Assembly (NCBI GenBank): GCA_004293915.1
Contig: RDZG01000055.1
Span: 1-63,078, forward strand
Source of the DNA: Bacteroidota bacterium
GTDB taxonomy: Bacteria > Bacteroidota > Bacteroidia > Cytophagales > UBA9547
Direction: 5' to 3'
DNA length: 63,078 bases
The notes beneath the pieces are model-generated. The model searched no databases. It was not told where the DNA came from and saw nothing but the letters and a program-made list of their open reading frames with translations. Of the stretch, positions 1-63,078 are shown piece after piece. A program made the translations under genes and the position numbers. Each line of letters begins with the position of its first letter. Position 1 is the stretch's first letter.

Positions 1-345
1 TATCGCAACTATATATTTGGAGTTATAAATTAAAATATCGATTTCATACGCAAAGTTATTATCCTTATCGCGTTGTTCAAAATGATTGGTTATCGAATGC
101 ACAGGAATGCCCCAATTAGAAAAACGGTTTAGAATATCTGCCCTAACTTGCTCTTCGGCAAATCTACCAAGTGTATCGCCAAACTCTGATAGTTTTTTGC
201 TAAGTTCACGATTGACTTTATCGATTTTCCTATCCGTTTCAGCCATTTGGCGATTGGTTTCCGCTATTTGCTTGTCTGTTTCCGCTATTTTGCGACTATT
301 TTCTGCAAAAAGTTCTAATACACGTTCATAAGTTAATTCAGCCAT
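1..345 (-). CDS. Coiled-coil PD-(D/E)XK-like protein, 3' end outside window
   Basis: The reading frame starts at an ATG at 345 and is still open at base 1, so only the first 115 residues are visible. Residues about 10-45 form a heptad-like coiled coil with repeated IAET/MAET units. After this comes a segment around FAEEQVRADIL and then EIDILIYNSKYIVAI, which has the pattern of the small DUF3782-type putative nucleases: a coiled coil followed by a PD-(D/E)XK fold whose aspartate lies in the EIDIL strand. The second half of the active site (E-x-K) would lie beyond the window edge. Function of this family is not established, and the assignment rests on the overall pattern. It is the upstream neighbour of nothing visible here; the sulfite reductase gene ends 24 bases before its start codon region. 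Confidence 0.6.
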   Translation of the reverse strand, partial: MAELTYERVLELFAENSRKIAETDKQIAETNRQMAETDRKIDKVNRELSKKLSEFGDTLGRFAEEQVRADILNRFSNWGIPVHSITNHFEQRDKDNNFAYEIDILIYNSKYIVAI

Positions 346-368
346 TTTAATGGTTTTTAATAATTAAA

Positions 369-2495
369 TTATCCTTCTGCTCCTTCCATTACTTTTGATG
401 CAATAGATGTCAATTGTGCTTTTTTACGAATTTCAAATGCTGTGTTTAAGAAGTTTTTTGCTTCAGCAAAATAAGCAACTGCAAAATCTGCCGTAGGCTC
501 GTTTTTATTTATAGCTAAAACCAATTCTTTAAACGATTTCCCAAAAGATATTTCGCCATTATCAACAAAATTTCTATCAAAATCACCCATTATTCCGTGT
601 TGCGAATTTGTGCTAACTTCTTTGCTTGTCAAAAGTGCTTTGGCTACAGAAATAAATACTGCATACGAATGATAAATACTGTCGGCATAATTCCTTTGCT
701 CCAAAGTTTCTTTGGCTTTTGCTAATTTATCCTCTGTTTCTAATAATAGTGTATGAACCAAATCAATCATCACACCAGCACATTCGCCTACACCTACTTC
801 GGTTGTAAACAATTCTGAATGTCCCCAATCGATAAACATATCTTGCGTTGGTTCTTTTACTTCTGCCAATGGTTTTAATAATTGATAGAAATAATTTTTG
901 CCTTGACGTAAATAATACATATTATAATATTCGCCATCTTTAGCATTTGCCTCATAATCAGCAAATAATGTTCTAAATGCATTTGGAATTCGTTTGGTCG
1001 GAAGTTTTATTACTTTCTCGCCAACTGTTCCTGCACCATCGCCTAAAACTCCTCCGCCAAGCAATAATTGCATAGCTGGCATTACCAATTCGCCACTTTT
1101 TATAGAACTTCCGTGCAAGCCAATATTCGCCATTCCATGTTGCCCACACGAGTTCATGCAACCACTAATTTTTACTTTTATATCATTATTATAAACCAAT
1201 TCATGGAATTCATTTTTCATCATATCTTCTAAAATATGTGTAATTCCATAACTCGATGCAATACCTAAATTACAAGTATCCGTACCAGGACAAGTTGTGA
1301 TATCTGTTGTGCTATCAAAGCCTGGCTCTGCAAAACCAATTTCATCTAATTTATTAAACACATAAGCCAATCCATTTTCAGGAATAAATTTTATCGTAAG
1401 TCCTTGATTTACAGTAACTCTAATATCATCAGCAGCAACTTCTGAAATAATGGTAGCAAATTTTCGAGCAATATCAGTTGGTATGTTGCCAATTCTAATT
1501 CTAATATTTACAGCAAATGCTCCTTTTTGTTTTTGAGCATATACATTTGTTTTTTTCCATTCTTCAAATTTTACTTTATCTGAAGGTTCAACAGTAGGAA
1601 CTGTTTTTATTTTAAAATCCGAACCATTTGGAAAAGCATTTTCATCAATAGGATAAACCTTTGATTTTAAGGCAATTTGCTCTTCTTCAACTAATTTCAT
1701 AAACTCTTCTAAACCCATTTCCGAAACCAAATATTTCATACGAGCTTTGTGTCTGCGGGTGCGTTCGCCATAACGATCGAAAACTCTAATTACAGCTTCA
1801 GAAAAAGGAATTAATTGTTCGGTTGGCAAAAATTCGTGAGCAACTTGTGCCAAAAATGGTTGTGCGCCTAATCCGCCACCAATCATAACTTTAAAACCTT
1901 TTTTACCATTTTTTATTTTTGGGATAAATCCTAAATCATGGATGTAAGAAAAAGCTGTATCTTTTTCGCTCGAACTAAACGAAACTTTAAATTTTCTACC
2001 CATATCTTGGCAAATGGGATTACGTAAGAAATATGCAAAAAAGGCATGTGTATAAGGTGTAACATCAAATAGTTCATCTCTGTCAATACCAGCTGTAGGC
2101 GAGGCAGTTACGTTTCTAACTGTATTTCCACAAGCTTCTCGGAGTGTGATATTGGCAGTTTCTAAATCGTTCCAAACACTTGGCGTGTCTTCTAGTTTTA
2201 CAAAGTGTATCTGAATATCTTGGCGAGTGGTTAAATGCAAAACGCCAGTAGAATATTTGTCAGAAACATCGCATATTTTTAATAATTGATTGGCTGTAAC
2301 TTTTCCATAAGGCAGCTTAATGCGAATCATTTGCACCCCTTGTTGGCGTTGTCCATATACACCACGAGTTAGTCTAAAAGCACGAAAACGTTCATCTGCA
2401 ATTTCTCCAGAGCGAAATTTTGTGATTTTAGTATCTAATTCTAAAATATCTTTTTGAGCAAGTAGATTAATATTTGGGTCGATTTGAACAGCCAT
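369..2495 (-). CDS. Nitrite/sulfite reductase with C-terminal HEPN-like domain
   Basis: This 708-residue protein is a siroheme- and Fe4S4-dependent reductase that would carry out the six-electron reduction of sulfite or nitrite in the cytoplasm. The cofactor cysteines are all present: C402 and C408 (CPGTDTC) and C446 and C450 (CMNSC). Two ferredoxin-like half domains are visible, near residues 50-110 and 325-395. The last 130 residues are helical and resemble the HEPN-type extension found on Bacteroidota members of this family; its role is unknown. No flavoprotein partner gene is adjacent, so electrons probably come from ferredoxin or an unlinked reductase. A matching promoter lies 56-86 bases upstream of the start. 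CysQ and two YeeE-type sulfur transporters lie at the far end of the window, which makes sulfite the more likely substrate, but this is inference. Confidence 0.9.
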   Translation of the reverse strand: MAVQIDPNINLLAQKDILELDTKITKFRSGEIADERFRAFRLTRGVYGQRQQGVQMIRIKLPYGKVTANQLLKICDVSDKYSTGVLHLTTRQDIQIHFVKLEDTPSVWNDLETANITLREACGNTVRNVTASPTAGIDRDELFDVTPYTHAFFAYFLRNPICQDMGRKFKVSFSSSEKDTAFSYIHDLGFIPKIKNGKKGFKVMIGGGLGAQPFLAQVAHEFLPTEQLIPFSEAVIRVFDRYGERTRRHKARMKYLVSEMGLEEFMKLVEEEQIALKSKVYPIDENAFPNGSDFKIKTVPTVEPSDKVKFEEWKKTNVYAQKQKGAFAVNIRIRIGNIPTDIARKFATIISEVAADDIRVTVNQGLTIKFIPENGLAYVFNKLDEIGFAEPGFDSTTDITTCPGTDTCNLGIASSYGITHILEDMMKNEFHELVYNNDIKVKISGCMNSCGQHGMANIGLHGSSIKSGELVMPAMQLLLGGGVLGDGAGTVGEKVIKLPTKRIPNAFRTLFADYEANAKDGEYYNMYYLRQGKNYFYQLLKPLAEVKEPTQDMFIDWGHSELFTTEVGVGECAGVMIDLVHTLLLETEDKLAKAKETLEQRNYADSIYHSYAVFISVAKALLTSKEVSTNSQHGIMGDFDRNFVDNGEISFGKSFKELVLAINKNEPTADFAVAYFAEAKNFLNTAFEIRKKAQLTSIASKVMEGAEG

Positions 2496-2836
2496 TAGAG
2501 CAGAAATTTATGTTTAGTAAATAATTTTATTAATAATATAAAATCAAATGCAAAGATAATATATTAAAGTATTTTATTCAACAACAAATTTTATTCTGTT
2601 TTAATTCAAATAAATATAAAAAATAAAACAATCATTTGAGTATTTGCTAATATGCAATTCAAAATCAACTATTTTTATAAAAAGTAATAGAAAACTTAGA
2701 AACCAGAGTGATTTAAAAAATTAATTTGATTCTCCATATATTAATTTATCATTAATTAGCCTTTCGTAAGAATATATTTTAAAACCTTTACATCATTTTT
2801 ACAGTAAAAAACTATCAAACATCATTTATTATTTCT
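2496..2836. other. Divergent intergenic region
   Basis: This 341-base stretch separates two divergent genes. It holds the reductase promoter at its left side. On the plus strand toward the PstS-like gene I see a TATATTTT element near 2772 but no convincing -33 partner, and no PHO-box-like repeat that would point to phosphate control. It has no open frame of useful length and no strong hairpin. Confidence 0.5.
2551..2581 (-). promoter_or_regulatory. Promoter of the sulfite/nitrite reductase gene
   Basis: Read on the minus strand, TTG (2581-2579) is followed after 20 bases by TATCTTTG (2558-2551), a full match to the Bacteroidota -33/-7 pattern TTG-N19/21-TAnnTTTG. Transcription would start near 2545, leaving a leader of about 50 bases. 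Confidence 0.6.
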
Positions 2837-3637
2837 ATGAAGTATTTCATTTGCCTATTATTATCATATAATTTTTTGTTTGCTCAACCTATATTAATTT
2901 CTGGTAGCAATACAATGTATCCACTTTTAAAGTCGCTTTCAGCTAGTTTTGAAAGATTAAATCCCATTGAAATAAGAATTTCTGGGGAAGGAACAAGTGC
3001 TGGAATTGAAGATTTTAAAAATAAAAGAAATGATATTGCTATGTTGTCACGCAAACTTCGATCAAATGAAATTTCAGAACTTAAGCTTAAAAATATTGAA
3101 TACGAAATATTTCCAATTGCATTAGATGCCTTATGTATCATTACAAACGGAAATTTAAAAACCGAAAGTTTAACTTTAGCAGAACTAGAAAATATTTACA
3201 ATGGAAAAATAAAAAACTGGTCGAATTTGGGAGGGGAGGAACTGCCAATAAAACCCATAATTAGAGATAACAAATCAGGTACGGCAGATTACTTTAAAGA
3301 AACAATCATGAAAAATAGTATAATAAGTCCATCGTGTATGCAATTCTCAAACACCTCTTCAATTATATATGCCATAAGTGCGTCTAGGGAATATGTTGGG
3401 TATGCAGGATGTGCTTTTATTGACGAACAGACAAAAGCCTTATCAATTAAAATTAATGATGAAAACATAGAACCAAGTGTAGAAAATATAAAATCGCAAA
3501 AATACCCACTAACAAGAGAGCTTTATTTGATTTATTCTAAAAATTGCGGTAAAATTGTTTCTGATTTTATTGCCTATTGTAAATCAGAATCTGGGAAAAA
3601 ACTAATAGAATCTAATGGGTTTTTGTTACTAAAATAG
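2837..3637 (+). CDS. PstS-like phosphate-binding protein
   Basis: The 266-residue product looks like a periplasmic substrate-binding protein of the PstS/PBP-like-2 type. Residues 1-16 form a signal peptide ending LLFAQ-type, with no lipobox. The mature protein begins with the SGSNTMYPLL segment, and the SGEGTSAGI and NKSGTADYFKE segments match the loops that bind the phosphate oxyanion in this family; NWSNLGGEELPIKPI is a typical hinge-region sequence. No pstC, pstA, pstB or phoU gene follows; the gene is alone and convergent with a TPR/TonB gene whose 3' end it overlaps by 9 bases. It may therefore be a scavenging or sensing protein and not part of a classical Pst transporter. Ligand identity is inferred from family only. 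Confidence 0.8.
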   Translation: MKYFICLLLSYNFLFAQPILISGSNTMYPLLKSLSASFERLNPIEIRISGEGTSAGIEDFKNKRNDIAMLSRKLRSNEISELKLKNIEYEIFPIALDALCIITNGNLKTESLTLAELENIYNGKIKNWSNLGGEELPIKPIIRDNKSGTADYFKETIMKNSIISPSCMQFSNTSSIIYAISASREYVGYAGCAFIDEQTKALSIKINDENIEPSVENIKSQKYPLTRELYLIYSKNCGKIVSDFIAYCKSESGKKLIESNGFLLLK

Positions 3638-4819
3638 TTTAAATCGAATAGGAATAGTTATTTTTACAGATACATTTTTTCCATTTTGCGAACCTGGTGT
3701 CCATTTTGGCATATTCCGAACAACTCTTAGCGCTTCTTCATCGCACCCACCTCCAATAGGTTTTATAATTGTAGGATTTAAAACTTGACCTTTTTCATTT
3801 ATTACAAAACTCATTACCACACTTCCTTCAACGCCATCAGATGCTGCTTGGTTAGGGTATTTTATATTTGAAGCCAAATATTGCAATAAAGCACTTTCGT
3901 CTGAACCGAATTTTGGCATTTTTTCAGCAATCATAACTGGTTTTTCGCTTACACCATCATAAATTATGTTTGAAATTTCTAATGTGTTTTTTAGACTATT
4001 AATTAATTCTGTAATTTCATATTTGTTTGCTGATTTAGTATGAAAATGATTCAAATGCTCAAGTGCTTTATCGTATTTTTTAATGGTTGCAAAAGTATAG
4101 CCTTTATAAAAATGTGGCAACTCAGAATGCTTATTGATTTCAATTGCTTTTTCTAAATCTAAAATTGCACTCCAATTATCATTAGAAATGGCTTTAAATA
4201 GTCCTTTATAAAACCAAATTCTGTAGTTTTGGGTTTCTTTTTGTGATAAAGACTCAAAAACACGGTATTGCATGGTGTAAAAATTTTTATAAACTCGTAA
4301 TAAACGTTTTTTAGAAAAATGGTTTGTGGTCAATTCGCTTGAAACATCGTTTGCTTGATCAAAGTGATTTTTTGCTAACACATGCAAATTCAATTCATAA
4401 TATAATATTCCAGCCAAAAATAGTGCAAATTTATTATCAGGTTGGTATATTAATGCATCTGAAAGCGACTTCATTGCCGTCTGATTTCTTCCTAATCTCC
4501 ATTCTGAAAAAGCTTTTAGATATAATACACCACCATCTTGCGGAAAATCGTTTTTTAACTCTAATAGTATATCTAAGGCTTCATTATTTTTATGTAATTC
4601 TATCAAACAAAAAACCTTGAGCAAGAGTGCTTCTTTATTTTTTGAATCTGAAACCAGAATTTGGCTTGTTTTTTTTAAAGTCAAATCATATTTTTTAGAC
4701 TCATAATGCTGATTTGCTAACTCTATTGTGTTTTGAGCACAAATAGTTGTTGAAAACAAAAATAGTATTATTTTAATAAAAAGTAAGAATACAGAATTAA
4801 AATATTTAAAACTAATCAT
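3629..4819 (-). CDS. TPR protein with C-terminal TonB domain
   Basis: This 396-residue protein has an N-terminal hydrophobic segment (residues about 10-28, ending TICAQ) that may be a signal peptide or anchor. A stretch of tetratricopeptide-like helices runs from about 30 to 280, and a TonB C-terminal domain covers about 305-396 (YPNQAASDGVEGSVVMSFVINEKG, then the EEALRVVRNMPKWTPG signature). Such fusions are common in Bacteroidota, where the TonB domain contacts outer-membrane receptors or acts in periplasmic assembly. No ExbB/ExbD genes are near. The TonB domain usually follows a proline-rich spacer, which is missing here; the TPR region takes its place. The exact partner is unknown. Confidence 0.8.
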   Translation of the reverse strand: MISFKYFNSVFLLFIKIILFLFSTTICAQNTIELANQHYESKKYDLTLKKTSQILVSDSKNKEALLLKVFCLIELHKNNEALDILLELKNDFPQDGGVLYLKAFSEWRLGRNQTAMKSLSDALIYQPDNKFALFLAGILYYELNLHVLAKNHFDQANDVSSELTTNHFSKKRLLRVYKNFYTMQYRVFESLSQKETQNYRIWFYKGLFKAISNDNWSAILDLEKAIEINKHSELPHFYKGYTFATIKKYDKALEHLNHFHTKSANKYEITELINSLKNTLEISNIIYDGVSEKPVMIAEKMPKFGSDESALLQYLASNIKYPNQAASDGVEGSVVMSFVINEKGQVLNPTIIKPIGGGCDEEALRVVRNMPKWTPGSQNGKNVSVKITIPIRFKLF

Positions 4820-5123
4820 CTCATTTTTAGATACTTGTACAATACAAAGTTCTAAAATTAAAATTTATAATTTTGAAATATTTGTTTATTAAATTATTAT
4901 AAAAATGTTACCTACTAATTTTAATTTTAATAATAATTAGTACATCAAAAAGTATGAGCAAATAAAAAAGCTACACAGCGTATAAAATTCTATGTAGCCT
5001 TCTTCAATGGCGGTAGCAACAAAACAAAGTGCGTCAGATAAAATATGAAATCTATTTCTTGTACGTTTACCTTAGACAATTAGCATGTAAGTAAAAACCA
5101 ATACAGACTAAAATTTAAGCCAA
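4820..5123. other. Intergenic region with a short open remnant
   Basis: Apart from the weak terminator, this 304-base stretch contains a minus-strand open frame from about 5080 to 4925 without a start codon. It begins after a stop and reads GKRTRNRF... then ATAIEEGYIEFYT before ending in LMY. I do not recognise it. It might be a decayed gene end, possibly of a transposon, or chance. Confidence 0.25.
4964..4998 (-). terminator. Possible terminator downstream of the DUF937 gene
   Basis: On the minus strand GCTACA (4998-4993) pairs with TGTAGC (4975-4970) across a 17-base loop, followed by a run of T (plus-strand A at 4964-4969). The stem is only six pairs, so the call is weak. Confidence 0.35.
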
Positions 5124-5633
5124 CTATTTGCCAAAAAACTTGCCTATCAATCCACCTAATCCACCTGCAGCGGCAGGTTGTGCTTGTCCGCCACCTGTAA
5201 ATTGTCCAATTAAACTAGCAATATCCGAACCACCTTTTCCAGTAAGCGTACCAACAATGCCGTTTAAATCAAAACTACTATCTTTTGGGTCGTTTGTTTT
5301 GTTTACAAATTTTTCCATTACCATCGGAATCAACGAAGATGCCACTGTGTTGGCTATTGCTGGAGATATCCCAAATTTTTGAGCATATTGGCTTGCCAAA
5401 TTTGAAACGACTCCGCTCACTAATGGGTTTGAACTTGCAGAAGCTCCGCCACCCGAAAACATACTAATCAAATTGCCAATTCCACCACCCGATGCTTGTC
5501 CTTTTAAGGCATCAAAAATCGAACTCGAAGCCATATTTATAGCTTCATCGTTATGTTGATTTGGGATTGCAGGATTATTTACAATGGCATCTCCTGCGTG
5601 TTCTTTTACTAAATTCAATAATTGATCTAACAT
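5124..5633 (-). CDS. DUF937-type glycine-rich protein
   Basis: The 169-residue product matches the DUF937 type: an N-terminal helix starting MLDQLLNLVKEHAGDAIVNN, a central GQASGGGIGNLISMFSGG segment, a helical middle (about 70-115), and a glycine/alanine-rich end repeating GGLGGLIGKFFG. There is no signal peptide or membrane segment, so it is probably cytoplasmic. The family is common in Bacteroidota and has no established function. The leader carries five tandem copies of a 7-bp unit starting eight bases from the start codon, which is unusual and may affect expression. The gene is monocistronic: it is more than 180 bases away from the ATPase gene upstream of it. Confidence 0.75.
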   Translation of the reverse strand: MLDQLLNLVKEHAGDAIVNNPAIPNQHNDEAINMASSSIFDALKGQASGGGIGNLISMFSGGGASASSNPLVSGVVSNLASQYAQKFGISPAIANTVASSLIPMVMEKFVNKTNDPKDSSFDLNGIVGTLTGKGGSDIASLIGQFTGGGQAQPAAAGGLGGLIGKFFGK

Positions 5634-5640
5634 AGTTTTA

Positions 5641-5678
5641 ATTGTTAATTGTTAATTGTTAATTGTTAATTGTTAATT
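5641..5678. repeat. Heptanucleotide tandem repeat in a gene leader
   Basis: ATTGTTA is repeated five times without error at 5641-5675, with partial copies on both sides. On the coding strand this is (TAACAAT)n ending seven bases upstream of the ATG of the DUF937 gene, so it covers the ribosome-binding zone and part of the leader. Confidence 0.9.
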
Positions 5679-5815
5679 TATTTTAAATGACTTTACTTTT
5701 TAGATTTATTTTACTAATTTTAATGACTAATCTGTTGATTTGAGTGTTTTTAAAATTTATACAAAGGCTTTGTGCAAACTTTTATCCCAAATTAACCATT
5801 AATAATTAAGAAGAT

Positions 5816-7351
5816 TTATCTTCTTGGTGTTTTACCAAACAGCATCCCGAAAACACCTCTTACCAATTGTCTGCCTAGTTCTCTTGTTACAGGGCTAGCC
5901 ATAACTTTTTCAAAAGTAGATTTTTCGCCTCTTCGTGGTGCAGATTCTTTGGCTTCTTTTTTCTCTTCTTCGGCTTCTGCAACTTCTTTTTGAAGTTTTT
6001 CCATGCGTTCGCTCAAAATCTCAAAAGCACTTTCTGGGTTTATTGTTTCTGCATATTTTTCGTATAAATCAGATTTTTTTAAATGCGCATTATAATCGCT
6101 TTCGGGCAATGGACCCATAATAGAAGTTGGCGGTGTTAAATGAGTATGAACCACTTCGGTTGGTATTCCTTTTTCGTTCAACACTGTGATAATAGCCTGA
6201 CCAATACCCATTTGTGTGAGTGTAGTTTGGATATCATAAAAATCAGATTTTGGATACGTTTTTACGGTTTGTTTCAATGCATCGGCATCGTTGGGTGTAA
6301 ATGCACGCAATACATGTTGCACTCGGTTTCCTAATTGAGCCAACACGTTGGACGGTACATCTTGTGCCAATTGCGAACAGAAAAACACGCCAACTCCTTT
6401 TGAACGAATCAAACGCACAATTTGCTCGATTTGCTCCAAAAATGCTTTTGACGCATCTCTAAATAGCAAATGTGCTTCGTCTAAAAAGAAAACCAATTTG
6501 GGTTTGTCTAAATCGCCAGCTTCGGGAAGTGTTTGATAAATTTCGGCTAACAAACTGAGCATGAACGTACTAAACACTGCTGGTTTGTCTTGCAAATCGC
6601 TCACATTCATCAAGCTAATTACACCTTTGCCATCAACTTTTGATATTAAATCTTCAATATCAAAAGATTTTTCGCCAAAAATATTATTAACTCCCATTTG
6701 TTCTAAAGCTACAATCTTTCGCAAAATTGTGCCTGAAGTAGATGTAGAAATAGTGCCATAATCGTTTTTAATTTCTGCTGCTCCAGCATCTTCTGAAAGA
6801 TAACTCAATACTTTTTTCAAATCAGACAAATCTACAATAGCTAATTTTTTGTCGTCTGCATATTTAAAAAGTATGGTTAAAACACCAGTTTGAGTATCGT
6901 TGAGTTCTAAAACTTTAGCTAAAAGTATAGGTCCAAATTCGGTAACAGTTGCTCGCATTTGAGCACCTTTTTTGCCCGAAAGCGAATATAATTCTACTGG
7001 ATGATCTTCGGGGTTAAACCCAATTCCCAAATCTTTTGCACGTTGAGTTAATTTTTCGTTTGGCGTTCCTGCCTGAGCGATTCCAGACAAATCACCTTTG
7101 ATATCGCTCATAAAAACTGCTACTCCAGCATTTGAGAGTTGTTCTGCCAGCACTTGCAATGTTCGAGTTTTTCCAGAGCCAGTAGCTCCTGCAATCATGC
7201 CATGTCGGTTCATCATCCGCAAAGGCAAATTTACTTTAGCTTCGGCAATAATATTTCCATCTAAAACTCCAGCACCTAAATAAATTGATGCTCCAGAAGT
7301 TGTATACGATTTATTGATTGCTTCAATGAATTTTGCTTTGTCTTGTGCCAT
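5816..7351 (-). CDS. HerA-like ATPase, DUF853 family
   Basis: This 511-residue protein belongs to the DUF853 (YjgR-type) branch of HerA/FtsK-like ATPases. The Walker A motif GATGSGKT lies near residues 55-62, the segment FMSDIKGDLSGIA follows, and the Walker B motif FFLDEAHLLF is near 290. Downstream, VRLIRSKGVGVFFCSQ resembles the sensor region of HerA helicases. The last 80 residues are charged and coiled-coil-like (KEVAEAEEEKKEAKE) and end in a basic tail. Members are DNA-translocase-like enzymes of unknown biological role. There is no NurA nuclease gene next to it, so it is not a HerA-NurA pair. It is transcribed alone, and the next minus-strand gene upstream is separated from it by a terminator. 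Confidence 0.85.
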   Translation of the reverse strand: MAQDKAKFIEAINKSYTTSGASIYLGAGVLDGNIIAEAKVNLPLRMMNRHGMIAGATGSGKTRTLQVLAEQLSNAGVAVFMSDIKGDLSGIAQAGTPNEKLTQRAKDLGIGFNPEDHPVELYSLSGKKGAQMRATVTEFGPILLAKVLELNDTQTGVLTILFKYADDKKLAIVDLSDLKKVLSYLSEDAGAAEIKNDYGTISTSTSGTILRKIVALEQMGVNNIFGEKSFDIEDLISKVDGKGVISLMNVSDLQDKPAVFSTFMLSLLAEIYQTLPEAGDLDKPKLVFFLDEAHLLFRDASKAFLEQIEQIVRLIRSKGVGVFFCSQLAQDVPSNVLAQLGNRVQHVLRAFTPNDADALKQTVKTYPKSDFYDIQTTLTQMGIGQAIITVLNEKGIPTEVVHTHLTPPTSIMGPLPESDYNAHLKKSDLYEKYAETINPESAFEILSERMEKLQKEVAEAEEEKKEAKESAPRRGEKSTFEKVMASPVTRELGRQLVRGVFGMLFGKTPRR

Positions 7352-7407
7352 TTACTTAATTTTCTTTATTGTGGTCGAAATCTATACAATAGAGTTTGAA
7401 CTTCCAA

Positions 7408-7497
7408 ATGCTTTTCGATAAGAAACTCAAATTTGAAGATGAAACAAACGTAAAAAATCATGCACTTGATTTGCTTATAAGTTATTTAAAGAAATGA
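7408..7497 (+). CDS. Possible 29-residue ORF or gene-end remnant
   Basis: An ATG at 7408 opens a 29-codon frame, MLFDKKLKF... ending LLISYLKK, with composition like that of a soluble helical protein. It stops ten bases before a strong bidirectional terminator, as a real 3' end would. No good promoter or ribosome site was found, and the frame can also begin at TTG 7396. It may be a micro-protein or the remnant of a longer gene. Confidence 0.25.
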   Translation: MLFDKKLKFEDETNVKNHALDLLISYLKK

Positions 7498-7507
7498 TTT
7501 TTAAAAA

Positions 7508-7541
7508 ATAAAAAAAGCCTCAATTGCTTGAGGCTTTTTTT
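7508..7541. terminator. Bidirectional intrinsic terminator
   Basis: GCCTCAA (7517-7523) pairs with TTGAGGC (7528-7534) over a four-base loop, flanked by an A run on the left and seven T on the right. It would end the small lipoprotein transcript on the minus strand and anything reading rightward. Confidence 0.85.
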
Positions 7542-7560
7542 GTGATACTGGTCGTTAAAA

Positions 7561-7752
7561 TTATTTAACGGCAGCAGCAGCAGAATCAACTACAGCAGCA
7601 GCAGAATCAACTACAGCAGCAGCAGAATCTACTACAGTTGTAGCAGCATCCATTGTTTCAGTTGCAGCAGCTTCAGTTGTTTCAGCAGCTTTTTTACATG
7701 AAGCGAATGCCAAGGCACCAGCTACTAACGATAACGCAAATACTTTTTTCAT
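7561..7752 (-). CDS. Small repetitive lipoprotein
   Basis: The 63-residue product has a signal peptide (residues 1-18) with the lipobox LAFASC, so C19 would be lipidated. The mature part is only about 45 residues. It starts KKAAETTEAAATE and then repeats VVDSAAA three times before ending AAVK. The matching DNA is a 21-bp near-perfect tandem repeat at about 7564-7630. Similar alanine/threonine-rich mini-lipoproteins are frequent in Bacteroidota, but I know of no function. The sequence suggests a short amphipathic helix lying on the membrane or in the periplasm. It has its own terminator 20 bases downstream. Repeat number may vary between strains. Confidence 0.8.
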   Translation of the reverse strand: MKKVFALSLVAGALAFASCKKAAETTEAAATETMDAATTVVDSAAAVVDSAAAVVDSAAAAVK

Positions 7753-7826
7753 TTTGATTGATGTTTAAATGGTACAATAATTCTACAAAGTAAATAAAAT
7801 TTAATTATTCCAACAAAATTATTTAT

Positions 7827-9170
7827 TTATTTTTGGCGAAACACCAATGTAATAGTTACGCCTTCAAAGGTATAAAACTCTCTCATTTTGTTTTCTAGGT
7901 AACGTTTGTATTGTTCGGGCACATATTTTGGATTAGAACAAAAGAAAGCAAAAGTTGGATTTCTCGTAGGTAATTGGGTTACATATTTGATTTTTACGTA
8001 CCTGCCAGCCACAGCGGGTGGTGGATACGCTGCAATTGCACCCAACATTTGCTCGTTGAGTATAGATGTAGGTATTTTTATAGATTTGTTATTATATACT
8101 TCAACAGCTTTTTCTAAAACTTTATGAATACGCTGTTTATTGATAACCGAAGTGAAAATAATAGGCAAAAAATCGGTTGGTTTGAGCTTTGCATTTATAA
8201 AATCTTCCCAATCTTTTGCTGTTTTAGAGTCTTTTTCATCTACCAAATCCCATTTATTGACTACAATTACAGAAGCTTTTTTGTTGCGAATGGCTAACGA
8301 TATAATATTTACATCTTGGCTTTCCATACCTTGTTGGGCATCAATCATACACACACATACATCTGCATGCTCAAGTGCATGTATGGAGCGAAGTACAGAA
8401 TAAAACTCAATATCTTCTTTATGAGCTGATTTTTTGCGAATTCCTGCAGTATCTGTAAGGATTACATTTAAACCGTAGGCTTTATAGTGCGTATCTATCG
8501 CATCGCGTGTTGTACCCGAAATATCAGTAACAATGCTTCGGTCCGTTCCTAAAAGCACATTTAGCATAGAAGATTTGCCCACATTTGGTCTACCAATGAT
8601 TGCAATGCGAGGAATATAATTTTCGTCTATTACATATTCTCCATCGGTTTCGAGGTCTTCGTTGTTAAATTCAGGTTCAAAATGCGATATTACAGCATCT
8701 AACAAATCGCCTGTACCTGTGCCTGTTTGCGATGAAACTGGAAATATTTCTTTTCCGATAGATAATGTATAAAAATCGGCTGCATAATGAAATTTATCGG
8801 GTGTATCTGCCTTGTTGGCAATAATATAAATCGGTTTATTGGTTCTGCGAACATAGTTTGCAAATTCTTTATCCAAATCAGTTACACCTTCGGACACATC
8901 AACCATAAAAAGAATTACAGTTGCCTCATTGATAGCCAATTGTACTTGTTTTCTGATTTCAGCCTCAAAAATATCATCTGAACCAACCACATATCCACCC
9001 GTATCGATAACCGTAAAATGCCTTCCCAACCACTCAGACTGACCATAGTGCCTATCTCTAGTTACACCACTCACATTATCCATAATGGCTTTTCTTTCTC
9101 CTATCAATCTATTAAAAAAAGTGGATTTCCCTACATTTGGTCGTCCTACTATGGCTACTATATTTGGCAT
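7827..9170 (-). CDS. der: Ribosome-assembly GTPase Der (EngA)
   Basis: Der is an essential double GTPase that acts in the maturation of the large ribosomal subunit. The 447-residue protein shows both G domains. The first has GRPNVGKS at residues 9-16, DTGGY and NKAD; the second has GRPNVGKS near 187, DTAGI and NKWD. A KH-like C-terminal domain follows and ends TFEGVTITLVFRQK. Length and motif order are normal for the family. The gene stands alone, upstream of the small lipoprotein gene on the same strand, with a 74-base gap. Confidence 0.97.
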   Translation of the reverse strand: MPNIVAIVGRPNVGKSTFFNRLIGERKAIMDNVSGVTRDRHYGQSEWLGRHFTVIDTGGYVVGSDDIFEAEIRKQVQLAINEATVILFMVDVSEGVTDLDKEFANYVRRTNKPIYIIANKADTPDKFHYAADFYTLSIGKEIFPVSSQTGTGTGDLLDAVISHFEPEFNNEDLETDGEYVIDENYIPRIAIIGRPNVGKSSMLNVLLGTDRSIVTDISGTTRDAIDTHYKAYGLNVILTDTAGIRKKSAHKEDIEFYSVLRSIHALEHADVCVCMIDAQQGMESQDVNIISLAIRNKKASVIVVNKWDLVDEKDSKTAKDWEDFINAKLKPTDFLPIIFTSVINKQRIHKVLEKAVEVYNNKSIKIPTSILNEQMLGAIAAYPPPAVAGRYVKIKYVTQLPTRNPTFAFFCSNPKYVPEQYKRYLENKMREFYTFEGVTITLVFRQK

Positions 9171-9559
9171 ATTGTTTTAAAATCGGCTGCAATTTAGCTC
9201 AAAAAAATGAAAAAACAGGCAATTATAATACCAATATGATAATGGAATGTAAAAACCAAAATCAAATAAATAAGAATTTATAATGAAATGTTTGTTACTA
9301 GTTGTCAAACAACATTGTCATAGAACAGATTAAAGTGTATTTTTAATCTTCACAAAAACTTGTTAGTTTTTTATACTATTATAAGAATATATAGATTTTT
9401 ATAACGATAAATTTAGGTCATTTTTTGTTGTTTTTCAAAGACCGCATTTGTACGTATAGAAAAATACAAATCAAAAAAATCTAATAAAAAAAGTTGCAAT
9501 ATTTGGAAACTTATATTAATTTTGACTAATTGAATGTGTTAAAAAAAATATAAAAGTAA
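9171..9559. other. Divergent intergenic region
   Basis: This 389-base stretch lies between der and toxin-antitoxin module 1. It is very AT-rich and has only tiny open frames (16 codons or fewer). Its right end carries a good promoter for the toxin-antitoxin genes (given separately). I found no clear promoter for der and no structured RNA. Confidence 0.5.
9494..9524 (+). promoter_or_regulatory. Promoter of RelE/XRE module 1
   Basis: TTG at 9494-9496 is followed after 20 bases by TAATTTTG at 9517-9524, a full match to the Bacteroidota consensus. Transcription should start near 9531, about 30 bases before the toxin start codon. Confidence 0.65.
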
Positions 9560-9901
9560 ATGCAGTATTTTGAAACACGATTTTTAGAAGAAGCCGACAA
9601 ATTCATTTCTGAATTGGATTTCAAAACTGCTAGAAAAGTGTTTTATAATATCGACCTTGCTCAACAAACAAACGATCCAAGATTATTTAAAAAACTAAAA
9701 GACGACATTTGGGAGTTCAGAACAATTTATGCTGGACTTCAAATTAGATTGCTTGCATTTTGGGATAAATCAGATGGCAAAGAAACTTTAGTAATGGCAA
9801 CACATGGTTTTATTAAAAAAGTTGATAAAGTTCCAGCAAACGAAATTGAAAGAGCTGTAAAAATTAGAGAGAAGTATTTTGACAACAAAAATAAAAAATA
9901 A
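9560..9901 (+). CDS. RelE/ParE-family toxin, HigB-like (module 1)
   Basis: The 113-residue protein belongs to the RelE/ParE superfamily, in the phage-derived Gp49/HigB-like branch. The characteristic core is present: LFKKLKDDIWEFRT, then RLLAFWDK and ATHGFIKKVDKVP, which leads to the C-terminal helix. HigB-type toxins are ribosome-dependent mRNA nucleases; that activity is inferred here from family. The toxin gene comes first and the antitoxin gene second, separated by four bases, which is the usual HigBA order. The product is about half identical by eye to a second toxin encoded at 39669-40025, including the DDIWEFRT and THGFIKK blocks. Confidence 0.85.
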   Translation: MQYFETRFLEEADKFISELDFKTARKVFYNIDLAQQTNDPRLFKKLKDDIWEFRTIYAGLQIRLLAFWDKSDGKETLVMATHGFIKKVDKVPANEIERAVKIREKYFDNKNKK

Positions 9902-9905
9902 CTAA

Positions 9906-10232
9906 ATGGCAAAGATAGAAAATAAATCATATTCACTTTCCGAAATGAAAGACAAGTATATTGGCAAAACGGGAACACCCGATAGAGATGAATATGAATA
10001 TGAACTTCGCATGGACGTTTTAGGCAGAATGATTAAGACTGCTCGGCAAGAACGCAATTTGACACAAGAACAACTTGGACAACTTGTAGGAGTGCAAAAA
10101 TCGCAAATATCAAAACTCGAAAGTAGTACAAACAGTGCGACAATTGACACGATTTTGAAAGTATTTAAAGCATTGAAAGCAGAAATAAATTTCAACGTAA
10201 AACTTGAAAAACAAATAATAAAACTAGCTTAA
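9906..10232 (+). CDS. XRE-family antitoxin (module 1)
   Basis: This 108-residue protein pairs with the preceding toxin. Residues 1-40 carry a distinctive segment (KYIGKTGTPDRDEYEYELRMDVLG) also present in the antitoxin of module 2. Residues about 41-95 are an XRE-type helix-turn-helix (ARQERNLTQEQLGQLVGVQKSQISKLESS). Antitoxins of this kind neutralise the toxin by direct contact and repress their own promoter. No obvious inverted repeat was found in the module 1 promoter, unlike module 2. The gene ends in a hydrophobic/basic tail. No terminator is visible right after it. Confidence 0.85.
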   Translation: MAKIENKSYSLSEMKDKYIGKTGTPDRDEYEYELRMDVLGRMIKTARQERNLTQEQLGQLVGVQKSQISKLESSTNSATIDTILKVFKALKAEINFNVKLEKQIIKLA

Positions 10233-10368
10233 GTAAAGAACAAACATACAATATGAATTTTTAAAAGTAACTATTTCATTTCTTAAATGGCATTATATTT
10301 AATTTTTTTTACAAAAAAATGCAGTTTTTTCAGGGACCAACATTAGTGGCAAATAATACCAAACTACA

Positions 10369-10851
10369 ATGACTAATAAAATGACAAATAGAAAAATTAT
10401 CAAGACTACTGGGACAGTTTTAGTTACCCAAAAAGCCGAAAACGTGTTTAATTACTTTGCTAATCCAAGCAATGATAATTTGTGGAGGTCTGAAATAAAT
10501 AAATCAACACTAAATGGTCCTTTGCAATTAGAAGTGAAAGTTTCTGAATATTCATATTTATCAAAAAAAATACCTAATAATTTGATTGAATTAAAGTGTA
10601 TTCATTTTGACAAAAACAATCTTGCAATTTTTGAAACATCGAACAGCGCACAATTTTACCTCAAAACCGAACGAAATGTAAAAGCAATTTCTAATAATAT
10701 AACAGAAATAATATACTCCATTACGTTTGATATTGAAATAGTGAAATATGCTTTGGGTTTTACTTTACCAAAATTTATTGTTTCCTGGAAGGCTAACAGT
10801 GATATGAAAAAATATTTACTACAACTAAAGACAATACTTGAAAAAAACTAG
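10369..10851 (+). CDS. Hypothetical protein, possibly SRPBCC fold
   Basis: The 160-residue product starts TGTVLVTQKAENVFNYFANPSNDNLWRSEI after a short lysine-rich tail. That opening strand-helix pattern and the final long helix (WKANSDMKKYLLQLKTILEK) resemble START/SRPBCC-type small-molecule-binding proteins. There is no signal peptide. The start may be at 10369 or at the internal ATG 10381; neither has a strong ribosome site. The neighbours (toxin-antitoxin genes and another unknown gene) give no hint of ligand or pathway. Confidence 0.5.
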   Translation: MTNKMTNRKIIKTTGTVLVTQKAENVFNYFANPSNDNLWRSEINKSTLNGPLQLEVKVSEYSYLSKKIPNNLIELKCIHFDKNNLAIFETSNSAQFYLKTERNVKAISNNITEIIYSITFDIEIVKYALGFTLPKFIVSWKANSDMKKYLLQLKTILEKN

Positions 10852-10914
10852 CTATTAAAAGCACATTTTCAATATTTTCTTTAAGACGGTTTTAATTAAA
10901 CTCAGGCTCAGAAA

Positions 10915-11343
10915 ATGGAAGATATAATTAAGTCAATAATGCTTGAATATGAAAAAAGTTCATTCTTGATAGATTTAATCAAGCATGAATCAGGCTACAA
11001 ATTTGTAAAAATTACTCAAAAAATATATGAAAGTAAAATAACAAATGAATTAAATATTAACCCAACTATTTTGACAGATTTAATTTCAGTTTTGGAACAA
11101 TTCAAAAATGAAATTGAAAATATAAGTCAACAAAATTCTTTATCATATTTTTCGGATCAACGACAGAAATCAATTATAGACAGATATTTAAAAGGAGTTA
11201 CTATAGAAGATTTAGCACTTCAATTTGACTGTTCGGTAGAAATTATAAATCAAATTTTATACAATAAAGGCATTAAAATTGTAGATAATAAAATGCCTAA
11301 AAAATACAGAAAGTCTAATTATACCCAAAAAAAGCGTTTTTGA
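10915..11343 (+). CDS. Hypothetical protein with C-terminal helix-turn-helix
   Basis: I do not recognise this 142-residue protein. Its first 80 residues look helical and charged. Residues about 85-125 (QKSIIDRYLKGVTIEDLALQFDCSVEIINQIL) match the spacing of a sigma-70 region 4 or Trp-repressor-like helix-turn-helix, followed by a basic tail (KKYRKSNYTQKKRF). A DNA-binding role is plausible but unproven. It is not obviously in an operon: 63 bases separate it from the preceding gene and 145 from ispE. Confidence 0.5.
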   Translation: MEDIIKSIMLEYEKSSFLIDLIKHESGYKFVKITQKIYESKITNELNINPTILTDLISVLEQFKNEIENISQQNSLSYFSDQRQKSIIDRYLKGVTIEDLALQFDCSVEIINQILYNKGIKIVDNKMPKKYRKSNYTQKKRF

Positions 11344-11488
11344 TTTTAACAAATACCATATATAAATTCACTAACACGAATCCAAAAATCAAACTTAGTT
11401 TTTAGACTTCTTCGTTTTTTAATAAAAATAAACACATTTCTTTAAAAATAATTCTACATAATTTTTTAATCTTGTATCAAAAAATCAA

Positions 11489-12292
11489 ATGATTGTATTT
11501 CCAAATGCTAAAATAAATTTGGGCTTAACCATAGTTTCAAAACGGCCCGATTTGTTTCATAATTTAGAAACTTGTTTTGTGTCTTTTGGCTGGAAAGATG
11601 CTTTAGAAATAGTTGAAAGTCAGCATTTTGAGTTTACATCATCTGGTATTCCTATAGCTGGAAATCCCGAAACTAATTTGTGTGTTCGGGCATATCAAAT
11701 GCTCAAAACCGATTTTGATTTACCAAACATAAAACTGCATTTGCACAAAAACATTCCGATTGGAGCAGGTTTGGGAGGTGGTTCGTCCGATGCAGCTTTT
11801 ACTTTAACACTGCTAAATCAGAAATTTAATCTCAATTTATCGAATCAAATTTTAGAAAATTATGCACGTAAACTTGGCAGCGATTGTGCTTTTTTTATTG
11901 AAAATACACCCAAATTTGCTACAGAAAAAGGCGATATTTTTCATCAAATTAATATAAATTTAAAAGAAAAATATTTAGTGGTTGTTTACCCAAACTTGCA
12001 TGTGAGCACTGCCGAAGCCTATGCAGGTGTGCAACCCCGAAATGCTTCTGCAAATTTGTTTGAATCGTTACAAAAACCAATTGAAACTTGGAAAAATTCG
12101 ATTGAAAACGATTTTGAAATTTCTGTTTTTAGAAAATATCCGCAATTAATGGAGCTTAAAAACTATTTTTATTCTAAAGGAGCAATATATGCCTCGATGA
12201 GCGGTTCGGGGTCAGCCATTTTTGGTATTTTTGAACATGAAACAATATTGAACTTTGATTCTAGTTTTCATACTTGGAACGGTTTTTTATAA
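11489..12292 (+). CDS. ispE: 4-diphosphocytidyl-2-C-methyl-D-erythritol kinase IspE
   Basis: IspE phosphorylates CDP-methylerythritol in the MEP pathway to isoprenoids. The 267-residue protein is a GHMP kinase: it opens with PNAKINLGL, has the ATP-binding loop PIGAGLGGGSSDAA near residues 92-105, and the C-terminal glycine motif MSGSGSAIFGIF near 235. Length is normal. IspH, the last MEP enzyme, and UppS, which uses the product, are elsewhere in the window. A TAATCTTG element close to the -7 consensus lies just upstream of the start, but its -33 partner is weak. Confidence 0.95.
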   Translation: MIVFPNAKINLGLTIVSKRPDLFHNLETCFVSFGWKDALEIVESQHFEFTSSGIPIAGNPETNLCVRAYQMLKTDFDLPNIKLHLHKNIPIGAGLGGGSSDAAFTLTLLNQKFNLNLSNQILENYARKLGSDCAFFIENTPKFATEKGDIFHQININLKEKYLVVVYPNLHVSTAEAYAGVQPRNASANLFESLQKPIETWKNSIENDFEISVFRKYPQLMELKNYFYSKGAIYASMSGSGSAIFGIFEHETILNFDSSFHTWNGFL

Positions 12293-12346
12293 TTTTTTGT
12301 ACTTATAAAATCAAGCTTTTCGCACCATAAAAGTAAAATTTTTAAA

Positions 12347-13252
12347 ATGACAAATCAAAATTCAAACGCAACATCCGTTTTTACAATTGGCTTGATTATA
12401 AGCATGATAATTTGGGGTGCAGCTTGGCCCGCTGGTAAAGTTTTAGCGGCTTATGGCACAGTTTCAAATGTGTTGATAACCAGATTTATTTTGGTAGTAT
12501 TATCGATGTTGCCATTTCTGTTTTGGTTTAAAATTGATTTCAAAATACAAAAAACTGGTTGGTTTCATGTTGCCATGGCTGGTTCGTTGATGGCAATTTA
12601 TAGTTACTTTTTTTTAAAAGGGTTACAAACTGGTTTGGCAGGGGCTGGTGGTGTTTTGGTAACTACGTTAAACCCAATTTTTGCTTATAGCATAGGATTG
12701 ATTATGCAAAAAAGATTACCAAACAGAAAAGAAACGATAGGTTTGTTTTTGGGAGTTTTGGCAGGAATGGTGTTGTTGCAAATTTGGAAAAAATATGATG
12801 AGATATTTTCGAGTGGAAATATCTACTTTTTACTTGCAGCATTTATTTGGGCAGCCATGAGCAAATTTAGTTCAAAAGCTGCAAGCTATGGACATTCGAT
12901 CAGTTTTAGTTTGTGGATTTATGTAATTACCGTTTTTTTATTATTTTTCTCTGTTGATTTTTCGGCATTAAAACAAATGTGGATGCAAGCAGATGCAGAT
13001 TTTTGGATGTTAATGTTTTATACTAGTGCAATAGGAACTTCGCTGGCAACGTCAATTTATTTTTTGGCTACCACAAAATTGGGAGCCGAAAGAGCAAGTA
13101 GTTTTATTTTTATTGTACCTTTTTCGGCAGCCATTTCTTCATGGATTTTTTTAGACGAAACCATCAAACCACATACAATAATTGGCGGAATTTTGGGAAT
13201 TTTAGCTGTTTTAGTATTGAATGGCAATTTTTTGGGTCAGAAAAAAATATAG
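12347..13252 (+). CDS. EamA/DMT-family transporter
   Basis: This 301-residue inner-membrane protein has ten predicted hydrophobic segments in two EamA repeats, typical of the drug/metabolite transporter superfamily. The first repeat begins GLIISMIIWGAAWPAGKVLA, and the second covers about 155-290 with the ending FLDETIKPHTIIGGILGILAVLVL. Such proteins export amino acids, nucleosides or other metabolites, or import some; the substrate cannot be read from sequence. It lies 54 bases after ispE on the same strand and may be co-transcribed. Confidence 0.88.
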   Translation: MTNQNSNATSVFTIGLIISMIIWGAAWPAGKVLAAYGTVSNVLITRFILVVLSMLPFLFWFKIDFKIQKTGWFHVAMAGSLMAIYSYFFLKGLQTGLAGAGGVLVTTLNPIFAYSIGLIMQKRLPNRKETIGLFLGVLAGMVLLQIWKKYDEIFSSGNIYFLLAAFIWAAMSKFSSKAASYGHSISFSLWIYVITVFLLFFSVDFSALKQMWMQADADFWMLMFYTSAIGTSLATSIYFLATTKLGAERASSFIFIVPFSAAISSWIFLDETIKPHTIIGGILGILAVLVLNGNFLGQKKI

Positions 13253-13311
13253 TGTTTTTTAGAAATTAAAATCGATAAGTGTCATATTTTTTTTCTAAAA
13301 TAATCTCCAAT

Positions 13312-13854
13312 TTATGCTTCTGAATACCTATAAACTTCCATTTCTCTATTACGATAATCATGAATATCAACTTCAATTATTTTTGAAAGATTTAGAGCCA
13401 ATGCTGTTGTTTTGGCTTCATCATCGGTTAAAATCTCGAAAATAATTTCATTTTTATCATTTAGTATTTGCAAATGAATATCGGGTTGTAATATCCCACC
13501 TTTATTATTTGAAAAATTTCCAGTATTGCTATTTGTAATGCTTTTAGGCGATGAATTTCTACGGAAAATATAAATGAGAGATATTTTGTCCGACTTTTTT
13601 GATTTGTAAATTTCTAATCCAAATATGTAGTATAAAAACTTTATTTCTTTATTTGAATATATCTTAACTTTTTGTCGAACATAATAATAGAATAGAACTA
13701 ATAAAATTGAAAAGAAAACAATAAACTTTAAAACAGAAAACGAAATATATAAATTGTATATAATTATTGGACCTAAAAATGCAGAAACAGCCCAAAAGAT
13801 ATATATTCTAATATCATAAACCAAAAAACTATTGAATAAAACTTTGTTGTTCAT
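13312..13854 (-). CDS. Hypothetical membrane protein
   Basis: The product has two hydrophobic segments near its N-terminus (IFWAVSAFLGPIIIYNLYIS and FIVFFSILLVLFYYYV), then a soluble part of about 110 residues. It resembles small PH-like or YcxB-type membrane proteins, but I cannot name a family. I start it at ATG 13854 (MNNKVLFNS): a longer frame from 13881 is open, but its first nine codons overlap the terminator hairpin of gcvP, which makes the downstream ATG more likely. It gives a 180-residue protein. The gene is convergent with the DMT transporter gene. Confidence 0.6.
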   Translation of the reverse strand: MNNKVLFNSFLVYDIRIYIFWAVSAFLGPIIIYNLYISFSVLKFIVFFSILLVLFYYYVRQKVKIYSNKEIKFLYYIFGLEIYKSKKSDKISLIYIFRRNSSPKSITNSNTGNFSNNKGGILQPDIHLQILNDKNEIIFEILTDDEAKTTALALNLSKIIEVDIHDYRNREMEVYRYSEA

Positions 13855-13860
13855 TATATA

Positions 13861-13901
13861 AAAAAACCTAGTATTTGGCAATTTAGTTTCTAAATACTAG
13901 G
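13861..13901 (-). terminator. Terminator of gcvP
   Basis: On the minus strand CCTAGTATTT (13901-13892) pairs perfectly with AAATACTAGG (13876-13867) over a 15-base loop, then six T follow (plus-strand A at 13861-13866). It lies 24 bases after the gcvP stop codon. Confidence 0.8.
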
Positions 13902-13924
13902 CTTATAAATTTTATGCGAAATTG

Positions 13925-16789
13925 TTAAGCATAAGCCTCTACAGGAATACAGCTGCAAATCAAATTTCTATCGCCAAAAGCACTATCGATTCGACTTACA
14001 GTTGGCCAAAACTTTTGTGCCATCACAAAAGGCAGTGGATAAGCTGCTTTTTGACGAGCATAAGGATATTCCCAAACATCGGCAATTACTACTTCTGCTG
14101 TATGTGGTGCATTTTTTAATACATTATTATCTTTTGGAAAAATCCCTTTTTCTATTTCCTCAATTTCTTTGCGAATAGCTATCATGGCATCGCAAAAACG
14201 GTCGAGTTCTGCTTTGCTTTCGCTTTCTGTTGGCTCTATCATCAAAGTGCCTGCTACAGGAAATGAAACCGTTGGTGCATGAAATCCATAATCCATTAAG
14301 CGTTTTGCAATATCTTCAACTTCTATACCCGTATTCATTTTAAAAGCCCTACAATCAACAATCATTTCATGCGCACATCTTCCATTTGAACCTGTATAAA
14401 GTATTGGATAGTGATTTTGCAAACGTGCTTTGATGTAATTGGCATTCAAAATGGCATATTCAGTAGCTTTTTTAAGTCCATCACCACCCATCATCGAAAT
14501 ATAGGCATACGAAATTGGTAAAATAGAAGCACTTCCCCATGGAGCAGCCGAAACAGCACCGTGTTTTCTGTCGTTATCAACCACTGAATGTCCGGCTAAA
14601 AATGGCGATAAATGTGCAGCCACACCTATTGGTCCCATACCTGGTCCGCCACCACCATGTGGAATACAAAAAGTTTTATGTAAATTCAAATGACAAACAT
14701 CAGCTCCAATATTTCCAGGACTTGTTAAACCAACTTGTGCATTCATGTTTGCTCCATCCATATATACTTGCCCACCACGTTCGTGAATGATTTTGCATAT
14801 CTCTTGAATTCCTTCTTCAAAAACACCATGAGTAGATGGATAAGTAACCATTAAACAAGACAGATTTTCTTTATGCAAATCAGCATGAAGTTTTAAATCT
14901 TCGATATCAATATTTCCCTTTTCATCACATTTTGTAACCACAACTTTCATGCCTGCCATCACAGCACTTGCAGGATTTGTGCCATGTGCCGAAGAAGGAA
15001 TAAGTGCAATGTTTCTATGTATATCGCCTCTCGAAATATGATATTCTCTAATTACCATTAAGCCAGCATATTCGCCTTGAGCTCCCGAATTGGGTTGCAA
15101 CGAAACATCTGCAAAACCAGTAACTTGACAAAGCCATTTTTTTAAGTCTTTGAACATCTCTGTATATCCTTCAGCTTGATTGCGAGGAATAAACGGATGT
15201 AATTGCCCAACTTCTGGAAATGTAACAGGTATCATTTCGGTTGTTGCGTTTAATTTCATGGTGCAAGAACCAAGCGAAATCATGCTATGAACCATCGACA
15301 AATCTTTGTTTTCTAATCGTTTCATATAGCGCAACATTTCGTGTTCGGTATGATATGAATTGAAAACTGGGTGTGTCATAAAATCACTTCTGCGGGTCAA
15401 TTCTGCATCGTAATCGGCATTGATATTCAAAATAGTTTCAGAAACTTGTCGTTCTGATACTCCAAGTGCCTTGGCAAAAACTGCAATTATACCATTAACA
15501 TCAGCCAATTCTGTGGTTTCGTCTAGTGAAATTTGAACATGATTCCCTGAATAATAAAAATTTATTTGTGCTTCTTCGGCTATTTTTTTAAAGCGTTCTA
15601 CAGCTATAATATCAAAAGAAAGTGTATCAAAATAGGTATCATTTTTAGGTTTAAAACCCATTTCATTTAACACAGTTCCTAAAGCTTTTGTATAAGTGTG
15701 GACACGTTTTGCAATGGTTTTTAATCCATCTTTGCCATGGTAAACAGCATACATGCCTGCAATAACTGATAATAAAACTTGGGCTGTACAGATATTAGAA
15801 GTTGCACGTTCTCGTTTGATATGTTGTTCGCGGGTTTGCAGCGACATACGATAGGCTTTTTTTCCTTTGGCATCTTGCGAAACACCAATTATTCTGCCTG
15901 GCATCGAGCGTTTGTAAGCATCTTTTGTGGCGAAAAAACCAGCATGAGGTCCGCCATAGCCCATTGGTACTCCAAATCGTTGCGAAGAACCAAAAACTAC
16001 ATCAGCACCCATTTCTCCAGGTGGAGTTAGTAATGTTAAAGCCAACAAATCTGATGCACAAGCCACAAAAACCTCGTTTTCTTTAGCTGACGCAATTAAA
16101 TTACTATAATTTTCTACTTTTCCATCCGATGCAGGATATTGCAACATAATTCCATAAAGCGAATCTGATGTTAAATCTACTTCATTGATATTTCCAATTT
16201 CTAATTCAATTCCTAAAGGTAAAGCTCTAGTTTTTAATACATCTATGGTTTGAGGGAAACATTTATCTGAAACAAAAAAGCGATTTGCATTTTTCTTTGC
16301 ATTGCTTCTCAAACTATGCAACATTGTAACTGCTTCTGCACCAGCTGTGGCTTCGTCCAAAAGCGAGGCATTTGCAATTTCCATGCCTGTAAGCTCAATT
16401 ACCATAGTTTGGTAATTGATAAGTGCTTCTAATCTGCCTTGAGCAATTTCGGCTTGGTATGGCGTATAGGCTGTGTACCAACCTGGATTTTCTAAAATAT
16501 TTCGTAAAATAACGGTTGGGGTAAGTGTATTATAATAACCCAAACCAATATAGGTTTTAAAAATTTTGTTTTTTGAAACCATAGATTTAAAATCTTGCAA
16601 AAACTGATGTTCGGTTTTTGCAACAGGAATATCCAATGGATTTTTAAGTCGGATGGCAGCTGGTACTGTTTCATTAATAAGCTGTTCGACCGATTTTACA
16701 CCAATTGTAGCTAAAATTTCAGCTAATTCAGTTTCTGATTTGCCCATGTGGCGAGCAATAAACCCAGGAGAAGTTAGGAGTGAATTCAA
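13925..16789 (-). CDS. gcvP: Glycine dehydrogenase (decarboxylating), P-protein
   Basis: GcvP is the PLP-dependent decarboxylase of the glycine cleavage system. At 954 residues it is the fused single-chain form in which the alpha-like and beta-like halves are joined. It starts with the typical [11 protein letters not shown] segment. The PLP-binding lysine lies in [17 protein letters not shown] near residue 706, with the glycine-rich loop right after it. Catalytic-half features such as [11 protein letters not shown] are intact. GcvT, GcvH and Lpd are not in the window, as is common in Bacteroidota where gcv genes are scattered. A -7-like element TAACTTTG (minus strand, 16823-16816) sits upstream without a clear -33 box. 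No glycine riboswitch is recognisable in the leader. Confidence 0.97.
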
Positions 16790-17028
16790 TTTTTTTATTT
16801 TTTAGATTACATTTACAAAGTTAGAATAAAATGGTGTGTGAAAAGACTTTGTTTATAAAATATTTTAAAATAAGATTTTGATTGAATATATAGTAATTAC
16901 TGGTTTTGAATTAATTATTTTTATGAAAGCAATAAATTGAAATAAACACATTTTTTAACTCATCAAAATTGTATTTTAAAGCAAAAAATATCAAAACAAC
17001 TTAGTTTGGAAGAAAAATTAACATAAAA

Positions 17029-17192
17029 AAAGGCAGCCAAAAGCTGCCTTTTTTATTTCCCAATTAAGATATTTAACCTTCTACAATTAAATATGTACTT
17101 TTAAGCCTTAGCCATTTCTTGTAATACTGATGCTTATTGTTGTATTTTGTTTTTAGCTTTACATATTTTATAAGTATATATACTCATTTATT
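17029..17192 (-). ncRNA. Candidate short transcript (sRNA or micro-ORF)
   Basis: A promoter-like pair upstream and the strong terminator downstream define a possible minus-strand RNA of about 165 bases. Near its 5' end an ATG (17187-17185) opens MSIYTYKICKAKNKIQQ, then a TAA, then in the same frame ASVLQEMAKA and another TAA. This looks like a 28-codon frame split by one stop codon, so it could be a decayed micro-gene, a tiny peptide, or a non-coding RNA. I do not recognise it as any known RNA family. Confidence 0.3.
17030..17050. terminator. Strong bidirectional terminator
   Basis: AAGGCAGC (17030-17037) pairs with GCTGCCTT (17043-17050) over a five-base loop, with A and T runs on either side. 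It lies 250 bases beyond the stop of the T9SS protein gene, too far to be simply that gene's own terminator unless there is a long 3' leader-like tail. Confidence 0.85.
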
Positions 17193-17198
17193 TATTTA

Positions 17199-17230
17199 CA
17201 AATAAAGTATATTTACTTATATTTCACAAA
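17199..17230 (-). promoter_or_regulatory. Candidate promoter of the short transcript
   Basis: On the minus strand TTTG (17230-17227) is followed after 20 bases by TTTATTTG (17206-17199), one mismatch from TAnnTTTG. The spacing is ideal for a Bacteroidota housekeeping promoter. Confidence 0.4.
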
Positions 17231-17296
17231 TCTTAGTTAAAAAATAAAGCAGATTCATTAAAAAGTGCACGTATTTGTATAAAATAGCATAGTTAT

Positions 17297-20032
17297 TTAT
17301 CTCATTATTTCAATCCAACCTTTAAATTCTTTTATTGAAGTTTTAAAATAATAAAAATATATTCCATCTGGTTGGTTTTTGGCAGTCCAATCGTTTTTAT
17401 AATTGTCTGATTTATAGACTTCTACGCCATATCTGTTGTAAACTATCAAACTCGAAGCGTTTTCATTTCCTATGATTTCAAAAAAATCATTATTGCCATC
17501 ACCATTGGGTGTAAATACATTGGGGATTCTATAAATACCTTCGCAATTGCGAGAAATAAATACGCTATCAACGGATTTACATAAATTATTATCTGTAACT
17601 GTAAGTACAAACCAAGCTTCGTTTTTTACCAAAACAGTTTGCGAAATTGCTTTTGTATTCCAAAAATAATTGTAATTCGGCTTGGCTGTTAGTGTTACAA
17701 AATCATCAAATATTTCGCAATAATCTAATTTTGAGGCTGTTAGTAATGGTGGTTTCGGATTTTGATTTACAAAAATTATAATCGAATCTTTGGCAATACA
17801 GCCAAATTGATTTACGGCTTTGGCATTATATTTTTCGGAATTTATTGGATAAATAATTTTTGAAACCGAAGTTGAATTTGCAATTTCTATTGGAAGTGTC
17901 CAGGAAAAATTTCCTGAAAAAGTTTTTACATATATTGTTGTTTTATTTCCTTCGCAAACGGTTGTATCGTTGCTCAAGCTAATAAATGGTAGCGAATTTA
18001 CAGTAATATTTATTACATCATTTGGCGAAACACAGCCTTGTTGTGTGGTCAAAACAAATTTATAAGATGCTGATTTTAAAGGTTTTATTATTGAATTATT
18101 AATAAAATTTAGAGAATCGATCCATCGCAAAATGCTCGAACCTGCATCTACTTTTATTTTTACTTTTTCGCCAATACAAATAGCAGTGTCAGCAGATTTT
18201 GTATAAACGGGCAATTGGTTTACTTTTATAAATACGCTATCAATAGCCACACAATTCGGAGCATGGAAATTAGAAAATGCAGTTAAAACATAAAAAGCCG
18301 AACCAGTTGGAGTTAGCGAAAATCCTAAAGTTGTTAAATTATTATACGACCAAATTCGTTTAAACGCACCAGTTGTAGTGGAGTTAATAATTACAGAATT
18401 GCCTATACACAAACTATCTTTTGAAGTTTTTATTATGATAGGTTGCTTGGCTCCTGTAATAGTTAATGTGTTTTTTAGTTTGCAACCTTCTGGTGTTAAG
18501 GCAGTTATGGTTATTACATTTACCCCAACCAAAGTCGTATTCCATTCAATTTGCGATTGATTTGGGTAAGATTGATTTGAATTCCATTGATAAATTATTC
18601 CACTCGAAAGTGTGGTTGGAATAGTAAACGGATCGGTTGATGCCAATCCTGAACTCAAGGTAATGGTGTTTTGTAAACAAACTAAAGCTTGTGTAGAAGT
18701 TGGATTTAAGGTATAAAAATTTGGGCTTATAGAAACCGTTACAAAAGCATTTTTGGTACAACCGCCTATATTTGTGGCAGTTACAGTGTAGGTTTGAGTA
18801 GATTGACTAACTGTTGGAACTGTAATTTTTGAAGTTGTTTGATTATTTGGAAGCCATTTATAAGAATAGGTATCAGGTATATTTACAGTTGAGGTCAAAG
18901 AAATTGGTGAAAAATTGCAAGCCAATGTGTCGTTTGAAACGCCTAAAACAAATTCATTAGCCAATTTTAAATACAACGAATCTCTAAATACACAACCTTG
19001 TGGCACAGTGGTTGCAATGGCATACCAACCCGCAAGCGAAGTAGTGATTTGAGAAGAATTATTTCCTGTAAAAGACTGATTATGAAACCATTGATAACTC
19101 AACATTGGGCTTGTGATTGATAAAATCGGACGGATATCATTTTGACAAATTGCAATTGTATCGATTTCTGGTTTTTTAGAACTATATATATAAGTGCTTT
19201 TAATGCTTTTGCTTTCAATAAAAATGCCAGAATCGATATTAGAGTCATTAGCATCGCCAATAACAATTTTTAGATGATAAGTTTGACAAGGTAAAATCTT
19301 TGCTTTTGCGACTAAAACAGTTGTAAAACCATCATATTCTGTTGTGTTTGCTAAAGCAGGATTAAAAACAAAATATTCACAATTATTACAAAAATCAGCT
19401 TTGGGGTTTTGCCAATAATTAGTTGCATCAGGATCTAAGGGACTCGAAATTCCAGCATGAATATTATTTACAGAAATGGTTGTTCCGTTGGGCAAGTGTG
19501 CTAGATTTTTTTTACCTACAATGCCAGGTCCTGAGAGCATTATTGCCATTCCATCGGTATAGGTATTTATAAATTCGTTGTATTCGTCAGATGCAAATTG
19601 ATAATTGATTGATATAGAATCGGTTGCAGCTACAAAATCGAATTCTATTTTAGCTACATCTTGAAAAGTAGTGCCAAAAATGGTATTCAAATCGGCATCG
19701 GTTCTGTTTTCAGTAACGGTATTTTGTGTGTTTCTAGCTTTGTTTGGAGCTTCGGCATTTTTAGCTTTTTCGTTAGTCAAAATACTTCCTAGCGAAAAAC
19801 CAACCGATTTTTTTCGGTCGGTAAATGAGCCAGTCATGTCCAAATTTTTGCCACTAAAAGTAATATTTGAGATTTTTATTCCTTGTCCAACCATACGTTG
19901 AACCACTTTTTCAATCGTATTTACACTTCCATCAGCCGGCAAAACCGACACTTGTCCATATCCAAAAAATGCAAACAAAAGTATAAAAAAAATGTAATTT
20001 ATTTTCGCCAAACCAAACGATAATTTTTGCAC
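17297..20032 (-). CDS. Choice-of-anchor L protein with T9SS type B sorting domain
   Basis: This 911-residue protein is secreted. The signal peptide is about residues 10-27 (IFFILLFAFFGYGQ). Residues about 30-290 form a choice-of-anchor L-type domain (LGSILTNEKA, ASDEYNEFINTYTDGMAIMLSGPG, VVIGDANDS). A series of PKD/Ig-like repeats follows, each with a conserved cysteine and a DSV-type strand. The last 90 residues are the gliding-motility-associated C-terminal domain (IPNVFTPNGDGNNDFFEI and VYNRYGVEVYKSDNYKNDW), the signal for the type IX secretion system. It is probably a surface adhesin or matrix protein. The annotated ATG overlaps the preceding gene by 34 bases; a TTG at codon 8 (giving MAKINYIFF) would make a shorter signal peptide and less overlap. 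Confidence 0.88.
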   Translation of the reverse strand: MQKLSFGLAKINYIFFILLFAFFGYGQVSVLPADGSVNTIEKVVQRMVGQGIKISNITFSGKNLDMTGSFTDRKKSVGFSLGSILTNEKAKNAEAPNKARNTQNTVTENRTDADLNTIFGTTFQDVAKIEFDFVAATDSISINYQFASDEYNEFINTYTDGMAIMLSGPGIVGKKNLAHLPNGTTISVNNIHAGISSPLDPDATNYWQNPKADFCNNCEYFVFNPALANTTEYDGFTTVLVAKAKILPCQTYHLKIVIGDANDSNIDSGIFIESKSIKSTYIYSSKKPEIDTIAICQNDIRPILSITSPMLSYQWFHNQSFTGNNSSQITTSLAGWYAIATTVPQGCVFRDSLYLKLANEFVLGVSNDTLACNFSPISLTSTVNIPDTYSYKWLPNNQTTSKITVPTVSQSTQTYTVTATNIGGCTKNAFVTVSISPNFYTLNPTSTQALVCLQNTITLSSGLASTDPFTIPTTLSSGIIYQWNSNQSYPNQSQIEWNTTLVGVNVITITALTPEGCKLKNTLTITGAKQPIIIKTSKDSLCIGNSVIINSTTTGAFKRIWSYNNLTTLGFSLTPTGSAFYVLTAFSNFHAPNCVAIDSVFIKVNQLPVYTKSADTAICIGEKVKIKVDAGSSILRWIDSLNFINNSIIKPLKSASYKFVLTTQQGCVSPNDVINITVNSLPFISLSNDTTVCEGNKTTIYVKTFSGNFSWTLPIEIANSTSVSKIIYPINSEKYNAKAVNQFGCIAKDSIIIFVNQNPKPPLLTASKLDYCEIFDDFVTLTAKPNYNYFWNTKAISQTVLVKNEAWFVLTVTDNNLCKSVDSVFISRNCEGIYRIPNVFTPNGDGNNDFFEIIGNENASSLIVYNRYGVEVYKSDNYKNDWTAKNQPDGIYFYYFKTSIKEFKGWIEIMR

Positions 20033-20748
20033 GCAGAAATTTGATAATAATTAGAATCGTCCAAAATTAAGGATTTCTTTTCATTGATTCGTTCAAACGT
20101 GTTTTTGTGAATATAAAAAGTATGTTGCGGCACAATTTTTTCGACTTCAAAGCCAATTTTTACAAACCCTTGCGGAAATCCCCAATCAAAATCGGTATAT
20201 GTCATCACATGTACCACATCAAATTCTTTTACAAAATGCTGAAAAAGTTTTGACAATCCGCCAACAACATTTATGCCTGATTTTGAAGCAAATCGAACAA
20301 TTTCGTACGACAAAAATGGCTCCAATTCGTATTTCATATTTCGGGCTTTGCTCAAACACAAAACCGAAACCAAATCTCCTTTATAATATAACCCAAATTT
20401 GTAATAAGCATTTGCATAGCCATTCAAATGATTGACTAAAAAAAAATCTTCGGCTGTTTTTTTATCAATGCGTTTCAAAAAAGTTTTTCGAGCAAAAACT
20501 GTTTCGTTTTTGCCCAATAGGGTAAGAATTCGAGCTTTAATAATTTCATATTTTTCGACCCACTGGTCTTCCCAAATGATAATATATCGATAGTTATCTT
20601 GTTTATTATCAAATATTTGACTATCTATTTTTTGATATACAACTCTAATTTTAAATGCTATATTTTCAAAAATAAATTCATCAGTAGAAAAAAAATGATT
20701 TGAAGTTAAAAAATTAAAAAAATCAATAAAACTTGTTTTGTGTTTCAA
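19999..20748 (-). CDS. Unknown protein with phage-type GNAT-like fold
   Basis: The 249-residue protein resembles a domain seen at the C-terminus of some phage homing-endonuclease-type proteins. Segments that suggest this are YRYIIIWEDQW (endonuclease-like opening strand), then YYKFGLYYKGDLVSVLCLSKARN, YEIVRFASKSGINVVGGLSKLFQHFVKE and TYTDFDWGFPQGFVKIGF, which have the pattern of an acetyltransferase-like fold. I am unsure of any activity. Its 3' end overlaps the start of the T9SS protein gene by 34 bases, so the two are probably translated from one message. The combination with a surface protein is odd and may be accidental. Confidence 0.5.
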   Translation of the reverse strand: MKHKTSFIDFFNFLTSNHFFSTDEFIFENIAFKIRVVYQKIDSQIFDNKQDNYRYIIIWEDQWVEKYEIIKARILTLLGKNETVFARKTFLKRIDKKTAEDFFLVNHLNGYANAYYKFGLYYKGDLVSVLCLSKARNMKYELEPFLSYEIVRFASKSGINVVGGLSKLFQHFVKEFDVVHVMTYTDFDWGFPQGFVKIGFEVEKIVPQHTFYIHKNTFERINEKKSLILDDSNYYQISACKNYRLVWRK

Positions 20749-20768
20749 TAAAATATTTTGAACGATTT

Positions 20769-21152
20769 TTATAATTTATATGGATTAGCAATTTTTAATC
20801 CATCGATTTTGTCAAAATCTTTTTCGTTATTTGTAATTATTGTATAGTCAAAAGCCAAGGCGGTAGCAGCAATAATTGCATCTGGCGTTTTTATTTTTTT
20901 ATTTTTCCTTAAATTTACACAATGTGAAATTACATTATCATTTATGTCCAAAACAACACTATCAGCGATAAATTCTTTTATGTTTTGAGCAGTTTTTTCA
21001 TCGGTTTTCCAGCAAAGAAGTTCTATTTGAGTAATGATTGAAATATTTGGAACGGAATCAATTGCCTTGTCTATGAGTTCCATTCCAGCTGTTGGAAAAG
21101 AAGCTGACAGATAATCTGAAACCACATTAGTGTCAATCAAATATTGTTCCAT
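20769..21152 (-). CDS. PIN-domain toxin, VapC-like (module 1)
   Basis: The 127-residue protein is a PIN-domain RNase. It shows the four acidic positions of the family: D7 in LIDTN, E in TQIELLCW, D in KTPDAIIAATAL and D in TNNEKDFD. VapC-type toxins cut specific RNAs, usually tRNA or rRNA, when released from antitoxin; the target here is unknown. Its start overlaps the end of the antitoxin gene by 16 bases, which fits coupled translation. A second PIN-antitoxin pair lies at 33.9-34.6 kb, but the two toxins are not close relatives. Confidence 0.85.
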   Translation of the reverse strand: MEQYLIDTNVVSDYLSASFPTAGMELIDKAIDSVPNISIITQIELLCWKTDEKTAQNIKEFIADSVVLDINDNVISHCVNLRKNKKIKTPDAIIAATALAFDYTIITNNEKDFDKIDGLKIANPYKL

Positions 21153-21373
21153 TCGTTTCGCATTTGTTTGATGTGTTCATTTAAACTTTCGCCTTGTTCT
21201 TTGCTAATAGTTCCTTTGTATTTATCCGAAAGCTTTGTTTTAGAGGAAACCGTTTTTTGTTCTGCCAACTCATCAAGTGCATAAAACAAAATTTCTATTT
21301 TTTTTCCAACATAACTATTGGGAATTGCCAAATTATAGCTGTTTTTTTGTGGAATTGCTATCGTTTTTATCAT
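21137..21373 (-). CDS. Antitoxin partner of PIN toxin module 1
   Basis: I start this gene at ATG 21373 (MIKTIAIPQKNSYNLAIP), giving 78 residues. A longer frame from 21439 is open, but the shorter start fits the usual antitoxin opening of a beta strand leading into a possible swapped-hairpin DNA-binding domain. Residues about 45-78 are polar and helical (KLSDKYKGTISKEQGESLNEHIKQMRNEW) and would wrap the toxin. The gene precedes and overlaps the toxin gene, the usual order for VapBC-like modules. The family of the DNA-binding part is not certain. Confidence 0.65.
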   Translation of the reverse strand: MIKTIAIPQKNSYNLAIPNSYVGKKIEILFYALDELAEQKTVSSKTKLSDKYKGTISKEQGESLNEHIKQMRNEWNNI

Positions 21374-21453
21374 ATCAGTACTAATATTATTTTTAAAAAT
21401 AAAACTGTAATTTGGAAAATTAATTTCAAAATAAAGCATTTTTACAAAAATAC

Positions 21454-22212
21454 TTGAAAATTAAAATAAATAATACAACTTTAAAGCATATTTATAAAAT
21501 CCAAACATTGAAACTTTCAGCCATTTTTGATGATTTTGTGCATACTATTTTTCCAGAAAATTGCAATGCTTGCAATACAATTTTGGTGGCTGGCGAAAAA
21601 ATAATTTGCACAAATTGTAGGCTTACTTTGCCACTAACAAATCAATTAAACACGAAAGAAAACCCGCTTTTTATTCGCTTTTATGGCACAATAAATCTGG
21701 AATTTGCTGCCGCTTTTTTGATGTATAGCAAACAAAGTCGTGTGCAAAATATTTTGAAAGCAATTAAATATGAAGGCAGCCCCGATTTAGCAAATTATTT
21801 TGGAAAATGGATGGCAGATGAGTTGATTTTCAATGGCTTACAATCAAAATTTGATGTTATAATTCCTGTTCCTTTGCACCCAAACAGACAAAAAATACGA
21901 GGCTACAATCAAGCCGAAGAGTTGGCAAAACCAATAGCCGAAGGCTTAAAAATTGAACTTGGTAATAATATTGTAGAACGCCAAAAACATACTGTTTCGC
22001 AAACCAAACTGTCGCAAGAGAAGCGATTTGAAAATGTACAAAATATATTTTTTGTCAAAAAACCTACTAATATTAAAGGAAAAAGCATACTTTTAATTGA
22101 TGATGTGATTACAACAGGTTCTACTATCGAATCTCTTGCAAATGAAATTTTAAAATCAGAACCCAAAAGCCTCAGTCTGATTACTTTAGCAGATGCTTTT
22201 GGAGAAAATTAA
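21454..22212 (+). CDS. ComF-family phosphoribosyltransferase-like protein
   Basis: ComF proteins are phosphoribosyltransferase-fold proteins needed for DNA uptake in naturally competent bacteria and found widely in others. This one has a small N-terminal zinc-ribbon (CNAC and CTNC, near residues 40-60) and a C-terminal PRTase domain with IIPVPLHPNRQKIRGYNQAEELA and the PRPP-loop ILLIDDVITTGST near 215-228. The start codon is uncertain: the frame has no ATG before the zinc ribbon, so translation begins at TTG 21454 or at a later TTG such as 21508. It is followed after seven bases by the phosphatase gene. Whether the organism is competent cannot be told from here. Confidence 0.85.
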   Translation: MKIKINNTTLKHIYKIQTLKLSAIFDDFVHTIFPENCNACNTILVAGEKIICTNCRLTLPLTNQLNTKENPLFIRFYGTINLEFAAAFLMYSKQSRVQNILKAIKYEGSPDLANYFGKWMADELIFNGLQSKFDVIIPVPLHPNRQKIRGYNQAEELAKPIAEGLKIELGNNIVERQKHTVSQTKLSQEKRFENVQNIFFVKKPTNIKGKSILLIDDVITTGSTIESLANEILKSEPKSLSLITLADAFGEN

Positions 22213-22219
22213 TGTAATT

Positions 22220-24259
22220 ATGAATAAAAAACACAACATACGAAAACTTTATGCAAGCCTAAGTATAGGTACATTTGTGTTGTTTTTGGCATTTATTTTT
22301 TTCTCTTCAGAAGACTTTTCTTATAATATTTCAAGGTCAAGTAGTCAATTTTTAGCAAACGTATTATTAACATGTTTTACAATCACTTGCTTGCTTTTCT
22401 TCAAAATCACAATTGGAACATTCGATGGCGATGGGTTTACAGATTTGCTTTGGAAATCATTTTTAACAAGTCTTGCAACTGTGGTTTTGGTATTTTTTTC
22501 CATTTTTTTAGTCTCAATTTTCGGATTAAATATAAAAGCTCAGATTTTTGTCTATTATATTTCTTATACTGCAATCATACTTTTTGTAAACGCAAATTTT
22601 TATGTATTCAAAAAGATGATTCTTTATCAAAAAACAAAAGAAACAGCCAATTTATGGCAAATTTTTGAAATTTTAATTTACATTTCTATAGCTTTAAATT
22701 TCTTACAAATTAGTAATAAAGATATACTTTTTCCTTTAGCTATAATTCCCGTTTTGGTTATGGGTTTGATTTTAACGCTAAATCTAAAATGGATTGCTTA
22801 CCTTAATTTTAAGCAAAAAATCAAAGCATCACTTTTTTTGTTTATGCTCTTTTTTTTCAATAGCGTATTTGTTTTTATAGCTATACAATCAGATGATTTT
22901 CAGACTATTGGAGCATCTTTGAGTAATAATTTATTCTTAATTTCTTTGCTCGTTTTTATTGGATTTTACGCCATAGTTTCGTTGCTTGTTTTGCTATTTA
23001 ATTTACCAACAACTTCCGTTTTTGAACAAAAATTTAGCGAAGTTTTAAACCTACAACGGATTAGCAATACTACCCAAATTGGAAAAACTGAAGATGAAGT
23101 TTACGAACTTTTAATTGATAGCTGCTCTGGTACATTTATGTCGCAGGCAACAGTTTTAGAAATAATTGACGACAATAAAATTGTTTCTAAAACGATATAT
23201 CGAAACATGACGATGGAAGATTATGCACTTTTTCAAGTCTTTTTCAAAAAGAACAGCCTCAATTTAAAAAAAGAATATGTTGTAATAGACGATATTTTAA
23301 CAAAAAGACATGTAAGAAATATTGAAAATCTACCTTTTCTATCGTTGTTGGCTATTCCACTTATTAATTATGGCGAACAATTAGGGACGATTTATTTGTT
23401 TTCTGAAATAAAAAGTGCGTTTGAAAAACAAATGATTGAAATTGTGCTAACGTATGTAAACCAAGCCAGCACTTCAATAAGTAATTATCGTTTGCTAAAA
23501 AATGCAGTTGAAAACGCACGTTATCATGAAGAAGTTGAAATTGCAAAAAAAGTAAAAAGTAATTTATTGCCCACCAAAACCATTGATAATGAGGATATTG
23601 AATTTGATGTAATCTATCAAAGTGCAGACGATGTTGGTGGAGATTATTTTGATTTTTCGATTCTCGAAAACAATATGTATGCCATTGTGATTGGCGATGT
23701 TTCGGGCAAAGGAAGCTCTGCTGCATTCAATATGGCAACATTAAAAGGTATTTTTCAAAGTTTGATATTGACTGAAAAAAACCCCGAAGAATTTATGATA
23801 AAAGCAAATAAAGCGCTATCTATTTGCCTTGAAAAATCATCTTTTATTACTTTAACTCTTTTGATATTCGATACAAAAAACTATACTTTGAATTATGTAA
23901 GAGCGGGCCATTGTCCTGGGATTTTATATCAACATACAACAAAAAAAATAATAGAATTAAATGCCGCAGGTTTAGGTTTAGGAATCATGCGAAACGATAC
24001 GTTTCAAAAATTTGTACATAAAGAGGAAATTGCTTTACACTGGGGTGATATACTCATGTTTTTTACTGATGGAATAGTTGAAGCACAAAATTCTGATTCC
24101 GAAGCATTTGGTTATGAGCGTGTTAGTCTGTTTTTAGAAAAAAATTCGAGCAAAAATCCACACGAATTGACAACTTTGTTTTTGGCTGAATTAAACAATT
24201 TTTGTGGTTCAGAAATATTAAATGATGATTATACTGCTATTTTTATACGACTTAAATAG
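22220..24259 (+). CDS. Membrane SpoIIE-type phosphatase with GAF domain
   Basis: The 679-residue product has about eight membrane segments in residues 1-270, a GAF-like sensory region at about 290-430 (DEVYELLIDSCSGTFMSQATVLEI, then GEQLGTIYLFSE), and a PP2C-type SpoIIE/RsbU phosphatase domain at about 450-679. The metal-binding aspartates are visible in QSADDVGGDYFD, VIGDVSGKG, FFTDGIVEA and NDDYTAIFI. Such proteins dephosphorylate anti-anti-sigma or other phosphoproteins in partner-switch pathways. No anti-sigma or STAS gene is nearby. I use ATG 22220 and not the upstream in-frame TTG, because it sits just after the comF-family stop and has a GGAG-like sequence upstream. Confidence 0.85.
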   Translation: MNKKHNIRKLYASLSIGTFVLFLAFIFFSSEDFSYNISRSSSQFLANVLLTCFTITCLLFFKITIGTFDGDGFTDLLWKSFLTSLATVVLVFFSIFLVSIFGLNIKAQIFVYYISYTAIILFVNANFYVFKKMILYQKTKETANLWQIFEILIYISIALNFLQISNKDILFPLAIIPVLVMGLILTLNLKWIAYLNFKQKIKASLFLFMLFFFNSVFVFIAIQSDDFQTIGASLSNNLFLISLLVFIGFYAIVSLLVLLFNLPTTSVFEQKFSEVLNLQRISNTTQIGKTEDEVYELLIDSCSGTFMSQATVLEIIDDNKIVSKTIYRNMTMEDYALFQVFFKKNSLNLKKEYVVIDDILTKRHVRNIENLPFLSLLAIPLINYGEQLGTIYLFSEIKSAFEKQMIEIVLTYVNQASTSISNYRLLKNAVENARYHEEVEIAKKVKSNLLPTKTIDNEDIEFDVIYQSADDVGGDYFDFSILENNMYAIVIGDVSGKGSSAAFNMATLKGIFQSLILTEKNPEEFMIKANKALSICLEKSSFITLTLLIFDTKNYTLNYVRAGHCPGILYQHTTKKIIELNAAGLGLGIMRNDTFQKFVHKEEIALHWGDILMFFTDGIVEAQNSDSEAFGYERVSLFLEKNSSKNPHELTTLFLAELNNFCGSEILNDDYTAIFIRLK

Positions 24260-24266
24260 GGAGATT

Positions 24267-25322
24267 TTAAACTAAAATAAGCGACTCCATAGTCAAACCC
24301 GGACCAAAAGCAGTTAAAAAAATTGGGTTTGAATTTTTCCTTTTTTCTTGTAAATCAGCTAATACAAAAAGCACCGTTGGCGATGACATATTTCCATAGT
24401 TTTTTAAAATGTAGTATGAACTTTCAAGGTTTTCATCTGTTAGCGAAAGACATGTATTAATCACTTCTAAAATTTTTCTACCTCCTGGATGAATTGCCCA
24501 ATTGCCTATTAACGAGCGATTTATGCCAGCTTCTTTTGCTGCATTTTCTGCAAATTGTGCAATGTCAGCTTTTATAAGATCTGGAATATATGCACTCAAC
24601 CGCATCAAAAAACCTTGTGAAGAAATCTTCCAAGCCATGTCGTTTTGTCCATTAAAATTTATTTCAGAATAAAAACTTTTCATCTCTAAATCTGATGGTT
24701 TATTTGTAATCAAAACAGCAGCAGCACCATCACCAAAAAGCAGATTTGAGGCGATATTATCCATGCTGTTTAGTTTTTGAAAATGCAACGAGCAAAGTTC
24801 TACACAAACCACCAAAACCAGTGCGTTTTCTATAGATTTACAAATGTAATGTGCTGATTTTAAAGCATGTATGGCTGCATAACAACCCATAAAATTAACA
24901 GAAGTTCGCTCAATAGTTGTTTTTAATCCTAAGTTTTGGACCAATTTTAAATCCAAACCAGGAGCCGACATGCCAGTACAACTAACGGTAATCAAATGTG
25001 TGATTTTTTGATAATCAAAATCTGAACCAACACATTTTCTAATGGCTTCAATTGCTAACAAATGTGCTTCATCGTTATATATTTCTAATCTGTTTTCAAT
25101 CAATGGCTCAGCCGAATCTGTGTAAATTTTTTTATTTTCATAAGCCAAAAAATCGGGTAAAACAGTATGTTTTTTATTAATTCCACTTCGTTCATAAAGT
25201 AATTTGTATTTTCGAGATTCTTCTTCGTTCCAATGACAGTTTTTTTGCATAAAATCAAATTGTGCTGCCGCTGAAATAGCATATTTTGGTACTGCACAAC
25301 CAATAGAAGCTATGTATGCCAT
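24267..25322 (-). CDS. Type III polyketide synthase (chalcone/stilbene synthase-like)
   Basis: This 351-residue enzyme condenses malonyl-CoA units onto a starter acyl-CoA. The catalytic triad is complete: C147 (NFMGCYAAIHALK), H278 (WAIHPGG) and N311 (GNMSSPTVLF). The CTGMSAPGLD segment and the terminal GFGPG-like motif (TAFGPGLTMES) are also present. I start at ATG 25322, which shares its A with the TAA stop of the UbiA-type gene upstream, so the two are translationally coupled. An upstream in-frame extension to 25364 is unlikely. The product is probably an alkylresorcinol, alkylpyrone or a phenolic that the prenyltransferase then modifies; this is inference from gene pairing. Confidence 0.9.
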   Translation of the reverse strand: MAYIASIGCAVPKYAISAAAQFDFMQKNCHWNEEESRKYKLLYERSGINKKHTVLPDFLAYENKKIYTDSAEPLIENRLEIYNDEAHLLAIEAIRKCVGSDFDYQKITHLITVSCTGMSAPGLDLKLVQNLGLKTTIERTSVNFMGCYAAIHALKSAHYICKSIENALVLVVCVELCSLHFQKLNSMDNIASNLLFGDGAAAVLITNKPSDLEMKSFYSEINFNGQNDMAWKISSQGFLMRLSAYIPDLIKADIAQFAENAAKEAGINRSLIGNWAIHPGGRKILEVINTCLSLTDENLESSYYILKNYGNMSSPTVLFVLADLQEKRKNSNPIFLTAFGPGLTMESLILV

Positions 25323-26200
25323 TAGTTTGTAAAAATTAAAAATATAAAAAAAATATTCATACAAACCGAAGCTATTACGTTCATTTTCATTGCGTTATCA
25401 AAATTTGCTTTTTCAGAATTTTTCCAAACCTCAAACATCCATTTTCCGAAAAATAAGGCTACAGGCAATAAAAACAATTGAAAGAATAAAAAGTTTTGCC
25501 AACTTAAAATTAAAAATAAACAAACACCAGCTAGTAAGAAAAATACTAAAGAAAATATAAATGTTCCTCGGTAGCCCAAAAGTAAACTTATGGTATTGTC
25601 GCCACTTTGGGCATCTTGTTTGTGTTGATATATTTGAGTAAGTGGATACACACCACCAATCATAAAAGATGCAGCCAATCCAGCAATAATTATTTGATAA
25701 TCAAATAGATAAGTGTTTTTAAATACAAAATAAATATTCAAAAACATAAAAATTCCTTGAAAAATAGCCACACTCAAAAACCCAATAATTGGATATTTTT
25801 TTAGCCTTATTCCCCTCCAACTATACGCTCTTGATATTAACATATATATAAGTGTACCGATAAAAAAACCAAAACCTACATAAAGAGCCAAACTCAATCC
25901 TAAAACATCAAACATAATTGATGCATAAAACAAATTTTTGGTAGCTTTTGGTGGATTTCTTATTCCGCCAATGCTGCCTTCGTCTTGATCCATAAAACTA
26001 TTGTAGCCATTGCTTGCTGGATAAATAAATAGATGCAAAACAAAAAAAATACAAATTGCATCGATATATTGACTAGAATCGATTTGCGACATAGCAATAG
26101 CAAACAAGAAAACTGGAAGAAGAAAAAATGAAAATGGAATACGTAATAATTTTACCGTATTTGAATCTAAAATCAAAGAAATTGAATTTATATATTGCAA
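25322..26200 (-). CDS. UbiA-family prenyltransferase
   Basis: The 292-residue protein is an integral-membrane UbiA-type enzyme with about eight hydrophobic segments. The first aspartate-rich motif is clear (NGYNSFMDQDEGSIGG, near residues 65-80). A second, weaker motif lies in YQHKQDAQSGDNT near 190-205. UbiA enzymes attach a prenyl chain from a prenyl diphosphate to an aromatic or related acceptor. The gene overlaps the start codon of a type III polyketide synthase gene by one base, so the likely acceptor is the polyketide product. It is not next to menaquinone, heme O or other known pathways, which also argues for a specialised role. Confidence 0.85.
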   Translation of the reverse strand: MQYINSISLILDSNTVKLLRIPFSFFLLPVFLFAIAMSQIDSSQYIDAICIFFVLHLFIYPASNGYNSFMDQDEGSIGGIRNPPKATKNLFYASIMFDVLGLSLALYVGFGFFIGTLIYMLISRAYSWRGIRLKKYPIIGFLSVAIFQGIFMFLNIYFVFKNTYLFDYQIIIAGLAASFMIGGVYPLTQIYQHKQDAQSGDNTISLLLGYRGTFIFSLVFFLLAGVCLFLILSWQNFLFFQLFLLPVALFFGKWMFEVWKNSEKANFDNAMKMNVIASVCMNIFFIFLIFTN

Positions 26201-26268
26201 TATTACAAAAACTTGAGGTAGTTTGTTGCAATGTTGTCGAAATGAAATGCATTTAATACCTTCGCTTT

Positions 26269-26874
26269 ATGAATTATTTTGTAACTGCCATTGGCACAGG
26301 CTGCGGAAAAACACTTGCAAGTGCTATTATATGCGAAAAAACAGGTTTTGATTATTGGAAACCTATCCAATCTGGCACCGAAGATATAGATAGTATATCG
26401 GTTAGAAACCTGATTTCAAACCCAAAAACCAGTATTCATCCCGAAAAATATATACTAAAAACGCCTGTTTCGCCACATCAAAGTGCAGAAATTGATGGTA
26501 TAAAAATTGATTTGGAGGATATTGTAAAACCAAAAAATGCAGAAAATTTGATTATCGAAGGTGCTGGTGGTGTGTTAGTTCCATTAAATTATTCGGGAGA
26601 TTTTTTGATAGATATAGCAAAAAAAATGAATGCCGAAGTAGTTTTAGTTAGCTCACTTTATTTGGGTAGCATTAATCATACTTTGCTCACTTTCAATGAA
26701 TTAAAAAGCAGAAACATAAAAATAAAAGGTATAATTTTCAATGGTATTTCCAACAAAGCGAGTGAGCGAATAATTTGTGAATATACCCAACTCGAATGTT
26801 TGTTGCATATCAATCAAGAAGAAAATATTTCAAAAGAAATAATTAAAAAATACGCTAAGGTATTGAAATGGTAA
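26269..26874 (+). CDS. bioD: Dethiobiotin synthetase BioD
   Basis: BioD closes the ureido ring of dethiobiotin using ATP and CO2, the next-to-last step in biotin synthesis. The 201-residue protein has the P-loop GTGCGKTLAS near residues 9-18, WKPIQSGTED near 36, and IIEGAGGVLVPL near 99. Length and order match the family. Other bio genes are not adjacent. A TTG-N20-TACCTTCG element (26234-26264) ends five bases before the ATG, so if used the message would be nearly leaderless; the -7 box has one mismatch. Confidence 0.93.
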   Translation: MNYFVTAIGTGCGKTLASAIICEKTGFDYWKPIQSGTEDIDSISVRNLISNPKTSIHPEKYILKTPVSPHQSAEIDGIKIDLEDIVKPKNAENLIIEGAGGVLVPLNYSGDFLIDIAKKMNAEVVLVSSLYLGSINHTLLTFNELKSRNIKIKGIIFNGISNKASERIICEYTQLECLLHINQEENISKEIIKKYAKVLKW

Positions 26875-26896
26875 TACTTTTGTGTAACTTTCTGTG

Positions 26897-27061
26897 ATGA
26901 AAAAGCTTTTTTTGTGGTTTGTATTTTTTGCTATTCAGGCGTGTGTGTATGCACCTGGTCAGGCATGGAAGCCGCATCAGGCTGTTTTATCTAAGAAAAA
27001 ATACAAAAATACAAAACCACCAGAAGGAAACTCTAGCACTAAAAAAACCGAAAAAAAGTGA
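26897..27061 (+). CDS. Small lipoprotein (54 residues)
   Basis: An ATG 22 bases after bioD opens a 54-codon frame. It begins MKKLFLWFVFFAIQAC, a lipoprotein signal with C16 as the lipidation site. The mature part (about 39 residues) starts CVYAPGQAWKPHQA and ends lysine-rich. It overlaps the next small lipoprotein gene by three bases (GTGA), so the two form a coupled pair. I know no function for it. The match of start, signal, lipobox and coupling makes it a likely real gene despite its size. Confidence 0.65.
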   Translation: MKKLFLWFVFFAIQACVYAPGQAWKPHQAVLSKKKYKNTKPPEGNSSTKKTEKK

Positions 27062-27192
27062 AAAAAATAATTTTATTTATGTTTGCAACAGCTTTAATTT
27101 TGAATGTTTGTGCCTGCAAAACTTCTCATGGAAAAGGCGGTACACGCCAATCAAAGAAAGGTCCTATGCCCTGTCCGATAAAAGATTGTTAG
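27058..27192 (+). CDS. Small cysteine-containing lipoprotein (44 residues)
   Basis: A GTG overlapping the stop codon of the preceding gene opens a 44-codon frame. It encodes MKKIILFMFATALIL, then the lipobox-like VCAC with C20 as the likely lipidation site, and a mature tail of 24 residues. The tail is basic and ends with two further cysteines (PMPCPIKDC). Secreted mini-lipoproteins of this kind are known in Bacteroidota, but I cannot name a family. The cytidylate kinase gene starts 19 bases later, so this pair may be part of a bioD-cmk-ispH transcript. Confidence 0.65.
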   Translation: MKKIILFMFATALILNVCACKTSHGKGGTRQSKKGPMPCPIKDC

Positions 27193-27211
27193 TAAGAAAT
27201 TAAAGTATTAA

Positions 27212-27895
27212 ATGAAAAAAATAAACATTGCAATAGATGGTTTTTCATCTTGTGGAAAAAGCAGTACCGCAAAAGTTGTAGCCAAAAATTTGGGCTATGC
27301 CTATATAGATACTGGTGCAATGTATAGAGGCATAACGCTCTATTTTTTAGAGCATTACATCAATTTTACTGACCCGCATGGTGTACACGAAGCATTGCAA
27401 AAAATCGAATTAAAATTTGTGCCAAATCTGCAAACGAATCAATCAGAAATATTTTTGAATGGATTGAATGTGGAGGAAGAAATCAGAAAAATGTATATTG
27501 CCGAAAAAGTAAGCGAAGTGGCAGCCATTGTTGAAGTTAGGAGAAACATGGTGGCTCAACAGCAGAGAATGGGCAAAAAAAGAGGTGTTGTGATGGATGG
27601 AAGAGATATTGGAACAATGGTTTTTCCTGATGCAGAACTCAAAATTTTTATGAGTGCAGATGTAGTGATTCGTGCAGAACGCAGGCAGAAAGAACTTTTT
27701 GAGAAAAACGAATTGGTAGAGCTAGATAAAGTAATTGATAACTTAAAACACCGAGATCATATAGATACAACACGAACCGAAGGTCCGCTTCGCAAAGCAA
27801 CAGATGCACTCGAACTCGACACCACATTCATCACTTTTGACGAACAAGTTGATATCATTATGGGCTTGGCTTTGAGTAAAATATATTTGGATTAG
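27212..27895 (+). CDS. cmk: Cytidylate kinase
   Basis: Cmk phosphorylates CMP and dCMP. The 227-residue protein opens with IDGFSSCGKSSTAK (P-loop near residues 6-17), then AYIDTGAMYRGITL, and near 120 the family motif VVMDGRDIGTMVFPDAELKIF. The lid-region arginines (RAERRQKEL) follow. Length is normal. It is followed 47 bases later by ispH; in many bacteria cmk lies upstream of rpsA or ispH, so this order is ordinary. Confidence 0.95.
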   Translation: MKKINIAIDGFSSCGKSSTAKVVAKNLGYAYIDTGAMYRGITLYFLEHYINFTDPHGVHEALQKIELKFVPNLQTNQSEIFLNGLNVEEEIRKMYIAEKVSEVAAIVEVRRNMVAQQQRMGKKRGVVMDGRDIGTMVFPDAELKIFMSADVVIRAERRQKELFEKNELVELDKVIDNLKHRDHIDTTRTEGPLRKATDALELDTTFITFDEQVDIIMGLALSKIYLD

Positions 27896-27942
27896 AGATA
27901 TAAAAAACAAAACCCCAACCAAACAAGTTTAATATGTAGATT

Positions 27943-28821
27943 ATGCAAATTACAATAGATAAAAATTCGGGATATTGTTTTGGAGTAGAATTTGCTATTC
28001 AAATGGCTGAAGATGAGCTTGTTGAATCTGGAAAACTTTATTGCCTTGGAGATATTGTACACAATGCAATGGAGGTAGAGCGGTTACAAGCAAAAGGTCT
28101 GCAAATAATAGGACATGATGATTTAAAACAATTGCACGATTGCAAAGTGTTAATTAGAGCTCATGGCGAACCACCAGAAACTTACGAATTGGCAATGAAA
28201 AACAACATCGAACTAATTGATGCTTCTTGCCCAGTGGTGCTGAAATTGCAAAACAGAGTAAAAAATTCGTATGATAAAATAACTGCAAAAAACGGACAGG
28301 TTGTGATTTATGGACAACAAGGTCATGCCGAAGTAATTGGAATTTCTGGACAAACACACAACGAAGCCATTGTTGTAACTACTGAAGATGATTTGCAAAA
28401 AGTAGATTTTTCAAAACCCATTGCTTTTTATAGCCAAACTACAAAAAGTACTGCTGGATTTTACAAAATGAAAGCCTTGATAGAATCTAAAATCTCCGAA
28501 AATGGAGGCAGTATTACAGACGAAAACTTTGATGCAAATGATAGTATTTGCAGACAAGTATCGAATCGAGAACCACAATTAGAAAAATTTTCGACTGAAA
28601 ATGATGTTATAATATTTGTAAGTGGCAAAAAAAGCTCGAATGGAAAAGCACTTTATGGCGTTTGTAAAAACACCAATCAAAGAAGTTATTTTATAGAAAA
28701 CGAACTCGAACTCGAAAATGCTTGGTTTAAACCTACCGACAAAGTTGGGATTTGTGGTGCAACTTCTACACCATCTTGGTTGATGGAAAAAGTGGCGAAA
28801 GCAATAGAAGAATTGAATTAG
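27943..28821 (+). CDS. ispH: 4-hydroxy-3-methylbut-2-enyl diphosphate reductase IspH
   Basis: IspH makes isopentenyl and dimethylallyl diphosphate in the last step of the MEP pathway, using a 4Fe-4S cluster. The three cluster cysteines are in GYCFGVEFAI (C12), DASCPVV and DSICRQVSNRE. The RAHGEPPETY and ICGATSTPSWLMEKV motifs are present, and the 292-residue length is normal. The last 167 bases of the gene, with five bases of downstream sequence, are repeated at 30553-30724, beyond a block of restriction-modification remnants. The two copies differ at four positions, all synonymous. Confidence 0.97.
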   Translation: MQITIDKNSGYCFGVEFAIQMAEDELVESGKLYCLGDIVHNAMEVERLQAKGLQIIGHDDLKQLHDCKVLIRAHGEPPETYELAMKNNIELIDASCPVVLKLQNRVKNSYDKITAKNGQVVIYGQQGHAEVIGISGQTHNEAIVVTTEDDLQKVDFSKPIAFYSQTTKSTAGFYKMKALIESKISENGGSITDENFDANDSICRQVSNREPQLEKFSTENDVIIFVSGKKSSNGKALYGVCKNTNQRSYFIENELELENAWFKPTDKVGICGATSTPSWLMEKVAKAIEELN

Positions 28822-28826
28822 GAGAT
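28655..28826 (+). repeat. ispH 3'-end direct repeat, left copy
   Basis: This 172-base segment covers the last 55 codons and the stop of ispH plus GAGAT. It aligns without gaps to 30553-30724 with four mismatches (ATA/ATC, GAC/GAT, GTG/GTA, ATA/ATT), all at third codon positions. Identity ends abruptly at both sides. Confidence 0.95.
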
Positions 28827-29220
28827 GAGAATTGTACGATATATAATTGGTGGGTTATTGGGTTATATAACTTTAAGAAGCTATTTTTATGGATTGGGTT
28901 TTCTTCAAAATCACGATTATTATATTTTTTTAGATTCCATATTTCCAATTACTTTATTAGATGGATTATTGATTTTTATATATTACAAAGGAATTACACT
29001 TTACGGTTCAAATAATAAACAAAGAAGTAGATGGCTTTTAATTTCAATGCTAATCATTTTACTTTTTATTGCTTTAATTTTTTCTTATTTACAAAAACTT
29101 GAAGCAGATAGTCAGACCGAATTATCTCACTTTTATCGTTTAGAAAACCAAAAACAAACTATGACAATTGAAAAATATAAATTTAGTTTAGATTCATGTA
29201 AAAAAAATAGTCCAAATTAA
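28825..29220 (+). CDS. Hypothetical small membrane protein
   Basis: This 131-residue protein starts three bases after the ispH stop. It has three or four hydrophobic segments (YIIGGLLGYITLRSYFYG, FLDSIFPITLLDGLLIFIYY and LLISMLIILLFIALIFSYL), then a polar tail of 35 residues ending KKNSPN. I do not recognise it. Its ATG lies at the very end of the ispH direct repeat, so most of it belongs to the segment between the two repeat copies, which also holds type I restriction-modification remnants. It may be imported with them. Confidence 0.55.
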   Translation: MRIVRYIIGGLLGYITLRSYFYGLGFLQNHDYYIFLDSIFPITLLDGLLIFIYYKGITLYGSNNKQRSRWLLISMLIILLFIALIFSYLQKLEADSQTELSHFYRLENQKQTMTIEKYKFSLDSCKKNSPN

Positions 29221-29222
29221 AA

Positions 29223-29582
29223 TTTAGGACTGTTTTAAAAAAATTAGATGATATAGTTTTAGAAGAAATAAAAAATGAGGTTAAAAATAAATTTAATTAC
29301 CAAATACCAATTGCAGAAGTTGAGAAAGCAGGAATTTGCACAACTGGTGCTCAAATAGTAAATGAACTTGTTCCTTTGGCAAAAGAATTTAAAAAATATA
29401 GGGAAGAAAATCAATTTTGGACGACCTATATAAAAGAAATCAACTACCAATTTGCTGACGAAGAAATGTCTAGAGTGAGGATAATTGATGGTGTTGGTTC
29501 GAAACCAGAAGTGTTTTATTGCAAGAAATACCTTAAAAGTTATGGCAAAAGAAATCTTAAAAAACAACCTTTCGGTATTTGA
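29223..29582 (+). pseudogene. hsdM 3'-end remnant (type I methyltransferase)
   Basis: A frame without a start codon runs from about 29211 to the stop at 29580-29582. It reads like the C-terminus of a type I DNA methyltransferase (HsdM): LEEIKNEVKNKFNYQIPIAEVEKAGI, then TTGAQIVNELVPLAKEFKKYREEN and, near the end, RVRIIDGVGSKPEVF. The N-terminal two thirds of the protein, with all catalytic motifs, is absent; the preceding gene ends two bases upstream. The fragment overlaps the start of dinD by 41 bases, as expected for an intact hsdM-dinD junction. Assignment is from memory of HsdM C-termini. Confidence 0.6.
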
Positions 29583-30387
29583 ACAAATAAAGCAAATAGA
29601 CGAGAATGGCAATGAATTCTGGATGGCAAGGCAGCTTTCTAAACTATTGGATTATACAGATTTTAGAAATTTTGTGGGTGTAATAGCAAAAGCCATTGAA
29701 TCTTGTAAAAACAGTGGGCATAACCCTTTAGACCACCTCGTTGAAACCAACGAGGTGGTATCTGTTGGCTCAGGAGGAACCCATGCCTACCCAAGTTATA
29801 AACTGAGCCGATATGCTTGCTATTTAATCGTGCAAAATGCTGATCCTGCCAAAGAAGTGGTAGCCTTGGGACAAACTTATTTTGCTATACAAACCCGTTT
29901 GCAGGAAATACGGCAAATGGACGAGTACAATCAATTAAGCAGTGAAGACGAAAGACGTTTGTTTTTGCGTAATGAAATGAGCAAACACAATACGTATTTG
30001 GCAGCTGCTGCAAAAAATGCAGGTGTGCAAGATGGATTGGATTATGCCATTTTTCAAAATCACGGCTATGCAGGTCTTTATGGCGGTCTTGATGCAAAAG
30101 GTATTCATAAGAAGAAAGAACTCAAAAAAAGCCAGCATATACTTGACCACATGGGAAGCACCGAATTGGCTGCTAATCTCTTTAGAGCTACACAAACTGA
30201 AGAAAAACTACGAAAAGAAAACATACAAGGCAAACAAAAAGCCAACCAAACACATTACGAAGTTGGATTTAAGGTACGCCAAACCATCAAAGAAATTGGC
30301 GGTACAATGCCAGAAAATTTACCCATAGCTGATAGCATCAAAACAGTACAAAAGAAAATAGACAATTCAAATAAGAAAAAGGATTGA
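29542..30387 (+). CDS. dinD: DinD-like DNA-damage-inducible protein
   Basis: The 281-residue product matches the DinD family. It opens with MAKEILKNNLSVFEQIKQIDENGNEFWMA-type sequence and contains WMARQLSKLLDYTDFRNF (Bro-N-like fold), VVSVGSGGTHAYPSYKLSRYACYLI, and EMSKHNTYLAAAAKNAGV. DinD/PcsA from E. coli inhibits RecA filament formation; in Bacteroidota DinD genes often lie inside type I restriction-modification operons, between hsdM and hsdS, exactly as here. I start at ATG 29542 and not at upstream in-frame codons, because this gives the family N-terminus. The gene itself seems intact, although the genes on both sides are broken. Its stop overlaps the ATG of the hsdS fragment (TGATG). 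Confidence 0.85.
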   Translation: MAKEILKNNLSVFEQIKQIDENGNEFWMARQLSKLLDYTDFRNFVGVIAKAIESCKNSGHNPLDHLVETNEVVSVGSGGTHAYPSYKLSRYACYLIVQNADPAKEVVALGQTYFAIQTRLQEIRQMDEYNQLSSEDERRLFLRNEMSKHNTYLAAAAKNAGVQDGLDYAIFQNHGYAGLYGGLDAKGIHKKKELKKSQHILDHMGSTELAANLFRATQTEEKLRKENIQGKQKANQTHYEVGFKVRQTIKEIGGTMPENLPIADSIKTVQKKIDNSNKKKD

Positions 30388-30719
30388 TGCAAGCAATAGC
30401 AAATACATACTTAAAGTTTGTTGATTTCACACAACTAGTGAGTTGGAGTTCCTATGATTTGCTAGTAAAGAATTTAATCTTTGCACAAAAGTATTCTTTT
30501 GTGCGAATAGGGGAATTTCTTATAAGATACAAAGGGCAAGTTCAAATTGAAGATGGCGTTTGTAAAAACACCAATCAAAGAAGTTATTTTATCGAAAACG
30601 AACTCGAACTCGAAAATGCTTGGTTTAAACCTACCGATAAAGTTGGGATTTGTGGTGCAACTTCTACACCATCTTGGTTGATGGAAAAAGTAGCGAAAGC
30701 AATTGAAGAATTGAATTAG
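30387..30719 (+). pseudogene. hsdS 5' fragment fused in frame to an ispH 3' fragment
   Basis: The first 56 codons (30387-30552) encode the N-terminus of a type I specificity subunit (TYLKFVDFTQLVSW, then FVRIGEFLIRYKGQVQIED). At 30553 the sequence switches to the last 55 codons of ispH and continues in frame to the ispH stop. The result is a 110-residue chimera. Neither part would be functional: the HsdS part lacks its target-recognition domain and the IspH part has no cluster cysteines. The join lies at a short ATGG-type match. The type I restriction subunit (hsdR) is not found in the window. Confidence 0.8.
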
Positions 30720-30724
30720 GAGAT
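30553..30724 (+). repeat. ispH 3'-end direct repeat, right copy
   Basis: This is the second copy of the 172-base ispH end. It is 1,898 bases to the right of the first copy and in the same orientation. See the left copy for the four synonymous differences. Confidence 0.95.
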
Positions 30725-30817
30725 ACTATCATCTTAAAATGTAATTCGCATAAACTTTTTATATTTTCTAGTTTTATATTTAATATACCAATATTTTTGG
30801 ATTAAATTCCAAATGTT

Positions 30818-32212
30818 ATGGCAAAGTTAAAATCCTCTTTTTTCTGTCAGTCTTGCGGGTATCAATCGCCAAAATGGCTCGGAAAATGCCAAGCTTGTGG
30901 CAGTTGGAATACTTTTGTAGAAGAAATTGTGCAAAAAGAAGAACCGCAACAAGGCTCATGGAAAACTTCGAGTTCGAAACAAATTGCTACCAAACCCATA
31001 GAACTTACAGAAATCAAAACCGATTTACAACAACGTATTTTAACAGTTGATAATGAATTAAATCGAGTTTTGGGTGGTGGAATTGTACCTGGTTCGTTGG
31101 TTTTGATTGGTGGCGAACCTGGCATTGGAAAATCGACCTTGATGCTCCAAATTTCGCTGAGTTTTAAAAACTTAAAAGTGCTTTATATCTCTGGCGAAGA
31201 AAGCGAAACGCAAATAAAAATGCGTGCAGAACGTATTGAAGTTTTGCCTGATTCAAATCAAAAACTTAACTCAAATTGTTTTATTCTTACAGAAACAAAC
31301 ACACAAAATATTTTTAAGCAAATAGAAATACTTGAACCTCAGATTATTATTGTAGATTCTATTCAAACCATGAATTCGAGTTTCATAGAGTCTACTTCAG
31401 GCAGTATTTCGCAGGTGCGTGAATGCACAGCCGAGTTTATGAAATTTGCCAAAGAAACCAGTGTGCCTGTTTTTTTGATTGGACACATTACAAAAGAAGG
31501 CACTTTGGCTGGACCAAAAGTATTGGAACATATGGTCGATACCGTTTTGCAATTTGAAGGCGATAGGCACATGACATATCGTATTTTGCGAACAACAAAA
31601 AATCGTTTTGGCTCGACTTCTGAATTAGGAATTTACGAAATGCACGCCACAGGTTTGCGAGAAGTTACCAATCCATCCGAAATTTTGATTTCACAAAAAG
31701 ATACCGATTTGAGTGGTGTAAGCATTGCTGCCATGATAGAAGGAAACCGACCTTTGTTGATTGAAATTCAGTCGCTTGTGTCGCCAGCCACGTATGGAAC
31801 TCCTCAACGAAGCAGTACAGGTTTTGATGCCAAACGGCTAAATATGCTTTTGGCTGTACTCGAAAAACGTGGCGGTTTTAGGCTAGGACAGCAAGATGTT
31901 TTTTTGAATATCACAGGCGGAATAAAAGTAGAAGACCCGGCTATTGATTTGGCTGTTTGTGCATCCATAATTTCGTCTTACAACGACATTAGCATTTCGC
32001 AACATGCTTGTTTTGCCGCAGAAGTTGGTTTGGGAGGCGAAATCAGAGCTGTTAATCGCATCGAACAACGCATTTCGGAAGCCGAAAAGCTAGGTTTTAC
32101 ACAAATATTTGTATCCAAATTTGCCGTAAAAGGCTTAGATATAAATAATTATAAAATAAAAATCACACCTGTGTCTCGTTTAGATGAAGTTTTTGGGGAA
32201 TTGTTTGGTTGA
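30818..32212 (+). CDS. radA: DNA repair protein RadA
   Basis: RadA (Sms) is a RecA-related DnaB-type helicase that helps process recombination intermediates. The 464-residue protein has the N-terminal zinc finger (CQSCGYQSPKWLGKCQACG), the Walker A motif GGEPGIGKSTL near residue 93, the RadA-specific KNRFG motif (TTKNRFGSTSE) near 265 and a C-terminal Lon-protease-like domain (GGIKVEDPAIDLAVCAS). A TATTTTTG element 27-34 bases before the ATG fits a -7 box. It is transcribed away from the restriction-modification remnants, and convergent with the flotillin gene. Confidence 0.96.
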   Translation: MAKLKSSFFCQSCGYQSPKWLGKCQACGSWNTFVEEIVQKEEPQQGSWKTSSSKQIATKPIELTEIKTDLQQRILTVDNELNRVLGGGIVPGSLVLIGGEPGIGKSTLMLQISLSFKNLKVLYISGEESETQIKMRAERIEVLPDSNQKLNSNCFILTETNTQNIFKQIEILEPQIIIVDSIQTMNSSFIESTSGSISQVRECTAEFMKFAKETSVPVFLIGHITKEGTLAGPKVLEHMVDTVLQFEGDRHMTYRILRTTKNRFGSTSELGIYEMHATGLREVTNPSEILISQKDTDLSGVSIAAMIEGNRPLLIEIQSLVSPATYGTPQRSSTGFDAKRLNMLLAVLEKRGGFRLGQQDVFLNITGGIKVEDPAIDLAVCASIISSYNDISISQHACFAAEVGLGGEIRAVNRIEQRISEAEKLGFTQIFVSKFAVKGLDINNYKIKITPVSRLDEVFGELFG

Positions 32213-32219
32213 CATTCAT

Positions 32220-32268
32220 TAAAAAAGCAACAATATTTTCAACGATTTAATTTGAAAATATTGTTGCT
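32220..32268. terminator. radA/floA convergent terminator
   Basis: A perfect 17-bp stem (32226-32242 with 32252-32268; arms begin AGCAACAATATTTTC) encloses a nine-base loop. The A run at its left gives a T tail for the minus-strand flotillin transcript. The right side has only a weak T-rich stretch for radA. Confidence 0.85.
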
Positions 32269-32291
32269 AAATTTAATATTTTGGTATTTTA

Positions 32292-33263
32292 CTATTGTAT
32301 TTTTTCATTGCTCGAATCGTTTCCGGCAATAGAACTACGCATATTTGTATCTGCTTGCATATTTTGTAATTTGTAATAGTCCATTATACCTAAATTTCCA
32401 CTTCTAAATGCTGCTGCAATAGCTTGTGGAATTTCGGCTTCTGCTTCTATCACTTTTGAGCGTGCTTCTTGGGTTTTAGCTTTCATTTCTTGCTCTACCG
32501 CAACAGCCATCGCTCTGCGTTCTTCAGCTTTGGCTTCGGCAACTTTCAAATCAGCATTGGCTTGATCTATTTGCAATTTTGCACCAATATTTGCACCTAC
32601 ATCTACATCGGCAATATCTATCGAAAGAATTTCATAGGCTGTGCCAGCATCCAAGCCTTTTTGTAAAACCAATTTTGATATTTTATCTGGATTTTCTAAC
32701 ACTTCTTTATGCGAAAGCGAAGAACCAATTGAAGTTACAATTCCCTCGCCTACACGAGCCAAAATAGTTTCTTCTCCAGCTCCACCAACCAATTTTGCAA
32801 TATTTACTCGTACTGTTATTCTAGCTTTTGCAACTAACTGAATACCATCTTGAGCCACAGCGGTAACATTTGGTGTGTTAATCACTTTTGGGTTTACCGA
32901 AATTTGAACTGCTTCAAAAACATCTCTACCAGCCAAATCGATGGCTGCTGCTTGCTGAAAACTCAATGGAATATTTGCCATGTGAGCCGAAATCAAGGCT
33001 TTAATAACCATCGGAACATGCCCACCAGCCAAATAATGGGTTTCGAGTTCGGCAGTTGTAATTGATAATCCTGATTTTGTGGCAGTTATCAGCGATTCTA
33101 CAATCACTCTTGGTGGTACTTTTCGAATACGCATAAACACCAAATCGAACAAACCTACACTTACACCCGAAAAAACGGCTGTAATCCACAAATTGAGTGG
33201 TACAAAATACATTAAAATAAAAAAGCCTACTATTATGAGGGCAAAAATGATGAGCATTTCCAT
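32292..33263 (-). CDS. floA: Flotillin-like protein FloA
   Basis: FloA-type proteins form scaffold patches in the cytoplasmic membrane. The 323-residue protein has an N-terminal hydrophobic hairpin ([39 protein letters not shown]), then the SPFH-like region with [23 protein letters not shown], and a C-terminal coiled coil rich in alanine and glutamate ([22 protein letters not shown]). Length and order are normal for the SigW-regulated/YqfA group. A partner NfeD gene, often adjacent, is absent here. Confidence 0.93.
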
Positions 33264-33391
33264 AAAACTGTTTTTAAAATTTATTAAGATGCAGATGTAC
33301 GATTTTTTTAGATTATATCAATGTTTTTTAATAACTTTTTTGAAAAATATTTCTTTCAAAACAAAACAGCAATAAAAAATGTATTTTATTT

Positions 33392-33835
33392 ATGAAAATA
33401 GAAATTTCCACAAAAGTAGACTCTACTATAGAAAATGTTTGGCAAAAATTTGATGCTGATCTATTTTTAAAATTGGCTCCACCATTTCCGCCTGTAAAAT
33501 TATTACGGTTTGATGGCTGTGAAAAAAGTGATATTGTAGAGTTAGAATTAAACTTTTTTGGATTCAAACAACGTTGGGATGCCTTGATTGTCGAACATAA
33601 AATAGCTGAAAACGAAATTTATTTTATTGACGAAGCCACAAAACTTCCTTTTTTCCTCAAATCTTGGAAACATTTACACAAAATAGAACAAACCGAAAAT
33701 GGTGCTGTAATTATAGATAATATTAATTACGAATCTGTAAATAGTTTTTTTACTATTTTGCTTTTCCCAATATTGTATTTACAGTTTTTGTATCGAAAAC
33801 CGATTTATAAAAGCTACTTTAAATCTTCGATTTAA
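33392..33835 (+). CDS. Putative SRPBCC-fold protein
   Basis: The 147-residue product opens MKIEISTKVDSTIENVWQKFD, a typical first strand and helix of the SRPBCC/polyketide-cyclase-like fold, and continues with PPFPPVKLLRFDG. Near residue 115-135 there is a hydrophobic stretch (FFTILLFPILYLQFLYR) which could be the long final helix of the fold or a membrane contact. Similar proteins in Bacteroidota are annotated as ligand-binding proteins without known ligand. Its last four codons and stop lie inside a 19-bp repeat also found at the 3' end of the YtxJ-like gene. Confidence 0.6.
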   Translation: MKIEISTKVDSTIENVWQKFDADLFLKLAPPFPPVKLLRFDGCEKSDIVELELNFFGFKQRWDALIVEHKIAENEIYFIDEATKLPFFLKSWKHLHKIEQTENGAVIIDNINYESVNSFFTILLFPILYLQFLYRKPIYKSYFKSSI

Positions 33836-33837
33836 TA
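33819..33837 (+). repeat. 19-bp direct repeat, left copy
   Basis: TTAAATCTTCGATTTAATA occurs here and at 34703-34721 without mismatch. Each copy contains an inverted repeat (TTAAATC/GATTTAA) and supplies the stop codon of the adjacent gene. The PIN toxin-antitoxin module 2 lies between the copies. Confidence 0.85.
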
Positions 33838-33907
33838 CTATTAGGTCTAAAAAATATGGTAATATAATCCAGTACATTTGTTTCCAATACACAAATCAAG
33901 TGTCGTG

Positions 33908-34312
33908 CTATTTTCGAGTAGCCCAATTTTCAATTTTTATGGTATCTAATTGTTCAAAGTCTTTTACGTTATCAGTTATCAAAGTTAAGTTGTTTTCGAT
34001 TGCTGTTACACCAATCAAAAGGTCAAACTCGTCATGCATTGGTTTTCCAATTTTTCTAAGTCTAACTTTTTCTTTTGCATATCGATTAATTGAACCATAA
34101 ATTGGGACAATTGATAGTCCACTTACAAAAGCATCAACTGCTTTGTGCGATTTTGTCGGGTTATCGCTATTTTCAGCTCCATATCGAAGTTCTGCAACAG
34201 TGATTTCAGAAATAAAACAATTTTCACGTCCTTTTTGTCGAATAAGGTTGTCTGAATTTAGTTTTCCTCGTAAAAAGAAAACACAAATACTAGTGTCAAG
34301 TAGAAATTGCAT
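33908..34312 (-). CDS. PIN-domain toxin, VapC-like (module 2)
   Basis: The 134-residue protein is a VapC-type PIN RNase: D6 in LLDTSICVFFLRGK, E in EITVAELRYGAENS, D in HDEFDLLIGVTAIENN and the final acidic pair in ITDNVKDFEQL. It belongs to the VapC branch with SICVFFLRG and ELRYGA motifs, whose known members cut initiator tRNA; this target is inference. The start codon shares a base with the antitoxin stop (TAATG-type overlap), so they are translationally coupled. Confidence 0.9.
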   Translation of the reverse strand: MQFLLDTSICVFFLRGKLNSDNLIRQKGRENCFISEITVAELRYGAENSDNPTKSHKAVDAFVSGLSIVPIYGSINRYAKEKVRLRKIGKPMHDEFDLLIGVTAIENNLTLITDNVKDFEQLDTIKIENWATRK

Positions 34313-34551
34313 TAGAATTTAATTTCTTTGTTTTTAAAAGTTCTGCTTGATTTAATATTCTTAATAATTTCTTCGGCTGATTTATCAGACGAAAACGCTC
34401 CAAAAGATTTGAAAAATTTACTTTCTATCGATGTCTTTTCTGTTTTTAATGACTTAGATAGACTTTCAATCAACTCAATCTTACTCAACGAACTAAGTCC
34501 CTCGAATAAGCCAGAATAAGTTTCAACTATATGTCTGTCTGTGTAATTCAT
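34312..34551 (-). CDS. Antitoxin partner of PIN toxin module 2
   Basis: The 79-residue protein starts MNYTDRHIVETYSGLFEGLSSLSKIELIESL and is helical. Its C-terminal half (ESKFFKSFGAFSSDKSAEEIIKNI) is polar with a conserved-looking F-x-S-F-G-A-F segment. It resembles the short antitoxins that accompany VapC in Bacteroidota. I cannot assign a DNA-binding family. A consensus promoter ends 13 bases upstream of the ATG. Confidence 0.75.
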   Translation of the reverse strand: MNYTDRHIVETYSGLFEGLSSLSKIELIESLSKSLKTEKTSIESKFFKSFGAFSSDKSAEEIIKNIKSSRTFKNKEIKF

Positions 34552-34564
34552 TTATTTTTTATTT

Positions 34565-34594
34565 CAAAGGTATAAAATTTTCTGTAACAATCAA
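34565..34594 (-). promoter_or_regulatory. Promoter of PIN module 2
   Basis: On the minus strand TTG (34594-34592) and TACCTTTG (34572-34565) are separated by 19 bases, a full consensus match. The predicted start of transcription is only about seven bases before the ATG, so the message would have almost no leader. Confidence 0.6.
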
Positions 34595-34702
34595 CGTGAA
34601 ACATAGCTTATCATAGCACACAATTTGATAATTTGTTTAAAATTCATTTTTAAAAAAAGAATTGTAAAAAATAAAATTAGTTGAAAGAAAAAGAAGACAA
34701 TG

Positions 34703-34721
34703 TTAAATCTTCGATTTAATA
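34703..34721 (+). repeat. 19-bp direct repeat, right copy
   Basis: This is the second copy of TTAAATCTTCGATTTAATA, 884 bases from the first. Here it forms the 3' end and stop codon of the minus-strand YtxJ-like gene. Confidence 0.85.
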
Positions 34722-35041
34722 TTTTCGAATTGGATATTCATGTGCGAAGCATCATAAACAGGTTTGCCATTTTTGATTACAATTACCTGTGGCGATTGAT
34801 GTTCGACATGAAAAGTTTCGGCTATGGCATTTGAAATTGCTCTATAGTTGAGCAAATCCAAATAATAAACCGAAGTGTTAGGTGCTTTTGAGTCGTCCCA
34901 TTGGCGTTCGAGTCTTGCTTTTGCAGCATCGCTAATCGAACAACGGGTGCTATGTTTAAAAATTGCTATTGGATGAAACGAAGATTCTTCAACCAAATCT
35001 TGAAATTGTTCTATCGAAGTTAAATTTTTCCAGTGTATCAT
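34703..35041 (-). CDS. ytxJ: YtxJ-like monothiol redox protein
   Basis: The 112-residue protein has a thioredoxin-like fold of the YtxJ (DUF2847) family, proposed to act as a monothiol bacilliredoxin in bacillithiol-using bacteria. C34 lies in the loop FKHSTRCSISDAAK, where the second cysteine of a thioredoxin motif is replaced by serine. The cis-proline segment SPQVIVIKNGKPVYDAS is present. Many Bacteroidota make bacillithiol; no bsh gene is in this window, so use of that thiol is inferred. The gene follows a response-regulator gene by two bases on the same strand. Confidence 0.85.
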   Translation of the reverse strand: MIHWKNLTSIEQFQDLVEESSFHPIAIFKHSTRCSISDAAKARLERQWDDSKAPNTSVYYLDLLNYRAISNAIAETFHVEHQSPQVIVIKNGKPVYDASHMNIQFENIKSKI

Positions 35042-35043
35042 TT

Positions 35044-35451
35044 TTAAGATTGCATAGTTTCTATTTTTTTCAAAGCATCAGGCGAAAGTGGTTTTACCAC
35101 ATAATTTATAACGTAAGGATTATCCACAATTCTATCAATATCTCGTTTATTATCCGAACTTGATAAGATAACAATTTTTGATTTTGATTTGATTTCACTA
35201 CTCATTTTTTCAAATTCAAACAAAAACACAAAACCATCTACAAAAGGCATATTAATATCCAAGAAAATAATATCCGGAATATTTTCTTCTTCAGAAATGC
35301 TGTTTTGAAGATATTCTAAGGCACTTGTACCCGAATCCATAGAAATTACTCTGTCGGCAAAACCCGACATTTCTATTATTTTCTCACTAATAAAGTTGTC
35401 TGTTTCGTTATCATCAACCAACATTACCAAACCTATCTTACTGTCTACCAT
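35044..35451 (-). CDS. Single-domain response regulator
   Basis: This 135-residue protein is a CheY-like receiver with no output domain. The acidic pocket is D13-D14 (MLVDDNETD), the phosphate acceptor is D65 (IIFLDINMPFVDGF), the switch serine is in VILSSS and K120 is in VVKPLSPDA. Receivers of this IMFLDINMP-type in Bacteroidota usually take phosphate from hybrid histidine kinases; no kinase gene is nearby. It is two bases upstream of the YtxJ-like gene and probably co-transcribed. Confidence 0.92.
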   Translation of the reverse strand: MVDSKIGLVMLVDDNETDNFISEKIIEMSGFADRVISMDSGTSALEYLQNSISEEENIPDIIFLDINMPFVDGFVFLFEFEKMSSEIKSKSKIVILSSSDNKRDIDRIVDNPYVINYVVKPLSPDALKKIETMQS

Positions 35452-35607
35452 GGCTAAATCATAAATTATGTATCTAACTAAACTATTTTTTTTTAAATGT
35501 TCAAATATTCATTAAAATAACTTTTTTTTGCACAGGTAAGTTTTAAACTAAAGAATGTATTTTTAGTACGTTTTTTTGTTGCATATTTACTCGGTTTCAA
35601 TAAACGG

Positions 35608-36492
35608 ATGGAAAAAATAAAAAATAAGTGGAAAGAATTTTTACAGTATGCAAATGAAATAACTGAAAACCAGCTATTGACAACGGCTATTGTGCTTGTT
35701 TTTGTGATATTAATTGTTGGGTTTATTAGTTTGCCTCATTATAAAGCAAATGATAATTATTTTTATGTAAATCTATTATCTGAGGCTCATGGAATGATTT
35801 TTGATATTATCGTAATTGGTATGTTGCTGGTTTGGCTAAATAAAATTGGCGAAAAACGAATCAGAATCAAGCGACATCAAGAAGAAATCGATGATTTTAG
35901 GCATTGGCTAAACGAAGAAGCAAGTTTTAGAATTGCTGGTGATATTAAACGTTTGAACAAAGACAAAGTATTTAATTTAGAGCTATATAATTGTAACTTA
36001 AAAAATGTTAATCTCAATAATGTTGTACTTACAGGTTCGAACATGAACAACATTGTGCTTGAGGAATCGAATATGCAAAATGCGGTTTTGAAAAACATAA
36101 GAGCAAATCAAGCAAATTTCCAAAATGTAAAACTACAAAAAGCCATATTAACAGGTGCTCAGTTGAGTGGTGCAAATATGAAATTTACCACGCTTATAAA
36201 AGCAGTAATAACAGATGCCAATTTGATAAAAACAAAATTCAATGGTGCGGTGATGATTGATTGCAATTTGAGTGGAAGCATGGTTGCTGGAGCAGATTTT
36301 ACCGATGCCAATTTGTTTAAAGCAGATTTGTCAAACTGCAAAGGACTAACTGCTGAGCAATTATCAAAATGCAGAAATATTCATCAGGCAAAATTCGATC
36401 CAATAATAGAAGAAAAACTAAAAGAAATTGCCCCACATTTATACACAGAAGAGGCTCAAATGTTTTCTATCACTCCCAACACTCCTAAATAA
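35608..36492 (+). CDS. Membrane pentapeptide-repeat protein
   Basis: The 294-residue protein has two membrane segments (about residues 25-45 and 65-82), a short basic linker with a coiled coil, and then a pentapeptide-repeat region from about 125 to 255. Repeats of the A(D/N)LXX kind are visible: NVNLNNVVLTGSNMNN, NAVLKN, GAQLSGANMK and GADFTDANLFKADLSN. This part folds as a right-handed quadrilateral beta helix. The role of membrane-tethered forms is unknown. The gene is 12 bases upstream of the FtsL-like gene, which suggests a common transcript. Confidence 0.85.
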   Translation: MEKIKNKWKEFLQYANEITENQLLTTAIVLVFVILIVGFISLPHYKANDNYFYVNLLSEAHGMIFDIIVIGMLLVWLNKIGEKRIRIKRHQEEIDDFRHWLNEEASFRIAGDIKRLNKDKVFNLELYNCNLKNVNLNNVVLTGSNMNNIVLEESNMQNAVLKNIRANQANFQNVKLQKAILTGAQLSGANMKFTTLIKAVITDANLIKTKFNGAVMIDCNLSGSMVAGADFTDANLFKADLSNCKGLTAEQLSKCRNIHQAKFDPIIEEKLKEIAPHLYTEEAQMFSITPNTPK

Positions 36493-36504
36493 AAGTTTTT
36501 TGTA

Positions 36505-36891
36505 ATGGCAAATCAACTTAAAGACCCTAAAAATACGAGCCAAAAAGAAACGCCAAAAACAGATGGAAAAGGTATTTTTTCGATGATTTCTACCACTTTT
36601 AGGCTTGATGGCGTGTTTGATAATGGCGTACCAATTCAATATATGCCAAAAATTATTTGGGTTGTGGTTTTAATTATTTTATACATTGCAAATGCACATT
36701 ACACCGAAAAAACAGTCCGTAAAATTGATGCACTAAAATTTGAAGTAGAAGAACTTCGCACCGAATTTACTACCTTAAAAGCAAGTTATATGTTTGAAAG
36801 TAAGCAATCTGAAGTAGCAAAAAAAATGGCTACTTATGGCTTGGTCGAAAGCAAAAACCCACCACTCAAAGTGGATGGCGATGTGGAGTGA
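36505..36891 (+). CDS. ftsL: FtsL-like cell-division protein
   Basis: The 128-residue protein looks like the Bacteroidota form of FtsL, a bitopic divisome protein. It has a cytoplasmic part of about 50 residues, one membrane segment (IIWVVVLIILYIANAHY, about 49-66), and a periplasmic coiled coil (TVRKIDALKFEVEELRTEFTTLKASYM). The YIANAHYTEKTVRKI and KQSEVAKK segments are typical of these proteins. In most bacteria ftsL lies between mraW and ftsI in the dcw cluster; here neither is near. It could be a paralogue. Identification rests on pattern only. Confidence 0.7.
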   Translation: MANQLKDPKNTSQKETPKTDGKGIFSMISTTFRLDGVFDNGVPIQYMPKIIWVVVLIILYIANAHYTEKTVRKIDALKFEVEELRTEFTTLKASYMFESKQSEVAKKMATYGLVESKNPPLKVDGDVE

Positions 36892-36955
36892 TGTTTAAAA
36901 ACTTTACTAGAATTATAAAAAAACATTATTCCATTTTTTAAACAGCAATAAATCA

Positions 36956-37567
36956 CTATTTCTCAATTTTCACTTTATTTATGTGTTTATGTCGCAAAGC
37001 GTAAACTGATTTGTATTTTTTAATATTACTCAAAAAGGTTTCGATTTCTGATTTTATATCGATTTCGACTAAATAAAACAAAGGTTGTTCCACAAATGGA
37101 ATTGTTTTTAGCGCAGGAATTATTTTTGCATCCCAAACCGAATAATAATTATCGAAATCTTCGGGTTGAATGCTTTTTCGGCAATTGTGAGCACCACAAT
37201 AGCAAATCATGTCTTCTTCGAGATTAAATATGCCATATTCGTCTGTAAGCTGTTCGCCAATTTGAATATCACGAATCGCAATTTCAAAACCATAGCCCGT
37301 ACTCATGGTATTTGCATCGCACGAATGGTTTACATATTTGCCCATATCCCAACTCATTATCATATATCCACGTTCGTCTTTATACGAATATTTTTCAATT
37401 GCATCCAAAAGTGGTTTATCAAACGAAGCCATTTGTGTTGGCGAAACTTCCAATTCGAGAGGGTCTTTTACATAAGTAATTGTGCCTTTAGGAATAAATG
37501 CTGTTGCATATAAGCCATATCCTACTACATCGTTTATATGAACAAGCTTGGTATTGGGATGAATCAT
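36956..37567 (-). CDS. SET-domain protein
   Basis: This 203-residue protein contains a SET domain, the fold of lysine methyltransferases. The diagnostic segments are GYGLYATAFIPKGT near the start, the SAM/substrate motif YVNHSCDANT near residue 80 and EQLTDEYG near 110. A post-SET-like cysteine cluster follows (CYCGAHNC). In bacteria these proteins are uncommon and their targets mostly unknown; methylation of a ribosomal or histone-like protein is a possibility only. The gene is alone, convergent with the FtsL-like gene. Confidence 0.88.
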   Translation of the reverse strand: MIHPNTKLVHINDVVGYGLYATAFIPKGTITYVKDPLELEVSPTQMASFDKPLLDAIEKYSYKDERGYMIMSWDMGKYVNHSCDANTMSTGYGFEIAIRDIQIGEQLTDEYGIFNLEEDMICYCGAHNCRKSIQPEDFDNYYSVWDAKIIPALKTIPFVEQPLFYLVEIDIKSEIETFLSNIKKYKSVYALRHKHINKVKIEK

Positions 37568-37798
37568 GTTTGATAAAAAAGCTGGAATATTTAATTTATA
37601 GTTGAAATTTTATTTCTATTACGAAATATAAAAATAAAGTTAAATCAAAAATCAAATTATTGCATATATTTTAAAAAAAGTTTTTAAACTTTAATCTCAT
37701 TATAATCTATCAAAATATAAAAAACATAATTATTTTGAATAATAGAACACAATTTGAGGTTTAAATCTAACTTTGTACCGATTAAAAATTGTTTAAAA

Positions 37799-38329
37799 AT
37801 GTATTTATACATCAAAGCCATTCATATTATTTTTATTGTAACGTGGTTTGCTGCATTATTTTATATGCCTCGCCTGTTTGTTTATTTCGAAGAAGCAAAA
37901 CTGCTATCTGAATCAGAAAAAAATATTTTGCAAAAGCAATATCTTTTGATGCAAAAAAGACTTTGGTATGGCATTGCTTGGCCCTCGTTTGTAATTACAA
38001 TGGTTTTGGGATTTACATTATTATATATGTATCAATCCGTTCCTCTTTGGATGGTTTGGAAACTCTTTTTTGTTTTCTTGTTAGTGTTGTTTCATATTTC
38101 TTGCCAATATATTTTTAATCAACAAAGCAACTATACATCAAACTACACCTCAAACCAAATGCGAATTTGGAACGAAGTTGCAACCATTTTTTTGGTTGCT
38201 ATCGTGTTTTTAGTTGTTTTAAAAGATACAATGAGCCTGTTTTATGGACTTTTGGGATTAGGTATTTTTATTTTTATATTGATGTCGGGTATTAAAATTT
38301 ATAAAATCATACGACAAAAACAGCAATGA
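37799..38329 (+). CDS. HemJ/CopD-like membrane protein
   Basis: The product (176 residues from ATG 37799) has four or five membrane segments. It opens with YIKAIHIIFIVTWFAALFYMPRLFVYF, the hallmark of HemJ-type protoporphyrinogen IX oxidase, including the histidine in the first helix and the MPRLFVY motif; LWYGIAWPSFVITMVLGF follows. HemJ oxidises protoporphyrinogen in heme synthesis. The family overlaps with CopD-like proteins, so the assignment is probable and not certain. A TAACTTTG -7 box is at 37768-37775. The longer frame from 37754 is not supported, since that -7 box lies inside it. Confidence 0.75.
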   Translation: MYLYIKAIHIIFIVTWFAALFYMPRLFVYFEEAKLLSESEKNILQKQYLLMQKRLWYGIAWPSFVITMVLGFTLLYMYQSVPLWMVWKLFFVFLLVLFHISCQYIFNQQSNYTSNYTSNQMRIWNEVATIFLVAIVFLVVLKDTMSLFYGLLGLGIFIFILMSGIKIYKIIRQKQQ

Positions 38330-38359
38330 TTTTTACAAACTATTCTTAAACCAAATACA

Positions 38360-39568
38360 TTGAAATTTACACACAGAAACATTGCCGAAGCCATAGTAGA
38401 ATCGCTCGAATTGATTTTTTTAGAGCATAAATATGCGGATAGAGTAGTCGAAAAAACACTTAAATCAAACAGCAAATGGGGGAGTAAAGACAGGCGAATG
38501 ATTGCCGAAAACACATATAACATCGTACGTTGGTGGCGGTTATTACATTTTTATGCCGATACCGATTTTGAAAATCCAACAAGCGAATCGATATGGAAAG
38601 TTTTTGGTATTTGGCTCACTATGAGCGAAATAGAACTTCCAGATTGGGTAGAATTTGCAACCGTTGCCCGTGTTGATTTTGCAAAAAAAGAAGCCGAAGC
38701 ACAATTACAACCCAAAGTTTTGCATTCGTTTCCAGATTGGATAAACTCCATTGGCGAAAAAGAATTGGCAAAAACTTGGACAGCCGAAATGAATGCTTTA
38801 AACCAACCAGCATCGGTGGTTTTGCGAACAAATACATTGAAATTATCGAAAGAAAAACTCAAAAAAATACTTTCAGAATCACAAATCGAAACCGAAGATA
38901 TTGCCATTGCTCCACAAGCTTTGTTGCTCACAAAAAGACAAAATTTGGCTCAACATCCACTTTACGTAAATGGAAGTTTTGAAATACAAGACACCTCTTC
39001 GCAGCTTGTTTCGCAGTTTTTAGATCCCAAACCAAACGAAATTGTGATTGATGCTTGTGCGGGTGCTGGCGGAAAATCATTGCATTTGGCTGCTCTGATG
39101 GAAAACAAAGGCACTTTGGTAAGTATGGACATAGAAGCTCATAAACTTACCGAATTGAGCAAAAGAGCCAAACGTGGTGGAGTTAAAATTATCAACACCA
39201 GTGTAATAAAAGATGCCTATTCGTTGCAAAAATTATATAATTCTGCCGATAAAGTTTTGCTCGATGTGCCATGCACAGGTTTGGGAGTGATTCGCAGAAA
39301 TCCAGATGCTAAGTGGAAACTTACGCCAACATTTTTAGCAGAAATAATCCAAAAACAGCAACAGATTTTGAAAGAATATACGCTTATGGCAAAAGTTGGA
39401 GGTACAATCGTTTATGCAACGTGTAGTATTTTGCCATCCGAAAACGAAAATCAAATCAAATTATTTTTGGATAAAAATTCGGATTTTGAATTTGTAGAAC
39501 AAAAAACTATAAGTGCAACATCAGGTCAAGATGGTTTTTTTATGGCAAAACTAAAGCGAGTGAAATAA
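38360..39568 (+). CDS. RsmB/NSUN-type RNA 5-methylcytosine methyltransferase
   Basis: The 402-residue enzyme has an N-terminal NusB-like helical domain (about 1-130) and a C-terminal SAM-dependent methyltransferase. The SAM motif is VIDACAGAGGKSLHLAALM near 230, and the two catalytic cysteines are in LDVPCTGLGVIRRNPD and YATCSILPSENE, as in RsmB and RsmF. It should methylate a cytosine in rRNA or tRNA; the exact base is not clear. Translation starts at TTG 38360; no ATG precedes the conserved HRNIAEAIVESL region. It lies 30 bases after the HemJ-like gene. Confidence 0.9.
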   Translation: MKFTHRNIAEAIVESLELIFLEHKYADRVVEKTLKSNSKWGSKDRRMIAENTYNIVRWWRLLHFYADTDFENPTSESIWKVFGIWLTMSEIELPDWVEFATVARVDFAKKEAEAQLQPKVLHSFPDWINSIGEKELAKTWTAEMNALNQPASVVLRTNTLKLSKEKLKKILSESQIETEDIAIAPQALLLTKRQNLAQHPLYVNGSFEIQDTSSQLVSQFLDPKPNEIVIDACAGAGGKSLHLAALMENKGTLVSMDIEAHKLTELSKRAKRGGVKIINTSVIKDAYSLQKLYNSADKVLLDVPCTGLGVIRRNPDAKWKLTPTFLAEIIQKQQQILKEYTLMAKVGGTIVYATCSILPSENENQIKLFLDKNSDFEFVEQKTISATSGQDGFFMAKLKRVK

Positions 39569-39614
39569 TTTATCGGATTTTTAATGCATTTGAATTTCAA
39601 AAATACTAACAAAA

Positions 39615-39646
39615 GTTTCGTTATAACGAAACAATGTTTATCTTTG
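39615..39646 (+). promoter_or_regulatory. Promoter and palindromic operator of RelE/XRE module 2
   Basis: GTTTCGTTATAACGAAAC (39615-39632) is a perfect 18-bp palindrome. It is followed six bases later by TATCTTTG (39639-39646), a consensus -7 box. The palindrome covers the -33 position (TTTC at 39616-39619, 19 bases from the -7 box), so a bound repressor would block RNA polymerase. The XRE antitoxin of the module is the obvious candidate. Confidence 0.7.
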
Positions 39647-39668
39647 ACAATAGAATAATTCTTGAAAA

Positions 39669-40025
39669 TTGTACAAACATTTTGAAATTCTGTTTTTAGA
39701 AGAAGCATTTGAGTTTTTAAATAGTTTAGATCGAAAGCATTACGAAAAAATACTTTATAATATTCGTAAGTCTCAGGTTGAAAACGATCCTGAGCTTTTC
39801 AAAAAACTCACTGACGACATTTGGGAATTTAGAACATTATATCAAGGACTTCAATATAGATTTCTTGCCTTTTGGGACAAGACTTCTACAATTGACACAT
39901 TGGTTGTTTCGACTCATGGATTTATTAAAAAAAGAAGCAAAGTTCCTGAAAACGAAATTCAAAAAGCACAAAATTATAGAACAAAATATTTAGCAGACAA
40001 AAAAGTTAAAAGTAAGAAAAAATGA
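39669..40025 (+). CDS. RelE/ParE-family toxin, HigB-like (module 2)
   Basis: This 118-residue toxin is a paralogue of the one at 9560-9901; shared blocks are LFKKLTDDIWEFRT, RFLAFWDK, STHGFIKK and KVPENEI. It is expected to be a ribosome-dependent mRNA nuclease of the HigB type. Translation begins at TTG 39669, as no ATG or GTG is in frame upstream of the conserved part; a rare start codon would keep toxin level low. The toxin stop overlaps the antitoxin start by four bases (ATGA). Confidence 0.85.
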   Translation: MYKHFEILFLEEAFEFLNSLDRKHYEKILYNIRKSQVENDPELFKKLTDDIWEFRTLYQGLQYRFLAFWDKTSTIDTLVVSTHGFIKKRSKVPENEIQKAQNYRTKYLADKKVKSKKK

Positions 40026-40333
40026 AAGTATACACATTAGACCAAGTACAAGACAAATTAATAGGCAAGACTGGAACTCCAGAACGTGATATATTTGAGT
40101 ATGAACTTCAAATGGATTTGATTGGTAAAGCTATCAAACAAACACGAAAAGACCGAAATTTGACACAAGAAGCTTTAGGGAAGCTAATAGGTGTGCAAAA
40201 AGCACAAATTTCAAAACTTGAAAACAATGCAAGCAATGTAACAATTGACACTTTGATAAGAGTATTTGGGGCATTAAAAGCTAAAATAAAACTTCACATA
40301 GAACTACCAAATCTACAGATGAGTCTTGGATGA
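40022..40333 (+). CDS. XRE-family antitoxin (module 2)
   Basis: The 103-residue protein has the same two parts as the module 1 antitoxin: an N-terminal segment (DKLIGKTGTPERDIFEYELQ) and an XRE helix-turn-helix (TRKDRNLTQEALGKLIGVQKAQISKLE). The recognition helix differs at only few places between modules (QISKLE shared), so cross-regulation between the two modules is conceivable. The palindrome in the promoter is the likely operator. The toxin and antitoxin frames overlap by four bases. Confidence 0.88.
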   Translation: MKVYTLDQVQDKLIGKTGTPERDIFEYELQMDLIGKAIKQTRKDRNLTQEALGKLIGVQKAQISKLENNASNVTIDTLIRVFGALKAKIKLHIELPNLQMSLG

Positions 40334-40482
40334 AGAATAGCTAATTTTAAGTATTTAGTGAATATTTTTAGTTTATAGCAATTTCAATCTTCAAAACAAT
40401 CTTTGGTATATATTTTGATTATTAATTTTTTACATTTTCAACTTATTTTCTCAATATTAAAAAGTTGCTTAGTCATTAATTT

Positions 40483-40512
40483 TGAAAATCGTGTGTTTAG
40501 CTTCATCTTTGC
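40483..40512 (+). promoter_or_regulatory. Promoter of uppS-bamA
   Basis: TTG (40483-40485) and CATCTTTG (40505-40512) are 19 bases apart; the -7 box has one mismatch (C for T at its first base). Transcription would start about ten bases before the uppS ATG. Confidence 0.5.
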
Positions 40513-40527
40513 ACACTGATTAATAAA

Positions 40528-41274
40528 ATGAGTTCGCTAAACCAAATAAATCATTCGCTTTTGCCTCAACACGTAGCCATAATTATGGATGGTAACGGAC
40601 GATGGGCTAAAAAAAAAGGTGCAATGCGAATTTTTGGGCATAATAATGCTGTGCAAGCCATTCGTGATGTGTCGGAAGCTGCGGCTGAATTGCAAATAAA
40701 ATACATCACGCTGTATGCTTTTTCGACCGAAAACTGGAATAGACCAAAAGAAGAAGTAAATGCCTTGATGACTTTGCTCATCAAAACCATAGGGAGCGAA
40801 ACCAAAACATTAAGCAAAAACAACATCAAACTCAATACCATTGGCAATACAACTGATTTGCCCAAAGATTGCCAAATAGAATTATATAATGCCATTGAAA
40901 GTACAAAACACAATACGGGGCTTACACTTACGTTAGCACTTAGTTATAGTGGCAGATGGGAAATTGTGGAAGCTGCCCGACATGTGGCTAAACTGGTAAA
41001 AAACAATGAATTAAATATCGAAGATATTACAGAAAACGAATTTTCAAAGTATCTTTGCACGTATCCAATGCCCGACCCAGAGTTGATGATTCGTACCAGC
41101 GGTGAGTTGCGAATTAGCAATTATTTGCTTTGGCAGTTGGCATACACAGAATTGTATATTACGGACATTTTATGGCCCGATTTTAATAAAGAAAATTTCT
41201 ACGAAGCAATTGTAGATTTTCAAAAACGAGAACGAAGATTTGGAAAAACTAGCGAGCAGATTACTAAACAATAA
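40528..41274 (+). CDS. uppS: Undecaprenyl diphosphate synthase
   Basis: UppS extends farnesyl diphosphate with isopentenyl units to make the lipid carrier for peptidoglycan and other polymers. The 248-residue protein has the catalytic loop IIMDGNGRWAKKKG near residues 18-31, YAFSTENWNRP near 72, and the C-terminal MPDPELMIRTSGELRISNYLLWQLAYTEL region. It overlaps the bamA start by 35 bases, an arrangement that is common in Bacteroidota (uppS-bamA). Confidence 0.97.
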   Translation: MSSLNQINHSLLPQHVAIIMDGNGRWAKKKGAMRIFGHNNAVQAIRDVSEAAAELQIKYITLYAFSTENWNRPKEEVNALMTLLIKTIGSETKTLSKNNIKLNTIGNTTDLPKDCQIELYNAIESTKHNTGLTLTLALSYSGRWEIVEAARHVAKLVKNNELNIEDITENEFSKYLCTYPMPDPELMIRTSGELRISNYLLWQLAYTELYITDILWPDFNKENFYEAIVDFQKRERRFGKTSEQITKQ

Positions 41275-43870
41275 TATCCTTAAAAGTATATTTATTTTTA
41301 CTATATTTTTTTCAACTTTAGCTTTTTCGCAAGATGAGCCATTGGACGAATCTTTTATAAGTTATTCAAAACCAAACAAATACAAAATTGGGGGAATAAG
41401 CGTGAGCGGTACAGAATACCTCGACCCAAATGCCATTATTGCGGTTACAGGTTTTAAAGTTGGCGATGAAATCCAAGTACCAGGCGATGCCCTTACCAAT
41501 GCCATTCGCAAACTTTGGGAACAAGGGATTTTGGGTGATATTAAAGTAACTGTAACAAAAATTGTTGGCGATGAAATATTTTTTGATTTCAACCTAAAAG
41601 AACGTCCAAGATTATCAAAATTTGTCTTTTTTGGTATTAAAAAATCCGAAGAAGATGAATTGAAAGAAAAAATTAGGCTTATCAAAGGCAGAACCGTTAC
41701 GGATGTGATGGTGAAAAACACACAGAAAAAAGTAAAAAATTATTATGCAGAAAAAGGCTATAACAATGCTAAAATCACGATTTTGCAAGTAAAAGATACC
41801 GTTTCTACTGGTGCAAATCAAGCTACTTTACGTATCGTTATCAATAAAGGAAAAAAAATAAAAGTAGATAATGTGAATTTTGTTGGCAACAATGATTTTG
41901 AAGATGATAAACTTACCAAAAAGCTTAAAAACACCAAACGTTCACGCTTAATAATTGCAAAAGATATTTATTTCTTAAATGGTGATGAAATCAGGCTGAA
42001 AACATTTCGCAAAAAGTTTATAAAATCAAAATATGAAGAAGATAAGAAAAAAATTATAGAGTTCTATAACTCAAATGGTTATCGAGATTTTAATATTGTA
42101 TCGGATACTGTAATTGTTAAAAAAGGTTATTTGGCAAACGTTACAATAAAAGTTGAAGAAGGCAAAAAATATTATTTTAGAAACGTCAATTGGAATGGTA
42201 ATTATTTGTATACAGATGAGTATTTAAACAAAGTTTTGGGAATTAGAAAAGGCGATTTGTATAACATGGCAAATCTTGAAAAAAGATTGAACTATAATCC
42301 AACGGGTGCTGATGTGAGTTCGCTTTATTTAGATGATGGCTATTTGTTTTTTAATGTTGAACCACAAGAAGTTGCGGTTGAAGGTGATAGTATAGACATA
42401 GAAATGAAAATGTACGAAGGTCCGCAAGCAACAATAAATAAAATCAATATTGCTGGCAACACAAAAACCAACGACCATGTGATTTTGAGAGAAATTCGCA
42501 CACGTCCAGGTCAGAAATTTAGCCGTGCCGATTTGATTCGTACACAGCGAGAAATTGCTACTTTGGGCTATTTTGATCCCGAAAAAATAGAAATCAATCC
42601 AAAACCAAATCCAACAAACGGAACAGTTGATATTGATTATACTGTAGCCGAAAAACCAAGCGATCAAATTGAGCTATCAGGTGGCTGGGGTGGTTTTTAT
42701 GGATTTATTGGCACTGTTGGCTTGAGTTTTAATAACTTTTCGGCACGAAATTTCTTTAAATTAGACAAATGGAGTCCTTTGCCTTCGGGTGATGGTCAAA
42801 AACTTTCGTTGCGTGTGCAAGCTAACGGACCTTCCTTTCAATCGTATTCAATTTCGTTTAACGAACCTTGGCTAGGTGGTGCAAGACCTACTTCGCTTTC
42901 TGTAAGTACCTCATATTCAGCTAGTAGATTTGGTCCTAACGTTTTTTCGGGAGTTGGTGGAAGCCGACAAGTTATAAATTCTTCGGCAACTAACGGAAGT
43001 ATAAGGATATTAAATGTTTCGGTTTCGCTTGGTCGCAGAATACGTTGGCCCGATGATTATTTCACACTTTCGCATACCTTAGCATATTCTAATTATGGAT
43101 TGAATAATTATAGTTTTGCTAGTCGTCCGTCTGTTACAGGAGTGTTTAATAGTATCGTACTTACCAATACATTGAGCAGAAATAGTATTGATAATCCTAT
43201 GTTTCCTAAAAAAGGTTCGAGTTTTACTTTATCTTTAATGGCTACACCACCCTATTCAATTTTTGCACCTGAAGAATCACTAAATTCAGACGAAGTACAA
43301 CGTTTGATAGATTTCAAATGGGTAGAATATTATAAAATGATGTTTGATGCTTCGTGGTTTACAAATATTGTAGGGAAACTAGTATTGAACACACGAGCGC
43401 ATTTTGGTTTTGTAGGAAGGTATAACGACAAATTAGGATACACACCTTTTGAGCGATTCTTACTTGGAGGCAATGGGCTTTCAGGCTTTAATTTTATCTT
43501 AGGGTCTGATATTATTGGTTTGCGTGGCTATGCCAACAACTCTATTGGTCCGAGTCCATTTAGTCCTTTTGCATCAAATAGAGACAATGGTGGGTTAGTT
43601 TATAACAAATTTGTGTGGGAATTGCGTTATCCAATCACAATGAGCCAAGCAGCTACGGTTTATGTATTGGCATTTGCAGAGGCTGGAAACAACTATGCAC
43701 GCTATTCGGAATACAATCCCTTAGATTTAAAAAAATCGGTAGGTTTTGGAGCTAGAATTTTCATGCCAGCTTTTGGTTTGATTGGTTTAGATTATGGCAT
43801 TCCGCTCAATCCAGATTACCCAGAACAGGCTCAGAATTTTACATTTAGCATTGGTCAGCAAATAAGATAG
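41240..43870 (+). CDS. bamA: Outer-membrane assembly factor BamA
   Basis: BamA inserts beta-barrel proteins into the outer membrane. The 876-residue protein has a signal sequence (SIFIFTIFFSTLAFSQ, residues about 15-31), five POTRA domains (about 45-470, with repeated VNFVGNN, NVNWNGN and INIAGNTKTN-type starts) and a 16-strand barrel ending in FSIGQQIR. The barrel contains the LRGY motif (IGLRGYANN). Translation starts at TTG 41240, inside the end of uppS; no ATG is available before the signal sequence. Length is normal. Confidence 0.95.
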   Translation: MEKLASRLLNNNILKSIFIFTIFFSTLAFSQDEPLDESFISYSKPNKYKIGGISVSGTEYLDPNAIIAVTGFKVGDEIQVPGDALTNAIRKLWEQGILGDIKVTVTKIVGDEIFFDFNLKERPRLSKFVFFGIKKSEEDELKEKIRLIKGRTVTDVMVKNTQKKVKNYYAEKGYNNAKITILQVKDTVSTGANQATLRIVINKGKKIKVDNVNFVGNNDFEDDKLTKKLKNTKRSRLIIAKDIYFLNGDEIRLKTFRKKFIKSKYEEDKKKIIEFYNSNGYRDFNIVSDTVIVKKGYLANVTIKVEEGKKYYFRNVNWNGNYLYTDEYLNKVLGIRKGDLYNMANLEKRLNYNPTGADVSSLYLDDGYLFFNVEPQEVAVEGDSIDIEMKMYEGPQATINKINIAGNTKTNDHVILREIRTRPGQKFSRADLIRTQREIATLGYFDPEKIEINPKPNPTNGTVDIDYTVAEKPSDQIELSGGWGGFYGFIGTVGLSFNNFSARNFFKLDKWSPLPSGDGQKLSLRVQANGPSFQSYSISFNEPWLGGARPTSLSVSTSYSASRFGPNVFSGVGGSRQVINSSATNGSIRILNVSVSLGRRIRWPDDYFTLSHTLAYSNYGLNNYSFASRPSVTGVFNSIVLTNTLSRNSIDNPMFPKKGSSFTLSLMATPPYSIFAPEESLNSDEVQRLIDFKWVEYYKMMFDASWFTNIVGKLVLNTRAHFGFVGRYNDKLGYTPFERFLLGGNGLSGFNFILGSDIIGLRGYANNSIGPSPFSPFASNRDNGGLVYNKFVWELRYPITMSQAATVYVLAFAEAGNNYARYSEYNPLDLKKSVGFGARIFMPAFGLIGLDYGIPLNPDYPEQAQNFTFSIGQQIR

Positions 43871-43994
43871 ATTTTGAATTTGCAAAAACATGATTGATTA
43901 GTGATTTAACAAATGTTTGTTTCAGTATGTTATTGTAAAAATTACTTAATTTGAAAGTAAGAGAGATAATTAAGAATTGCTATTTTGAAACAAT

Positions 43995-44207
43995 ATGAAA
44001 TATTTAGTAATTTATGAAAAAGCAGAAGATGGCACAATTTGGGCAAGAGTACCCGATTTAGAAGGGTGTTATTCTTTTGGGAATACCTTAATTGAGGCTA
44101 AATCAAATATAAATGAAGCTATACATTTACATCTTGAAGTATTACAAGAAGAAAACATGACCATACAAGAACCTAAATATTTTGATGCCGAATTGGTATT
44201 GATTTAG
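43995..44207 (+). CDS. HicB-like antitoxin without partner
   Basis: The 70-residue protein matches the HicB N-terminal fold: YLVIYEKAEDGTIWARVPDLEGCYSFGNTLIEAKSNINEAIHLHLE. HicB proteins neutralise the RNA-binding toxin HicA, whose gene normally lies directly upstream. There is no HicA-like frame in the 124 bases upstream or the 127 bases downstream. The protein also lacks the C-terminal DNA-binding part of long HicB proteins. It may be an orphan antitoxin or an independent small protein of the same fold. Confidence 0.8.
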   Translation: MKYLVIYEKAEDGTIWARVPDLEGCYSFGNTLIEAKSNINEAIHLHLEVLQEENMTIQEPKYFDAELVLI

Positions 44208-44273
44208 CAGTAAATAATATCAACAAGCCATTTTGAAAAAACACAATAAAGTAAAATTACTAATCAATCATAT

Positions 44274-44304
44274 TTGCAAAAATATAACTAGTGATATAAT
44301 TTTG
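44274..44304 (+). promoter_or_regulatory. Promoter of batB-batC-trpF
   Basis: TTG (44274-44276) and TAATTTTG (44297-44304) are separated by exactly 20 bases, a full consensus match. Transcription should begin near 44311, 24 bases before the VWA-protein ATG. Confidence 0.65.
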
Positions 44305-44334
44305 CATTTCAAAATAAATGTTTAGTAGATTTTT

Positions 44335-45312
44335 ATGATGACATTTCAGAAACTTCCTGGACTTTTTGAATTTATTTTAATCAGCATTGCTGGCTTTTTT
44401 TATTTTTTGTATATAGCCAAAATTTCGTACGTTGCTATTGTTCTCAAAACCAGTTTTAGGTCTGTTTTTAAAAAACTTATTTTACGCTCGATTTACTTTT
44501 TTTTAATCATTATTTCGCTTTTGGCACCTTCGTTTGGAGATGTAAAAAAAGAAATTAAATCCATCGGAAAAGATATTTATTTTTTAGTAGATTTGTCTAA
44601 CTCTATGAATGTGAGGGATATACAACCATCACGTTTAGATAAAATAAAATTTGAACTCAAAAAAATAACCGAAGCTTTTAACTCCGACCGCATTGGACTA
44701 ATCATATTTTCGTCTGATGCTTTTGTGCAATGTCCGCTCACGTTTGATTTAAGTGCATTAAATTTATTTCTCGAAACCTTAAATACAAATCTTGTACCAA
44801 GCGAAGGCACAGATTTTGCTCCAGCCATAGAAATGGCAATGAAACGTTTTAAAAATGCCGAAACAAACGATGGAAATGAGCAAAAAAGTAAAATTTTGAT
44901 TCTAATTTCTGATGGCGAAGATTTTGGAGACGATACCGAAGATTTGGTAGATAAACTAGATGATAATGGCATAAAATTATTTACGTTAGGAATCGGAACC
45001 GAAGCTGGTGGCAAAGTGCCATCTCAAAATGGTGGTTTCAAACGCGATGAAGATGGAAATATTGCAGTGAGCAAACTCAATGCTTCGGCTCTCAAAAAAC
45101 TATCGAACATCACTGGTGCAAAATATTATGAAATAACAGACCAAAAAAACGATGTACCTCGCATGATTGCCGATATTAGTAATATCGAAGGCGAATTGAG
45201 AGAGATAAAAACAGTAGATACTTCGGCAAATAAATATTTCTATTTTCTGTTTATAGCCTTGGTTCTCATTGTGTTAGATGTATTGATAACTGTAAAAGTA
45301 ATAAGACTATGA
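44335..45312 (+). CDS. VWA-domain membrane protein, BatB-like
   Basis: This 325-residue protein has two membrane segments at the N-terminus (about 9-30 and 45-65), a von Willebrand A domain (about 80-290) and one at the C-terminus (about 298-320). The metal-binding MIDAS positions are intact: DLSNSMN, SEGTDFAPA and ISDGEDFGD. Bat (aerotolerance) proteins are encoded with MoxR and BatA-E in Bacteroidota; the function is not firmly known. Only the BatB- and BatC-like genes are here; MoxR, BatA, BatD and BatE are missing from both sides. Its stop overlaps the next start by four bases. ATG 44338 is an alternative start. Confidence 0.85.
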   Translation: MMTFQKLPGLFEFILISIAGFFYFLYIAKISYVAIVLKTSFRSVFKKLILRSIYFFLIIISLLAPSFGDVKKEIKSIGKDIYFLVDLSNSMNVRDIQPSRLDKIKFELKKITEAFNSDRIGLIIFSSDAFVQCPLTFDLSALNLFLETLNTNLVPSEGTDFAPAIEMAMKRFKNAETNDGNEQKSKILILISDGEDFGDDTEDLVDKLDDNGIKLFTLGIGTEAGGKVPSQNGGFKRDEDGNIAVSKLNASALKKLSNITGAKYYEITDQKNDVPRMIADISNIEGELREIKTVDTSANKYFYFLFIALVLIVLDVLITVKVIRL

Positions 45313-46361
45313 TTTTTACTATTGTGTTATATATATTTTTAGATATTATTGGTTCGATAACTAATATTTCAAAAGAAAACAGCTTAAAAGCAAAAGCAGA
45401 AGAAGCGTTCAAAAACAAAGATTTTGAAACTTCAACTAAACTTTACAGCTATTTAATAGATTCCTTAAAAGTGCAAGATGAGCGTGCCGTATTGAATTTA
45501 GCTCATTCGCAATACAATACCAAAAACTTTGCAGAAGCTGCCAAAACGTACGAAAAAATGTATTTATCGAAAGAAAATAACATAAAATCGGTTGCAGCAC
45601 ATCAACTGGGTTTAATGGCTTTTAAAAACGATAACGACAAACCTAAAGCTCTTAGTTATTATAAAGATGCCTTGCGAGCCAATCCGAACAATGCCGATGC
45701 AAGATATAATTATGAGTTTTTGAAAAAGTTGATAGAAGCAAAACAAGATCCTAAAATGGATCAAAACAAAAAAGATGACCAGAAAAAAGAAGACGAAAAA
45801 AAGCAAGACCAAAATCAACAACAGCAACAAAACAAGCAGGGAGATAAAGACCAAAAAAATCAGGATCAAAAAAATAAAGACCAAAAAGGAGATAAAGGCA
45901 AAGACCAAAAAGACCAGCAAGGTAAAAACGGTGAAGACCAAAACAAAAAAGGAGAAAACGGAAAAGAACAAGGCAAAAACGGAGATAAAAAAGAAAATAA
46001 ACCTGGCGATAAAGACGACAAAAACGGCTCAGACAAAGAAAATAAAGACGGAAAACAGTCGAAAGAAGAGGAAGCTAAAGCTAAAAATGATAAAAATGGG
46101 CAGCAATCTCAAAACGGAAAAGATGCTCAAAAACAAGGAAAAGAGGATGAAAATGGCTCTGCTCAAAAAGAAAAAAAGGATGGTAAACAAGGAAAAGACA
46201 AAATTGTGGCTAATCCAGAAGTGTTAGCAAAAATGGGGATGACAGACCAACGTGCCAAAACATTGCTCGATGCCATGAAAAGCAACGAAGTACAATATAT
46301 TCAACAAAACAAAAGAGAATCGACCAAAAAAACAGGTGGAAAGGGCAAACCAGAATGGTAA
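45309..46361 (+). CDS. BatC-like TPR protein with charged low-complexity tail
   Basis: The 350-residue protein has an N-terminal hydrophobic segment (about 3-18), tetratricopeptide repeats from 25 to 140 (AVLNLAHSQYNTKNFAEAAKTYEKM, then KALSYYKDALRANPNNADARYNYEFLKK) and a long low-complexity stretch (about 145-305) made of K, D, Q, N, G and E. The end (LAKMGMTDQRAKTLLDAMKSNEVQYIQQNKR) is ordered again and typical of BatC. The DNA of the low-complexity part is A-rich, with many short repeats. It follows the BatB-like gene directly and overlaps trpF by seven bases. Confidence 0.85.
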   Translation: MIFTIVLYIFLDIIGSITNISKENSLKAKAEEAFKNKDFETSTKLYSYLIDSLKVQDERAVLNLAHSQYNTKNFAEAAKTYEKMYLSKENNIKSVAAHQLGLMAFKNDNDKPKALSYYKDALRANPNNADARYNYEFLKKLIEAKQDPKMDQNKKDDQKKEDEKKQDQNQQQQQNKQGDKDQKNQDQKNKDQKGDKGKDQKDQQGKNGEDQNKKGENGKEQGKNGDKKENKPGDKDDKNGSDKENKDGKQSKEEEAKAKNDKNGQQSQNGKDAQKQGKEDENGSAQKEKKDGKQGKDKIVANPEVLAKMGMTDQRAKTLLDAMKSNEVQYIQQNKRESTKKTGGKGKPEW

Positions 46362-46996
46362 AAAAGCTAAAGCTCAAAGTTTGCGGTATGCGAGATTCCG
46401 AAAACATAAACGCTATTTCTGCTTTTGATGTTGATTACTTGGGGTTTATTTTTTACCCAAAATCGAAACGCAATGCCGAAAATTTACTGGATAAAACGGT
46501 TTTTGATACGATTCCAAAACGAATTAAAAAAGTGGGAGTTTTTGTGAATGCCGACAAAACGTATATCGAACAAATGGCAGAAAAATTTCCGTTTGATGCA
46601 CTGCAATTGCATGGCGATGAGTCTGTTGCGTATTGTACTTATTTCAAACCAAAATTTGAGATTATAAAAGTTTTTTCAGTTGATAACCACTTCGAATTCA
46701 GTAATTTAGAAGAATATCAATCGGTTGCCGATTATTTTTTGTTCGACACCAAAACCGAATTAAAAGGCGGAAGCGGACAAAAATTTGATTGGAATATTTT
46801 GGCTAATGTAAAAATCGGAAAACCATTTTTCTTGAGTGGAGGAATCTCGCTCGAAGATGTGCCAAAGATAAAAAAAATCATTTCAGAAAATCCATATTTA
46901 TTTGCACTAGATGTAAACAGTAAATTTGAAATCGAGCCAGGATTAAAAAATAGTTCCCAAATCGAAAAATTGATAAAGGAACTAAATACCAAATAA
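46355..46996 (+). CDS. trpF: Phosphoribosylanthranilate isomerase TrpF
   Basis: TrpF catalyses the Amadori rearrangement in tryptophan synthesis. The 213-residue TIM-barrel protein has the catalytic cysteine in LKVCGMRD near residue 9, GVFVNAD near 62, LQLHGDES, LFDTKTELKGGSGQKFDW with the catalytic aspartate near 128, and DVNSKFEIEPGLKN at the end. The variant DVNSKFE in place of the usual DVSSGVE is common in Bacteroidota. It is separate from any other trp gene, and its start lies inside the BatC-like gene, so it would be expressed with the Bat genes. Confidence 0.95.
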   Translation: MVKKLKLKVCGMRDSENINAISAFDVDYLGFIFYPKSKRNAENLLDKTVFDTIPKRIKKVGVFVNADKTYIEQMAEKFPFDALQLHGDESVAYCTYFKPKFEIIKVFSVDNHFEFSNLEEYQSVADYFLFDTKTELKGGSGQKFDWNILANVKIGKPFFLSGGISLEDVPKIKKIISENPYLFALDVNSKFEIEPGLKNSSQIEKLIKELNTK

Positions 46997-46997
46997 A

Positions 46998-47861
46998 CTA
47001 GTTTTTTTGAGCTTGTTTCATGCCATCTTCCACCATTTTATAAAACTGGTCGATTTTTGGTAATAATATAATGCGTGTTCTGCGATTACGTGCTTTGCCT
47101 TCGGTAGTTTCATTGCCTACAAGTGGCACAAATTGGCTTCTGCCTGCTGCAATTATGCGTTCGGGAGCAATACCTAAATCGTTTTGTAAAATTTTTACAA
47201 TCGAAGTCGAACGCATCACACTCAAATCCCAATTATCGGCTATAAATTCGTTGGGTTTTACAGGCACATCATCAGTATGGCTTTCGACCATCAACTCAAA
47301 ATCTGGTTTGTTTTTGGCAATAATACCCACTTTTGCTAACACATTTTTAGCTTTATCGCTCACTTTGTAGCTGCCACTTTGAAACAACATTTTATCGGCA
47401 ATCGACACAAAAACCACACCTTTGTCCACATTTACTTCAATATCTGGGTCGTTCATATTTCCTAACGAACTTTTAATACTGGTTACCAAAGCAATTGTGA
47501 TAGAATCTTTTTTGGTTAAAGCATCGTGCAGCGTTTTGATTCTGGTATCTTTTTCTTTGATACTTTCGAGCGATTTTTCTAAATTTTCGGCACCTTGTTT
47601 GGTCAAAGTTGTCATGTTGCCCACATTTGTAATCAATTGGTCGTTTGTTTTTCGCATATATTCCAACTGATCTTCCAGCGATTTGATTTTAGTTTCTGCC
47701 ACAGCCAAGTTTTTTTCGCATGTGTTGGCACGCCAAAGCATTTTATCCGCATTTTCGGTTGCCGCTTTTTTCTCGGCATCCAACGCTTGATACTTTTTTT
47801 GCGACACACAAGCACCTACAAAAAGTGCCAAACCAGAGATTAAAACAATAGATTTTTTCAT
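46998..47861 (-). CDS. OmpA-family lipoprotein
   Basis: The 287-residue protein has a lipoprotein signal (LALFVGAC, C18), a long coiled coil (about 25-125, with repeated KxLEDQL-type heptads), and a C-terminal OmpA/MotB peptidoglycan-binding domain (NWDLSVMRSTSIVKIL, IAAGRSQFVPLVGN, NRRTRIILLP). It would be anchored in the outer membrane and hold peptidoglycan. The OmpA motif is complete. The gene is convergent with trpF with only one base between the stop codons. A TACCTTTG -7-like box is at 47901-47894 on the minus strand, without a clear -33 partner. Confidence 0.9.
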   Translation of the reverse strand: MKKSIVLISGLALFVGACVSQKKYQALDAEKKAATENADKMLWRANTCEKNLAVAETKIKSLEDQLEYMRKTNDQLITNVGNMTTLTKQGAENLEKSLESIKEKDTRIKTLHDALTKKDSITIALVTSIKSSLGNMNDPDIEVNVDKGVVFVSIADKMLFQSGSYKVSDKAKNVLAKVGIIAKNKPDFELMVESHTDDVPVKPNEFIADNWDLSVMRSTSIVKILQNDLGIAPERIIAAGRSQFVPLVGNETTEGKARNRRTRIILLPKIDQFYKMVEDGMKQAQKN

Positions 47862-47945
47862 GAATTTTATACTTTTATTTATTGTAAACGAAACAAAGGT
47901 AGTGATATTATATTTTTTGAGGATAATTTTCGGATTTATAAAATC

Positions 47946-48119
47946 CTATAAATATTTTTTCAGAATTGTTTCTTTCTCTTTTGGAATAGTAGCAATTTCT
48001 ATTTCTAAACTATTTATTTTGGCTTCTATTTTTTCAATTTCTGTAACTATTTTTTGTTGTTCGGAAAGTGTTTAAGGAATTTTTATATTGTTACTGAACA
48101 TAAATGGCGACCATACTTC
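47946..48119 (-). pseudogene. HsdS-like tail remnant
   Basis: A minus-strand frame without a start codon reads EVWSPFMFSNNIKIP, a TAA stop (48074-48072), and then TLSEQQKIVTEIEKIEAK and a final NSLEIEIATIPKEKETILKKYL with stop at 47948-47946. The LSEQQKIV and ILKKYL segments are the hallmark of the last coiled coil of type I specificity subunits, or of methyltransferase-specificity fusion proteins. Removing the one TAA (CAA to TAA would do it) restores the frame. The rest of such a gene is not here. Its 5' side overlaps the end of the 65-residue ORF in another frame. Confidence 0.65.
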
Positions 48120-48280
48120 TTATTATATACTTCAATTAAATAGCCGTCATGAAAATTTCTATTCCAGACTAATTCAGTAACTCTAATGAAATAGTTATAC
48201 CATTTTCTTTCCCCTAAAATTGTAGGATTGAGTTTGTTAGTTTCAACTGACTTTAGAATTTTAGCTTCAATAATACTCAT
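48083..48280 (-). CDS. Unknown 65-residue ORF in the defence operon
   Basis: This frame starts at an ATG that overlaps the HEPN gene stop (ATGA) and is probably translated with it. It reads MSIIEAKILKSVETNKL, GERKWYNYFIRVTELVWN and ends YGRHLCSVTI. I do not recognise it. Its last 12 codons overlap, in another frame, an HsdS-like tail remnant, so the protein may be cut short by a recombination junction and be the N-terminus of a longer lost protein. It could also be a genuine small fourth component of the system. Confidence 0.45.
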   Translation of the reverse strand: MSIIEAKILKSVETNKLNPTILGERKWYNYFIRVTELVWNRNFHDGYLIEVYNKKYGRHLCSVTI

Positions 48281-48990
48281 GGATTTGTTACTTTGTAATG
48301 TTGATTTTTAATATAAGTTTCAACAGAATTAATGAACTCTTTTAAAAATATTTTAACGTTATCTTTTGCATCAACTAATTGAGAATAGGTAGAAATACTT
48401 CCAATTTCTGTAAATGTTTTTTCGCCATGAGCAAGCCAGTTCCTTTTGTTTTTAATGTCTACAAGGGATTGACCATGAATTCCCTTGTCATAAACACGAT
48501 GAATGTTGCCAATTTCAATTTTCATTGATTTTGCAGTTTTAAATATCGCATCTGCATCTAACGACCCACCATAGCTGATTTCATTTGAAGCAAGTTCAAT
48601 CGTGTTATTAAAAATTTGATTTGCTATATTCATGAAAGTTTCAATAATGGTTTCTTTCTTCTTTTTCTCATCATGTTTGTAAAGATTGTTCAGCCAATAT
48701 TTTTGGACTTCTTCAATCATTTCAAAATATTTGACATTATTATCTGAAATAGAATCAAATATTGAAGTTATAGAGTTATAAATTGTGGATTCTATTAAGT
48801 TATAAAGCAGTAAATAAGCAGTCGATCTAAAAATATCTATCCTTGTTGAGTTAATTTTCAATTCAACGATAGACTCTTCTAAAATATCGGTTGCAGAAAG
48901 CTTAGGATTATCAAGCTCAATTACTTTTAAAACTTCATAAAACAATTCAATCTCAATAATACGCTTATCAAATTCAGCTTTAATTGTCAT
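48277..48990 (-). CDS. HEPN protein of the MAE_28990/MAE_18760 type
   Basis: The 237-residue protein is helical and carries the catalytic R-x4-H motif of HEPN RNases at R183-H188 (KNKRNWLAHGEKTF). The segment RSTAYLLLYNLIESTIYNSI near residues 55-74 and GGSLDADAIFKTAKSM near 141 fit the MAE_28990/MAE_18760-like family, which is known mainly from defence gene neighbourhoods. It probably cuts RNA on infection, which would arrest growth; this is inference. It overlaps the DUF262 gene by 11 bases upstream and the 65-residue ORF by four bases downstream. Confidence 0.8.
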   Translation of the reverse strand: MTIKAEFDKRIIEIELFYEVLKVIELDNPKLSATDILEESIVELKINSTRIDIFRSTAYLLLYNLIESTIYNSITSIFDSISDNNVKYFEMIEEVQKYWLNNLYKHDEKKKKETIIETFMNIANQIFNNTIELASNEISYGGSLDADAIFKTAKSMKIEIGNIHRVYDKGIHGQSLVDIKNKRNWLAHGEKTFTEIGSISTYSQLVDAKDNVKIFLKEFINSVETYIKNQHYKVTNP

Positions 48991-50098
48991 ACGTCAATGA
49001 TGTTAGATCTATCTTACCTAATAAACAATCCCTAACAAATTCTATTCTACCTACCACTTTACTTTTATTATTTGCAGCATCAGAGGTAGTCCATTGTTTG
49101 AATTCTTTGGTATCTAACCATGTTGTGTTTACAGCCGCTAAATTTGGGTTTACCCTTAATGCTAAATTGGCTCCAATAGAAATAGCTTCAAAACGAACTT
49201 TTGGAATTGATTTGGAACCAATTGATTTTCTAAATCCGTTTGGAATATTTTGTTCAATAAATTTAAGCGTTCTAGTAAGTTCTGATTGATACGTCTCCCT
49301 ATTTTCAGGTGTGAAATTATTACCCTTTTCAATAACAAAGTCATCAAGAAAAATACTTGGTTTCTTTTTCTGTGTGTAATTTTGATATTCATTAGAGTAT
49401 GTGAAAAAACGAGTTATTAACTCTTCTTTTTCTCCCCTCAATTTGTCATCATCTTTCTTTGAGCTAAACAATATTTTGAATTCAGGTAATTCGGTACACT
49501 GTAATATAAATGCATAAAAAAGGTTGCCAATAAATTTTCCTTTTCTAATTTCAGCAGGTTCTAATTTCTCTCCTCCTTCATTAACACGTCTAAAAATATC
49601 AGCCCTTACACCCTCATCCGTATTTTCGTTAATGATGTACAATTTTAATGATGTATTTAATAGTTTTCGTTTTCTTGATGTTTCAAGTAATTCAAATTTA
49701 TAACCATTAAGGCTACTTAATTCTTCTAAGTCATTCAATATAAGTTTGTTATTCACAAAAGCACGCAATGAAGATAGTCTTTGTACTCCGTCTAATAATT
49801 CCATGTTTCCATCTTCATCAAGTTCAAAAGCAAACAACGGTTGTATAGGAACTCCCATGAAAATAGATTCTACAAATTTTGACTGCATGCTTTCTTGCCA
49901 AATAAAATTTCTTTGATATTGTGGTACAATCAAAATTGAAATTTCTTCATTTTCTAAATCTATTATCTCATTTTTTAGCTTGAATTTTTTCATTAACTCT
50001 CCAATAGAAAAGTCTGCAATTCGATAATTGTATTCTACCTGAATTTCCTTTATTTGAGCTTCGACTTCCTCTAATGAAGCTAACATTATTTCAGACAT
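48980..50098 (-). CDS. DUF262 (ParB/Srx-fold) protein
   Basis: The protein of 372 residues has the DUF262 domain (about 25-230). Typical segments are VPQYQRNFIWQESMQSKFVESIFMGVPIQPLFAF, the DGQQR-like LLDGVQRLSSLRAF and FRRVNEGGEKLEPAEIRKGKF. DUF262 is the ParB-like NTPase/nuclease domain of GmrSD-type modification-dependent restriction enzymes and several phage-defence systems. The DUF1524 HNH partner domain is absent. I start at ATG 50098, which has an AGAGAA sequence at good distance; ATG 50104 is also in frame. It overlaps the methyltransferase stop by eight bases. Confidence 0.85.
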   Translation of the reverse strand: MSEIMLASLEEVEAQIKEIQVEYNYRIADFSIGELMKKFKLKNEIIDLENEEISILIVPQYQRNFIWQESMQSKFVESIFMGVPIQPLFAFELDEDGNMELLDGVQRLSSLRAFVNNKLILNDLEELSSLNGYKFELLETSRKRKLLNTSLKLYIINENTDEGVRADIFRRVNEGGEKLEPAEIRKGKFIGNLFYAFILQCTELPEFKILFSSKKDDDKLRGEKEELITRFFTYSNEYQNYTQKKKPSIFLDDFVIEKGNNFTPENRETYQSELTRTLKFIEQNIPNGFRKSIGSKSIPKVRFEAISIGANLALRVNPNLAAVNTTWLDTKEFKQWTTSDAANNKSKVVGRIEFVRDCLLGKIDLTSLTYDN

Positions 50099-51764
50099 AA
50101 CCATTCTCTTTTAAATGTTCCTTAATGCTTTTTGCCACTACTTGACCTAGTCTAACAGGTACTGCATTTCCTATTTGTCTTGCAATAACTGTACTATTAA
50201 TTACTTCTATGTTTTCTGAGAATTGATAATTCAATGGAAAAGTTTGAAATAGTGCGGCTTCTCTTAAAGATATTGCACGATCTTGTTCTGGATGTCCAAA
50301 TCTACCATTTCCATAACCTAAACATTGGGTAGTAATTGTTGGCGAAGGCTTTTCCCAAAGCATTCTCCCGTATACGCTAGGGTATGTTTTCCCACTTGTT
50401 TTTTTATGGCAAGTTAATTTTAAATCATCGTCCCAATCTTTCCAACTTCCACCATATGGTGTTGCCAACATTCTTTTTTTATTGATAGGTGATAATTTTC
50501 TACTGAAATGATATGAATCTTTTTTATCTTTCTCTCCATCTTTTATTTTAAGCAACTTACCGATAGTATCCTTTACTGTTACGTAATTATCTTTAGTATG
50601 AGTTTTAGGAATAAGTTTTATTTTGCCTAATTTAGAAGCTAGTAAAATTAATCTTTTTCTGCTCTGTGGAATGCCATAATCAGGACAGTTTACAACTTCA
50701 TAATAAACGTGATACCCTAATGATGCAAGGTTCGAAATGAAGTCTTCAAAAACAGGGGCTTTTTTAAAGTTTAATAACTGAGCTACATTTTCCATTGAAA
50801 CAATTTCTGGTTCAATTTCTTTAATTAAACGTGAAAATTCATATAATAGCATCCACTTGTTACTTTCTTTTTCTTTGTCTTTGAACATATAAGAGGAAAA
50901 ATTCTGGCAAGGAGCGCAACCAACTAAAATTCTTATTTCACTATTATCAAACAATTTATTAATTTCAACAGAACTAATTTCAGAAATACTGTTGGAAATG
51001 AATTTAGCATTGTTGTTTTTCTCAAATGCAAACTTACAAGTAATATCAATATCAATACCCGCAACTACATTGAATTCTTCTTGAATAAAACCATGCGATA
51101 AGCCTCCAATTCCACAAAAAAGATCTACAACTTTTGATGTAATTGAACCCAAATTATAAGGTTTTGTCCATTTTTCAAATACCCCATTATCTTTAGTTAA
51201 TTTGCTCCATTTATCATAAAAATCTTTTACATCGCCTGTTCTATAATCATCCTCAATTTTTACAATTTCATTTCTGTAAATAATTTCTTTTTCTTTTAAT
51301 TCAGAAGCGTATAGCATGACAATATCTGCTTTGTTACTAAACTTGAAATATGTAAATAATTGCCCACCATCTTTTTTAATGTGAGTAAATTCTTTTTCAA
51401 ATTCCTTTCCGTATGTTTTGCATTCTATCAACAAATATTCTGAACCATCCTCTCGAGTTACACATATATCTAATCTACCAGAAAAACCGTGACCAGCAGG
51501 ATATACTTTTTCTAGTTGAATATTTTCGGGCTTATATCCTTTTATAAGTAATTTATCTACACATTCTAAAACAACCCAATCTTCTAGCTTAGTAATATTT
51601 TGATAATTTTTTTCATAAACTTTTATTTTCCCACCATAATTTATGACTTGTTTTTCTAAATCAATTTCTAAAAAATAATCGTTTTGGTAGCATTTTGTAA
51701 AAACACTAATTGCTCCCTCTTTTGGTAAAAATCCAATTTTTATGATTAATTCTTTGAAATTCAC
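50091..51764 (-). CDS. HsdR_N-like nuclease domain fused to DNA cytosine-5 methyltransferase
   Basis: The 557-residue protein has two parts. Residues 1-205 resemble the HsdR_N module seen at the N-terminus of type I-like enzymes (GFLPKEG, EDWVVLECVDKLLIKGYKPENIQLEK) and contain a PD-(D/E)XK site: D99 (GRLDICV) and E114-K116 (LIECKTYG). Residues 210-557 are a complete C5-methyltransferase: motif I VVDLFCGIGGLS (212-223), motif IV APCQ (284-287, C286 catalytic), motif VI SMENV (323-327), motif VIII Q-x-R-x-R (367-371), a target-recognition region of about 80 residues and motif X GNAVPVRLG (532-540). No separate restriction endonuclease gene is adjacent. The gene is first in a four-gene overlapping operon with DUF262 and HEPN proteins. 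Confidence 0.88.
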   Translation of the reverse strand: MNFKELIIKIGFLPKEGAISVFTKCYQNDYFLEIDLEKQVINYGGKIKVYEKNYQNITKLEDWVVLECVDKLLIKGYKPENIQLEKVYPAGHGFSGRLDICVTREDGSEYLLIECKTYGKEFEKEFTHIKKDGGQLFTYFKFSNKADIVMLYASELKEKEIIYRNEIVKIEDDYRTGDVKDFYDKWSKLTKDNGVFEKWTKPYNLGSITSKVVDLFCGIGGLSHGFIQEEFNVVAGIDIDITCKFAFEKNNNAKFISNSISEISSVEINKLFDNSEIRILVGCAPCQNFSSYMFKDKEKESNKWMLLYEFSRLIKEIEPEIVSMENVAQLLNFKKAPVFEDFISNLASLGYHVYYEVVNCPDYGIPQSRKRLILLASKLGKIKLIPKTHTKDNYVTVKDTIGKLLKIKDGEKDKKDSYHFSRKLSPINKKRMLATPYGGSWKDWDDDLKLTCHKKTSGKTYPSVYGRMLWEKPSPTITTQCLGYGNGRFGHPEQDRAISLREAALFQTFPLNYQFSENIEVINSTVIARQIGNAVPVRLGQVVAKSIKEHLKENGYV

Positions 51765-51887
51765 TCGATTTTATGTCGTTTTTACAATTATACAAAATTT
51801 TAATTAAGAAAAAATCAACATCGACATTGAATTTTATAAGAATATTTATCAATTATTATGAGTGAGTTTTAAACAATATAAAAAATG

Positions 51888-54047
51888 CTATTCTAGTTTA
51901 TAATTCAATGCCATTTTTATTTTCATGTACGAGTAAGATTCTGGCAAAAGCGATTTGATTGGCGTTAGTTTATCTGCCCCAATTTCATTTGCAACTTTTT
52001 GAATGGCAATAATTTCTTCTTGTGTCATAAACGTAAAAATATCTAAATCACCTTTGGCTACAAAAAGTGCCAAATGTTGCTCAATGGTTGTAACCGAAAG
52101 ATTACGAATTTCGGCTATTTCTTCAATCGTTTTTTTCTCATTATAAAGCCTAAAAGTTTCTGCAAAGGTATCGCCTTTAACAGTTTTGGCTTTTGGACTG
52201 CTTCCCGATTGTGTGTAGTTTTCAAATTTCAGTTCGGGTCTTTCTAATGTCAAACCATCAAACTCAATATTTCTAATTGAAACAAGTGTTTTTTTAATAA
52301 AATCGTGAAATTCTAGCGTTCTTTTTTCAAATTGTTTTACTTTTTTTTGTCCATGAATAATTACCACGATTTTATCAACTTTCAGTAATATATCATCATA
52401 AATGGCTTTACAAAAAAATGCAATTCCTTTTTCTAAGCGTTCTTTCAAAAATGCTTTTTCATAACTCGGTTCTGCTAAAATTTCTTTGAGTTGATTCGTA
52501 AATTTTTCGCCAATTTTTTTATATTCTTTGGCTTTGTGCAAGGATTCGGAAGCCAAAATACCAATTTGTTCGCTTTCGGGTACACGTTTGGTTTGGGTAA
52601 ATTCTAAATAATTTTCTGCCTCATACGTCAACTTTTTCAATCCAAATGTTTTGAAAAGTTGGTTGAGCATATATTGTGGTTTTTCGTCAGCTAATATTTT
52701 AACAATCTGATTTTCAGGCGTATATTGTTCGCAATATGCTCTAATTCTTGGGTCGGTTTTGATACTTTGGGGATGCAAACGAGAAAGCAAAACCATGCCA
52801 TCGAGCGAAGTGCAACGGCTGAGCGCAACATAAACCTGACCCGAAGCAAAGGCAGAACCTGCATCGATAGCAGCTTTTTTGAATGTCAAACCTTGACTTT
52901 TATGTATAGTAATTGCCCAAGCCAATCGGAGCGGATATTGTGTAAAACTGCCAATTTCTTTCTCTTCTATTTTGTCTTCTGCTGGGTTGAATTCGTAGCG
53001 AATATTTTGCCAAATCTCTTTTTCGATACTCATTTTTTTGCCCGAATCAGCCAAAGTAAGTGTAATTTCGTCTTTAGAAACAAAATCAATAGTTGCTAAA
53101 GTGCCATTTACATACCTTTTTTCAGGACTGGAATCGTTTTTTATAAACATTACTTTAGCTCCAGCTTTGAGTTGCAAACTGGTATCGGTCGGAAACGCTT
53201 TTTCCGAAAAATCGCCTTTTATTTCGGCTTCATAGGCAAAAAGTTGGCTATCGAGTTTTCCTAATTCTCTATAATTTATTTCGTCAGCTGGTCGATTATA
53301 GGCAGTTAAAATAATATGATCTTCGAGTTCTTCGCCACTTTTTGCCATAAAGCGTTCGTTTAATTGCTCAAAATCATCTTCGTCCATTTCGGCTTCTCGC
53401 ACCCGATTGAGTAAGTTTATGAACTTTTGTTCGCTTTGGCGATAAATTGTTTTGAGTTCGATTTTTAATAAAGGTTGTTGCTCCAACACTTTGGAATTGA
53501 AAAAAAACGGACTTTGATAATACGATTGTAAAATTGCCCATTCCGAATCTTGGACCACAGGTGGAAGCTGAAACAAATCGCCAATAAAAAGCACTTGAAC
53601 ACCGCCAAAAGGTTGATTTTTGACATTTCTATAATGCCTCAACACTTCATCAATCACATCGAGCATATCGCAACGGAGCATACTGACTTCGTCAATTATC
53701 AACAATTCCAACTCTCGCAACAGCTCAATTTTGAGGTTGCTCATGCGGGTGTTTCTGAACAAACTATACCTATCGAGTGCCACATTTTGGTAGGCTGGCA
53801 CATTATAATCGGGCAAAAAAGGTCTGCCACTAAGTTGGAAAAGCGAATGAACAGTCATGCCACCCGCATTGATGGCGGCAATACCTGTTGGAGCTGCAAC
53901 AACTATATTTTTTGAACATGTTTTAACAATATGTCGCAAAAAAGTGGTTTTGCCAGTGCCTGCTTTTCCTGTCAAAAACAAATTGCGAGATGTGTTTTTA
54001 ACAATATCTTCGGCTAATGAAAATAAATGGTTTTCAGACGATTGCAT
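51888..54047 (-). CDS. PIF1-type helicase with C-terminal helix-turn-helix
   Basis: This 719-residue protein is a superfamily 1B helicase. Walker A is GKAGTGKTTFL near residues 27-37, motif II is LLIIDEVSMLR near 112-122 and LAWAITIHKSQGLTF near 377 is the PIF1/RecD-like motif V. Residues after about 620 contain a winged-helix-like HTH (FRLYNEKKTIEEIAEIRNLSVTTIEQHLALF), as found in RecQ-type and Bacteroidota PIF1 proteins. PIF1 helicases resolve G-quadruplexes and stalled forks. The gene borders the defence cluster, but such helicases are widespread in this phylum and it need not be part of it. Confidence 0.92.
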   Translation of the reverse strand: MQSSENHLFSLAEDIVKNTSRNLFLTGKAGTGKTTFLRHIVKTCSKNIVVAAPTGIAAINAGGMTVHSLFQLSGRPFLPDYNVPAYQNVALDRYSLFRNTRMSNLKIELLRELELLIIDEVSMLRCDMLDVIDEVLRHYRNVKNQPFGGVQVLFIGDLFQLPPVVQDSEWAILQSYYQSPFFFNSKVLEQQPLLKIELKTIYRQSEQKFINLLNRVREAEMDEDDFEQLNERFMAKSGEELEDHIILTAYNRPADEINYRELGKLDSQLFAYEAEIKGDFSEKAFPTDTSLQLKAGAKVMFIKNDSSPEKRYVNGTLATIDFVSKDEITLTLADSGKKMSIEKEIWQNIRYEFNPAEDKIEEKEIGSFTQYPLRLAWAITIHKSQGLTFKKAAIDAGSAFASGQVYVALSRCTSLDGMVLLSRLHPQSIKTDPRIRAYCEQYTPENQIVKILADEKPQYMLNQLFKTFGLKKLTYEAENYLEFTQTKRVPESEQIGILASESLHKAKEYKKIGEKFTNQLKEILAEPSYEKAFLKERLEKGIAFFCKAIYDDILLKVDKIVVIIHGQKKVKQFEKRTLEFHDFIKKTLVSIRNIEFDGLTLERPELKFENYTQSGSSPKAKTVKGDTFAETFRLYNEKKTIEEIAEIRNLSVTTIEQHLALFVAKGDLDIFTFMTQEEIIAIQKVANEIGADKLTPIKSLLPESYSYMKIKMALNYKLE

Positions 54048-54071
54048 TACAATTTTAGTGTTTTTACAAAT

Positions 54072-54842
54072 TTACTTTTGTTTCATAATTTGTTCACTAA
54101 TTAATTGATAAATTTTTTGAATTTCGGGTTGTTGATTTAACAAATCCAAATGTTTTTGAACCGTTTTTGTGTCTTTTCTAATCGCAGGACCAGTTTGAGC
54201 ATTTTCTGGACCAAGTTCTAATGCTTTTTCAATGGTTTCTCTAATCAAAGGTTTCAGAACATCAAAACTTAAATCTTCGTTTTCCAAAATTGTTTTGGCT
54301 TTAATAAGCATAAAATTCGTGAAATTACATGCAAAAACTGCTGCTAGATGTAGTTTTTTTCGGTCTTCGGAGTCGTAAAAACAGACATTTTCGCAAATCG
54401 AGAAAGCCAGTTTTTCGAGTGTTTTTTCTGTTTTAGTGTCAGAAGCTTCTATGCAAATAGGTATAGTTTTAAAATCAACAGGTTTTGATTTTGTAAAGGT
54501 TTGCAAGGGATAAAAAACGCCAATTTGGTTGGTATTAGCTGTCTCTAATTGGCTCATAGCCAGTGTGCCAGAAGTATGTACAACAATGGCATTTTCGGGA
54601 AAATAAGCTTGTTGTGCCACTTCACTTAAGGCATTATCAGGGACAGAAATTATAAATACCGAAGCTTGCGAAGCGGCAAAATCGAGCGAATCTGTGGCGT
54701 GAGCATCGTATAATTTTGAGCAAAGCTTTTTGGCATTTGCTATATTTCGACTATAAATTTCAGTAATTTTATTCCCACTTTTATCCAAAGCCTGAGCCAA
54801 GTGCCAAGCCACATTTCCCGAACCGATAATGGCTATTTTCAT
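54072..54842 (-). CDS. Rossmann/DUF2520 oxidoreductase-like protein
   Basis: The 256-residue protein has an N-terminal NAD(P)-binding fold (IAIIGSGNVAWHLAQAL, residues 3-19, then VFIISVPDNAL near 75) and a C-terminal DUF2520 helical domain (AAVFACNFTNFMLIKAKTIL near 168, PLIRETIEKAL, GPAIRKDT). It resembles 6-phosphogluconate-dehydrogenase-like and ketopantoate-reductase-like enzymes, but the substrate is unknown. It overlaps the upstream glycosyltransferase gene by four bases. Confidence 0.85.
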   Translation of the reverse strand: MKIAIIGSGNVAWHLAQALDKSGNKITEIYSRNIANAKKLCSKLYDAHATDSLDFAASQASVFIISVPDNALSEVAQQAYFPENAIVVHTSGTLAMSQLETANTNQIGVFYPLQTFTKSKPVDFKTIPICIEASDTKTEKTLEKLAFSICENVCFYDSEDRKKLHLAAVFACNFTNFMLIKAKTILENEDLSFDVLKPLIRETIEKALELGPENAQTGPAIRKDTKTVQKHLDLLNQQPEIQKIYQLISEQIMKQK

Positions 54843-56782
54843 TTTTGAAAGTTTAAAAAAGTATAATTATTTTTAAAAACCACAAAATCATTATTCTTAT
54901 AGGATAAACAAAACGTTTTATTGTTATATGTTATTGAATCAGACCGTAGTAATATGGTTGATAAAATATAATCACAGTTTAAAATTGGAGTTTTGTTTAA
55001 TATAAACTTTGGTGTTGTTTGCTCAGACACATTTATATGTTCAATTTTAATATTATTGTTTTTACTTTTCAGTGTTTTAAAAATGGCATAATCCCATGCG
55101 TCTCCATCGATTTCTAAACCTATATTTTTTACATTCTTAGAAGCTAAAAAAGCGGATGCCGAATCTAAATTATTCATATAATCATCACCTTTTTTATTAA
55201 ACATCATTTGGTTTCTTGTTAGATTAAATATTTTACGAGGTTTAAAAAATATTATTTTTGATTGGTTTTCAAGTAGATAAGTAATCGAACCCATTACCAA
55301 TAAAGTTAAAATTATTACACTTGCATATCTATTGATTTTGTTCAAAATTATAGTTATAATAATTGTTGAAAGCATAAAAATTGGAAGGTGCAATCGGCTA
55401 TGCCAAGGTTGCCATTTGAGGTAAATGCTAAAAAATATAGCAATACAAATTATTGATAATATAATCAAAAACTCAATTAAACTGGTTTTGAAATACTTTG
55501 CGAAAAAAAGTAAAAAAAATAAGCTAAATACAATCAATAAAAAATGAAAATAATTACCCGAATAATCTTCATCTCTATCAATATTGTAAGTAACTTCACT
55601 GCCCCAAGTTGTTTTTGGGTCATTAATTTCGATGTTTAATTTTTTGTGAAAATCATAAATTAAATTTTTATAAAAGTTTCCATTTTTTATAAAAATTTCA
55701 CGATTGCCAAATAATCTTATGTTTGCTAAATGTATAAATGCATTTCTACTTAGGTTAGAAAATAACATATTTAAGCTAAATTCGGCATTTTTAAGCCATC
55801 CTCGCTCGGTTTCGGTGGCTCCTAGCACATGATTATAACTTTTATAATTCCTTATATAGTATGGTGATGCTATACACAATGACAACAAAGAAGTTAATAA
55901 ACCTATCAAAATTGTTTTTTTGTAGTTTTTGAATAACATTGCTATAAAAAAAACTATTATACACGGTGGTAAATAAATATAGCACGTAGATTTTGTTACT
56001 ATGCAAATACCTAAACATAATCCAAGCATAATTCCATTTTTAATTTCTAATTTATGGTATGATTTAATTAAATAATAAATAAAAAAAACTAGCAAAAACG
56101 CCATAGTTAATTCATTTTTAGTATTTGTGGCTTGCAAAATTGCCATTGGGATAGTTATTCCTACAATCAAAATCAGAATTTGTGTTTTCAAACTATAGCC
56201 TAATTCTTTGATAATTAGCGAAAGTGTTATGAGACAAGCTATCAATGAAACAAGTTGAACAATATTTAGAAAATAATCATTTCCAGATAAAATTAATATA
56301 TGTAGCAGTAAATATTCTACCAATGGTGGATTATAAAGTTGCCTTGAGATATGCGTTGCATAATGTTCGATATGCTGATATTGTTGCCAATGAGCTACTC
56401 TTCCTAAATGATATGTCATCGAATCCCAATTATTTGGCGGACAATAAATGCATAGAAACGTTAAAATAAGCACAAAGCCCAAAAATATACACAAAATAAT
56501 ATTGTCAATTTTTGAAAATTGATATGAATTAAAATTAAGTTTTGAGTATAATTTTTGATAATTTTTATAAATAAATAAACAAATTACAAAACCTAAAAAA
56601 GCGTAATATAAACCTAAATTTGTGTAATTTAATCCTATAAAAAAACTTAAAAATTCAGTTGAAAAATAGGTTAGACTTAAAATACTTAGCCATGAAAACA
56701 CAATGGATTGACGCCACCCAAAGTAAAGCTTAAAGATTATGATTAATCCCAAAAATAAAAACAATAAGAGTAATATTGGCAT
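54839..56782 (-). CDS. GT-C-type membrane glycosyltransferase-like protein
   Basis: The 647-residue protein has about 12 membrane segments in its first 500 residues and a soluble C-terminal part. In the first large loop the segment NNWDSMTYHLGRVAHWQQYQ carries the catalytic-type aspartate of GT-C enzymes (GT39/GT83-like), which use polyprenyl-phosphate sugars. Near the end of the membrane part PWHSRLHLPIF is typical of such proteins. The donor and acceptor are unknown. No polysaccharide gene cluster is near; only the coupled DUF2520 gene follows. Confidence 0.75.
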   Translation of the reverse strand: MPILLLLFLFLGLIIIFKLYFGWRQSIVFSWLSILSLTYFSTEFLSFFIGLNYTNLGLYYAFLGFVICLFIYKNYQKLYSKLNFNSYQFSKIDNIILCIFLGFVLILTFLCIYCPPNNWDSMTYHLGRVAHWQQYQHIEHYATHISRQLYNPPLVEYLLLHILILSGNDYFLNIVQLVSLIACLITLSLIIKELGYSLKTQILILIVGITIPMAILQATNTKNELTMAFLLVFFIYYLIKSYHKLEIKNGIMLGLCLGICIVTKSTCYIYLPPCIIVFFIAMLFKNYKKTILIGLLTSLLSLCIASPYYIRNYKSYNHVLGATETERGWLKNAEFSLNMLFSNLSRNAFIHLANIRLFGNREIFIKNGNFYKNLIYDFHKKLNIEINDPKTTWGSEVTYNIDRDEDYSGNYFHFLLIVFSLFFLLFFAKYFKTSLIEFLIILSIICIAIFFSIYLKWQPWHSRLHLPIFMLSTIIITIILNKINRYASVIILTLLVMGSITYLLENQSKIIFFKPRKIFNLTRNQMMFNKKGDDYMNNLDSASAFLASKNVKNIGLEIDGDAWDYAIFKTLKSKNNNIKIEHINVSEQTTPKFILNKTPILNCDYILSTILLRSDSITYNNKTFCLSYKNNDFVVFKNNYTFLNFQK

Positions 56783-56916
56783 AAACTTATAGATTAATAT
56801 TTATCTACATTTTCTAAAAATAAATACGGATAAACCCAATTATTTTTGACAATATTAATCCTACTTTCTCATTTAACCAAAAATAGGTAAATTGCGAAAA
56901 AATAAAAAAACACGTG

Positions 56917-58128
56917 ATGTTAGACCGCATAGAAGAGGCAATTGAGGAAATTAAAAAAGGGAAAATTATTATCGTTGTTGATGACGAAGATCGTGAAAAC
57001 GAAGGCGATATGATTTGTGCTGCCGAATGTGCCACTCCAGAAATTATTAATTTTATGACCAAAGAAGCTCGTGGTTTGATTTGCGTTTCGCTGACGGAAC
57101 AGCGTTGCGATGAACTCGGACTTCAAATGATGGTTGGCAATAATACGTCTACCCACACCACACCTTTTACCGTTTCTGTCGATTTGTTGGGCTATGGTTG
57201 TACAACTGGTATTTCGGCTCAAGATCGTTCTAAAACGGTGATGGCATTGGTAAATCCAAATACTAAAAACGATGAATTGGGTAAGCCTGGGCATATTTTT
57301 CCGCTAAAAGCCAAAAGTGGTGGCGTGCTTCGCAGAACAGGGCATACCGAAGCCACTATGGATTTTGCTCGTTTGGCGGGTTTCAAACCGGCTGGCGTTT
57401 TGGTAGAGGTTTTGAAAGAAGATGGCGAAATGGCTCGATTGCCAGATTTACGAAAAATCGCCAATAAATTTGGCATGAAACTGGTGTCTATCAAAGATTT
57501 AATTGAATATAGACTAACACATGAATCGCTTATAAAAAGAGAAATTGCGGTTCAAATGCCAACAGAATGGGGAAATTTTGAACTTATAGCTTTTAAACAA
57601 ATCAACACAAACGAAGAGCATTTGGCTCTTGTAAAAGGCACTTGGGAAGCAAACGAACCAGTTTTGGTGCGTGTGCATAGCTCGTGTGTAACAGGCGATA
57701 TTTTTGGCTCGGCTCGTTGCGATTGTGGCGAACAGCTGCATGCTGCAATGGAAATGGTTGAGAAAGAAGGCAAAGGTGTGGTGTTGTATATGAACCAAGA
57801 AGGTAGAGGAATTGGACTTTTAAACAAACTAAAAGCCTATAAATTGCAAGAAATGGGACTCGACACCGTGGAAGCAAATTTACAATTGGGTTTTGATATG
57901 GACGAACGTGATTATGGCGTTGGTGCTCAAATTTTGAGAGATTTAGGTATTTGTAAACTAAAATTGATTTCAAACAACCCCAAAAAGCGTGTTGGTTTGA
58001 TGGGCTATGGACTAGAAATTATCGAAAATGTGGCTTTAGAAATCAAACCCAATATTCACAACCAAAAATATTTGGAAACAAAACGTGATAAATTGGGACA
58101 TACGATTTTGAAAAAGAAAAAAAAGTAA
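56917..58128 (+). CDS. ribBA: Bifunctional riboflavin synthesis enzyme RibBA
   Basis: The protein joins 3,4-dihydroxy-2-butanone-4-phosphate synthase (residues about 1-200, with [14 protein letters not shown] near 20 and RAQDRSKT-type and [22 protein letters not shown] segments) and GTP cyclohydrolase II (about 205-400, with the zinc cysteines in [20 protein letters not shown] and the [17 protein letters not shown] motif). It catalyses the two entry reactions of riboflavin synthesis. I use ATG 56917; a GTG at 56914 directly precedes it. The 134-base leader has no recognisable FMN riboswitch. Confidence 0.95.
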
Positions 58129-58129
58129 A

Positions 58130-58747
58130 TCATATTCTTACTTTCAAAAAATCAACCAATATATCTAATGATTTTTCAAAATTTTGATGATTGGGAATAA
58201 TCAAATCGCACGTTTCGATATACGGTTCAATGTATTTTTTGTATCCTGGAGCAACATGATGTTCGATATAATATAAGGTTTCTTTTATTGGATAATTTCT
58301 TTCTATTAAATCTCGCATCAATCTGCGTTTTATACGTAAGTGTTCTTGCGTATCGATGAAAATTTTGAGGTCAAAAAATGCATTCAGTGCGTCAAAATGA
58401 TAGATAAAAACACCTTCGATGATAATTATCGGACGTTTTTCTACTATTATTTTCTTGGGGATAATAGTAGGATTATTGAAATTATATTCCATTAATTCTA
58501 GTTTTTCGCCTAGTAAAAGTTTGTTTATATCATTTATAAAACGCTCACTATCAATGGCTGAAGGTAAATCATAATTTTCTATTCCGTTTTCGTCTTTTGT
58601 TTGTTGCGAAATAGGTTTATAATAATTGTCCATCAAAACCAATGCAACACTTTCTTTGCCAAGTTTAGTTTCAAGTTGGTTTACAAAAGTGGTTTTTCCA
58701 GAGCCACTTCCACCGCAAACGCCTATTATATACGATTTATTTATCAT
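58130..58747 (-). CDS. udk: Uridine kinase
   Basis: Udk phosphorylates uridine and cytidine. The protein is 205 residues from ATG 58747. The P-loop is GVCGGSGSGKTTF near residue 8, followed by LMDNYYKP near 38, the base-binding YDLPSAIDSE near 60 and IIIEGVFIYHFDAL near 107, then the RIKRRLMRDLIER lid. The longer frame to 58801 runs into the preceding gene and is unlikely. It follows the YeeE-type genes by one base, so they share a transcript. It is convergent with ribBA with one base between stops. Confidence 0.93.
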   Translation of the reverse strand: MINKSYIIGVCGGSGSGKTTFVNQLETKLGKESVALVLMDNYYKPISQQTKDENGIENYDLPSAIDSERFINDINKLLLGEKLELMEYNFNNPTIIPKKIIVEKRPIIIIEGVFIYHFDALNAFFDLKIFIDTQEHLRIKRRLMRDLIERNYPIKETLYYIEHHVAPGYKKYIEPYIETCDLIIPNHQNFEKSLDILVDFLKVRI

Positions 58748-58748
58748 A

Positions 58749-59156
58749 TTATTCAAGTCGTTTTTGGAACAAACCATAAACCCAAACACCAGCCAAAGCA
58801 CTCAAAAAAGCCACAATTATGACACTATATCCACTTCCAATTAATGCATAAAGTGGACCCGGACAAGCACCCGTAAATGCCCAGCCTATTCCAAAAAGTA
58901 ATCCACCAATTACAGTTCCTTTATTTAATCGTTTTGGACTAAATATTACTTTTTCGCCATCAATAGTTTTGATATTATATTTTTTGATTATAAAAACCGA
59001 AACTGCTCCAACAAAAACTGCCGAACCAATGATGCCATACATGTGAAACGACTGAAATCGAAACATTTCTTGAATTCTAAACCAAGAAATAACTTCAGCT
59101 TTTACAAAAATTACACCTAAAAAAATACCAGAAATTAAATATTTTATGTTTTTCAT
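58749..59156 (-). CDS. YeeE/YedE-type transporter half, second subunit
   Basis: The 135-residue membrane protein has four hydrophobic segments and the signature FGIGWAFTGACPGPLYALIGSG, with the cysteine that in YeeE (TsuA) handles thiosulfate. It is the shorter partner of a split YeeE/YedE pair (DUF6691 type); the first half precedes it by nine bases. Together they would make one thiosulfate or related sulfur-compound transporter. The C-terminus is basic (FQKRLE). Confidence 0.88.
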   Translation of the reverse strand: MKNIKYLISGIFLGVIFVKAEVISWFRIQEMFRFQSFHMYGIIGSAVFVGAVSVFIIKKYNIKTIDGEKVIFSPKRLNKGTVIGGLLFGIGWAFTGACPGPLYALIGSGYSVIIVAFLSALAGVWVYGLFQKRLE

Positions 59157-59165
59157 TTTTATAAA

Positions 59166-59723
59166 TTATTCAAAAATCAATGGAAATAAAATATGTGTCG
59201 AAAAAATGCCACCAATCATAAAACAAATTGTGGCAACCAAAGAAGATAATTGCAAATTAGAAAGTCCCATAATGGAATGACCAGATGTGCAACCATTTGC
59301 ATATCGTGTGCCAAAACCAACCAAAAACCCACCCAAAATCACAAAAATAAACCCATTTAGCGTTAATAAATTTTGCCAACTAAAAAGTTGTTTTGGTGCC
59401 AAACCTTCAAAATTTGTGATGCCAAACTCTGCCAAATCTATTTTTGTTTGTTCAGAAATCATTATTTCAGAGCCATCAGAAATAAAATTTGAAGCCAAAA
59501 ATGCACCTATAATTATGCCAGAAACAAAAAACAAATTCCATATTTCTGATTTCCAATTATATTGAAAATAAGGAATTTTTGCTGGTACACACATTGCACA
59601 TATCTGCCTTAAAGTAGAAGATATTCCAAAACTTTTATTGCCAATTAACAATAAAAAAGGCACTATTAATCCCAAAAGCGGACCAGCAGTATACCATGCC
59701 CACGCTTTTAAAAACACTTCCAT
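59166..59723 (-). CDS. YeeE/YedE-type transporter half, first subunit
   Basis: The 185-residue membrane protein has five hydrophobic segments and the signature GFGTRYANGCTSGHSIMGLSNL, which holds the conserved cysteine of the YeeE/YedE sulfur transport family. A second cysteine pair (ICAMCVPAKIPYF) lies near residue 42 in a loop. It is the first gene of a three-gene run with the second half and udk. In Bacteroidota these pairs often lie next to sulfur-oxidation or rhodanese genes; here the sulfite reductase and CysQ are elsewhere in the window. Confidence 0.88.
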   Translation of the reverse strand: MEVFLKAWAWYTAGPLLGLIVPFLLLIGNKSFGISSTLRQICAMCVPAKIPYFQYNWKSEIWNLFFVSGIIIGAFLASNFISDGSEIMISEQTKIDLAEFGITNFEGLAPKQLFSWQNLLTLNGFIFVILGGFLVGFGTRYANGCTSGHSIMGLSNLQLSSLVATICFMIGGIFSTHILFPLIFE

Positions 59724-59763
59724 TTGATATTTTTTAAACGTTGTTTTTTGTAAAATATTTTAA

Positions 59764-61578
59764 TTAATCTTGAACTGCAAATACACTTTCTTGAGCTTCT
59801 AATAAACTTTTATAAAGTCCATTTTGTTTTTGTGCCAATTCTGTGTGCGTACCTTGTTCAACAATTTCGCCATTATTTAAAACCAATATTTTATCAACAT
59901 TTTGAATAGTTGATAATCGATGGGCAATAATAATGGTGGTTCGATTTTGCATCAAATTATTTAAAGCATCTTGAACAACTTTTTCAGATGCGGTATCGAG
60001 CGAACTTGTGGCTTCATCTAAAATCAAAATAGGTGGATTTTTTAAAATTGCTCTTGCAATGGCTATACGTTGGCGTTGTCCACCCGAAAGTTTTATCCCT
60101 CGTTCGCCTACTAAGGTTTGCATGCCATCAGGAAAACGTTCAATAAATTCCATCGCATTAGCCTGTTGAGCAGCATCAATGATTTCTTGGTCTGTGGCAT
60201 TTATTTTTCCATATGCAATATTTTCTTTGATTGTTCCGCCAAAAAGCATTATTTCTTGCGGTACCAAACCAATATTTGTACGCAAATCAAGTATTTCAAT
60301 GGTATTTATAGCAGCATCATCAATCGTTATTTTACCTTTATTATGGCAATGAAATCGCAATAAAAGTTGAGAAATAGTTGATTTTCCAGCACCACTTTGT
60401 CCAACAAAAGCAACTTTTTGTCCAGGCAAAATCTCAAAACTAAGCGATTTTAAAACCATAATTTCTGGACGAGCTGGATAATAAAATTCTACTTCTTCAA
60501 AATTTATTTTACCTGAAAAAATAACATTTTTTGATTCAGAATAATCTTTAGTTTCTAATTGTTCTTCTAAAAGCTCTGAAATTCTTTCAGATGCGCCAAC
60601 AGTTTTTTGCAGCTGACTATACACATCGCCTAGCCCTGCAACCGATGCGCCAATAAAAGAAGTATATAAAATAAAAGAAGTTAAATCACCTACCGAAAGC
60701 TGATTTTGAGCCACCAAACCTGCCCCATACCACATCACTAAAACTATTCCTCCAAAAACTGCAAAAATGATAAAAGATATAAAACCGCCTCTATTTCTAG
60801 CTGTTTTTAACGCACTTTTTATCACATTATCCAAAGAACTTGCATAGCGATTGGATTCAAATTTTTCGTTTGTAAATGTTTTTACAGCCTGAATATTTTG
60901 TAGAGTTTCTTCTACTATCACATTTGTAACTGCCAATTCTTCTTGTGTCTTTTTTGATTGTTTGCGGATAGATTTACCAAAATACATGGCACTTAAAACT
61001 ATAAATGGAAAAGTAAGCAGCATAAATACCGTAAGTTTTGGCGAAGTATAAAGCAAAATGCCTGAACCAACAAAAAGCACTGATAAACCTCTAAAAAATT
61101 CGGCTAAAGTAAACGAAAGCACATCAGAAAGCTGCGACACATCAGCACTTATTCTACTTGTGATTTCGCCAACTCTATTTTTTTCAAAAAATGTCATTGG
61201 TAAGCATACAAGTCTGTTATACAACGATTTACGTATATCCGACATGGTATATTCACTTACTTTTGTGAAAAAATATATCCGTAAAAACGAAAATATAGAT
61301 TGAAAAACCAAAACCACAAGTAGTAATAATGTAATAGTATTTATACTAAATATTTCTGCCGATTTTCCAAGTGCTGCGTCAATAAGTTTTCCCATAAAAT
61401 ATGGAAAAATGAGCATGGTTGAACTCGATAAAAACAAGAAAATTGAACCGAAAATAAAATACCATTTATAAGGATAGATAAATTTGAAAAGTGATGCTGG
61501 TTTTTTTAATCTATCGCCAGTAATTTTCTTCTTGTCGATTTCTTCGACTATGCGTTTTTCGCCAAACTGTTTTGCCAT
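59764..61578 (-). CDS. MsbA-type ABC exporter
   Basis: The 604-residue protein is a half-transporter: six membrane helices in about 35-330, then the ATPase domain. Walker A is GQSGAGKST near 395, the Q-loop is GLVPQEIMLFGG, the signature is LSGGQRQRIAIARA near 500, and Walker B is PILILDEATSSLD. Family members export lipids, peptides or drugs as homodimers; an ABCB10/MsbA-like type is likely but the substrate is not clear. A -7-like TAATTTTG box lies at 61590-61583 on the minus strand. Confidence 0.92.
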   Translation of the reverse strand: MAKQFGEKRIVEEIDKKKITGDRLKKPASLFKFIYPYKWYFIFGSIFLFLSSSTMLIFPYFMGKLIDAALGKSAEIFSINTITLLLLVVLVFQSIFSFLRIYFFTKVSEYTMSDIRKSLYNRLVCLPMTFFEKNRVGEITSRISADVSQLSDVLSFTLAEFFRGLSVLFVGSGILLYTSPKLTVFMLLTFPFIVLSAMYFGKSIRKQSKKTQEELAVTNVIVEETLQNIQAVKTFTNEKFESNRYASSLDNVIKSALKTARNRGGFISFIIFAVFGGIVLVMWYGAGLVAQNQLSVGDLTSFILYTSFIGASVAGLGDVYSQLQKTVGASERISELLEEQLETKDYSESKNVIFSGKINFEEVEFYYPARPEIMVLKSLSFEILPGQKVAFVGQSGAGKSTISQLLLRFHCHNKGKITIDDAAINTIEILDLRTNIGLVPQEIMLFGGTIKENIAYGKINATDQEIIDAAQQANAMEFIERFPDGMQTLVGERGIKLSGGQRQRIAIARAILKNPPILILDEATSSLDTASEKVVQDALNNLMQNRTTIIIAHRLSTIQNVDKILVLNNGEIVEQGTHTELAQKQNGLYKSLLEAQESVFAVQD

Positions 61579-61633
61579 AATGCAAAATTAACACATTGAT
61601 AATCACTTTTTAAATTAAAAATAAAACTCTTTT

Positions 61634-61663
61634 TTTGTTTTTTCAAAATAAACGATATATTTG
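61634..61663 (+). promoter_or_regulatory. Promoter of the DUF3137 gene
   Basis: TTTG (61634-61637) and TATATTTG (61656-61663) are 18 bases apart, slightly short of the best spacing. The ATG is 50 bases beyond the -7 box. Confidence 0.45.
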
Positions 61664-61712
61664 TTCATATCTTACACAGTATAACTATTTTAAGATTTAA
61701 AAACTTTTAAAT

Positions 61713-62618
61713 ATGCAAAGAGAACAGGACTTCAGACATTTTTACAAATCAGACATTTCTCACTCACTTGTCTACACCGAAAAAGAACGAAAAAGTATCG
61801 TTACTAAAATCATTATTAGTATAGTGCTACCGCTAGTGTTAGCTCCTTTGTTGGTAATAATGTGGAGAATTTATTTTAATGAATTATTATTGGTTCCCGC
61901 TCTTTTATTGATAATTGGAAGTCCAATTTATATTAATCGCTTATTTGGCGACACTTTATTTTACAAAAATTTTAAACGAAAGATTATTGGTAAAATAATA
62001 AAATACATCAATCCAACGCTAGAGTATGATAATCTTCAAAAAGTAGATGATGTTGAATACGATAATTCAAAGTTTTTTGAAAACACAAACACTATATTAT
62101 ATGGCGATGATCACGTTTCGGGTGTAATTAATGAAGTTAGGATTGAGTTTTCGGAATTTTTGGCTGAATATAAAAGTGAAGCCGATAAAAAAGAACATGG
62201 AACAAAATTTCAGTTTAGAGGTTTGTTTTTGCTTGGTGAGTTTAGAAAAAACTTTCCTTGCGAATTAGTAGTAAAAACTTCTACTTTAGATTTGCCAGGT
62301 GCTCAGCCAGTTGGAGTTGATGCAGCATTTAATAAACTATTCAAAACAAAAGTTTTTACTAATCCAGAAAACTTAGATCAAGTATTGACTTTGGGAATGA
62401 AAAATCTTATAACTAGACTTCACGAACAAATCCATAATGATTTTATGGTTTCGTTTGCCGACAATAGAATTTATATTGGAATCTATCATGATGAAGATTT
62501 GTTTGAGCCAACATTGTTTCAAAGCATGAATAATTACGATAAAATGAAAGGTTTTTTTGACGATTTATTCTTCCCGATTTTGTTTATTGAAGATGCCACG
62601 AAAGAGCTTTCAAAATAA
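61713..62618 (+). CDS. DUF3137 membrane protein
   Basis: The 301-residue protein has two membrane segments near the N-terminus (IIISIVLPLVLAPLLVIMW and LLLVPALLLIIGSPIYI), and a soluble domain of about 220 residues. Segments such as FQFRGLFLLGEFRKNFPCELVV, VDAAFNKLFKTKVFTNPENLDQVLT and FADNRIYIGI match the DUF3137 type, the galanin-like proteins of unknown role. It has its own promoter and converges with the partial cysQ. Confidence 0.8.
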   Translation: MQREQDFRHFYKSDISHSLVYTEKERKSIVTKIIISIVLPLVLAPLLVIMWRIYFNELLLVPALLLIIGSPIYINRLFGDTLFYKNFKRKIIGKIIKYINPTLEYDNLQKVDDVEYDNSKFFENTNTILYGDDHVSGVINEVRIEFSEFLAEYKSEADKKEHGTKFQFRGLFLLGEFRKNFPCELVVKTSTLDLPGAQPVGVDAAFNKLFKTKVFTNPENLDQVLTLGMKNLITRLHEQIHNDFMVSFADNRIYIGIYHDEDLFEPTLFQSMNNYDKMKGFFDDLFFPILFIEDATKELSK

Positions 62619-62622
62619 AATC

Positions 62623-63078
62623 TTAAAAACCTTTGCACAAAAATGACCCATTCAACAGAATGGGTTTGTTGTATGTAATACCCTCAACACTTCCTCCAGC
62701 ACCAACTAAAATAGCTTCGCCAGCTGCTGTATCCCATTCCATTGTCGGACCTTCTCTATAATATATATCAGCTTTACCTTCGGCTATAAGGCAAAATTTG
62801 AGCGAACTACCCATTGCAACATGACTTGTGATTGGATAATCAGACAGCACATTTTTATCTCCAGACGATGCATGGGAGCTAGAACCAACTGCAATTAATT
62901 CTATGCGTTTGTTGCTAACCTTTAGCTGGCTTTTTGTATTGTTTCGCAAAACAAAAGCACCATTTTTATCTGCAAAATATACTTCGCCAGAAACAGGAAC
63001 TTGTATAACTCCTAAAACAGGAACTCCATTTTCTATTAAAGCAATATTGACAGTAAATTGCCCATTTCGTTTCACAAA
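62623..63078 (-). CDS. cysQ: 3'(2'),5'-bisphosphate nucleotidase CysQ, 5' end outside window
   Basis: The frame is open to the right edge, so the N-terminal part, with the first metal-binding motif, is missing. The visible 151 residues contain EFTVNIALI-like FTVNIALIENGVPVLGVI, the family segment AMGSSLKFCLIAEGKADIYYREGPTMEWDTAAGEAIL with the second aspartate, and GGSV near the end. CysQ hydrolyses 3'-phosphoadenosine 5'-phosphate, a by-product of sulfate assimilation. This fits the sulfite reductase at the left end of the window. The apparent ATG-like valine codon (GTG at 63075) is internal and not the start. Confidence 0.9.
   Translation of the reverse strand, partial: FVKRNGQFTVNIALIENGVPVLGVIQVPVSGEVYFADKNGAFVLRNNTKSQLKVSNKRIELIAVGSSSHASSGDKNVLSDYPITSHVAMGSSLKFCLIAEGKADIYYREGPTMEWDTAAGEAILVGAGGSVEGITYNKPILLNGSFLCKGF

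What the first reader, a model, noticed from the sequence alone, without database searches (positions are those of the whole stretch)
48083..51764. Compact defence operon: nuclease-domain/5mC methyltransferase fusion, DUF262 and HEPN
Four minus-strand frames overlap end to end (8, 11 and 4 bases). The first joins an HsdR_N-like PD-(D/E)XK domain (D99, E114-K116) to a complete cytosine-5 methyltransferase; the second is a DUF262 protein without its HNH partner domain; the third is a HEPN protein with R183-x4-H188. No ordinary restriction enzyme is present. One reading is that the methyltransferase marks self DNA, DUF262 senses DNA or its modification with nucleotide hydrolysis, and the HEPN RNase is the killing effector. 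DUF262 and HEPN families are each known from defence loci, but I do not know a described system with this exact arrangement and with the nuclease domain attached to a 5mC methyltransferase.
Basis: partly seen in the sequence, partly recalled or inferred. Interest (0 to 1): 0.82.

Follow-up and report, generated by a model that had tools for sequence, protein, structure and literature searches.

The report
Defence module inside a broken restriction gene
A three-gene set found in many bacteria and phages (a DNA methylating enzyme, a nucleotide-binding switch protein and a probable RNA-cutting enzyme) sits here inside the remains of an ordinary restriction enzyme gene, and the odd 'nuclease joined to methylase' protein looks like the seam left by that exchange.

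Summary
The genes are as described. Residues 1-207 of the 557-aa methyltransferase are a real PD-(D/E)XK nuclease domain, but it is the N-terminus of a Type IIG/IIB (BsaXI-like) restriction-modification enzyme. The C-terminal tail of such an enzyme, with a stop in it, lies just after the operon, and the rest of that enzyme was not found in the genome beyond one weak hit. So a C5-methyltransferase/DUF262/HEPN cassette has replaced the middle of a Type IIG gene, in frame with its nuclease domain; ORF4 belongs to Type IIG loci too. The fusion was seen nowhere else: 0 of 80 such nuclease domains in named genomes, and none of 17 other module-linked C5 methyltransferases is longer than 418 aa. The module itself is real and widespread: DUF262 adjoins HEPN in 80 of 80 loci examined, with a C5 methyltransferase in 18, and the trio is on plasmids and phages. 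The association was noted in 2013 (PMC3710099); I found no experimental study of the trio in the open library searched. Best mechanism (inferred): the methyltransferase marks self, DUF262 is a nucleotide-gated sensor, HEPN the RNase effector. The attached nuclease is probably a leftover, though its active site is intact.

The parts
51138..51764 (-). N-terminal nuclease domain (GTG start) of a Type IIG/IIB R-M enzyme, in frame with the methyltransferase; D99, E114, K116
   Evidence: PADLOC REase_MTase_IIG 1.8e-40; up to 75% identity to N-domains of named genomes; model matches BsaXI, Foldseek E 1.3e-8
50091..51137 (-). C5-cytosine DNA methyltransferase (C286 in the PCQ motif), without a start region of its own
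   Evidence: Pfam DNA_methylase 4.5e-68; 75.6% identical to the free-standing enzyme of same-genus genome G400
48980..50104 (-). DUF262 (GmrSD_N, ParB/Srx-like) protein, DGVQR motif, no DUF1524
   Evidence: Pfam 1.2e-24; PADLOC NsnA 1.3e-52; ParB-type matches by Foldseek with low TM-scores
48277..48990 (-). HEPN protein, MAE_28990 family, R183-x4-H188
   Evidence: Pfam PF18737 2.2e-23; R and H in 80 of 80
48083..48280 (-). ORF4, 65 aa, small protein of Type IIG loci
   Evidence: Homologues follow the Type IIG gene in 5 of 95 N-domain loci (93 without two duplicates) and lie in 0 of 89 DUF262-HEPN loci
47949..48092 (-). Relic of the C-terminal tail of a Type IIG gene, with an in-frame stop
   Evidence: 74% identical to residues 1202-1248 of the L149 enzyme, 1 TAA; 57% to residues 1218-1266 of the L075 enzyme

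Best explanation
A C5-methyltransferase/DUF262/HEPN defence cassette has replaced the middle of a Type IIG restriction-modification gene. The Type IIG start and nuclease domain are now joined in frame to the methyltransferase, which has lost its own start, and ORF4 and a Type IIG tail remain downstream. Shown by sequence: the two-sided Type IIG remnant, the in-frame junction at about residues 203-211, and the conserved module elsewhere. Inferred mechanism: the methyltransferase methylates one motif on host DNA; the DUF262 protein, a ParB-type nucleotide-binding switch, recognises foreign or unmethylated DNA; it then releases the HEPN ribonuclease, which cuts RNA and stops infection. The attached nuclease domain most likely adds little; its lasting use may be to supply promoter and start codon.
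For: One Type IIG protein (L149, Flavobacterium psychrotolerans, 1248 aa) matches with residues 3-209 (73%) and 1202-1248 (74%) the two sides of the operon; the only other match in the genome is a weak one (E 9.8e-4) to residues 1115-1237 on another contig. Of 9 Type IIG proteins that match the N-domain side, 7 also match the tail side. The junction is visible in alignment. In 3 of the 5 ORF4-bearing Type IIG loci (L135, L161, L221) a Type IIG tail relic follows ORF4, the order seen downstream of the module here. Same-genus genome G400 has the free-standing cassette in the same gene order. DUF262 adjoins HEPN in 80 of 80 loci. On the DUF262 tree the C5 label needs 4 changes (shuffled mean 16.4, 0 of 500 as low), and 17 of 18 C5-linked rows lie in one 100/99 set of 30 rows. 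Phages and viral contigs carry the trio. The same methyltransferase subfamily also stands beside GHKL ATPases that PADLOC models as Type II restriction enzymes, which fits a self-marking role.
Against: 56 of 80 DUF262-HEPN pairs showed no C5 or N4/N6 methyltransferase to my two profiles within 700 bases (at least one of them, L238, has an Eco57I-type methylase gene next door), so the pair can probably act without one and self-marking may not be the methyltransferase's role. The N4/N6 label is not clustered on the tree (5 changes, shuffled 5.9). DNA sensing, nucleotide hydrolysis and RNA cutting were not tested. The fusion keeps all 67 highly conserved N-domain positions, as a working nuclease would (the 80 others deviate at 0.9 on average, median 0). 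Its end branch is long (0.41, median 0.17; 74 of 81 rows have shorter ones), so the fusion may not be very recent.
Confidence: 0.78

Rival explanations
1. The fusion is a working single-chain enzyme: the methyltransferase target domain brings the PD-(D/E)XK domain to unmethylated sites, making a 5mC version of a Type IIC enzyme with DUF262-HEPN as a second layer.
For: Intact open frame, catalytic residues and 67 of 67 conserved positions; Type IIG enzymes show that nuclease and methyltransferase can share one recognition module (PMC4081073, passages read).
Against: Seen in one genome: 0 of 80 N-domain frames hold the C5 motif and none of 17 other module-linked C5 proteins is longer than 418 aa. 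The Type IIG part after residue 209 is lost; in BsaXI a helical connector follows the nuclease domain (PMC11997821, passages read). Residues 192-209 have pLDDT under 50.
Confidence: 0.15
2. The locus is a member of a named system, Menshen or PD-T4-2.
For: DUF262 matches NsnA (1.3e-52) and PD-T4-2_A (1.8e-30). PD-T4-2 is listed with both DUF262 and a HEPN domain (PMC10952713, passages read).
Against: No ATPase or OLD-type gene stands in the operon; the NsnB profile matches an AAA ATPase. Of 9 HEPN proteins scanned against PADLOC, the window's had one weak match (CARF-HEPN, E 0.016) and the other 8 none at the limits used.
Confidence: 0.1
3. The junction is an assembly error joining a Type IIG gene to the module.
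For: The genome is a draft of 156 contigs.
Against: Both ends of the Type IIG gene flank the module in the right order and strand, and the rest of it was not found elsewhere in the assembly beyond one weak hit; ORF4 follows the HEPN stop with an ATGA overlap like that between Type IIG gene and ORF4 in L179 and L161.
Confidence: 0.04
4. DUF262-HEPN is a modification-dependent (Type IV-like) killer aimed at foreign modified DNA, with the methyltransferase as a decoy or regulator.
For: GmrSD and BrxU act on modified cytosines and carry DUF262 (PMC10952713, passages read); most pairs showed no methyltransferase.
Against: A 5mC-dependent killer beside a 5mC methyltransferase would threaten the host; the C5 enzyme is a stable partner of one DUF262 clade.
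Confidence: 0.15

Closest known systems
HEPN MAE_28990 / ParB (DUF262) / DNA methylase operons of Anantharaman et al. 2013 (PMC3710099, passages read)
   Same: Same gene families in one predicted operon; reading their 'ParB nuclease' as DUF262 is mine, they use 'ParB (DUF262)' elsewhere in the table
   Different: Here the methyltransferase carries a Type IIG nuclease domain and the cassette lies inside a gutted Type IIG gene
PD-T4-2 (Vassallo et al. 2022, PMC9519451, passages read)
   Same: DUF262 protein with a HEPN-type partner (PMC10952713); deleting PD-T4-2 raised T4 plating in its native strain
   Different: No methyltransferase mentioned in the passages read; the HEPN protein here has no PD-T4-2 profile match
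Type IIG/IIB enzymes such as BsaXI (PMC11997821, passages read)
   Same: N-terminal nuclease domain: Foldseek E 1.3e-8, same D-ExK spacing
   Different: What follows the nuclease domain (connector, N6 methylase, target recognition) is replaced by a C5 methyltransferase
Menshen (NsnA)
   Same: DUF262 protein matches the NsnA profile over residues 39-359 of 374
   Different: No NsnB-like ATPase beside it; HEPN and methyltransferase instead
C5 methyltransferase + GHKL ATPase (paraMORC) R-M loci (PMC2292703, passages read)
   Same: Same C5 methyltransferase subfamily, 46-57% identity in the five loci looked at
   Different: The neighbour there is a GHKL ATPase protein, not DUF262-HEPN

Membership tests
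MAE_28990 HEPN / ParB-DUF262 / DNA methylase operon (2013) | HEPN_MAE_28990 above Pfam cut-off with R-x4-H | tested here: met
   84.0 bits against cut-off 26.8; R183/H188
MAE_28990 HEPN / ParB-DUF262 / DNA methylase operon (2013) | Adjacent DUF262 and DNA methylase | tested here: met
Menshen | NsnA-type DUF262 protein | tested here: met
   PDLC03877 1.3e-52
Menshen | NsnB (ATPase) and NsnC beside it | tested here: not met
   Neighbours are HEPN and C5 methyltransferase; beyond them an OmpA-like protein (by reading) and a PIF1-like helicase; NsnB profile matches an ATPase; NsnC itself was not modelled here
PD-T4-2 | PD-T4-2_A-type DUF262 | tested here: inconclusive
   1.8e-30, weaker than NsnA
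PD-T4-2 | PD-T4-2_B partner | tested here: inconclusive
   No such match for the HEPN protein; whether PADLOC holds that partner is not known to me; Pfam HEPN_RiboL-PSP 36.7 bits
GmrSD / BrxU Type IV | DUF1524 HNH nuclease | tested here: not met
   Only GmrSD_N found
Type IIG/IIC R-M | N-terminal PD-(D/E)XK domain | tested here: met
Type IIG/IIC R-M | Gamma-class (NPPY) methylase and target-recognition part in the same chain | tested here: not met
   C5 methyltransferase instead; Type IIG middle not found in the genome apart from one weak hit
Type II R-M | Cleavage of unmethylated target DNA | not testable with these tools
   Needs biochemistry

The most novel reading that the evidence does not exclude
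A two-layer, single-operon system: a fused PD-(D/E)XK-C5 methyltransferase cuts unmethylated invaders as a 5mC-type combined R-M enzyme, and DUF262-HEPN shuts down RNA if that fails. The conserved ends of Type IIG genes (nuclease domain and C-terminal tail) would then work as docking sites that capture and swap foreign defence cassettes.
Probability: 0.12. Interest if true: 0.75.

Novelty: new variant of a known kind. Interest (0 to 1): 0.48.

Why it matters
It separates a striking-looking fusion from the system behind it: a widespread, partly phage-borne 5mC methyltransferase/DUF262/HEPN module that was predicted in 2013 and for which I found no test in the papers searched. It would be a restriction-like system whose effector is an RNase. 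The locus also shows how defence genes may swap by dropping between conserved ends of a Type IIG gene, which can create a chimeric enzyme in one step.

Tried and rejected
Menshen membership: rejected, no NsnB-like ATPase partner. A conserved third gene upstream of many cyanobacterial pairs: rejected; of 10 large neighbours scanned, 4 are aconitases (3 of type B, 1 of the other kind in L090), 3 helicases or Res subunits, and one each a Clp ATPase, a citrate transporter and an Eco57I-type methylase. Empty-site comparison: in the relatives fetched, the best OmpA-like and PIF1 matches are on different contigs, so no empty site could be compared. A viral scan with the DUF262 protein found nothing; a scan with a HEPN alignment found 8 loci. 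Codon-position comparison of N-domains cannot separate time before and after fusion, so no selection claim is made. A PDB sequence search with the N-domain profile found nothing. Paper searches (open PMC library only): 8, 48 and 97 gave no study of the trio beyond the 2013 paper and a review; one gave reviews, genome surveys and Vassallo 2022; 9 only unrelated papers; 51 and 116 nothing; one listed 12 of 22 papers, none about a C5-nuclease fusion by title or start of abstract; 98 listed 12 of 367.
Full report
WHAT IS THERE. The minus strand at 51764-48083 carries four overlapping frames: a 557-aa methyltransferase, a 374-aa DUF262 protein, a 237-aa HEPN protein and a 65-aa ORF4; overlaps are 14 (or 8 from the second ATG), 11 and 4 bases. 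Pfam identifies DNA_methylase, GmrSD_N and HEPN_MAE_28990 well above cut-off; HSDR_N_2 is just below its cut-off on the whole protein. ORF4 has no Pfam match (the scan held 64 of its 65 residues).

THE NUCLEASE DOMAIN. PADLOC matches residues 2-209 to positions 6-212 of a 1271-position Type IIG restriction enzyme-methyltransferase profile, E 1.8e-40. Among 395 genomes of the window's phylum, 25 (the window's own included) had a match to this region; the four best others are 57-69% identical and lie in frames of 1222-1266 aa, and the 14 weakest are short frames of 150-199 aa with E near 1e-5 to 1e-3. A scan of named genomes kept 80 loci, 60-75% identical, in several phyla. In 71 of 80 the frame holds an NPPY/F/W motif; of the other 9, seven run off the stored stretch and two (L206, L219) stop early. 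0 of 80 hold the C5 motif GxPCQ. The one viral hit is an 866-aa frame with the NPP motif. An AlphaFold model from 48 sequences (pLDDT 81.9) matches the BsaXI RM subunit, a Type IIB enzyme (Foldseek E 1.3e-8, probability 1.00, 27% identity). BsaXI loses cleavage when E73, D90, E105 or K107 is mutated (PMC11997821, passages read); D99, E114 and K116 here have the same spacing (15 and 2 residues).

THE SCAR. Of 9 Type IIG-type proteins that match the N-domain side of the window, 7 also match, with their last 37-54 residues, a stretch within 48107-47949 on the same strand and in order; two (L081, L084; 964 and 933 aa) do not. With the L149 enzyme (1248 aa) against the whole own genome, residues 3-209 lie at 51758-51138 (73%), 1202-1248 at 48092-47955 (74%, one TAA), and the only other match is to residues 1115-1237 on another contig (33%, E 9.8e-4); residues 210-1114 match nothing. 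The alignment runs Type IIG-like up to 'KPYN' near residue 204 and is methyltransferase from about residue 211. ORF4 homologues (44-70% identity) lie directly after the Type IIG gene in 5 of 95 N-domain loci (two of the 95 are duplicates) and in 0 of 89 DUF262-HEPN loci (positions). In 3 of those 5 a Type IIG tail relic follows ORF4, the order seen downstream of the module here. I infer that the cassette replaced the Type IIG part between nuclease domain and ORF4.

THE MODULE ELSEWHERE. The same-genus genome G400 has methyltransferase (356 aa, 75.6%), DUF262 (49%) and HEPN (34%) in the same order without the nuclease domain. I annotated 79 further loci: 4 plasmids (all hits), the 14 other matches (one under the family cut-off), G400 (found through its methyltransferase), 11 of the 14 matching genomes among 388 in the phylum of G404 (the 3 under cut-off dropped), and one locus from each of 49 of the 68 matching genomes among 377 in the phylum of G405 (picked by hand, best first). 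With the window, a same-strand DUF262 gene within 400 bases was found in 80 of 80 (two of them fragments, L247 and L276); partners within 700 bases were C5 methyltransferase 18, N4/N6 methyltransferase 6, neither 56. The profiles were trained on these loci, and other methylase classes are missed: L238, counted as neither, has an Eco57I-type methylase gene next door. The C5 gene is upstream or downstream, and on the opposite strand in 7 of 18. On a DUF262 tree of 78 rows (the two fragments dropped), 17 of 18 C5-linked rows fall in one set of 30 (100/99); the label needs 4 changes against 16.4 in shuffles (0 of 500 as low), while the N4/N6 label is not clustered (5 against 5.9; 56 of 500 as low). 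Fifteen of the 17 other C5 enzymes are 42-74% identical to the window's, two (L239, L291) only 22-25%.

PHAGES AND OTHER PARTNERS. HEPN homologues occur in 11 phage records: 9 of Moraxella phages and 2 of the P2-like phage P24B2. In Mcat32, the one Moraxella phage examined, DUF262 and the C5 enzyme adjoin it. In P24B2 a DUF262 gene adjoins it, and the C5 gene is split over two frames, so it is probably broken there. Of 8 viral contigs found with the HEPN alignment (two pairs identical in the stretch compared), 8 have DUF262 and 7 a C5 match; the eighth ends at the HEPN gene. The same methyltransferase subfamily also stands beside other genes. Of nine neighbourhoods that I picked from the hits, five have a GHKL ATPase protein (HATPase_c_3 in 5 of 5; PADLOC REase_II in 4 of 4 scanned), one a Z1 protein with a Vsr nuclease, one Vsr with DrmD and an MmeI-like gene, and two DUF262-HEPN. 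This fits a self-marking enzyme with exchangeable effectors.

MECHANISM. Shown: gene order, R-x4-H in 80 of 80 HEPN and DGxQR in 76 of 80 DUF262 proteins, two of the four misses being the fragments, and ParB-like structural matches for DUF262 (Noc E 1.4e-4; BrxU E 5.4e-3; TM-scores low; model pLDDT 86.7). From papers: DUF262 in SspE hydrolyses nucleotides and triggers its nuclease domain, and BrxU changes form on nucleotide binding (PMC10952713, passages read); deleting PD-T4-2 raised T4 plating in its native strain (PMC9519451, passages read). Inferred: methyltransferase marks self, DUF262 senses, HEPN cuts RNA. I put this ordering at about even odds, and a working role for the fused nuclease at about 0.15.

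NOVELTY. The operon was predicted in 2013 (PMC3710099, passages read). PMC4081073 (passages read) says most Type IIC enzymes join a PD-D/EXK domain to a gamma-class methylase and names one alpha-class exception, so a C5 fusion would be unusual if functional. The Menshen paper PMC12065111 was not held and not read. The odds and scores are those I first wrote; the recount did not change them.

Noticed in passing
L135, L161, L221: Type IIG loci with the order short Type IIG gene, ORF4, second Type IIG C-terminal relic: the Type IIG middle itself looks like an exchanged cassette.
   Followed up: partly
L086, L087, L093, L243, L261, L269: DUF262-HEPN pairs beside an N4/N6 methyltransferase-type gene; in L087 and L093 it carries a C-terminal SNase-like domain.
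   Followed up: partly
L238:299-3280: A 994-aa Eco57I-type methylase gene, with a weak HSDR_N match at its N-terminus, stands directly before a DUF262-HEPN pair: a Type IIG-like enzyme next to the pair without fusion.
   Followed up: no
L294, L296, L298, L301, L302: The same C5 methyltransferase subfamily beside GHKL ATPases, including on an E. coli phage and an archaeal plasmid.
   Followed up: partly
window 48980-50104: PADLOC holds a 372-position 'Type II restriction enzyme' model (PDLC03418) that matches the DUF262 protein at 3.6e-10: some DUF262 proteins are already catalogued as restriction enzymes.
   Followed up: no
G000:C52:27872-28294: A second, weak DUF262 match (24% identity) in the same genome; several other C5 methyltransferase matches are elsewhere in it.
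   Followed up: no
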